Assembly: GCA_023245195.1 (NCBI GenBank)
Contig: JAHFKU010000009.1
Span: 1-34,021 of the forward strand
From: Candidatus Staskawiczbacteria bacterium
GTDB taxonomy: Bacteria; Patescibacteriota; Minisyncoccia; Minisyncoccales; Staskawiczbacteraceae
Direction of reading: 5' to 3'
Length of the DNA: 34,021 bases
A program made the translations under genes and the position numbers. Below the pieces are notes generated by a model that was not told the DNA's origin, ran no database searches, and saw only the letters and a program-made list of their open reading frames with translations. This document shows, one piece after another, positions 1 to 34,021 of the stretch. Within the stretch, counting starts at the first letter, position 1. Every line of letters begins with the position of its first letter.

Positions 1-97
1 TTTCGTGTGCTTTCTTGGCGCCTTGAAATTGAATCAGAACGATTAAGATCATAAGCAGGATAACCGAAATGCCAGATATCGCAAATACCCTTTTCAT
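1..97 (-). CDS. N-terminus of a membrane-anchored protein, cut by the window edge
   Basis: Reading leftwards from an ATG at 97, 32 codons stay open to the window edge. They begin MKRVFAISGISVILLMILI and so give a basic start followed by one hydrophobic segment, as in a signal anchor. A GAGGG ribosome-binding site lies about 8 bases before the ATG, which supports the start. The rest of the protein is outside the window, so no function can be given. Confidence 0.6.
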   Translation of the reverse strand, partial: MKRVFAISGISVILLMILIVLIQFQGAKKAHE

Positions 98-187
98 TGA
101 TCTGCCCTCTTGTTTTTAAAGATCTACACTGTTTAATAATAAGCTATATGATAAAAAGATTAAAGGCGCTTGGGTGAATTAGTAATT

Positions 188-592
188 TTATATATCTCCA
201 ACGGCATTTCCAAAAAAGTGCAGTTTGGCATTACGAGTTTCTTCATTTATTAAAATTCCAATGATGTCAATTTGATAGGGAATATTTTCTGGGTATTTGT
301 TATTTTTCAGCCAGATTTTGGCTAAATTTCGTAATTTTTGCTGTTTTTGGTAATTAACATGTTGTTCGGGAAAAAAACCACGATCGCTGTCGATGATAGT
401 TTTTACTTCTACAAAGTGGATGGGGCTTCTGGAGCTCGAAAAAAGTGGCAAAAAATGCCACTTTTTTCGCGCAATAATATCAATTTCTCCAAAGGTTATC
501 CGCCAGTTTTTCCCCAAGATATTAAACCCTTTCTTAACAAGATATTCACAGGCCAGGCGTTCCCCCAAATTTCCCAATTCCTTGGTGGTCAT
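188..592 (-). CDS. YraN / UPF0102 family nuclease-fold protein
   Basis: This 134-residue protein has the UPF0102 order: an N-terminal helix with GNLGERLACEYLVKKGF, then GEIDIIA, then FVEVKT. These are the acidic and lysine positions of a PD-(D/E)xK nuclease-like core. Family members are small and usually lie near ribosome or tRNA maintenance genes; their substrate is not settled. The protein is slightly longer than usual because about 12 residues (KKWHFLPLFSSS) separate the GEID and EVKT strands, where other members have a short turn. That insert is encoded by a perfect DNA hairpin at 437-469. No Shine-Dalgarno sequence is visible. The neighbour at 609-1043 ends 16 bases upstream on the same strand, so the two may be co-transcribed. 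Confidence 0.85.
   Translation of the reverse strand: MTTKELGNLGERLACEYLVKKGFNILGKNWRITFGEIDIIARKKWHFLPLFSSSRSPIHFVEVKTIIDSDRGFFPEQHVNYQKQQKLRNLAKIWLKNNKYPENIPYQIDIIGILINEETRNAKLHFFGNAVGDI
437..469. repeat. Perfect 14-bp hairpin inside the yraN reading frame
   Basis: Arms 437-450 and 456-469 are exact inverted copies around five A's. The hairpin adds residues between two conserved motifs of the YraN-like protein without breaking the frame, so it looks like a small in-frame insertion. Confidence 0.8.
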
Positions 593-608
593 AAAATAAT
601 TAATCTAA

Positions 609-1043
609 TCATTCTTCAGATTTACTACTGTTTTGATTTAGATTGTATTCTTCAATTGCTTTTTCTATATTTACTCTTCCTTCTTCGCTAATCTTTTCTT
701 TGCCAAAAAAATCAATAATTTTACTTTCAAACATTTCAATTCTTAACGTAATGTGTGAATTACTCTTTACGATTTTTTGATCTATATCTTGAATATTTCC
801 AAAAATAATTATTTCTCCAGTTTTTGAATTAGCGTAGCCATTAGCTGCTGCACAGGGATAACGTTTTCCATTTACTTCAATACTTCCAGCATTTCCTCCC
901 ATAGATTCCTCTTTCAATAATTCCCACATATCTTCTTTAAGCATTTTCAGATTATGCTCAACTACTCCTCGATCATATGATTCCTTATTTTCTTCAGAAG
1001 GGTTTTGTTCTTCATTTTTGGTAGATTGTTCTGGATTATTCAT
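609..1043 (-). CDS. Hypothetical acidic protein
   Basis: I do not recognise this 144-residue protein. The first 25 residues are polar and low in complexity (E, N, K, S). The middle (about 50-110) looks like a small beta-rich fold with GSIEVNGKRYPCAAANGYA and TGEIIIFGN. The C-terminus is helical and acidic and ends in a polar N/S/K/E tail. There is no signal peptide or membrane segment, so it is probably cytoplasmic. It lies 16 bases upstream of the YraN gene on the same strand. No clear ribosome-binding site precedes the ATG at 1043. Confidence 0.6.
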   Translation of the reverse strand: MNNPEQSTKNEEQNPSEENKESYDRGVVEHNLKMLKEDMWELLKEESMGGNAGSIEVNGKRYPCAAANGYANSKTGEIIIFGNIQDIDQKIVKSNSHITLRIEMFESKIIDFFGKEKISEEGRVNIEKAIEEYNLNQNSSKSEE

Positions 1044-1089
1044 ATGTTTTGGTTTTTTAATTATTTCAAATTCACCACCTTTTCACCTG

Positions 1090-1148
1090 CCTGCCGGCAG
1101 GAATTAATTTCAAATGCACTTGCGAGGAGTTTGTTTACCCAAACAAAC
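1090..1148. repeat. Two small palindromes upstream of the acidic-protein gene
   Basis: CCTGCCGGCAGG (1090-1101) is a perfect 12-bp palindrome, G+C-rich in an A+T-rich gap. A second hairpin has 8-bp arms (1129-1136 and 1141-1148, loop ACCC). Neither is followed by a T-run, so they do not look like ordinary terminators. Confidence 0.5.
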
Positions 1149-1168
1149 AGCAAATTGTAAATTTCAAA

Positions 1169-2170
1169 TTATTTTATCTTAATCGGCGGATACAATTGCT
1201 GGTCTATGGTTCTTTCAAAACAGGCGTGTCCGGCCGCGTGATCCCAGTTTTGATTATTTGCGCCATCATATACCGGGTAAGCCGGCATCATTTTTACGTT
1301 TGGCTGTGTTTTGCTATCCAAATTAAAGGTGGCGCAGAGTTCAAAATATATCATTGATTCTGCAGATTCCGATGGAAGCAATATACTGTACTCATACGGC
1401 GCATTTGTTTCGGGGTCATTTGGCACCGCATAACCAGAAATAGAATCATTCAAGTCATTTAGCTCTTTTGGTAGCGCATTTTTTCTTTGCCAATAATTTA
1501 CCACCTGCCACTGGATGTTTTGCAGATCGCTAATTCGTTGTTGGTCAAATTGGGCTAATCGCGCTTTCATGGGGGATCCTACGATAAAAAATGCCCCAAT
1601 AATTGCAATTACTACCACGGCACTTACCAAAGAAGCAACATATTTTATTGATTTCAATGGAGCCGATCGCCTTACGTCGTTTAGATAATACCAAAAGATA
1701 ACTCCGGCAACCAAAATAATGGAAAGCGCTTTTAAGATGAATCTAGCCTTTATTTCTCCTCCCAAAAAAGTGTTAATCACAAAAATGAGGTCGCCCACAA
1801 TAACCAGCGAGGTAATGAAAAGCGTTAAATAGATAAGCCATTTTCTTATTTTCGATTCTCGGACTTCTGATTCTTTGGCATAAATATTATTTAACAACCA
1901 CGAAGTGAGTATAAATAACGGAAACACGATTGCCAGCGAAGCAATGGCAAATCTGATGGTGCCACTAAATCCGTAGTTATAATTTAAGACATCCGGAAAA
2001 AAATAATTTATGTATTGCCAGCAGAGCGTGATAAAACTTATCGCAGACCAATACAGTGTTACGATGGCGAAGAGATGCAAAAAGACATCGCGGGGCAGAT
2101 TACGTTTTTGCCCGACCGAAGCTTCATGCGAAGGCGGGTTTGGCGCTTGAGTTTGAAAATTGTTTTCCAT
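1169..2170 (-). CDS. Multi-pass membrane protein, DUF5671-like
   Basis: The chosen start (ATG at 2170, MENNFQTQAPN) gives 333 residues; an upstream start at 2227 would be read through a T-rich hairpin. After a polar N-terminus comes RNLPRDVFLHLFAIVTLYWSA, like the opening of the DUF5671 domain common in Patescibacteria. About five membrane segments follow, to roughly residue 200. The remaining 130 residues are soluble and contain aromatic and cysteine positions (ELCATF, GHACFERT), probably facing outside. The function is unknown. A terminator for the gene upstream sits at 2226-2254, so this gene probably has its own promoter, which I cannot identify confidently. Confidence 0.6.
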   Translation of the reverse strand: MENNFQTQAPNPPSHEASVGQKRNLPRDVFLHLFAIVTLYWSAISFITLCWQYINYFFPDVLNYNYGFSGTIRFAIASLAIVFPLFILTSWLLNNIYAKESEVRESKIRKWLIYLTLFITSLVIVGDLIFVINTFLGGEIKARFILKALSIILVAGVIFWYYLNDVRRSAPLKSIKYVASLVSAVVVIAIIGAFFIVGSPMKARLAQFDQQRISDLQNIQWQVVNYWQRKNALPKELNDLNDSISGYAVPNDPETNAPYEYSILLPSESAESMIYFELCATFNLDSKTQPNVKMMPAYPVYDGANNQNWDHAAGHACFERTIDQQLYPPIKIK

Positions 2171-2206
2171 AATTGTTGTATTTTTTAATATTGGATCAAT
2201 GGTACT

Positions 2207-2233
2207 CTTTTTTTGATTAAAAATCAAAAAAAG
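2207..2233. repeat. Perfect 12-bp hairpin before the DUF5671-like gene
   Basis: CTTTTTTTGATT (2207-2218) and its exact complement (2222-2233) surround AAA. It overlaps the terminator next to it and lies 36 bases upstream of the chosen ATG on the minus strand. Confidence 0.6.
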
Positions 2234-2254
2234 TCACTACATTTTGATAGTGAC
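2226..2254 (-). terminator. Rho-independent terminator of the zinc-knuckle gene
   Basis: On the minus strand a 7-bp stem (2254-2248 with 2239-2233) is followed directly by seven T's. It lies 17 bases after the stop codon of the gene at 2271-2504. Confidence 0.75.
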
Positions 2255-2270
2255 CTAAGTGCTTGGTTGT

Positions 2271-2504
2271 TTAATAAACTATGATTTGCATGTCTTGCGC
2301 GGTTGGCTTTGCCCTACAAATATGGCACATTTTTCCATCGCCAAACGGAGGGTCGCATCGGTCGCCGCAAAAACACTTGGGAGCTTTGGCAAAATCTTCT
2401 TCCTCTTTGCGATGGAGCTTTTCTTTTAAAGTAGCCATGAAAACAGGATCATCTGATAAGTTTTTTATTTTTTCATTAAGGTGCTGGATTTCTTCTTCGG
2501 TCAT
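2271..2504 (-). CDS. Small zinc-ribbon-like protein
   Basis: This 77-residue protein has an acidic helical first half (MTEEEIQHLNEKIKNL) and a cysteine-rich second half. That half contains CFCGDRC and, after about 12 residues, CHIC, a likely single zinc site. The ATG at 2504 has a good ribosome-binding site (GGGAG about 8 bases upstream), and a terminator follows the stop, so it looks like a separate transcript. It is divergent from the gene at 2593. I cannot name a family; such proteins may bind nucleic acid or partner proteins, but nothing here shows which. Confidence 0.65.
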   Translation of the reverse strand: MTEEEIQHLNEKIKNLSDDPVFMATLKEKLHRKEEEDFAKAPKCFCGDRCDPPFGDGKMCHICRAKPTAQDMQIIVY

Positions 2505-2592
2505 GGCAACACTCCCTTTCTATTGAGGTGCTAGCTGAATTATAGTATATTGGATTCGTTTGCACTAGAGTACCTTTACAAAGGAGAAGATC

Positions 2593-3195
2593 GTGAATAA
2601 TAAGCAAGTGATTATTTCGGTGCCTACCGAAAGTTTGCCGGTTGCCAAAACTGGTAACGATTACAAGAAAATGGGCATGATGATTCTGGGTTCAGTCACT
2701 GTTTTTGCCATCGGTTTTTTCTTATCCCATATTACCTGGCCGCGCTATGTTGAAGTTGAGAAGATCGTTGAAAAACGGCAGATGGTAAGATTCCCAGAAG
2801 AAGAAAGAAAGCCACCAGTTCAGCGCGATCTTAGCTTAGAAATCGAAAAACGCGCTGATACAAAAATCATCAGTCTTTTCGAAAGTAGCTGGAAAGGGGT
2901 TTTGATAGTTAAAGATAACAAAGCTCAAACGGTATTGCGTAACCGCGCTGCTCTTGGTCGCACTGTCCTTGGCAATAAACAGGGTTTCGTTGACCTAAAA
3001 AATGATTCTTATACGGTCCACAATTACTTTACCTATCTTGATACTGGGTATGGCATTGTTGATGATGGCCAACAGAATTTCTTTTTGTTGCTCTGGTCTT
3101 CAGGGGCTACCAAAGCTCCTTTAATCAATCCTGGCACCATTAACCTAGTCAAGGGAATTACTATTGAACCTGGCGAGGCGAAAAAGTTTCCCTAG
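2593..3195 (+). CDS. Single-pass membrane protein of unknown function
   Basis: The GTG at 2593 is preceded by AAGGAG at a 7-base spacing, a strong start. The 200-residue protein has a short cytoplasmic N-terminus and one membrane helix (about 27-46, MGMMILGSVTVFAIGFFLSHI). A charged stalk rich in E, K and R follows (about 50-88), then a C-terminal domain of about 110 residues on the outer side. That domain is beta-rich and contains SSWKGVLIVKDN and LLLWSSG. A terminator follows closely. I do not recognise the outer domain. Confidence 0.65.
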   Translation: MNNKQVIISVPTESLPVAKTGNDYKKMGMMILGSVTVFAIGFFLSHITWPRYVEVEKIVEKRQMVRFPEEERKPPVQRDLSLEIEKRADTKIISLFESSWKGVLIVKDNKAQTVLRNRAALGRTVLGNKQGFVDLKNDSYTVHNYFTYLDTGYGIVDDGQQNFFLLLWSSGATKAPLINPGTINLVKGITIEPGEAKKFP

Positions 3196-3203
3196 TAATT
3201 TCG

Positions 3204-3230
3204 GGCTTGTCTAAAAAACAAGCCTTTTTT
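3204..3230 (+). terminator. Terminator of the single-pass membrane protein gene
   Basis: A 7-bp stem (3204-3210 with 3218-3224) is followed by six T's, 8 bases after the stop codon at 3195. Confidence 0.85.
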
Positions 3231-3231
3231 C

Positions 3232-3429
3232 TTGTCGGGGTGCCGAGAATAGAAGCTCGTCGCTTCGCTCCTTCAAACCCCTCGGTTTGAATATGCGAAG
3301 CATATTTTCGGCACTCGTTCAGAAGAAAATAAAATGATTTTTCTTTTCTTCCTCTCTCGTTTGAAAATAATTCCGCCACGGGAAAAATACTTTTTCCCGA
3401 CCCCTTTTGCCGAGTTCGAATCTCGGCAC
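3232..3429 (-). repeat. tRNA-T-arm-bounded repeat element, copy 1 (3' of tRNA-Pro)
   Basis: Read on the minus strand, this follows the tRNA-Pro terminator. It opens with an antisense copy of that tRNA's T-arm (3429-3409, 19 of 20 bases). It closes with a sense copy of the tRNA 3' end (3250-3232), giving a 19-bp direct repeat with 3466-3448 inside the tRNA gene. Between them lie hairpin 1 (3380-3387 with 3391-3398) and hairpin 2 (3272-3279 with 3284-3291). A G+C-rich GGAGCGAAGCGACGA stretch is also present. The same parts occur in the same order at 33869-34004. Compared with that copy, this one has about 60 extra bases between the hairpins. There is no convincing coding potential. Confidence 0.8.
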
Positions 3430-3432
3430 GCA

Positions 3433-3449
3433 AAAAACTGATAGTTTTT
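3433..3449 (-). terminator. Terminator of tRNA-Pro(GGG)
   Basis: A 7-bp stem (AAAAACT / AGTTTTT, loop of 3) begins 3 bases after the tRNA and ends in a T-run on the minus strand. It would stop most transcripts before the repeat element beyond it. Confidence 0.7.
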
Positions 3450-3451
3450 GT

Positions 3452-3520
3452 CGGGGTGCCGAGAATCGAACTCGGGCTACACGACCCCCAGCCGTGCGTA
3501 CTACCTCTATACGACACCCC
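3452..3520 (-). tRNA. tRNA-Pro(GGG)
   Basis: The cloverleaf folds cleanly. The acceptor is GGGGTGT with GCACCCC, the anticodon stem is CACGG/TCGTG with loop CTGGGGG (anticodon GGG), and the T-arm is CCGAG-TTCGATT-CTCGG. The CCA end is not encoded. The gene lies 60 bases downstream of cca, and its T-arm is copied in both orientations in the element that follows it. Confidence 0.9.
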
Positions 3521-3526
3521 GTCTTC

Positions 3527-3563
3527 GCCCGCCGAAGCGGGCTACGACGGGCGAAGCCCGTAA
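3527..3563. repeat. Pair of G+C-rich hairpins between cca and tRNA-Pro
   Basis: Two 5-bp hairpins, GCCCG/CGGGC (3527-3531, 3538-3542) and CGGGC-GAA-GCCCG (3548-3560), fill the gap. The 16-mer CGGGCGAAGCCCGTAA (3548-3563) recurs exactly at 22987-23002 in the loop of another large palindrome, so this is repeat sequence rather than a one-off terminator. Confidence 0.7.
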
Positions 3564-3580
3564 AGCCCGCGAAGGAGGGA

Positions 3581-5068
3581 TTACTTTACGTAATACTTGC
3601 TTTTTATTTTTTCGTCTTCTTGTTTTTGCACTTCAAATGCATTTTCTTGTGCCACGCCCGCCAGTTCTTTTAGTTTTTTATCTTCCAATGTGCCAAGTGC
3701 TATAATCTCCGCTGTTAGAATTTTTTTCGTGTTTTTTTTGGGTTCATCCAAAACATAACCTAATAGGACATTTAAGATTTGTCCTATCTTCGGCCCTGGT
3801 TGAATTTTTAAGATTTCCATAATATCTTTGCCATCTACTTTTAGCATGCCAACTGAAATTGGGTCTTTTGAAACCTTATCAATAATATATTTTAAGTGGC
3901 GCAGTTTATAAGGCTCAGCTTTTGGCACGCCACTGCCGATTCTATCGGCTTCGCGCAACTGTAAAAGCTCTTCTATATTTTCGGGACCAACATTTTTTAC
4001 CAATCTTCGCACCGATGATTCTGTCACTTCATCAACATTGTAGTAAAACATATGGCAGCGCACTAATTTAGTAATTTTTTCAATGTCTTTGCTGGAAAAT
4101 TTCAGGCGGTTTAAAATTTGAAACGTCATTTTGGCACCCAACATTTCATGGTTATAAAATGAAGCATTAATGCCCTCGCCCACTTTTGCCCGGGGCTTTC
4201 CAATATCATGGAAAAGGGCGGCAATCCTTACATGCAGGTTGAATTTCTTTTTAGCCGTATATTCCAAAGCCTTGATGGCATGCTGATAGCAATCGTAAAT
4301 GTGGTGCTTGTTCTGGCCGACTCCGTAATTTTCTTCAAGCTCCGGCACGATATATTTTAACAGATGCAATTGACGTAATAACTCTATCCCTTCACCTCCT
4401 TTTTCGGACATGATGATTTTGATAAACTCATCGCGGATTCTTTCTTTTGAAATTGCCTCAAGCCATAGACTATTTTTTTGAATAGCCTCTGCAGTTTCTT
4501 TTTCTATATTAAAGTCTAGTGTTGTTGCAAACCTAACGGCACGCAACATTCGCAGGGCATCTTCGGAAAACCGTTCATCGGGATTGCCAACCGTTTTGAT
4601 GATTTTTTTCTGTAAGTCTTCTTGCCCACCAAAAAAATCAATAACTGTAATATTGTTTTCTTTCGTTTTTTTTGTTCCATGTTCCATGTTCCATGTTTCA
4701 TGATCTATCGCCATGGCATTAATCGTAAAATCCCGCCGAGCCAAATCTTCTTCTAAAGTTTTGGCGTATTGCAATGCATCAGGGTGCCGTTTATCGGAAT
4801 ATACACTTTCCAACCGATAAGTAGTAATTTCTACTTCGGGGATTTTTGTACTTCCGGTTTTTACCGTCACTGTCAAAAAATTATTTTCATAAAAACTGTC
4901 AGGAAACACTTTTTGAATTTCTTCCGGCTTGGCATTGGTGGTTATATCCCAGTCCTTCGGCTCTTGTTCTAATAAAAAATCACGCACGCATCCGCCGACA
5001 ATGTAGGCCTCAAAATTTGCTTCTTTCAGCTTACTAATGATATTTTTGACTTCTTTGGGAATAACCAT
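3581..5068 (-). CDS. cca: CCA-adding enzyme / poly(A) polymerase family, with HD domain
   Basis: This enzyme adds or repairs the 3' CCA of tRNAs, which matters here because most tRNA genes in the window do not encode it. The class II nucleotidyltransferase head has AYIVGGCVRDFLL, the metal-binding DWDIT, and RRDFTINAMAI. An RNA-binding region follows, then an HD domain with HVRIAALFHDIGKP, and a C-terminal extension. The start at 5068 (MVIPKEV) is preferred; six upstream codons to 5086 run into a palindrome. Around residues 125-135 the protein carries an extra HETWNMEHGTKK, encoded by tandem copies of GTTCCAT (plus strand), just before the conserved DFFGGQEDL. No Shine-Dalgarno sequence is visible. 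Confidence 0.9.
   Translation of the reverse strand: MVIPKEVKNIISKLKEANFEAYIVGGCVRDFLLEQEPKDWDITTNAKPEEIQKVFPDSFYENNFLTVTVKTGSTKIPEVEITTYRLESVYSDKRHPDALQYAKTLEEDLARRDFTINAMAIDHETWNMEHGTKKTKENNITVIDFFGGQEDLQKKIIKTVGNPDERFSEDALRMLRAVRFATTLDFNIEKETAEAIQKNSLWLEAISKERIRDEFIKIIMSEKGGEGIELLRQLHLLKYIVPELEENYGVGQNKHHIYDCYQHAIKALEYTAKKKFNLHVRIAALFHDIGKPRAKVGEGINASFYNHEMLGAKMTFQILNRLKFSSKDIEKITKLVRCHMFYYNVDEVTESSVRRLVKNVGPENIEELLQLREADRIGSGVPKAEPYKLRHLKYIIDKVSKDPISVGMLKVDGKDIMEILKIQPGPKIGQILNVLLGYVLDEPKKNTKKILTAEIIALGTLEDKKLKELAGVAQENAFEVQKQEDEKIKSKYYVK
4672..4705. repeat. Tandem TTCCATG repeat inside cca
   Basis: Three to four copies of a 7-base unit (TTCCATG, the last one degenerate) encode the extra WNMEHGT-type residues in the CCA enzyme. 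The repeat stays in frame and lies in a loop between conserved blocks. Confidence 0.75.
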
Positions 5069-5074
5069 ATTGGG

Positions 5075-5161
5075 ACGAATTAACACGAATTCTTAACGAA
5101 TTTTCACGAATCACGAATTCGTGATTCGCGTTGATTCGTTCGTCAATTCGTGGAAATTCGT
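5075..5161. repeat. Leader palindrome of cca (ACGAATT class)
   Basis: The centre is a perfect 20-bp palindrome (5108-5127, GAATCACGAA then its complement). The outer arms are built from repeated CACGAATT words and pair imperfectly over the rest. On the minus strand the arm ends only six bases before the cca ATG at 5068. Confidence 0.8.
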
Positions 5162-5178
5162 TTATTCTATTACAAAGT

Positions 5179-5207
5179 TTGCTTTTTTTCAATTTTTGGT
5201 GTAAAAT
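5179..5207 (+). promoter_or_regulatory. Promoter of the tRNA-Arg(TCG) transcript
   Basis: TTGCTT and TAAAAT are separated by 17 bases, with the tRNA starting 55 bases after the -10 box. The likely transcript also contains the whole inverted repeat around the tRNA. Confidence 0.55.
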
Positions 5208-5244
5208 TTGAATCAATAGAGTTAAGCTCCCGTGGTGAAACTTG

Positions 5245-5357
5245 CCCCCACACCAATGCTTGCCCTCGTGTTGAAATGGATATCATCTTTGCCTTCGAAG
5301 CAAATGTTGGGGGTTCGAATCCCTCCGAGGGCACAAAGCAGGCATTGGTGTGGGGGG
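5245..5357. repeat. Inverted repeat enclosing tRNA-Arg(TCG)
   Basis: The arms are 5245-5263 and 5338-5356. They match over 19 positions with one difference, which would be a G-U pair in RNA. The 5' arm overlaps the first two bases of the tRNA and otherwise abuts it, so a 17-bp helix could stack on the acceptor stem, leaving a 6-base bulge on the 3' side. Confidence 0.85.
5262..5333 (+). tRNA. tRNA-Arg(TCG)
   Basis: The acceptor is GCCCTCG/CGAGGGC. The anticodon stem TTTGC/GCAAA carries loop CTTCGAA (anticodon TCG), and the T-arm is GGGGG-TTCGAAT-CCCTC. The discriminator is A and CCA is not encoded. It is enclosed by a near-perfect inverted repeat, and the pilin-like gene begins 70 bases downstream. 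Confidence 0.92.
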
Positions 5358-5403
5358 TGAAGATATTATCTTGCCTAATATTTAATTTTCAATCAATCAT
5401 CAA

Positions 5404-5811
5404 ATGAAAAAAATGTTACTTTTTTCAATATTGCTTGTTTTCTTTTTAGTTCCGCAGTTAGTAATGGCTGCGCCACTAGTGCCGTGCGGAAACGGTGATC
5501 CTAATCCAAATTTTGTTGGCCCCTATCCTAATGGTGATCAGCCTTGCACCCTTGCTTATTTCCCCGTACTATTGGTAAACATCTTTAATTTTCTTGTTTG
5601 GAGCATTGCCACTCCCTTGGCAACCCTGATGATCGTCATAGGAGCCGTATTGATGCTTTTGGCGGGAATCAATGCTAATTGGTTTACCACAGGTAAACAT
5701 ATTGTCATATGGTCGGTTGTTGCGATTGTGTTAATTTGGGCTTCGTATTTAATCATAGATACCCTGTTGAAGGTTTTAGGATACAATCAGGGCATTAACC
5801 CGCCTTTCTAG
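5404..5811 (+). CDS. VirB2/TrbC-like small pilin or membrane protein
   Basis: This 135-residue protein has a signal peptide (MKKMLLFSILLVFFLVPQLVMAA) with a likely cleavage after AMA-like residues 20-22. A short cysteine-containing segment follows (PCGNGDPNP, QPCTLAYF), then two strong membrane helices (about 55-80 and 95-120) separated by a short loop (INANWFTTGKH). That arrangement matches the VirB2/TrbC pilin type often seen in Patescibacteria, where it may belong to type IV secretion-like or pilus structures. No other secretion genes are in the window, so the role is inferred from the fold only. It lies between two tRNA genes and may share their transcript. No Shine-Dalgarno is visible. 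Confidence 0.7.
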   Translation: MKKMLLFSILLVFFLVPQLVMAAPLVPCGNGDPNPNFVGPYPNGDQPCTLAYFPVLLVNIFNFLVWSIATPLATLMIVIGAVLMLLAGINANWFTTGKHIVIWSVVAIVLIWASYLIIDTLLKVLGYNQGINPPF

Positions 5812-5843
5812 ATTGCGCTTAATTAAGCTTAAAACACAAAATT

Positions 5844-5916
5844 GCGCCCGTAGCTCAGTTGGTAGAGCTCCCGACTCTTAATCGGATGGTCACAGGTTCG
5901 ATCCCTGTCGGGCGCA
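5844..5916 (+). tRNA. tRNA-Lys(CTT)
   Basis: The acceptor is GCGCCCG/CGGGCGC and the D-arm contains AGCTCAGTTGGTAGAGCT. The anticodon loop CTCTTAA (anticodon CTT) sits on CCCGA/TCGGA, with one outer mismatch, and the T-arm is ACAGG-TTCGATC-CCTGT. The discriminator A is followed by CCCA, so a proper CCA is not encoded. Confidence 0.92.
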
Positions 5917-6002
5917 CCCATCTATTACCCTGCTCCTCAGAACAAGTACTTTTTCTGGACAAATAGTTAAAAATATAATAGAATGCTGCTATATAAATAA
6001 TC

Positions 6003-6021
6003 AACTATCCGGAAGATAGTT
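6003..6021 (+). promoter_or_regulatory. Hairpin in the rpsO leader
   Basis: AACTATC and GATAGTT pair around CGGAA, ten bases before the rpsO start. Ribosomal protein S15 represses its own translation through leader structures in other bacteria, so this is a candidate site, but the match to a known S15 leader class is not shown. Confidence 0.4.
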
Positions 6022-6031
6022 TTAAAATATT

Positions 6032-6298
6032 ATGTTAAAGAAAGAGACAAAAACAAAATTAATCAAAGAACACGCCATCCATGAAAAAGATACCGGTTCT
6101 TCGGATGTGCAAATAGGGCTCTTATCAGAAGAAATTGACGCATTGGTTTTGCACTTAAAAGAACATCCAAAAGATTTGCACTCTAAAAGAGGATTAATCA
6201 GGATGGTTATTAAAAGAAAAAAACTGTTGGCTTATTTAAAAACGGAAGACGAAAAAAGGTACAACGCGATTATTAAAAAAATAGGGTTGAAGAAATAG
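6032..6298 (+). CDS. rpsO: 30S ribosomal protein S15
   Basis: This 88-residue protein has the full S15 pattern. HEKDTGSSDVQIGLLSEEI is the 16S-rRNA-binding turn, LKEHPKDLHSKRGLIRMV is the central helix pair, and RKKLLAYLKTEDEKRYNAII is near the C-terminus. The length equals the family norm. It binds 16S rRNA early in assembly of the small-subunit platform. pnp lies 1.7 kb downstream; rpsO-pnp adjacency is common in bacteria, and here two genes have come between them. A palindrome starts seven bases after the stop codon. Confidence 0.97.
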   Translation: MLKKETKTKLIKEHAIHEKDTGSSDVQIGLLSEEIDALVLHLKEHPKDLHSKRGLIRMVIKRKKLLAYLKTEDEKRYNAIIKKIGLKK

Positions 6299-6304
6299 AT
6301 ATTT

Positions 6305-6392
6305 GCTACGAAATACGAATATTTGCGAATATACGAATCACCACCACGACGTTTCTTATTCGTATATTGGTATGTAATTCGTATTTCGTAGC
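6305..6392. repeat. Leader palindrome, CTACGAAATACGAAT family, copy 1 (NYN gene)
   Basis: Arms 6305-6338 and 6358-6392 pair closely, with the outer 16 bases exact. The arm ends six bases before the NYN gene's ATG. A homologous hairpin precedes the ABC permease (30776-30863), and one arm precedes htrA (33503-33535). Confidence 0.9.
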
Positions 6393-6398
6393 CTAGTT

Positions 6399-6899
6399 AT
6401 GCAAAAGCCTAAAGAACAACGAGTTGAAGTATTGATAGATGTGCAAAACCTCTATTATTCGGCGCGGAATTTGTATCATCAAAAAGTGAATTTCGCGGAA
6501 GTGCTCAAAGAAGGCGTGGCTGGCCGGAAATTTATCAGGGCATTTGCCTATGTGGTGCGCACAAAAACTGGCGAAGAAAAGCCATTTTTTGATGCACTGA
6601 CTAAATTGGGTATTGAAACTCGAGTGCGTGACTTGCAAGAATTTTACGGCGGCGCCAAAAAAGCTGATTGGGATGTGGGAATTGTGATCGACGCCATCCG
6701 TACGGCTGCTAGCTTAGATGTGATTGTGCTGTGTTCGGGCGATGGAGATTTTATTCCCCTAGTTGAATATTTAAAAAACCAGGGCAAGCGCGTAGAAGTT
6801 GCTGCCTTTGGCAAAACCACCTCTGCAAGACTTATTGAAGCGGCTGACGAATTCATAGATTTGGATTTAGAACAAAATAAGTTTTTGTTAAAGAAATAA
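6399..6899 (+). CDS. NYN-domain (LabA/DUF88-like) predicted ribonuclease
   Basis: This 166-residue protein is a PIN-like NYN domain over nearly its whole length. It has VLIDVQNLYYSA (D14, N17) at the first metal site, DWDVGIVIDAI (D92), and LCSGDGDFIPLV (D115, D117), followed by GKRVEVAAFGKTTSARLIEAADEFIDL. The acidic residues expected for metal-dependent RNA cleavage are all present. NYN proteins are thought to process or degrade RNA; the target here is unknown. It lies between rpsO and pnp, an RNA-metabolism neighbourhood. Its start codon directly follows a long palindrome and no Shine-Dalgarno is visible. The next gene begins immediately after its stop. Confidence 0.85.
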   Translation: MQKPKEQRVEVLIDVQNLYYSARNLYHQKVNFAEVLKEGVAGRKFIRAFAYVVRTKTGEEKPFFDALTKLGIETRVRDLQEFYGGAKKADWDVGIVIDAIRTAASLDVIVLCSGDGDFIPLVEYLKNQGKRVEVAAFGKTTSARLIEAADEFIDLDLEQNKFLLKK

Positions 6900-7721
6900 A
6901 TGAAGAAAGTTGTAATTATCGCAGGCGTTGTTATTGTAGCTGTCGCCGCAGTTATCTTTTTTGGAGTACCATGGCTATTTCCACGTCTTTCGGAGCAGAT
7001 TCATAATTTAAACAACCAAACTACCAAAAACCTTTGCAATGGCTGGCCAGAACCTGATTCATATGCCTATGGAAATAAAATTATCACCTATGGATGCCAC
7101 CCAAAGCAAATTTTCAATGATGCCGATAATTATACTACTGTATATATTTCCGATGGCGCTTCGAAAACAGATATTATTAAACAATTTCCCGCATATTATC
7201 CAAATACAGACATTAAATTTGAGAAAACTTCTATATCAAGCATTGTTTTGCTCAAAATATATAGTGGCGAATTCGCTTTTTCCATTTCTTATTATTATAT
7301 TGATCTTGAAACCAATAAAGTCTTGTTTCAGATAACCAACCACGGTTTCCCATATGGCAACGGATATTTGACAGTACAAAAGACCTCTTCACAGAACTGG
7401 AAAATTGAACCGGTGGCTAATGATCAAACCTGTCAAGAAAACGGCACATCAATGTTCACGGGCATAGCTATAAACGGAGCAATACAAAATATCACACAGC
7501 CCATAAGAATACAATGCGATAAACTAATCGACGCTCGTTATACTACTTCTTTGCAGTTAGAATATTTGGGCTTAAGCAAAGATTTTAACAAGATATTTTT
7601 CTCAATTTCTACTAATGAAGATGGCACAGGCAGTTTTAAGAAAAATTATTCGCTTAATATGGAAAATCAAATTATTGTACCGGAAAATCCAAACAATACT
7701 TTGATAGATAATAAAAATTAA
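6900..7721 (+). CDS. Membrane-anchored extracytoplasmic protein of unknown function
   Basis: The ATG directly follows the TAA of the NYN gene, so the two are translationally coupled. Of 273 residues, about 5-28 form one hydrophobic helix after MKK, a signal anchor or uncleaved signal. The rest is polar, with many aromatic residues and few charged clusters, and scattered cysteines (NLCNGW, YGCHPKQ, NDQTCQENG, IQCDKL) that could form disulfides outside the cell. I do not recognise a domain. Confidence 0.65.
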   Translation: MKKVVIIAGVVIVAVAAVIFFGVPWLFPRLSEQIHNLNNQTTKNLCNGWPEPDSYAYGNKIITYGCHPKQIFNDADNYTTVYISDGASKTDIIKQFPAYYPNTDIKFEKTSISSIVLLKIYSGEFAFSISYYYIDLETNKVLFQITNHGFPYGNGYLTVQKTSSQNWKIEPVANDQTCQENGTSMFTGIAINGAIQNITQPIRIQCDKLIDARYTTSLQLEYLGLSKDFNKIFFSISTNEDGTGSFKKNYSLNMENQIIVPENPNNTLIDNKN

Positions 7722-7735
7722 AAAATAAATAATAA

Positions 7736-7823
7736 GCGATACAACTTACCAATGACACCCTAATACGCCGATACGTTATATAACGTATTTGTAAATTAGT
7801 GTGTGATTAGTGATTGGTGTCGC
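7736..7823. repeat. Palindrome J upstream of pnp
   Basis: The left arm begins GCGATACAACTTACC. The right arm ends with the near-complement GATTGGTGTCGC, and pairing runs to a centre at TACGTTATATAACGTA (perfect 16 bp). It is 15 bases after the stop of the preceding gene. Confidence 0.75.
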
Positions 7824-7847
7824 ATAAAACCTTAGCTAGTAACTAAC

Positions 7848-7972
7848 TTTCGTAGCGAAATTTTCAGATTTTATAGCGAAAATTGCAAAAAATGAGGAAG
7901 CTTATCAGCAAAGTCGATAAGCTGACGAATTTTGGGCAATTTGCAGCTAAAATATGGAAATTGCAGTAGAAA
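7848..7972. repeat. Palindrome K in the pnp leader
   Basis: This 125-base imperfect hairpin has an inner stem AGCTTATC/GATAAGCT. Its outer arms both consist of TTTTATAGC-AAAATTGC-type words and pair along most of their length. It ends directly before the GGGAG ribosome-binding site of pnp. Confidence 0.75.
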
Positions 7973-7981
7973 GGGAGTTAT

Positions 7982-10117
7982 TTGATAAGGTTTCAAATAA
8001 TGATCAAAGATACATTTGAGTTACCGATAGGCGATAAAACGCTTAAAATCCAACTTACGAACTGGGCCGAGCAAGCTTCGGCTTCGTGCTTGGTGAGCCT
8101 GGGCGAAACCGCTGTTTTTGCTACAGCGCAAATGAGCCAAAAAAATACGGATGACAAAGATTTTTTCCCGCTTTCCGTAGACTACGAAGAAAAGTTTTAT
8201 GCCGCCGGGAAGATTTTAGGTTCGCGATTTTTAAAGCGCGAATCACGGCCTTCAGATGAAGCTATTTTAACTAGCCGTATGATTGACCGGGCGGTGCGTC
8301 CCCTTTTCCCGAAGGATTTTAAAAAAGAAATCCAAATTATTGCCACCTGCATGTCGTTTGATGGTGAAAATGATCCGGATATCATTAGCATGATTGCCGG
8401 GTCGTGCGCTTTGGCTATTTCTGATATTCCTTGGAATGGGCCATTGGGAGCAATAAAAGTGGGAAAGGTAAACGGAGAATTTGTGTTAAATCCTACCTAC
8501 AAACAGCGGGAAGAAAGCCAATTTGAATTAACTCTTTCGGCCATAAAGCACGATGGCGAAATTTTAATTAACATGATAGAAATGGCCGGCCGCGAAGCTT
8601 CTGAAGAGCAGGTGCTGGAAGCTTTTGAATTTGCCAAAGAGGCGCTTTCAAACATTATTGATTTTCAAAAAACGATTGCGCAAAAAATCGGCAATAAAAA
8701 AGTTGAATTTAATCCGGCGGTAGAAACCGGAATCCACGCCGATATTACCGAATTTTTAGGAACTAAATTAGACGATGCAATTACTAAGGCTTCTGCTGGT
8801 GAAAAAAATCTTGGCGCGGCCGAAGCTTTGCGCGATGAACTGACTAAATTTATCAAAGAAAAATATCCCAATGAAGGGAAGGAAAAGCAAGTCCTGCCAT
8901 TTTTTGAAAAAGAAATGGAACGGATTATTATCAGGAATATTATAGAAAAAAATCAGCGGCCTGATGGCAGGCAGTCTGACCAAATCAGAAATCTTACCGC
9001 TGAAGTTGCGCTGTTACCAAGGACTCATGGCAGTGCCATGTTTCACCGGGGTTTAACCAAAGTATTATCGATTTTAACTTTGGGCGGGCCTGGCGACCAG
9101 CAATTATTAGACGGCATGGAGATTATCGGTAAAAAGCGGTTTATGCTCCATTATAATTTCCCCCCCTTTTCTACGGGCGAAACCGGATTTATGCGCGGCC
9201 CAAAGCGGCGCGAAATCGGCCATGGCCATTTGGCAGAAAAGGCGCTGTTACCGTTAATTCCCGATCCAAAAGATTTTCCTTATACTATTAGAATTGTTTG
9301 CGAAGCGTTGTCTTCTAATGGATCTACTTCGATGGCTTCAGTGTGCGCGGCTACTTTGGCTTTGATGGATGCCGGAGTGCCGATTAAAAGCCCGGCCGCG
9401 GGTATTTCTATAGGTCTTGCCAAAGATGAAACATCGGGAAAGTATAAAGTGCTGACTGACATTCAAGGGCCGGAAGACCACTTTGGGGATATGGATTTTA
9501 AAGTGGCTGGCACTAAAAACGGAATTACCGCCATTCAGATGGATATTAAGATTAATGGCATTAATTATGATATTATGAAAGAAGCTTTGGAAAAGGCAAA
9601 AGATGCAAGATTAAAAATTCTTGATATAATAACTAAAGAGATTCCCGAGCCAAGAAAAAATCTTTCAAAGCATGCTCCAAAAATAGTTTCATTTATGATT
9701 AACCCTTCTAAGATTGGCGAAGTGGTTGGGCCCAAGGGAGCTGTTATTAATAAGCTGATTGAAGAATTTGATGTTGCGATAGATATTGAAGATTCGGGCT
9801 TGGTGTTTATTACCGGGCAAAACCAAATGCTGGTTGAGTCTTGCGTAGATAGAATCAAGGGCATGGTAAAAGAAGTTGAAGTTGGAGAGGTATTCCAGGG
9901 AACTGTCAGGAAAATTATGGATTTTGGGGCTTTTGTTGATTTGATTCCCGGCCAATCGGGCTTGGTGCATATTTCTAAATTCGTGCCAAATCAAATTAAA
10001 AGCGTCAAAGATGTGGTGCGGGAAGGGGATGTTATTCCGGTAAAAGTGATTGGAATTGACGATTTGGGAAGAATTAATCTTTCGGCCATTGATGCGGGGT
10101 TTAAGCCCAAGAAATAA
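7982..10117 (+). CDS. pnp: Polyribonucleotide nucleotidyltransferase (PNPase)
   Basis: PNPase degrades RNA 3'-to-5' using phosphate. The 711-residue protein has two RNase PH domains (about 10-230 and 315-560), a KH domain (about 575-630, IGEVVGPKGAVINKL) and a C-terminal S1 domain (about 638-708, GTVRKIMDFGAFVDL). The catalytic second core is intact: EIGHGHLAEKALLPL and GPEDHFGDMDFKVAGT carry the conserved acidic residues. The TTG start at 7982 is chosen because GGGAG ends four bases before it; an ATG at 8000 (MIKDTFELPIG) would fit the family length equally well. Two large palindromes fill the leader, of interest because PNPase controls its own leader hairpin in Escherichia coli. Confidence 0.95.
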   Translation: MIRFQIMIKDTFELPIGDKTLKIQLTNWAEQASASCLVSLGETAVFATAQMSQKNTDDKDFFPLSVDYEEKFYAAGKILGSRFLKRESRPSDEAILTSRMIDRAVRPLFPKDFKKEIQIIATCMSFDGENDPDIISMIAGSCALAISDIPWNGPLGAIKVGKVNGEFVLNPTYKQREESQFELTLSAIKHDGEILINMIEMAGREASEEQVLEAFEFAKEALSNIIDFQKTIAQKIGNKKVEFNPAVETGIHADITEFLGTKLDDAITKASAGEKNLGAAEALRDELTKFIKEKYPNEGKEKQVLPFFEKEMERIIIRNIIEKNQRPDGRQSDQIRNLTAEVALLPRTHGSAMFHRGLTKVLSILTLGGPGDQQLLDGMEIIGKKRFMLHYNFPPFSTGETGFMRGPKRREIGHGHLAEKALLPLIPDPKDFPYTIRIVCEALSSNGSTSMASVCAATLALMDAGVPIKSPAAGISIGLAKDETSGKYKVLTDIQGPEDHFGDMDFKVAGTKNGITAIQMDIKINGINYDIMKEALEKAKDARLKILDIITKEIPEPRKNLSKHAPKIVSFMINPSKIGEVVGPKGAVINKLIEEFDVAIDIEDSGLVFITGQNQMLVESCVDRIKGMVKEVEVGEVFQGTVRKIMDFGAFVDLIPGQSGLVHISKFVPNQIKSVKDVVREGDVIPVKVIGIDDLGRINLSAIDAGFKPKK

Positions 10118-10120
10118 TAT

Positions 10121-10203
10121 GCTGAATTAACGCAGATATTTACGCTGAATTTACGCTGAACGTTTCGGCGTTATATCAGCGTTGTTATCAGCGTAATTTC
10201 AGC
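10121..10203. repeat. Leader palindrome of the coiled-coil gene (GCTGAATTAACGC class)
   Basis: The left arm (10121-10162) and right arm (10169-10203) are built from ACGCTGAA-type words and pair imperfectly, with ends GCTGAATTAACGC and GCGTAATTTCAGC. The element starts four bases after the pnp stop and ends nine bases before the next ATG. Confidence 0.8.
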
Positions 10204-10211
10204 GGAGACCA

Positions 10212-11408
10212 ATGGTAGTTAATGTAAAAGAATCACCGACAAAAGATTTGTTGCAAAGGAGCAATATCAGGACGATGAAAAAGGACCTTGCTAGGCTCCG
10301 GGAAGCTGATTCTTTGCGGGAGAAACAAAAAATAAGCAATATCCAGCCGATTGCAAAACCTGTTGCGCAAATCGTGCAAACCGAAGCTCTACCCAAAGTG
10401 GCAGGCCAGCTAACTGAGCCAAAAATTATTAAAAAAGAGCCCGAGGTTATAATAAAAGAAGCAAGCGAAGCAAAGCCCCGTAGTGAATCCGCAGATTCTA
10501 CTAATGGGGAAAAACCCCCAGCTCCTGTATTAAGAGAAAATCAAATAAAGGAAAACCAAAAGCCTGTGCCGCCAATTGCACCCGTTGTCCCAGTTAAAGT
10601 GCCAGCAAGTCCAATGCAAAGCGCCGGGCAACCCAACGACACCCAAGCAAGAGCCAAGGCCTTGGCAACCGAAGCCGAAAAACAGCAGATATTTTTACTC
10701 CAATCGCAATTATCTAATTTAAAAAATCAAATCAATTCACCGGATGCCGGCAACGATCCTTCACTGATGCTAGAAAAAAATAAGATCTTAGTGCAAAAAG
10801 AAAGTTGGCAGAAAAAATTACAGAGCGTGATGCAAGAAATAAAAAAGCTTGAAGAAGAATATATAGCAATAGAAAATAAAGAAACGGCGAGCACCTTGCC
10901 GGCCGAAAAAGAAGCCTTGCAAAAAGAGAAATTAGCAAAAGAAGAAGAGCAGCAAAATAAAGAAAAACAACAGTGGTCTATAGAAACCGAATTGGCAAAG
11001 CTGGAAAATACTATCAAAAGCCTTGATGAAAGCGGCAAGCAGTCGCAAATGGCAAAGGATACTATCAAAACAAAAATGACAGGTGTTGATAATTCCCTGA
11101 AGGCTTTGTACGATAGCATTTTAGCAAGAAGCCAGGATCCAAAACCGCCGGTAAAAAAGCCGGAAGTTTCGGTCCCGGTCCCCCGAGAAAATCAGGCATT
11201 AAAAACGCCCGTAAAGCCTCAACCAGTACCAAAGCAGCATATAAAAGAAGCGCCGCTTGCTGCCAATCCCGCTTTTGCTGAAAGTTCAAAAGCGGCTATG
11301 GAAAAATTGGCACAATCAACCCAGATCGAAGAAAAACAAAGGCTTAAATTTATGGAAGATGTTGAGCGATGGATTGCGGCGGAAAAAAATAATCAGCGAT
11401 CCGAATAA
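10212..11408 (+). CDS. Proline-rich coiled-coil protein of unknown function
   Basis: Of 398 residues, the first 60 are basic and helical (LLQRSNIRTMKKDLARLREADSLR). A low-complexity stretch rich in P, K, A, V and Q covers about 60-150. A long coiled coil (about 150-305) has dense E, K, Q and L heptads, followed by a second proline-rich linker and a short terminal helix. There is no signal peptide or membrane helix. A scaffold or cytoskeleton-like role is possible but only inferred from composition. GGAGA lies close to the ATG (four bases), supplied just outside the palindrome. The stop codon lies inside the next palindrome. Confidence 0.65.
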   Translation: MVVNVKESPTKDLLQRSNIRTMKKDLARLREADSLREKQKISNIQPIAKPVAQIVQTEALPKVAGQLTEPKIIKKEPEVIIKEASEAKPRSESADSTNGEKPPAPVLRENQIKENQKPVPPIAPVVPVKVPASPMQSAGQPNDTQARAKALATEAEKQQIFLLQSQLSNLKNQINSPDAGNDPSLMLEKNKILVQKESWQKKLQSVMQEIKKLEEEYIAIENKETASTLPAEKEALQKEKLAKEEEQQNKEKQQWSIETELAKLENTIKSLDESGKQSQMAKDTIKTKMTGVDNSLKALYDSILARSQDPKPPVKKPEVSVPVPRENQALKTPVKPQPVPKQHIKEAPLAANPAFAESSKAAMEKLAQSTQIEEKQRLKFMEDVERWIAAEKNNQRSE

Positions 11409-11486
11409 TCCGAATTCGCATCCGAATGTTCCGAATTACGTTAACGTATTAGGATGATTCGGATGTAATTTGTAGATTGGGGTCGC
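11396..11486. repeat. Leader palindrome of the dksA/traR-like gene (ATCCGAAT class)
   Basis: The core arms CATCCGAAT (11419-11427) and ATTCGGATG (11457-11465) lie in a longer degenerate hairpin whose ends are GCGAT and GGTCGCC. It overlaps the stop codon of the previous gene and ends seven bases before the next ATG. Part of it (ATTCGGAT...TTTGTAGATTGGG) recurs at 33543-33575. Confidence 0.75.
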
Positions 11487-11492
11487 CTAATA

Positions 11493-11855
11493 ATGCAAAA
11501 AGAATTACTTGAAACATTAAAACAGAATTTAGAAAAAGAAAAAATGTCTTTAGAGAAAGAATTGGAAACGTTTGCTACGAAAGATAAAAATGTAGAAGGC
11601 AATTGGGATGCAAAAAAAATCACGGCCGAAGATACTGATATGGAAGAAAAAGCCGATGAAATGGAAGAATACGATAACTTGTTATCGCTTGAACACAGTC
11701 TTGAATCAAAACTAAAAGACGTCAACGCCGCTTTGGAAAAAATAGCAAACCATGAATATGGGGTCTGCGAAAAGTGCGGTAAAGCCATTGAAGAAAAAAG
11801 ATTATTGGTTTGCCCTGAAGCAAGGCTTTGCATGAAGTGCAATGAGAGTAAATAG
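11493..11855 (+). CDS. DksA/TraR-type zinc-finger protein
   Basis: This 120-residue protein has a helical coiled N-terminal two-thirds and a C4 zinc finger at the end (C92, C95, C113, C116, with GVCEKCGKAIEEKRL and RLCMKCNES). The pattern is that of the TraR/DksA family, whose members enter the RNA polymerase secondary channel and modulate initiation, often with ppGpp. The acidic tip between the helices (EDTDMEEKADEMEEYDN) matches the family's usual position for acidic residues. The start follows a palindrome and no strong ribosome-binding site is visible. Whether it acts as a global regulator here is inferred from the family. Confidence 0.85.
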   Translation: MQKELLETLKQNLEKEKMSLEKELETFATKDKNVEGNWDAKKITAEDTDMEEKADEMEEYDNLLSLEHSLESKLKDVNAALEKIANHEYGVCEKCGKAIEEKRLLVCPEARLCMKCNESK

Positions 11856-12062
11856 AAAATCGAGGCCTTACGCCCGCGGTTTTAGAGCAAGAAGTAATAC
11901 ATATTCTAACATGTTACATTATAAACTACCTTTTAGGAGGCACACATTGCCAGGGAAATAAAATTGACAACACTCGTTGTCAATTTTTGTTCCTTGACAA
12001 CAGGCAGCTACGCCTTGCCCGCTTTAATCCAAAGCAGGCGAAAACTAGCACAGGAGAAAGTC
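11856..12062 (+). other. Leader region before the DUF1559 gene, with a hairpin and tiny reading frame
   Basis: AGGAGG near 11936 precedes a four-codon frame (TTG at 11947, then CCA GGG AAA TAA). Next comes a 10-bp hairpin (11962-11971 with 11976-11985) ending in five T's, then AGGAG seven bases before the ATG at 12063. The order (ribosome-binding site, tiny frame, terminator-like hairpin, gene) resembles an attenuator, but it may be chance. Confidence 0.35.
11962..11988 (+). terminator. Terminator-like hairpin before the DUF1559 gene
   Basis: AATTGACAAC and its exact complement surround ACTC and run into a five-T stretch. It could end the dksA/traR transcript. TTGACAAC is repeated just after it at 11994-12001. 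Confidence 0.6.
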
Positions 12063-13112
12063 ATGAATCGGCAGCCTCTGCGTCTGGCCTTCACCCTGAT
12101 CGAGCTTCTGGTCGTCATCGCCATCATCGCCATTCTGATCGGTCTGCTTCTGCCGGCCGTCCAGAAGGTGCGTGAGGCCGCGGCCCGGGCCAAGTGCACC
12201 AACAACCTCAAGCAGATGGGCCTGGCGCTCCATGGCTTCGAGACTGCTCAGAGCAAATTCCCTCGCGCCGGTGAACACATCTTAAACGATGTGACCGGAG
12301 CTCTGCGTAAGACCCAGGACTACCAGTCGTTTTTCACGCTGATCCTGCCCTACATGGAACAGGATCCATTGTACAAGCAGTACACTCTTACCAGGCGCTA
12401 CAACGAAACCGCCCCTAACATCACGGCTGCCAGCAGCCTCATTCCGCCTTATCTGTGTCCTTCAAACCCGATTTCGGGTACGGGAAGGGACTCGCCGGGA
12501 TTCGGGACCGTGGACTACGCAACTTGTCCTTACACGGATATTACGCCGGCGGGCGTGGAGAAAGGGGGTGACGCCTTTCTTAAAAAGGCGGCACTGTGCG
12601 GCGATCCCTACCCCATTGCCCTTTACACCGAATACGCCTCGGGAGATGGCACCGTCGCTCCCAACAAGAAACTTCACCTCGACCCGACTAAGGGCACCAT
12701 CGACATCTTTTTTGGTGGATCCACCGTCGGGAGTATTACCGACGGGACCTCCAACTGCATGGCGGTGTACGAAGATGTGGGGCGCGGCGAAAAGTTTGCC
12801 GAAGCTTCTGGTGGTTACCTAGACCCGATTACCGGCACGTCTCGCAAGGCGTGGCGATGGGCCGAGCCTGATAGTGCCTCCGGCGTCTCCCGGAAGGTCA
12901 ACAACAATAATAACCCCTTCGGTGGCCCGCCGACTTGCCCGTGGAATGTCCATGACTGTGGTCTCAATAACGAGATCTTCAGTTTCCATCCGGGCGGGGC
13001 GAACGTGCTGTTCATGGATGGACATGTGTCATTTCTCAGGGATGGTGTGGACATCATTGTTCTTCGGGCGCTGATTACGCGGGACGGTGGCGAGGTTACG
13101 AGTCTCAACTGA
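12063..13112 (+). CDS. DUF1559 pseudopilin-like protein, planctomycete type
   Basis: This 349-residue protein starts with a type IV pilin-like N-terminus ([20 protein letters not shown], prepilin peptidase site before F). It continues with [26 protein letters not shown], the hallmark of the DUF1559 family. The C-terminal end carries [18 protein letters not shown], the family's H-x9-DG motif. Such genes are numerous in Planctomycetes and rare elsewhere. Codons here end mostly in G or C, against A/T-ending codons in every neighbour, so it looks recently acquired. The frame is intact and AGGAG lies seven bases before the ATG at 12063, which favours this over an upstream TTG. No secretion or prepilin peptidase gene is in the window. 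An assembly join cannot be excluded. Confidence 0.9.
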
Positions 13113-13141
13113 TTTACGCAATCCCGACGTAACCAATATTA

Positions 13142-13182
13142 TTTGGGAAGATTGAAACTAAAACAGTTTCAATCTTCCCAAA
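13142..13182 (+). terminator. Strong 18-bp hairpin after the DUF1559 gene
   Basis: Arms 13142-13159 and 13165-13182 are exact complements with a five-base loop. No long T-run follows, so it may be a terminator or an element boundary; it marks the return to A+T-rich sequence. Confidence 0.65.
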
Positions 13183-13220
13183 CCCATTTACTGCCCAAAA
13201 ATAACATAAGAAAGCATTCT

Positions 13221-13306
13221 CTTGAAGTTCTGAATTAAGAAACTCTTTTGAAGAAAAAGCTCCGAAAATTCTTTGCAATGGGAGTTTCGTAATTCAGAGC
13301 TTGAAG
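13221..13306. repeat. Palindrome between the DUF1559 gene and csoR (CTCTGAATTACGAAA class)
   Basis: Arms 13221-13245 and 13282-13306 match at about 21 of 25 positions. The right arm reads TTTCGTAATTCAGAG, related to the comM leader arm at 17833-17848. Confidence 0.75.
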
Positions 13307-13346
13307 TTAATAAATCGCAAGTCAAGCAGAATCTTGGCTTTTTTGT

Positions 13347-13374
13347 TTGACTTAATTTTGCAACTTGCTATACT
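13347..13374 (+). promoter_or_regulatory. Promoter of the copper operon
   Basis: TTGACT and TATACT are separated by 16 bases. The expected start site falls on the operator that follows, so a bound repressor would block initiation. Confidence 0.75.
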
Positions 13375-13380
13375 TTGTTT

Positions 13381-13399
13381 ATACCTAGGGGGTAGGTAT
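13381..13399 (+). promoter_or_regulatory. CsoR-like operator
   Basis: ATACCT and AGGTAT are inverted around a G-rich centre (AGGGGGT). CsoR-family operators are typically such TACC/GGTA inverted repeats with a G-tract. It lies just upstream of the csoR-like gene and over the predicted transcription start. Confidence 0.7.
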
Positions 13400-13423
13400 T
13401 ATTATGATTAACGCACTATAACC

Positions 13424-13699
13424 ATGATTTCAAAAAACAAGCAAAAAGCATTGATTAATTTTAAGAAAGCCCAAGGCTCTATTGCAAAGATTATAGAAAT
13501 GGTTGAGGGGGATACATATTGTATTGATATTATGCAACAAAACTTAGCGGTTTTGGGGCTTTTAAAGTCCGCCCATCAAATGCTGATGGAAAACCATCTA
13601 AACATGTGTTTTAAAGATGCGATGGCCAGCAAAAACGAAAAAAAGAAACAGGCCATGATTCAGGAAATTCTTAAAGTGATTAACTTATTTAACAAATAA
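13424..13699 (+). CDS. csoR: CsoR-type copper-sensing repressor
   Basis: This 91-residue all-helical protein belongs to the CsoR/RcnR (DUF156) family. Candidate Cu(I) ligands are C33, H58 and C62 (YCIDIMQQ and ENHLNMCF), with the 25- and 4-residue spacing of the known C-H-C site. CsoR proteins bind the operator without copper and release it when Cu(I) binds. The gene is first in the copper operon, and a G-tract inverted repeat over the start site upstream is its likely operator, so autoregulation is expected. It has no Shine-Dalgarno; the next gene starts one base after its stop. RcnR/FrmR-type ligand sets are less likely given the C-H-C pattern. Confidence 0.88.
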   Translation: MISKNKQKALINFKKAQGSIAKIIEMVEGDTYCIDIMQQNLAVLGLLKSAHQMLMENHLNMCFKDAMASKNEKKKQAMIQEILKVINLFNK

Positions 13700-13700
13700 C

Positions 13701-14747
13701 ATGAATAGCGAACATATTTATTTTGTAAAAGGAATGCACTGTGCGGCCTGCGAAGTTTTGATTGAAAAGAAACTGCTGGAGATTCCTGGGGTGAAAGCTG
13801 TTGATGCTTCTACGGTTGATGGAAAAGCAACTGTTGAATACGAAGGCGAGAAACCAACTATACATATATTAAACGATATTTTTAAAAAGGATAGCTATGT
13901 CTTTTTTGAAAACCCCATTTTAGCCACAGAAGATTCAAATCAGAAAGAGAGCACCAAAAACTCTACATTATTTGGATTTGCCATCGCTATAGGTATTATT
14001 ATGATTTTCTTGTTGTTGGACAATTTGGGAATATCCGGACTCTTTAATATCAATTCAAAATCTTCCGCCGTCTCATTCTTCGGATTCGGATTAGTAGCTG
14101 GGTTATCCAGTTGCGCTGCCCTTGTAGGTGGCATGGTGCTATCACTTTCAAAGCAATGGAATGAATTATATTCGCACACTGATTCTTCATTAAAAAAGTT
14201 GCAGCCTCATATATTATTTAATGTTGGTCGGATCGTGTCCTACGGAATTTTTGGTGGCATCTTGGGACTCATTGGAAGCAGATTAGCGCTTTCATTTACC
14301 TTAACTGTCTGGCTAGTAATTGCTGTTTCTCTATTTATGATTGGCTTAGGGCTTCAAATGCTGGAGGTAAAAGCTTTTCGGCACTTCCAGCTAGGATTGC
14401 CAAAATTCATTACCCGAAGCATCGCTGACGAGAAAAATTTCCAGGGAAGATATATGCCGTTTGTTATGGGCGTTTTAACTTTTTTTCTGCCCTGCGGATT
14501 TACCATTACCGCCCAAACGATTGCCTTATTATCAGGAAGTTTTTTGCAGGGTTCCTTAATTATGGGATTCTTTGCCTTAGGCACAGCCCCCATGCTACTG
14601 GTAATTGGAATATCGAGTGTAAAGTTTTTCTCAAAGCCCCATGTTGCTTTGACGTTTTCCAGAGTCGCAGGTTTTTTGGTTTTGTTCTTTGCTCTTTGGA
14701 ATATCTATAATCAAATGAATGCGCTGGGATTCATTGGTCTCAATTAG
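13701..14747 (+). CDS. HMA domain fused to UreH/DsbD-like membrane protein
   Basis: Residues 1-70 form a heavy-metal-associated domain with GMHCAAC (C14, C17). Residues 85-348 form about six to seven membrane helices of the UreH_2/TauE-like and CcdA-like superfamily. Two cysteine-bearing helix motifs stand out, GLSSCAAL and FLPCGFT, the latter resembling the PCG of thiol-redox transporters. In copper operons such fusions probably move copper or electrons across the membrane, with the HMA domain delivering Cu(I); this is inferred from context. The gene follows csoR by one base and is followed by a 159-bp palindrome. Length and motifs look intact. Confidence 0.8.
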   Translation: MNSEHIYFVKGMHCAACEVLIEKKLLEIPGVKAVDASTVDGKATVEYEGEKPTIHILNDIFKKDSYVFFENPILATEDSNQKESTKNSTLFGFAIAIGIIMIFLLLDNLGISGLFNINSKSSAVSFFGFGLVAGLSSCAALVGGMVLSLSKQWNELYSHTDSSLKKLQPHILFNVGRIVSYGIFGGILGLIGSRLALSFTLTVWLVIAVSLFMIGLGLQMLEVKAFRHFQLGLPKFITRSIADEKNFQGRYMPFVMGVLTFFLPCGFTITAQTIALLSGSFLQGSLIMGFFALGTAPMLLVIGISSVKFFSKPHVALTFSRVAGFLVLFFALWNIYNQMNALGFIGLN

Positions 14748-14775
14748 AATGATAAAATTATTAACATTACATGTG

Positions 14776-14934
14776 GACCTCTTGCAAAATAAGGCTTTAC
14801 TGCAAATAAAGCCTTTGGACGAAAAATACGCAATAATTTTTTAGCTTACCGCAGAGGGTAAACTAAAAAATTCTATCGTATTTTTCGCCCGCAAAGTCTG
14901 TATTTTCGCACGAAGCCTAATTTTGCAAGAGGTC
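14776..14934. repeat. 159-bp full-length palindrome G before the cupredoxin gene
   Basis: The terminal arms (14776-14797 and 14913-14934) match at 21 of 22 positions, starting GACCTCTTGCAAAAT. The inner arms (GACGAAAAATACG... and ...CGTATTTTTCGCC) also pair, so nearly the whole segment folds into one long hairpin. The outer arm contains GAGG, the only ribosome-binding site for the gene starting at 14937. Confidence 0.88.
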
Positions 14935-14936
14935 TT

Positions 14937-15368
14937 ATGAATAAAAATAGTAAGTTTATACAAAATCTCTCAATCGGCGCTATCATAATTTCTATACTTA
15001 TTTCCGGCTATATTCTTTTAAAGCCCAGCGCTAATCAACCAGTAAGCCAGAAGTCGGGCGGTAATGGAGACATTTCTTTAGTTGATGGAAAACAGGTAAT
15101 TAAAATGACTGTTTTTGCTGATAGGTATGAACCAGAATATTTTACCATAAAAGCTGGAGTTCCGGTGCGTTGGGAAATTACCTCATCTGGTCAGCCAGGT
15201 TGCGATAGCGGAGCAATTATTCCTAAGGGTTTTGGGAATGGCACGATTTATTTAAATCCCGATCAAGGTCAGGTTACCGTTTCAGAATTTACCGTGCAAA
15301 ATCCAGGCACGTATAAATTTGGCTGTCCTATGTTTATGGTACGCGGGACCGTGCAAGTGAATAATTAA
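14937..15368 (+). CDS. Membrane-anchored cupredoxin-like copper protein
   Basis: This 143-residue protein has an N-terminal membrane anchor (about 12-28) and a linker. From about 48 to 142 it has a cupredoxin-like beta domain: KMTVFADRYEPEYFTIKAGVPVRWEI, then QPGCDSGAIIP, then PGTYKFGCPMFMVRGTVQV. Classical cupredoxins use two His, a Cys and a Met. Here no histidine appears in the domain, and C89, C130, M132 and M134 occupy the likely site, which suggests a Cu(I)-type thiolate/methionine site rather than an electron carrier. It lies between the HMA-UreH fusion and CopA, so outer-face copper handling is likely. Its ribosome-binding site (GAGG) is part of a long palindrome, which could control translation. 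Confidence 0.82.
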   Translation: MNKNSKFIQNLSIGAIIISILISGYILLKPSANQPVSQKSGGNGDISLVDGKQVIKMTVFADRYEPEYFTIKAGVPVRWEITSSGQPGCDSGAIIPKGFGNGTIYLNPDQGQVTVSEFTVQNPGTYKFGCPMFMVRGTVQVNN

Positions 15369-15384
15369 TTTTACTTTGAATTAT

Positions 15385-17697
15385 ATGATCTCAAAAACTT
15401 TTAACATTAAAGGAATGCACTGTGCGTCTTGTTCGAGCCTTATAGAAATGACTCTCAAGAAAATTGAAGGAGTTGTTTTGGTGGAAGCTAATTATGCTAC
15501 AGAAACTGCTAACATTTCTTTTGATGAATCAAAGGTAACCCCTGAAGAACTTTCCAAAAAAATAGAACCTTTGGGCTATTCAATTATGATGCCAATGGAT
15601 CACGAAATGGGAATGTTGGCAGAGCACATGGGGATGCCTGCTGATGAACATATGGCTCATACTGGAATGGGCCAATCAAAGAAAGAAAAGTTGAAAGAAA
15701 TTGCAGAGCAAAAAAATCTGGTAATATCGGCTATTCCACTGGCCGCCATCAGTATATTTATTATGGGTTGGGATATGTTAGCGCAATTCAAGCTAATTCC
15801 CACAATGAATTATACGACCAGTGAATTTTTTCATCACTTACTGCCGATTATGGCTACTTACATGCTTTTCGTAGTTGGCAAGCCCTACCTTTTGGGTATG
15901 TACCGTTTTTTCCGCTACGGAAAAGCAAATATGGATACGTTAATTGGCATAGGCACGTCAGTAGCTTTTCTTTACAGTTTTATTGTGATGGCTTTTGAAG
16001 AACCACTAAAGCAATTTATTAATACAAGCCATACTTATTATGATGTCGCGATTGTAGTTATTGCTTTTATTACCCTCGGAAAATATTTAGAATCAAAATC
16101 AAAGTTAAAAACTGGCGATGCCATAGAAAAGCTGCTTAATTTGCAAGCAAAAAATGCATTAGTAATAAGAAGCGGAAAAGAGCAAGAAGTGCCAGTAAGC
16201 CAAGTGATGCACGGAGATATTATTATGGTAAAACCTGGCACAAAAATTCCGGTTGATGGCATTATTACAAAGGGCAGTTCTTTTATTGACGAAGCCATGG
16301 TTACTGGTGAACCCATGCCAGTTGAGAAAAAAATGGGAGATACGGTAATCGCTGGTACGATTAATACCAATAGCGCTTTTACCTTTAAGGCGACAAAAGT
16401 CGGTTCAGAAACACTGCTTGCCCATATTGTAAAAATGGTACAAGAAGCGCAAGGAAGCCGGGCGCCCATTCAAGGGCTGGCCGATAACATTTCAAGCGTA
16501 TTCGTGCCAATCGTACTCGTTATTTCTTTTGTTTCTCTTTTGGCTTGGCTTACGGTTGGTGCTTATTACCTAGGTTTTTCACAGGCTCTTTCATTTGGAT
16601 TAACTTCATTTGTCGGAGTGCTAGTAATTGCGTGTCCGTGCGCCTTGGGATTAGCAACGCCCACCGCCATTATTGTTGGAGTTGGCAAGGGGGCCAGAGA
16701 AGGTATCTTAATTAAAGATGCAGCAACTTTAGAAAAACTTCATAAAGTAACTATAGTGGTTATGGATAAAACGGGGACTATCACTAAGGGAAGGCCGGAG
16801 CTGGCAAGCATTAAAAATTTCTCGAAGATGGATGATAAAGAAGTGGTTTCAATTCTTGGCGGACTTGAAAGCAAATCAGAACATCCCATTGCCCGGGCGA
16901 TTATAGAATATGCAAGATTAAAAAATATAGAACTCAAAAATTCTGAAGATTTCGAAATCATAAAAGGCAAAGGATTAAAGGGAACCATAAACAATACTGA
17001 ATATTTTGCCGGAAATGCAAAACTCATAGCTGATTTGAAAATTTCTTTTGATGCTAAAAGCATTGAACCAGAAACTGTACAGGGCAAAACACCGATTATA
17101 TTAGCTACAAAAAAAGAAATTATTGCCGTTATTATGGTTACGGATATTATAAAACCAGAATCACTTGAGGCGGTAAAAAATCTTCACAAGCTTGGCATTA
17201 AAACTCTCATGCTCACTGGAGATGATAAAAATACCGCCAATGCCATCGCCAAAGAAGTCGGCATTGATAAGCTAATAGCGGAAGTGTTGCCGGAAGACAA
17301 ATTAAAAAAAATTAAAGAATTGCAAGCAGGGGGCGTTGTGGTGGCCATGGCCGGAGACGGGGTTAATGATGCGCCTGCTTTAGCTCAAGCAGATGTGGGA
17401 ATTGCCATGGCTACAGGTATTGATATTGCCATAGAAACTGCGGGAATCACTCTTTTGCATGGCGATATTTCAAAAATCGTCAAAGCCATTAAGCTTTCAA
17501 AAATCACCATGCGCGGAATCAGGCAAAACCTCTTTTGGGCGTTTATTTACAATTTGGCTGGTATTCCCCTTGCCGCCGGCTTGCTATATCCCCTCTTCGG
17601 CTGGCTTTTAAATCCGATTTTTGCGGGGCTGGCAATGGCGTTTTCCAGTGTAAGCGTTGTTGCCAATAGCTTGCGAATTAGGAACAAAAGATTGTAA
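15385..17697 (+). CDS. copA: Copper-exporting P1B-type ATPase
   Basis: CopA pumps Cu(I) out of the cytoplasm using ATP. The 770-residue protein (ATG at 15385; a TTG three codons earlier is less likely) begins with an HMA domain (GMHCASC, C13 and C16). A Met/His-rich stretch follows at about 70-100 (DHEMGMLAEHMGMPADEHM), an added metal-binding linker. Then come the actuator (TGEPMP), the CPC ion site (C417, C419), the phosphorylated D461 (DKTGTI), SEHPIA, and GDGVNDAPALAQAD. All catalytic motifs are intact. It ends the copper operon. The short spacer before it contains TACTTTGAATTATATG, related to one arm of the palindrome at 22885-23102. Confidence 0.95.
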   Translation: MISKTFNIKGMHCASCSSLIEMTLKKIEGVVLVEANYATETANISFDESKVTPEELSKKIEPLGYSIMMPMDHEMGMLAEHMGMPADEHMAHTGMGQSKKEKLKEIAEQKNLVISAIPLAAISIFIMGWDMLAQFKLIPTMNYTTSEFFHHLLPIMATYMLFVVGKPYLLGMYRFFRYGKANMDTLIGIGTSVAFLYSFIVMAFEEPLKQFINTSHTYYDVAIVVIAFITLGKYLESKSKLKTGDAIEKLLNLQAKNALVIRSGKEQEVPVSQVMHGDIIMVKPGTKIPVDGIITKGSSFIDEAMVTGEPMPVEKKMGDTVIAGTINTNSAFTFKATKVGSETLLAHIVKMVQEAQGSRAPIQGLADNISSVFVPIVLVISFVSLLAWLTVGAYYLGFSQALSFGLTSFVGVLVIACPCALGLATPTAIIVGVGKGAREGILIKDAATLEKLHKVTIVVMDKTGTITKGRPELASIKNFSKMDDKEVVSILGGLESKSEHPIARAIIEYARLKNIELKNSEDFEIIKGKGLKGTINNTEYFAGNAKLIADLKISFDAKSIEPETVQGKTPIILATKKEIIAVIMVTDIIKPESLEAVKNLHKLGIKTLMLTGDDKNTANAIAKEVGIDKLIAEVLPEDKLKKIKELQAGGVVVAMAGDGVNDAPALAQADVGIAMATGIDIAIETAGITLLHGDISKIVKAIKLSKITMRGIRQNLFWAFIYNLAGIPLAAGLLYPLFGWLLNPIFAGLAMAFSSVSVVANSLRIRNKRL

Positions 17698-17719
17698 CTC
17701 ATTTAATTCCAAGATGCTG

Positions 17720-17755
17720 ATGCTGTACTTTTTGCAATTGCAAAAAGTACAGCAT
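17720..17755 (+). terminator. 36-bp perfect palindrome after copA
   Basis: ATGCTGTACTTTTTGCAA is followed at once by its exact complement, with no loop. It is the probable end of the copper operon, although the T-rich stretch comes only after several other bases (TATTGTTTATTAGTTTTTTG). Confidence 0.7.
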
Positions 17756-17810
17756 ATTGTTTATTAGTTTTTTGTTTTGTGGTAGTATCAACTCTGAATT
17801 AAGCTAAAAA

Positions 17811-17848
17811 ACCTTGAAATTCTGCGAAAGCATTTCGTAATTTAAGGT
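17811..17848. repeat. Leader hairpin of comM
   Basis: ACCTTGAAATTCTGCGAAA and TTTCGTAATTTAAGGT pair with small bulges and end nine bases before the comM ATG. The right arm (GCATTTCGTAATTTAAGGTA) is related to the arm GCATTTCGTGATTCAAAGTA before the small frame at 23108. Confidence 0.7.
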
Positions 17849-17857
17849 AAAAAATAT

Positions 17858-19381
17858 ATGCCAAGCAAAGTGTTATCAGCCACCATTGTGGGATTAGATG
17901 CCCAATTAGTTGAGGTAGAAATGGATGTATCCCAGGGCTTACGTTCTTTTACGATTGTCGGATTGGGAGATCGGGCTATTGAAGAATCAAAAGAACGGAT
18001 TGAGTCCGCAATTAAAAGTTCTAAATTATTGTCTCCCGGCCAGCGGACGTTTAAAATTTTAGTAAATCTGGCGCCAGCCGATTTGAAAAAAGAAGGTTCT
18101 TTGTATGATCTGCCAATTGCATTGGCATTTTTAATTGCTTCCAAACAAACCAGTTTTAATCCGGAACATCGCCTCTTTTTAGGAGAACTGTCGCTTGATG
18201 GAAAATTACGCCCTATCAAAGGGGCTCTTTCTTTTGCGCTACTGGCCAAAAAACAAGGCATTAAAGAGATTATTTTACCCAAGCAAAACGCCAACGAAGC
18301 CTCGTTGATTAAAGAAGTGAAAGTTATTGGTGTTGAATCTTTAGCCCAAGCAGTCGGTTATTTAGAAAATAGAATTAAGATCGAAGCTTTTGCACCCAGC
18401 CAAGATTCTGGCTTGGCATCGCTAGAAGGTGTCGTTGACATTAGTTGGATCAAGGGGCAAGAATATGCTAAGCGGGCACTCGAAATTACCGCCGCCGGCG
18501 CCCACAATTTATTTTTTTCAGGGCCACCGGGCGGAGGCAAAAGTTTGTTGGCAAAAGCCCTTCCTTCAATTTTGCCGTCCTTGAATTTTCAGGAAGCTTT
18601 GGAGGTTACCAGAATTTATAGCGTCGCAGGGCTGCTTAAAGAAAACCAAACGATGGTAAACCAAAGACCGTTTCGCGCCCCTCATCACATTGCTTCTGAG
18701 GCTTCTTTGCTGGGCGGAGGTACTCCTCTTCGCCCCGGAGAAATTACTTTGGCGCATCGAGGCGTACTATTTTTAGATGAATTCCCGGAGTTTCATCGGG
18801 ATGTACTGGAATCTTTGCGCCAGCCCATTGAAGAGGGCAAGGTTACCATTTCGCGGTCAAAAGGCACGCTTACCTTTCCCAGTCGCTTTATGTTAATTGG
18901 AGCTTCAAACCCCTGTCCCTGTGGATTTTTAAATAGTCCGGAAAAACCTTGCATTTGTTCACCTTCGCAAGTTTCTATGTATAAAAGAAAGCTTTCAGGA
19001 CCCTTAATGGATAGAATTGATATTTTTATTGAACTACCGGCGGTAAAATATGAAAAATTGGCAGATACTTCAAGTAGCGAAAATCTTTCCGCTCCGATGA
19101 AAGCAAAGATAGAAAAAGTCCGCCAAATACAAAAGGAGAGATTTATTAATGATGGAATATTGGTAAACTCTGAAATGCAAATCCCCCAGATAAAAAAATA
19201 CTGTGGGCATGATGCAAAAAGCCAAGAACTGTTAAAAAAATATGTTGATTCCGGTAAGTTATCGGCGCGGGGCTACCACCGGATTTTAAAAGTTGCCCGT
19301 ACGATTGCCGATTTGGCCGGCGCCCAAAATATCCAACATGAGCATATCGCTGAAGCGCTAATGTATCGATTGAAAGATTAA
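17858..19381 (+). CDS. comM: ComM/YifB family AAA+ protein (Mg-chelatase-like)
   Basis: This 507-residue protein has the full ComM layout. An N-terminal Lon-protease-like domain (about 1-170) is followed by an AAA+ core with GPPGGGKSLLAKALP (Walker A, about 222-232) and GVLFLDEFPEF (Walker B), then a cysteine-rich stretch (NPCPCGFLNSPEKPCICSP). The C-terminal Mg-chelatase-type domain contains SGPLMDRIDIFIEL and SARGYHRILKVARTIADLAG. In Vibrio and Haemophilus, ComM is a hexameric helicase that drives branch migration during natural transformation. That role fits Patescibacteria, many of which keep DNA-uptake genes, though none others are in this window. A hairpin precedes the start and a strong terminator follows. 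Confidence 0.92.
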   Translation: MPSKVLSATIVGLDAQLVEVEMDVSQGLRSFTIVGLGDRAIEESKERIESAIKSSKLLSPGQRTFKILVNLAPADLKKEGSLYDLPIALAFLIASKQTSFNPEHRLFLGELSLDGKLRPIKGALSFALLAKKQGIKEIILPKQNANEASLIKEVKVIGVESLAQAVGYLENRIKIEAFAPSQDSGLASLEGVVDISWIKGQEYAKRALEITAAGAHNLFFSGPPGGGKSLLAKALPSILPSLNFQEALEVTRIYSVAGLLKENQTMVNQRPFRAPHHIASEASLLGGGTPLRPGEITLAHRGVLFLDEFPEFHRDVLESLRQPIEEGKVTISRSKGTLTFPSRFMLIGASNPCPCGFLNSPEKPCICSPSQVSMYKRKLSGPLMDRIDIFIELPAVKYEKLADTSSSENLSAPMKAKIEKVRQIQKERFINDGILVNSEMQIPQIKKYCGHDAKSQELLKKYVDSGKLSARGYHRILKVARTIADLAGAQNIQHEHIAEALMYRLKD

Positions 19382-19386
19382 TTTTA

Positions 19387-19425
19387 CCCAACCAAAAAAC
19401 CGTAGAAAGCGGTTTTTTGGTTGGG
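19387..19425 (+). terminator. Terminator of comM
   Basis: A 16-bp perfect stem (19387-19402 with 19410-19425) includes six T's in the descending arm. It starts six bases after the comM stop codon. Confidence 0.85.
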
Positions 19426-19470
19426 ATAAATCCAGCTATATCATTATGTTGATTATAAGCGTATGCTTGC

Positions 19471-19546
19471 AACATACCTATATTGTTAAAATATAGGTAT
19501 GTTATTAGTTAATAAAAAATTAATGATGGGATAAGTATCATTAATT
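19471..19546. repeat. Two A+T-rich hairpins upstream of the histidine kinase
   Basis: The first has 14-bp exact arms (19471-19484 and 19490-19503, AACATACCTATATT). The second has 10-bp arms (19518-19527 and 19537-19546, AATTAATGAT). They lie in the gap between comM and the kinase and could be operator or mRNA leader structures. Confidence 0.6.
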
Positions 19547-19581
19547 ATTACGGTGAGTGATTAACTTTTTATATTATACGG

Positions 19582-21078
19582 ATGAATAAAAAAACTATTG
19601 TTTCCCAGTCAAAAAATACCATCTTAGGGCTTAAATTCTTGGCTAAAGAAAGGGAAGCTATAAGGCGAAAACTGGTGATAACAGCACAAGCGCTTCGCCT
19701 AAAGGCTCAGCAGCTTGCTTTGATTGCCAACGAAAAGGAAAGCATTAGGAGCAAACTAGTGGTAACTGCCAAAAAACTTGCCGTGACAGCAAAAGAAAAA
19801 GAAAGTATTAGACGTAAACTAGCAGTGGTAGCACGGGCGCTTCGTCTGAAAGCTAAACAACTTGCCGTAATCGCCAAGGAAAGAGAACATATTCGACGCA
19901 AGCTGGTGTTGACCGTAGGGAATCTTAACCTTAAAGCCGAAGAACTTGCTATTACGATCGTAGAAAAAAAGGCGATTTTAGCTTCTATTGGAGATGCAGT
20001 TATGGCCTGCAATAAAGAAGGCAAGGTAATATTGTTTAATCGTAAGGCCGTGGCTATGACCGGTTTTTCTGCCAATGAGGTTATTGGAAAACATTATAAT
20101 CGTGTCATAAAATTTGTAAGAGAAATTGATAGTAAACCGGTTGAAGATTTTATTGCCAAAGCCATGAAAACCGGCCAAAAGACTACGATGGCTGATAATA
20201 CGCTGCTGATTAAAAAAAATGGTATTAAAATTCCGGTGGCTGATTCGGCTGAACCGATACGGTACACCAAGGGGGCATTAATCGGTTGTGTTATTGTTTT
20301 CCGGGATGTTAGTCAAGAAAAAGAAGTCGATAAAGCAAAAAGCGAATTTATATCAGTTGCTTCCCACCAGCTTAAAACTCCCGCCACCATTATCAGTTTA
20401 TATGTGGAGATGCTGCTGGGCAAAAGCGGCGGCGTTACCACATCAAAACAGAAAGAGTATATTAATGAAGTAAATGCCGCCAATCAGAGAATTATTAATG
20501 TTATCAATACTTTGCTCAACATTTCTCGGATAGAAATGGGTATTTTTTCTATGGATTTAGCACCGGTAGATATCATTGCTTTTTTAAAAAATGGCATCAA
20601 AGAGTTAAGGGTGAATTTAAAAGAAAAGCACATCATCTTGCAGGAGCACTATCATCAATCAAAGCATGTTATATCTATTGATGCACTATTGCTCGGAATG
20701 GTTTTTTCTAATTTAGTTTCCAATGCCATTAAATACACCTCTTCAGGAGGCGCAATATCGATAAAAAGCTCAAAGGTGAAAAAAAATGAAAAAATACATA
20801 ATAATATTATAAAAGAAGATAGTCTGCTTGTTAGCGTTTCTGATGATGGTTGTGGTATTCCCAAGGATGCCCAAGATAAGATTTTTAATAAGTTTTTTAG
20901 ATCAGAAAATGCGCGCAACCACTATACCGATGGTACGGGACTCGGGCTTTATATTGTCAAATCAATTTTAAATCATATTGGAGGAGATGTATGGTTTTGG
21001 TCGAAAGAAAAAAAGGGCACTATTTTTTATTTTACCGTGCCATTGCCTGGTATCAAAAAACAACATAGCGTAGCTTAA
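19582..21078 (+). CDS. Soluble PAS histidine kinase with heptad-repeat N-terminus
   Basis: This 498-residue protein has no signal peptide or membrane helix. Residues 14-130 consist of repeated units close to AKEREAIRRKLVVTAxALRLKAKQLAVI, with lengths near 28, 21, 28 and 28, all multiples of seven, forming a long basic coiled coil. A PAS domain (about 130-245) follows with ASIGDAVMACNKEGKVILFNRKA. Then come the HisKA dimerisation helix with SVASHQLKTPATI (phosphoacceptor H262) and the HATPase domain (NLVSNAIKYT, VSDDGCGIPKDAQDKIF, GTGLGLYIVKSI). The following receiver gene is 28 bases away and a second regulator lies beyond it, so the three form one signalling cluster. The signal sensed is unknown; the PAS domain suggests a cytoplasmic cue. 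Confidence 0.9.
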   Translation: MNKKTIVSQSKNTILGLKFLAKEREAIRRKLVITAQALRLKAQQLALIANEKESIRSKLVVTAKKLAVTAKEKESIRRKLAVVARALRLKAKQLAVIAKEREHIRRKLVLTVGNLNLKAEELAITIVEKKAILASIGDAVMACNKEGKVILFNRKAVAMTGFSANEVIGKHYNRVIKFVREIDSKPVEDFIAKAMKTGQKTTMADNTLLIKKNGIKIPVADSAEPIRYTKGALIGCVIVFRDVSQEKEVDKAKSEFISVASHQLKTPATIISLYVEMLLGKSGGVTTSKQKEYINEVNAANQRIINVINTLLNISRIEMGIFSMDLAPVDIIAFLKNGIKELRVNLKEKHIILQEHYHQSKHVISIDALLLGMVFSNLVSNAIKYTSSGGAISIKSSKVKKNEKIHNNIIKEDSLLVSVSDDGCGIPKDAQDKIFNKFFRSENARNHYTDGTGLGLYIVKSILNHIGGDVWFWSKEKKGTIFYFTVPLPGIKKQHSVA

Positions 21079-21106
21079 CATAATTTTTTAATAATATAAT
21101 AATTCT

Positions 21107-21496
21107 ATGGTCAATAATAAAAAAACGATATTAATTGTCGAGGATGAACTTCCCTTACTGAACGTATACGCTGATCGATTTAGCGAGGAGGGATTTTTGG
21201 TATTGAAAGCCAGCAATGGTCAAGAGGGTTTTGAGGTTGCAATCAAAGAGAAGCCAGATTTTATTTTACTTGATATTTTAATGCCTATCATGGATGGTCT
21301 AACCATGATGCAAAAATTACGCAAAAGCAGTATCTGGGGCAAGACCGTGCCGGTGATACTTCTAACTAATTTGTCTGCAGAAGAAAAAAGGATCAGGAGA
21401 ATCGTCAGTGAAAATCAGCCAGCAGATTATTTGGTTAAGCTTGATTGGAGTTTGGGCGCTATTATCGATAAGGTAAAGGGAAAATTTACGGTGTAA
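21107..21496 (+). CDS. Stand-alone receiver-domain response regulator
   Basis: This 129-residue protein is a CheY-like receiver only. The acidic pair is at E12-D13, the phosphoacceptor is D56 (FILLDILMPIMDG), the T/S position is in VILLTNLS, and the lysine is in YLVKLD. There is no output domain, so it probably relays phosphate or acts by protein contact. It lies 28 bases after the kinase gene and 37 bases before an OmpR-type regulator. A phosphorelay between the three is plausible but not shown. Confidence 0.9.
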   Translation: MVNNKKTILIVEDELPLLNVYADRFSEEGFLVLKASNGQEGFEVAIKEKPDFILLDILMPIMDGLTMMQKLRKSSIWGKTVPVILLTNLSAEEKRIRRIVSENQPADYLVKLDWSLGAIIDKVKGKFTV

Positions 21497-21533
21497 AGTT
21501 ATAAGGTTGTATCGTAATTCAAATTTATAAAAT

Positions 21534-22214
21534 ATGAGAATTCTTATTGTAGAAGACGAGCAGGCTTTAGCGAAAATCATTAAAGATGGTTTAACAACCA
21601 AGGGCTATGCCGTGGATCACTTATCCGATGGCCAGAAAGCTTTGGGCCGCATCCAGTCAACCTATAATGAGTATGATTTGATCATCCTCGACCTTACGTT
21701 GCCTAATAAAACGGGCCTTCAAATATGCCAGGAAATGAGAAGATTGAATATAGATACGCCAGTGTTAATTTTAACGGCCAATGATAATTTGGAAAGCAAA
21801 GTTTCTCTGTTTGATGCCGGCGCCGATGATTACTTAATAAAACCCTTTGAATTTGCCGAGCTGTTTTCTAGGATTAGAGCTATAACCAGGCGCCCCAAAA
21901 AAGCCCTTTTTACAGAATTAAAAGTATCGGATATCGTTTTAAACGCTTCGACTCAAAAAGTGTTAAGGGCCGGGCAAGAAATAAAACTAACATTAAAAGA
22001 ATTTCGTATTTTAGAATATTTTATGCGAAACCCCGGCATCGTTTTGTCCCGCGAAGATTTGGTGAGAAACGTATATGATTTTGACTATGATTCTTTCAGT
22101 AATGTGCTGGATGTTTTTATTAATAGATTAAGAAACAAAATAGATAAAGATAGAGTTCATAAATTAATCGAAACGGTGCATGGCGTGGGATATCGATTAA
22201 ACACGCAAATGTAA
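21534..22214 (+). CDS. OmpR/PhoB-family response regulator
   Basis: Residues 1-120 form a receiver with E8-D9, phosphoacceptor D53 (IILDLTLPNKTG) and the lysine in DDYLIKPF. Residues 130-226 form a winged-helix DNA-binding domain (LTLKEFRILEYFMRNPGIVLSRE, then VDVFINRLRNKID-like VFINRLRNKID, then VHGVGYRLN). It is full length with no missing key residue. As the only DNA-binding member of the three-gene cluster, it is the probable transcriptional output of the PAS kinase. Target promoters cannot be named from this window. A terminator follows. Confidence 0.93.
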   Translation: MRILIVEDEQALAKIIKDGLTTKGYAVDHLSDGQKALGRIQSTYNEYDLIILDLTLPNKTGLQICQEMRRLNIDTPVLILTANDNLESKVSLFDAGADDYLIKPFEFAELFSRIRAITRRPKKALFTELKVSDIVLNASTQKVLRAGQEIKLTLKEFRILEYFMRNPGIVLSREDLVRNVYDFDYDSFSNVLDVFINRLRNKIDKDRVHKLIETVHGVGYRLNTQM

Positions 22215-22245
22215 TTGCGACATTAGATTATATTTTTATTACTCC

Positions 22246-22272
22246 AACCCCTCCTAAAAGGGGTTATTTTTT
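22246..22272 (+). terminator. Terminator of the two-component cluster
   Basis: AACCCCT and AGGGGTT pair around a six-base loop and run into six T's, about 30 bases after the stop codon. Confidence 0.85.
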
Positions 22273-22391
22273 GTTGTATTAATATAATGTTCATCAGGGA
22301 AGGTTTATGATAACGGCATGCAAGAAAAAATATGTTTTAGGGCAAGTTAACTAGGGCGAATTAGTATTAATTAATAAACAAAAAAAATACT

Positions 22392-22634
22392 ATGAACATC
22401 ATTATTTTCATTATTTTTGGAGCCTTGGTAGGATGGGTTGCTTCTATGATTGTGGGAACGTCGGGAGGACTAATCCTCGATATTATTGTGGGGATTGTAG
22501 GTTCTGTGATAGGCGGCTGGCTGATGGGATTTTTAGATAAGAGCCCAGTAACGGGTTTTAATATTCACAGCTTTTTAGTGGCATTGCTTGGTTCAGTAGT
22601 GTTGCTGGTTATTGTAAAAGCACTAGGGCGTTAA
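22392..22634 (+). CDS. GlsB/YeaQ/YmgE-family small membrane protein
   Basis: This 80-residue protein is almost entirely hydrophobic, with three membrane segments. It shows the family signature GALVGWVASMIVG, then GLILDIIVGIVGSVIGGWLMG, then a final helix FLVALLGSVVLLVIVKALGR. Members are often called transglycosylase-associated or general stress proteins, but the biochemical role is unknown. It is followed after 13 bases by the next gene, whose leader (TTCAAAGTATTATATG) matches the end of the large palindrome downstream. Confidence 0.88.
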   Translation: MNIIIFIIFGALVGWVASMIVGTSGGLILDIIVGIVGSVIGGWLMGFLDKSPVTGFNIHSFLVALLGSVVLLVIVKALGR

Positions 22635-22647
22635 TTCAAAGTATTAT

Positions 22648-22947
22648 ATGAAAACTATTTTAGACACTGTATTTCTTTTTTCAATTACTCCCGCAGGCTT
22701 TGTGATATTCATATCATCATTGCTGTTTTGTGAATATGTAATTGCTAGAAGCATTATTAAGGATATTGGTATAAAACGCATAAAAGAAATTTTCAATTAT
22801 GTAAAAAATCATGCATTAAAATTTACTTTTCTTACATATTCCCAATTAAAAACACTTAAAGTAATTTTTAAGAAAAAAGATTTTTACTTTGAATCACGAA
22901 ATGCTTTCGAGGTATTTTTTCTAAATTTGCGGGCGAGAATTCGATAG
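22648..22947 (+). CDS. Small hypothetical membrane protein whose 3' end overlaps a palindrome
   Basis: This 99-residue protein has one hydrophobic segment (about 10-33, FSITPAGFVIFISSLLFCEYVIA) and then a basic cytoplasmic part. The last 20 codons (FYFESRNAFEVFFLNLRARIR) are encoded by the left arm of the palindrome at 22885-23102. The natural C-terminus may therefore have been replaced by an insertion. I do not recognise a family. The start has no Shine-Dalgarno; TTCAAAGTATTATATG covers it. Confidence 0.5.
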   Translation: MKTILDTVFLFSITPAGFVIFISSLLFCEYVIARSIIKDIGIKRIKEIFNYVKNHALKFTFLTYSQLKTLKVIFKKKDFYFESRNAFEVFFLNLRARIR

Positions 22948-23102
22948 AATTTTCAGGCTTAGCCAAAGGCTCCGGAGACGGGGGTTCGGGCGAAGCCCGT
23001 AACCCTCGCGTCTTAACCTGAAAATTCTTGTGAATTCGCAGTCCAAATTTAGAAAAAATACCCGAAACTTGCTTTCCAAAGAGCATTTCGTGATTCAAAG
23101 TA
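22885..23102. repeat. 218-bp imperfect palindrome H
   Basis: Three nested blocks pair exactly: 22885-22905 with 23082-23102 (21 bp), 22911-22929 with 23044-23062 (19 bp), and 22946-22957 with 23017-23028 (12 bp). The loop is G+C-rich and contains CGGGCGAAGCCCGTAA (22987-23002), also found at 3548-3563. The right arm ends five bases before an ATG. Confidence 0.9.
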
Positions 23103-23107
23103 TTTAT

Positions 23108-23179
23108 ATGAAAGAAATACTAAGCCTTGATCGTCTGATAATAAGATACGTTCAAATGAACGAATGGTTTAGTCAATAA
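23108..23179 (+). CDS. Possible 23-residue small protein after palindrome H
   Basis: The ATG at 23108 opens MKEILSLDRLIIRYVQMNEW and three more codons before TAA. It stands exactly where palindromes elsewhere in the window place start codons, and its leader resembles that of the gene at 22648. No ribosome-binding site is visible and the frame is very short, so it may be a remnant of a gene cut by the element or not coding at all. Confidence 0.25.
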   Translation: MKEILSLDRLIIRYVQMNEWFSQ

Positions 23180-23247
23180 AAAAAGGTCGAAAAGCAAATC
23201 TTAAAAGGAAATAAAAAAACTCACTAATAAATAATAAATACAAAAAT

Positions 23248-23928
23248 ATGAACAAAACAATCTCATTTAAAAAAACCGATTATGGTTATGTGGTCTTCTT
23301 TATAGCATCATTTATATTATTGGCATCAATGGTATTGATGGCAGGATCAGTAAAAGCTGCCGTCTTTGCCCCGATTAATAATCAATTAGGCGTAGGATCA
23401 AGCGGAGCCAACGTTACGAATCTGCAAACCTTCTTGGCTTCGGATCACAACATCTATCCAGAAGCCAGGGTGACAGGATATTATGGAGCGCTTACCAGGG
23501 CAGCTGTTGTGCAGTTTCAGATAAATTATGGAATTTTACCCGTGGGAGCTGTTGGACCGATAACGCTTGCCAAAATCAATAACGTGATAAATGCAGGCTA
23601 CGGTATTGATGTGTACGCGCCAACGATTTACAATGTCTCGGTGCAAAAAACCAATAATACCGCTACTTTTGCTTGGACTACTACCGAACTTGCCGGAGGC
23701 AAAGTATATTACAGCACCAGCCCGTTTGGCTTGTCAGAAGCAATTGGTAATTTTACCGAACCATCTATTACCGGAGGCTCAATGATGATGGCAGTAAATT
23801 CGCAATTAAGCCAGAATGTGACGGTTAACAATTTGCACCCCAATACGACTTATTATTACATTATCCAAGCGCAAGATGCATTGGGCAATGTCAGCGTAAC
23901 CGTGCAGTCCACGTTTAGCACTAATTAA
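23248..23928 (+). CDS. Surface protein with peptidoglycan-binding and Fn3-like domains
   Basis: This 226-residue protein has a signal peptide or anchor (about 17-38, ending SVKA-AVFAP). A PG_binding_1 domain follows (about 45-112: LGVGSSGANVTNLQTFLASDHNIYPEARVTGYYGALTRAAVVQFQ). Last is a fibronectin type III-like domain (about 125-224, TATFAWTTTELAGGKVYYSTSPFG to YYYIIQAQDALGNVS). This domain pair is common in Parcubacteria surface proteins and points to attachment to the cell wall, its own or a host's. No catalytic domain is present. The following gene begins after a perfect hairpin. Confidence 0.85.
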   Translation: MNKTISFKKTDYGYVVFFIASFILLASMVLMAGSVKAAVFAPINNQLGVGSSGANVTNLQTFLASDHNIYPEARVTGYYGALTRAAVVQFQINYGILPVGAVGPITLAKINNVINAGYGIDVYAPTIYNVSVQKTNNTATFAWTTTELAGGKVYYSTSPFGLSEAIGNFTEPSITGGSMMMAVNSQLSQNVTVNNLHPNTTYYYIIQAQDALGNVSVTVQSTFSTN

Positions 23929-23937
23929 CAAACTCTA

Positions 23938-23978
23938 AATCGCGAAATGTCTCAAGAGCTCAAAGACATTTCGCGATT
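23938..23978. repeat. Hairpin before the small membrane protein gene
   Basis: Exact 15-bp arms (23938-23952 and 23964-23978, AATCGCGAAATGTCT) surround an 11-base loop. The second arm ends 15 bases before the ATG at 23994, and no T-run follows, so it is more like the leader palindromes than a terminator. Confidence 0.8.
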
Positions 23979-23993
23979 GAAAGTGAAAAAAAT

Positions 23994-24206
23994 ATGCCAA
24001 CTATAATCAATAATCCCATCGCCACGGAAGATTCGGGTTTTAATCTGCTGGCAGTTCTTATTTTAATTATCGTAATTGCCGCCGGAATTGTTTTATTTTT
24101 TGTGTATGGTTTGCCGATGATTCAGAATAATTCAAATCCAAATCCCAATACTACCGATATCAATATTACCTTGCCCGATACCACTACCCCGCCGCCTGCA
24201 AAGTAA
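23994..24206 (+). CDS. Small single-pass membrane protein
   Basis: This 70-residue protein has a short N-terminus, one strong membrane helix (about 18-41, FNLLAVLILIIVIAAGIVLFFVYG) and a polar N/P/T-rich tail that ends in TTPPPAK. The tail is probably outside the cell or in a wall-spanning position. No family is recognised. It lies between the peptidoglycan-binding protein and the xylanase and may belong to the same surface-protein group. Confidence 0.6.
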   Translation: MPTIINNPIATEDSGFNLLAVLILIIVIAAGIVLFFVYGLPMIQNNSNPNPNTTDINITLPDTTTPPPAK

Positions 24207-24228
24207 ATTCCGATAAAGTAAATTTTTT

Positions 24229-25956
24229 ATGAAAGAAGCTCATTTACATATACGAGAAACCTCATGTCTTACATTAGCTGTGTTGATGTTAAGGACCGTG
24301 TTTCTTGCAGCATTTTTAATGGTTGTTTTGTCAGTTCCTGGGTTTATTCAATATGCCAATAGAAGCACTGACCCCTTGCTTCAAAGTGAGTATTGGCAGT
24401 ATTTTCCGGGAGCTCAAGCAGTAGACGAAGGCATCCATGTTATGCCAGTAAATCAGATTATTATTCATCAAGATGGTTCAATGGGCCAGCCAAACCCGCC
24501 GGTAAATACCAATTGGCATTTGAATGTTAATGGTGATTTTAAGATTACAGCCGTGTTATCCCAAATAGATCAGCAAGCCTCTTTTAGAATGTATGCAAAT
24601 CCTCCGATCGTGTATGATCAGTGGCGGCAGGAACCTCCTAGTATTAATATTGACATCAATGCGGCGGAAAATCTTATTACCGGGCGTATTTGGGACGGCA
24701 GTTCGTCAAATTCCATGGATATCAGAACTCAGGCAGTTTCTCTGGCTCCCATCACTGTGCTATCTCTAGAGCACATGCAAGATCAAATTAATATTCTTGT
24801 AGATGGACAGTTGTTAATAACGATGCCCGACCATCATATCTTTGACGATGGCACGGTTTGGTTTGGAACAGATGCCCTTGCCGGAAGCAATGGTTGGACG
24901 CTTAATTCGTTAGATGTAAAAGCTTTGGGAGATGGCAGAGTTAACATAATACCACTGCCTCCGATGGTTGCTAGCCAAATTGATCCAATGAGTTTGCGTA
25001 ACCTTGCTAATACTCGTTTTCGAAAATTAAACATTGGCACTGCCGTTAATACCGCAGTCTTATTTACCGACGAGCGCTATAGGAATTTGGCTCTGAGCCA
25101 ATTTAGCATGCTAACTCCCGAAAATAGCATGAAGCCCCAGTTTATCCACCCAAAACCAGGCACCTATGTATTTGAACCGGCTGACCAACTCGTGGATATC
25201 GCGCTAAAAAATACGATAGCCGTGCACGGGCATGCATTGGTCTATGATAAAAGCACTCCCGATTGGATGACAAAAAGCCTCAAAGCAAAACGGCAGGAAA
25301 TTATGGTTTCTCATATAGAAACTGTAGTGGGCCATTTTAAGGGCAGGGTGGCAGAGTGGGATGTGGTTAACGAACCATTTTCTAAGAAAAATGCATTGTA
25401 TAAAAATGGAAAAACAGGCCTAGAACCGAATATGTGGTTTGAGGCTATGGGAGAAGAATATATTGATCTTGCATTTAAAACGGCGCGCCAAATTGATCCT
25501 TCTGCAAAATTATATTTAAATGATTATGGAGTTGAAAATGATGGACAGCATTGGGATGCCCTGCTGGCTTTAATAAAAAGGCTTAAACAACGGAATGTGC
25601 CTATAGACGGCGTTGGATTTGAAGCACATGTGTATAGTGATGGCGATTATATTAATGCCGGGCAGCTCAAAAAGCATATGAAAATGTTGGCCGGACTTGG
25701 CCTTTTAACCCGCATATCAGAAATAGATGTTACTGGAGATGATCCAAAAGAACAAATTAATCAATATGTAACTGCTTTGGATATTTGCCTCAAAGAACCC
25801 AATTGTACTTCTTACACAACTTGGGGAATTACGGATTTGTATGGTTCTACCACTCGGTCTGACAGATATCCTCTGGTTTATGGCACTAGTTTATTGTGGG
25901 ACAAGGATATGAAAGCAAAACCCGCCTATGATGCTTTGCAAGAAAGGCTCCAGTAA
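24229..25956 (+). CDS. Membrane-anchored GH10 endo-beta-1,4-xylanase
   Basis: GH10 enzymes cut xylan backbones with retention. The 575-residue protein has an N-terminal membrane anchor (about 16-42). A beta-rich domain (about 50-240) resembles a concanavalin-like binding module and contains INILVDGQLLITM and VWFGTDALAGSNGW. The GH10 barrel spans about 255-570. Within it WDVVNEPF holds the acid/base E382 and ISEIDV the nucleophile E498. HGHALVYDKSTPDWM, YLNDYGVEND, GVGFEAHV and YTTWGITD are the other GH10 landmarks. All appear intact. A wall-bound xylanase in a small-genome Patescibacterium would be unusual if the lineage cannot use pentoses; I infer an outer-surface role. No sugar transporter is nearby. 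Confidence 0.9.
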   Translation: MKEAHLHIRETSCLTLAVLMLRTVFLAAFLMVVLSVPGFIQYANRSTDPLLQSEYWQYFPGAQAVDEGIHVMPVNQIIIHQDGSMGQPNPPVNTNWHLNVNGDFKITAVLSQIDQQASFRMYANPPIVYDQWRQEPPSINIDINAAENLITGRIWDGSSSNSMDIRTQAVSLAPITVLSLEHMQDQINILVDGQLLITMPDHHIFDDGTVWFGTDALAGSNGWTLNSLDVKALGDGRVNIIPLPPMVASQIDPMSLRNLANTRFRKLNIGTAVNTAVLFTDERYRNLALSQFSMLTPENSMKPQFIHPKPGTYVFEPADQLVDIALKNTIAVHGHALVYDKSTPDWMTKSLKAKRQEIMVSHIETVVGHFKGRVAEWDVVNEPFSKKNALYKNGKTGLEPNMWFEAMGEEYIDLAFKTARQIDPSAKLYLNDYGVENDGQHWDALLALIKRLKQRNVPIDGVGFEAHVYSDGDYINAGQLKKHMKMLAGLGLLTRISEIDVTGDDPKEQINQYVTALDICLKEPNCTSYTTWGITDLYGSTTRSDRYPLVYGTSLLWDKDMKAKPAYDALQERLQ

Positions 25957-26001
25957 TAACGGTATGACGGGTTTTTAAAAATATTAATTTTAGCAAAATT
26001 C

Positions 26002-26259
26002 ATGATAGATGCTATTATCGGTAAAGAACAATTTTTAATAGAGCATAATAAATTATCTCCGGCAGATCTGCAAGCTACATTTGCCCTGCTTACGCAATTC
26101 CAACAAGAAAGAAGGCCTCTTTTAAAAGACGTGCAGTGGTCGTTTAAATTAAGAATGCCGTTTATTATATGGCTTAGATCGCTGTCAAAAGGGAACATAA
26201 AACGAGTAAGAAAATCCAGAAAATCAGTATTTAAAAATTATCCAGAAACAAAATTTTAG
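26002..26259 (+). CDS. Hypothetical small basic protein
   Basis: This 85-residue protein has a helical N-terminal half (MIDAIIGKEQFLIEHNKLSPADLQATFALLTQFQQ) and a basic C-terminal half (RSLSKGNIKRVRKSRKSVFKN). No membrane segment is clear; FIIWLRSL is too short. The function is unknown. It is followed by a terminator that also ends the convergent gene at 26334. Confidence 0.5.
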   Translation: MIDAIIGKEQFLIEHNKLSPADLQATFALLTQFQQERRPLLKDVQWSFKLRMPFIIWLRSLSKGNIKRVRKSRKSVFKNYPETKF

Positions 26260-26270
26260 ATTGAGAAATT

Positions 26271-26312
26271 AAAACGAAAAATCACCCGATGAATCGGGTG
26301 ATTTTTCGTTTT
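26271..26312. terminator. Bidirectional terminator between convergent genes
   Basis: A 19-bp exact stem (26271-26289 with 26294-26312) has A-rich and T-rich ends, so it can end transcription from both directions. It serves the genes at 26002-26259 (+) and 26334-26852 (-). Confidence 0.85.
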
Positions 26313-26333
26313 GCAAAGTTTTCCACACCTTAT

Positions 26334-26852
26334 CTAATCGGCCAAAGATCCGATAATTTTGGTAATGATAGCCGTATCTTCTTTGGTGAGTTTGGCTGGC
26401 ACTTCTATGGTGCAATTCGATCCGTCTCGCAGGGATATCTGGATTTTATGCACATGGCTGTGAATTGGAGTAGATGATTTAGATATATATGTATCTTTCT
26501 TATTATCTAAATGTATACCCTTGTGTTTGTATTTACGGATTTTTGCTTCCCAACGAGCAAAAGCTTCGGTATCACTGCCATATTTTTTATAGTCTTGGAT
26601 AACTTTTAGCAGCCTTCCTTTGTAGGTATTTAAGGATTGAATGCTGAAAGTATCTTTATGCCGGCTAATTAAACTTAGGTAAATTTCTTTCATACGTTCT
26701 TCTACTAATTCTAAAGATTCCAGTTCGTCGGGATGAAGCACGGTTTCAAATAACTTCAAAGCAGCCCTTCTTCCGTGGGCAGTATTGGCAGGATATTTCC
26801 TATTTTTTTGAGCAAGATTAATAAATTCGTAAAGATCGCTGAACGTATTCAT
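26334..26852 (-). CDS. Hypothetical helical protein
   Basis: The ATG at 26852 (MNTFSDLYEFINLAQ) is preferred to a TTG six codons earlier. The 172-residue protein has a helical first two-thirds (AANTAHGRRAALKLFETVLHPDELESLELVEERMKEIYLSLI-type helices, then LNTYKGRLLKVIQDYKKYG). A short beta-like end contains IQISLRDGSNCTIEVPAKLTKED. The N-terminal helices resemble the core-binding (SAM-like) region of tyrosine recombinases, but no catalytic domain follows, so that is only a hint. It may be a DNA-binding or adaptor protein. It is the only gene between the convergent terminator and the tRNA cluster. Confidence 0.6.
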   Translation of the reverse strand: MNTFSDLYEFINLAQKNRKYPANTAHGRRAALKLFETVLHPDELESLELVEERMKEIYLSLISRHKDTFSIQSLNTYKGRLLKVIQDYKKYGSDTEAFARWEAKIRKYKHKGIHLDNKKDTYISKSSTPIHSHVHKIQISLRDGSNCTIEVPAKLTKEDTAIITKIIGSLAD

Positions 26853-26897
26853 AAGATGTAATATATCCAATTAATATCTATATTACATCCACTATAA

Positions 26898-26933
26898 CAA
26901 AAACAACTATCTTTGAAAAGATAGTTGTTTTTG
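26898..26933 (-). terminator. Terminator of the tRNA-Pro/tRNA-His transcript
   Basis: A 16-bp exact stem (26898-26913 with 26918-26933) has a run of five T's at the end of the descending arm on the minus strand. It lies 14 bases after tRNA-His. Confidence 0.8.
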
Positions 26934-26947
26934 CCGATAAAATTTGG

Positions 26948-27021
26948 GGCGGTCGAGCAGATTCGAACTGCCGTTAACGCTGCCACAGAGCGCTGTGTTA
27001 GGCCACTACACTACGACCGCC
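26948..27021 (-). tRNA. tRNA-His(GTG)
   Basis: The extra G at -1 pairs with C73, the identity mark of tRNA-His. The acceptor is GCGGTCG/CGACCGC. The anticodon stem GCGCT/AGCGT carries loop CTGTGGC (anticodon GTG), and the T-arm is GGCAG-TTCGAAT-CTGCT. CCA is not encoded. tRNA-Pro(TGG) lies 11 bases upstream on the same strand. Confidence 0.93.
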
Positions 27022-27032
27022 ATAAACTTTGT

Positions 27033-27101
27033 CGGGGTACTCGGATTCGAACCGAGATCAAACGGTCCCAAACCGTTCGTGCTGCCGTTGCACCATACCC
27101 C
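27033..27101 (-). tRNA. tRNA-Pro(TGG)
   Basis: The acceptor is GGGGTAT with GTACCCC. The anticodon stem AACGG/CCGTT carries loop TTTGGGA (anticodon TGG), and the T-arm is CTCGG-TTCGAAT-CCGAG. CCA is not encoded. A Gln (TTG) reading would require a shifted loop and is less likely. Unlike tRNA-Pro(GGG), no T-arm repeat element follows it. Confidence 0.85.
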
Positions 27102-27133
27102 GTCCGCATAGATCTTATCTTAAAAAACGCATC

Positions 27134-27162
27134 TTGTCAAAGGGTGAAAATCATGCTAACAT
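27134..27162 (+). promoter_or_regulatory. Promoter of tRNA-Arg(TCT)
   Basis: TTGTCA and TAACAT are separated by 17 bases, and the tRNA starts 13 bases after the -10 box, so only a few leader bases would be transcribed. Confidence 0.65.
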
Positions 27163-27174
27163 TTTTGTAATTAG

Positions 27175-27249
27175 GCTCTCGTAGTTCAATGGACAGAACG
27201 AAAGGTTTCTAACCTTTTAATGTAGGTTCGATTCCTACCGAGAGCACCA
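27175..27249 (+). tRNA. tRNA-Arg(TCT)
   Basis: The acceptor is GCTCTCG/CGAGAGC with A73 and an encoded CCA. The anticodon stem AAAGG/CCTTT carries loop TTTCTAA (anticodon TCT), and the T-arm is GTAGG-TTCGATT-CCTAC. The LAGLIDADG-like gene follows after 72 bases. Confidence 0.93.
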
Positions 27250-27265
27250 GGATTAGATCTTAAAT

Positions 27266-27294
27266 TTGAACCCCTTTACAGTATTTGTTATAAT
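27266..27294 (+). promoter_or_regulatory. Promoter of the LAGLIDADG-like gene
   Basis: TTGAAC and TATAAT are separated by 17 bases. The start site would be near 27301, about 20 bases before the ATG at 27322. Confidence 0.7.
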
Positions 27295-27321
27295 ATAGTT
27301 GTAGGTTTAATCTTAACAACT

Positions 27322-27993
27322 ATGGAAACATCTAGTCTTAAAGAACAGGCTATTTATTATAGGAAAAAGGGCTATTCGTATAATATGATTCGTGGAAAGA
27401 TAGGGGTGAATAAAAGCACGTTAAGTAATTGGCTTGCTAAAATTCCATTTTCTCCAAATAAAGAACTTATCAAAAGAATAGGTTTGGCAAAATTAAAATC
27501 TGCATCTTTTAAGCACCGTCAAAAAATAAATGAGATTGAGGAAATGAGGATTTTGGCAAAAAAAGAATTAGGCCAAATGACAAAACGCGATTTATGGTTT
27601 TTAGGAATTGGTCTTTATCTTGGGGAAGGAAGTAAGGCATATGAACAAACCAGATTTTCTAATTCTAATCCAGAAATGATAAAAATCGCCATAAAATGGT
27701 TCCGAGAAATTTGCAAACTCAAAGATGAAAATTTTAGTCCGGCCATCCATTGTTATCCAGATAATGATATTGAAGATACTCTTAATTATTGGTCAAAAGT
27801 AACTGGAATTCATAAAAAACAATTTGCTCCAATCTATATTGATCGGAGAACTAATAAATTAACGGTGAAAAAGAAAACCTTGCCATATGGAACTATGCAC
27901 TTATGTATTAGGAGTTACGGCAAAAAAGAATTTGGCAGAAGACTTCATCGGCGAATAATGGGGTGGATAAAATCTAGTTTGGATCAAATTTGA
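27322..27993 (+). CDS. HTH plus LAGLIDADG-like protein, possible free-standing homing endonuclease
   Basis: Of 223 residues, about 5-42 form a helix-turn-helix (KEQAIYYRKKGYSYNMIRGKIGVNKSTLSNWL, in the style of resolvase or Trfb domains). A linker helix follows. From about 90 the protein has FLGIGLYLGEGSK, the active-site helix motif of the LAGLIDADG family, followed by a beta-rich half with TRFSNSNPEMIKIAIKWFREI and TMHLCIRSYGKKEFGRRLHRRIMGWI. Only one LAGLIDADG-type motif is seen, so it would work as a dimer if it is a nuclease; a regulator using the same fold is the alternative. It sits between tRNA-Arg(TCT) and tRNA-Gly(TCC), 21 bases upstream of the latter, and shares its transcript. Confidence 0.7.
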   Translation: METSSLKEQAIYYRKKGYSYNMIRGKIGVNKSTLSNWLAKIPFSPNKELIKRIGLAKLKSASFKHRQKINEIEEMRILAKKELGQMTKRDLWFLGIGLYLGEGSKAYEQTRFSNSNPEMIKIAIKWFREICKLKDENFSPAIHCYPDNDIEDTLNYWSKVTGIHKKQFAPIYIDRRTNKLTVKKKTLPYGTMHLCIRSYGKKEFGRRLHRRIMGWIKSSLDQI

Positions 27994-28014
27994 TGATCTA
28001 AATATACTACAACT

Positions 28015-28089
28015 GCGGGTATCGTATAACGGCTATTACTACGGGTTTCCAACCCGTTGACAGGAGTTCGACTCTCCTTACCCGCTCCA
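28015..28089 (+). tRNA. tRNA-Gly(TCC)
   Basis: The acceptor is GCGGGTA with TACCCGC. The anticodon stem ACGGG/CCCGT carries loop TTTCCAA (anticodon TCC), and the T-arm is AGGAG-TTCGACT-CTCCT. Discriminator T and an encoded CCA follow. It is probably transcribed with the LAGLIDADG-like gene before it. Confidence 0.92.
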
Positions 28090-28119
28090 GAGAAGTTCGT
28101 TCTTTTAAGGAGGCCAAAC

Positions 28120-28347
28120 ATGGTTCAATTTGGCTGGGCACTGTTTTTTGACAAGGATTATATTCAATGTTTCAAACAAGTGGAACCGCTACTAATTAAT
28201 GGTTTGCGCTTTGCCTCAAAACAGGAATCAATCGGTATGGCCTGTGTTGTTGGTCCCGAAGACGAATGCTTGCGCCTCAAGCAACAAATTAAAGAAATGG
28301 GAATTGGCGAAATGATTCCCAATACCGATTGTATTCGTCCTATTTGA
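28120..28347 (+). CDS. Small hypothetical protein
   Basis: AAGGAGG lies six bases before the ATG at 28120, an excellent ribosome-binding site, so I reject a longer start that would overlap tRNA-Gly. The 75-residue protein is compact (MVQFGWALFFDKDYIQCFKQ, ASKQESIGMACVVGPEDECL, LKQQIKEMGIGEMIPNTDCI) and looks like a small alpha/beta fold with four cysteines spread along it. There is no membrane segment. I do not recognise a family. Confidence 0.7.
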   Translation: MVQFGWALFFDKDYIQCFKQVEPLLINGLRFASKQESIGMACVVGPEDECLRLKQQIKEMGIGEMIPNTDCIRPI

Positions 28348-28352
28348 TTTTT

Positions 28353-28390
28353 AACGGGTGTGTCTCATGTAAGGCTCCGCCCGTTTTTTT
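28353..28390 (+). terminator. Terminator of the small hypothetical gene
   Basis: AACGGG (28353-28358) and CCCGTT (28380-28385) pair around a long loop and run into seven T's. Confidence 0.7.
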
Positions 28391-28481
28391 ATTCTTTTTA
28401 AAATGGTGATTTTTTGGTATATAAATAATTGCAATTATTTATATAATTTTACATTCGACTCAAGTGCAAAATTTTCTAATC

Positions 28482-28510
28482 TTTCACTTTCGTCTCATTT
28501 GAATTATAAT
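28482..28510 (+). promoter_or_regulatory. Promoter of the DUF4015 gene, probably leaderless
   Basis: TTTCAC and a perfect TATAAT are separated by 17 bases. The -10 box ends ten bases before the ATG at 28520, so transcription should begin at or within about three bases of the start codon. Confidence 0.65.
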
Positions 28511-28519
28511 AACTGCGAT

Positions 28520-34021: not shown

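What the first reader, a model, noticed from the sequence alone, without database searches (positions are those of the whole stretch)
3232..3466. A ~200-bp repeat bounded by inverted copies of its own tRNA's T-arm, with a 19-bp direct repeat of the tRNA 3' end
On the minus strand, tRNA-Pro(GGG) is followed by a terminator and then an antisense copy of its T-arm (3429-3409). Two hairpins follow, and then a sense copy of the tRNA 3' end (3250-3232), identical over 19 bases to 3466-3448. The layout is like an integration at a tRNA 3' end with attL/attR-type repeats, yet no integrase or other gene is inside. The terminal copies match the adjacent tRNA, not the other tRNA that carries the element. 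Either the element copies the end of whichever tRNA it enters, or the tRNA's own end was duplicated by insertion. I know of no named element with this structure.
Basis: partly seen in the sequence, partly recalled or inferred. Interest (0 to 1): 0.88.

Follow-up and report, generated by a model that had tools for sequence, protein, structure and literature searches.

The report
Gene-end insert with target-matching antisense arm
In tiny-genome Patescibacteria there is a large, apparently undescribed family of 100-250 base non-coding inserts that sit at the 3' ends of tRNA and housekeeping genes, each carrying a short antisense copy of the very gene end it sits behind, which looks like a built-in address tag for guided insertion.

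Summary
The window holds two copies (tRNA-Pro(GGG), tRNA-Arg(CCT)) of a dispersed, protein-free repeat. A covariance model finds at least 15 copies in this genome and copies in 99 of 290 relatives. A scan of all species genomes gives almost only Patescibacteria. Copies share two covarying hairpins and invariant GGGGTCGGGA...TCCCGTG.

The plan is: gene 3' end (T'), loop or terminator, antisense T' arm, core, second sense copy (T). Targets are tRNA T-arms (always the same T-loop point) and ends of rpsI, rpsG, fusA, gapA, pgk, murC, uvrA and others. The arm ends a fixed 2-5 nt before the core, is near-perfect over its first 6-9 nt, and usually does not exactly copy the local gene even where T and T' are identical. 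So the arm most likely travels with the element and selects the target; it is not copied from the tRNA entered.

Arm-T' mismatches favour G.T and G.A over A.C and C.T, so pairing is on the sense strand. No reverse transcriptase, TnpB, IscB, IS110 or dedicated integrase accompanies the family. My best reading is a nucleic-acid-guided, trans-mobilised element with an unknown enzyme; the mechanism is inferred.

The parts
3450..3521 (-). tRNA-Pro(GGG), host gene of copy 1; its 3' part is the left target copy T'
   Evidence: ARAGORN and Rfam RF00005 54.5 bits
3430..3448 (-). loop between T' and the arm, containing a short terminator-like hairpin (AAAAACTATCAGTTTTTT)
   Evidence: sequence, fold
3409..3429 (-). 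antisense (guide-like) arm T'rc, complementary to the tRNA-Pro T-arm with one mismatch in its centre
3264..3408 (-). core of copy 1 (GGGGTCGGGA hairpin 1, GGAA stretch, nested unrelated insert, AAACCGAGGGGTTT hairpin 2, GGAGCGA); CM hit spans 3264-3409
   Evidence: CM R1 55 bits, E 8.6e-12
3290..3376 (-). unrelated repeat nested inside the core of copy 1; related copies elsewhere in the genus
   Evidence: blast hits of query 925-1011 in many genomes
3251..3266 (-). right end of core, GAGCGAAGCGACGAGC
   Evidence: conserved GAGCGA...GCGAC end in family
3229..3254 (-). right target copy T (tRNA 3' end, T-loop altered TTCGA to TTCTA)
   Evidence: direct repeat 92% over 26 bp
33738..33810 (+). tRNA-Arg(CCT), host gene of copy 2
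33811..33869 (+). loop with terminator-like hairpin TTGAAACA...TGTTTCAA
33870..33883 (+). antisense arm T'rc of copy 2 (AGGAATCGAACCTG)
33885..33986 (+). core of copy 2 (CM hit 33885-33959) plus its right end GAGCGGAGCGACGACGGGTTCTAGCGAAGCG
   Evidence: CM R1 77.8 bits, E 7.1e-18
33987..34004 (+). right target copy T (GATTCCTACCGAGGGCAC), starting in the T-loop

Best explanation
This is a family of small non-coding mobile elements (arm + core, roughly 100-200 bp) that are inserted, by machinery acting in trans, at sites chosen by base pairing between the element's antisense arm and the sense strand of the target. The 6-9 nt of the arm next to the core act like a seed. The element's right end joins the target inside the paired stretch (in tRNAs always at the same T-loop point). 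The target from that point to beyond the gene end is duplicated, so the left copy keeps the gene intact and the second copy lies behind the core. Shown: the family, its structure, target-matched arms, fixed boundaries, duplicated gene ends, tandem insertions, empty and filled sites, arms that differ from both local copies in recent-looking insertions, strand-asymmetric mismatches. Inferred: that the arm guides insertion, that the guide molecule is RNA or single-stranded DNA, and any enzyme. The layout guide - scaffold - target copy resembles a natural prime-editing guide RNA, which would suit target-primed copying, but no reverse transcriptase accompanies the family.
For: Family and covariation: 18 pairs, 97% paired over 113 distinct copies, covariation score 0.43 against 0.17 shuffled and at most 0.16 slid. 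Arm-target match far above mismatched controls. Arm ends 2-5 nt before the core in 104 of 120 stems, with mismatches rare at positions 0-6 and rising outward. T' versus T differences fall at codon positions 14%, 10.5%, 32%, so T was coding until recently and T' is an orthologous or duplicated gene end. In near-identical T'/T pairs the arm differs from both in 15 of 18. Arm-T' mismatches: G.T+T.G 45 versus A.C+C.A 14, G.A+A.G 48 versus C.T+T.C 8 on balanced composition, while arm-T (right copy) shows much less asymmetry (20:16 and 23:11). 43 tRNA copies start at the same T-loop place. Tandem units at one target in L168 and L104. Empty versus filled orthologous site in one genus. No ORF and no recurrent neighbouring mobile gene.
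Against: No enzyme found: RT in 5 of 22 element-rich but 16 of 19 element-free genomes, TnpB 1 of 41, IS110 1 of 41, IscB none (control silent), Y1 transposase not consistently present. G.A mismatches as common as G.T fit single-stranded DNA at least as well as RNA. Gene conversion between T' and T could also give identical T'/T with an aged arm. About a fifth of copies show no clear arm match, and one subtype sits upstream of start codons with weak matches. One relative (G010) has the T'-arm hairpin without core, which guided insertion of arm plus core does not directly predict.
Confidence: 0.5

Rival explanations
1. Non-autonomous palindromic repeat (REP/MITE-like) that spreads passively by natural transformation and homologous recombination between orthologous gene ends; the antisense arm is just part of a hairpin, not a guide.
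For: No dedicated enzyme co-occurs. T' is often a diverged orthologue of T, as expected if a foreign gene end recombined in. Hairpin without core in G010.
Against: Does not explain how dozens of different targets each came to be matched by an arm ending at a fixed distance from the core, or the fixed T-loop junction in 43 tRNAs.
Confidence: 0.2
2. Integrative element of the tyrosine-recombinase type (attL/attR at gene 3' ends), with the integrase supplied in trans by a virus or plasmid.
For: Gene 3' ends restored, direct repeats, T-loop sublocation in tRNAs, tandem insertions.
Against: Targets share no site; element-rich genomes mostly hold only one Xer-like recombinase, as do element-free ones, and one element-rich genome has none; no copy in 2.9 million viral contigs with the two-hairpin pattern; does not explain the antisense arm.
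Confidence: 0.1
3. The arm arises by snap-back copying of the target's own 3' end during insertion (template switching), so each arm is a by-product and not an address.
For: Arms mirror local genes, including species-specific third-codon bases in part; left junctions often show 2-8 nt microhomology.
Against: In 15 of 18 near-identical T'/T pairs the arm is not an exact complement of either copy.
Confidence: 0.12
4. Host-selected RNA element: the T'-arm hairpin and core act in the mRNA or precursor-tRNA 3' end (stability, termination or processing) and are kept for that reason.
For: Always in sense at gene ends; wobble-type mismatches in T'-arm stems; a subtype sits just upstream of start codons.
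Against: In tRNA copies a terminator usually lies between T' and the arm; scattered presence (99 of 290 genomes), tandem copies and empty orthologous sites look like mobility.
Confidence: 0.08

Closest known systems
REP/BIME and MITE-type short palindromic repeats (RAYT/Y1 transposase systems)
   Same: Short, non-coding, hairpin-forming, many dispersed copies at gene ends
   Different: Has a target-complementary arm and duplicates 25-90 bp of the target; Y1 transposase absent from several high-copy genomes
Integrative elements in tRNA and conserved gene 3' ends (tyrosine integrase islands)
   Same: Restores the gene's 3' end, leaves direct repeats, same classes of target genes
   Different: No integrase, no cargo, antisense arm, many unrelated targets served by one core
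Prime-editing guide layout / target-primed retroelements (group II introns, R2-type)
   Same: Guide - structured scaffold - sequence complementary to the nicked strand; variable target duplication with microhomology on one side
   Different: No reverse transcriptase linked or co-occurring; core is far smaller than any intron
IS110/IS1111 bridge or seek RNA, TnpB/IscB omega RNA, TIGR-Tas
   Same: Nucleic-acid-guided DNA recognition; TIGR-Tas is reported from Patescibacteria and pairs with both strands (PMC12045711)
   Different: TnpB, IS110 and IscB markers absent or nearly absent from these genomes; Tas itself was not searched; no dual 9-nt spacers separated by repeats; arm overlaps the same target stretch as the sense copy

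Membership tests
Tyrosine-recombinase integrative element | Encodes or co-occurs with a dedicated integrase | tested here: not met
   No ORF inside; mostly one Xer-like gene per genome in element-rich and element-free genomes alike
Tyrosine-recombinase integrative element | Direct repeats with restored gene 3' end | tested here: met
Tyrosine-recombinase integrative element | One recognisable att core site per integrase | tested here: not met
   One core family at tRNA, rpsI, pgk, fusA, gapA and other unrelated sites
REP/RAYT (Y1 transposase) | Genome carries a Y1/RAYT transposase | tested here: not met
   Absent in G052, G055, G097, G135, G149, G245, G258 with 7-15 copies each
RT-dependent retroelement (group II intron, retron, DGR) | Reverse transcriptase present | tested here: not met
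   RVT_1 in 5/22 element-rich versus 16/19 element-free genomes
OMEGA (TnpB/IscB) system | TnpB or IscB nuclease present | tested here: not met
   TnpB 1/41; IscB RRXRR 0/41 but no positive control rang
IS110/IS1111 bridge RNA | DEDD transposase present | tested here: not met
   1/41 genomes
TIGR-Tas | Array of edge/loop repeats with two 9-nt spacers and a Nop-domain protein | tested here: inconclusive
   Array layout not present in copies read (definition from PMC12045711); Nop-domain (Tas) gene not searched
Described RNA family (Rfam 15) | Matches a covariance model | tested here: not met
   Only tRNAs at gathering score in the window; nothing at E<=1 on one element
MITE of a DNA transposon | Fixed short target-site duplication and fixed terminal inverted repeats | tested here: not met
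   Duplications 25-89 bp, variable; inverted ends differ per target

The most novel reading that the evidence does not exclude
A previously unknown class of protein-free mobile elements whose own antisense arm (RNA or single-stranded DNA) programs the insertion site by seed pairing, with the element's sense target copy serving as the second, strand-joining arm: a natural, guide-plus-template molecule that inserts itself behind essential genes in Patescibacteria using an as yet unidentified enzyme.
Probability: 0.4. Interest if true: 0.93.

Novelty: categorically new. Interest (0 to 1): 0.8.

Why it matters
If the arm is an address, this is a guided insertion system whose natural targets are the 3' ends of tRNA and essential genes, kept functional after insertion. 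It would come from a group of bacteria that have few known mobile elements, and its enzyme would not belong to any of the guided families tested here. Even on the weaker reading it is a widespread, undescribed non-coding repeat family in one of the largest bacterial radiations. It supplies dozens of natural guide/target pairs, so the guiding idea can be tested directly by comparing near-identical strains or by a plasmid assay.

Tried and rejected
Viral origin: the first pattern's 36 hits in IMG/VR mostly lack the complementary hairpin and look like chance; the two-hairpin pattern gives 0. Known RNA: no Rfam match. Reverse transcriptase as partner: anti-associated. Y1 transposase, TnpB, IS110, IscB, tyrosine integrase as partner. 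Autonomous version with a gene inside, or recurrent neighbour gene: neighbours are only housekeeping genes; L086, which lacks the right half of the core, is followed by an ordinary acetyltransferase-like ORF. Idea that the duplicated unit always includes the arm (whole hairpin duplicated): true only in a minority. A gapped per-position comparison of T and T' was spoiled by gap counting and replaced. Literature searches found no description; the library lacks most subscription journals and all preprints. I did not try to assemble whole relatives' proteomes for an unbiased gene-content comparison.

Full report
WHAT IS THERE. On the minus strand, tRNA-Pro(GGG) (3450-3521) is followed by a short terminator-like hairpin, an antisense copy of its T-arm (3429-3409), a structured core, and a second sense copy of the tRNA 3' end (3254-3229), which repeats 3470-3445. 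A second copy lies behind tRNA-Arg(CCT) at the other end of the window (33738-34004). The motif GGGGTCGGGA-hairpin-TCCCGTG occurs twice in the window against 0.01 expected.

A LARGE FAMILY. That motif occurs in 17 of 98 relatives with none in the reversed control. Aligned copies (A1) share two hairpins. A covariance model R1 finds at least 15 copies in the window's genome (the tool scored only 15) and copies in 99 of 290 relatives. On 113 distinct copies the 18 pairs are formed in 97% of cells, with covariation 0.43 against 0.17 in shuffles and at most 0.16 when slid. A scan of the one-genome-per-species collection returned 115 loci before its limit, almost all Patescibacteria (Staskawicz-, Kaiser-, Yonath-, Ryan-, Colwell-, Wolfebacteria and others), with a few probably accidental others; a scan of viral contigs returned none. 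No Rfam family matches.

ANATOMY. Reading in the direction of the host gene: gene 3' end T'; loop (the stop codon, or a terminator behind tRNAs); antisense arm; 2-5 nt; AGGAGGGGTCGGGA-hairpin 1-TCCCGTG; GGAAA; optional hairpin; AAACCGAGGGTTT hairpin 2; GGAGCGA; variable hairpin; GCGAC; sense copy T. The arm matches the copy's own upstream gene end far better than mismatched pairs do (score >=28: 43% against 0.5%), and upstream and downstream gene ends repeat each other (score >=32: 48% against 0.6%; 185 copies). The arm's match ends 2-5 nt from the core boundary in 104 of 120 stems, and mismatches are rare in the first 6-7 nt, then rise.

TARGETS. About 51 of 120 matched copies have a tRNA T-arm as target. 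Most others are 3' ends of protein genes. By my own recognition of the C-termini these include rpsI, rpsG, fusA, gapA, pgk, murC, uvrA, a uvrC-like gene, ctpA and rpmB. In 43 tRNA copies the second sense copy begins at or within 2-3 nt of the same T-loop point, GGTTC|GATTCC, whatever stands to its left. Tandem insertions at one target occur: two full units plus a truncated third behind a tRNA in L168, and two units with three C-termini of rpsI in L104.

DIRECTION OF THE EVENT. Between T' and T, differences fall at codon positions 1/2/3 in 14, 10.5 and 32% of sites, so the downstream copy was coding until recently; in many copies T' and T are thus diverged orthologous gene ends. At one orthologous site in the window's genus, five genomes are empty, four are filled, and one (G010) carries T' plus arm without a core. 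In filled genomes G005 and G007 the two copies are identical for about 35 and 44 bp and the left junction shows a short microhomology (my reading). Across copies with T' and T at least 95% alike, the repeat is 25-89 bp, and in 15 of 18 the arm differs from both copies within 14 nt. The simplest reading is that the arm arrived with the element. Gene conversion between T' and T is a possible alternative.

STRAND. Arm-T' mismatches are asymmetric: G.T+T.G 45 against A.C+C.A 14, and G.A+A.G 48 against C.T+T.C 8, with balanced base composition. Against the right-hand copy T the asymmetry is much weaker (20 against 16; 23 against 11). Pairing between the arm and the left copy therefore happens, or is selected, on the sense strand. 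The relative frequencies fit single-stranded DNA at least as well as RNA, so I do not claim which.

NO KNOWN ENZYME. Among 22 element-rich and 19 element-free genomes: reverse transcriptase 5 versus 16; Y1 transposase 15 versus 12 and missing from seven high-copy genomes; TnpB once; IS110 once; IscB marker none, though that search had no positive control; tyrosine recombinases in 40 of 41, mostly a single Xer-like gene. Genes next to 207 copies are ordinary conserved genes.

HOW IT MOST LIKELY WORKS. Inference: a single-stranded copy of the element (RNA or DNA) recognises a target by pairing of its arm, seed first, with the sense strand. The element's right end joins the target inside the paired stretch. 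Copying back through the target tail duplicates the gene end, so only insertions that leave a complete left copy survive, hence the bias to gene 3' ends. The polymerase and nuclease are unknown. I give the guided reading about one half, passive spread of a palindromic repeat about one fifth, and the rest to the other rivals.

RELATION TO KNOWN SYSTEMS. It works somewhat like an integrase island (gene ends restored), somewhat like REP/MITE repeats (small, non-coding, hairpins), and in layout like a prime-editing guide (guide, scaffold, primer-binding copy). It fails at least one tested defining feature of each (see membership test). TIGR-Tas, described from Patescibacteria with guides that pair both strands (PMC12045711), differs in architecture; its protein was not searched for here. 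Library searches found no description, but that library is incomplete, so novelty rests on absence from Rfam, from the searchable papers and from my own knowledge.

LIMITS. Genomes are one per species, so truly fresh insertions are scarce. Arm and gene-end matches are scored by local alignment, and about one fifth of copies have no clear arm match. A subtype placed just upstream of start codons matches its surroundings only weakly. The 5-9 nt of T next to the core may be element-borne in protein targets too; the per-position counts are suggestive only. Element-free genomes were those with no model hit at E<=1e-4 under strict filters, so a few may hold degenerate copies.

Noticed in passing
window 3290-3376 (-): An unrelated roughly 85-bp repeat (GAGAGAGGAAGAAAAG...GAACGAGTGCCGAAAATATGCTTCGCATATTC) is nested inside the core of copy 1; similar stretches occur in several genomes of the genus.
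   Followed up: partly
window 6301-6401, 30772-30872, 33500-33535: Another palindromic repeat family (TACGAATATACGAAT...) of about 100-135 bp; a related repeat next to L141 has many copies in this genome and in G010 but few in other congeners.
   Followed up: no
L357 (G010:C16, about 44,070): Gene end T' followed by a 22-bp antisense arm with no core: a pre-insertion hairpin or a precise loss of the core.
   Followed up: partly
L159, L160, L161, L162, L165, L069, L070: A subtype with GGAGAGGGG left ends sits immediately upstream of start codons (T like TAACTCTCTAGTACCATTATG), including in front of rplN; arm match is weak.
   Followed up: partly
41 genomes: Reverse transcriptases (RVT_1) are common in element-free and rare in element-rich genomes; cause unknown, possibly phylogeny.
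   Followed up: no
tRNA-targeted copies, for example L090, L013, window copy 2: The right-hand tRNA copy is nearly always altered in the T-loop (TTCGA to TTCTA, or with an inserted TAGCGAAGCG hairpin), which may stop it acting as a tRNA end or as a new target.
   Followed up: partly
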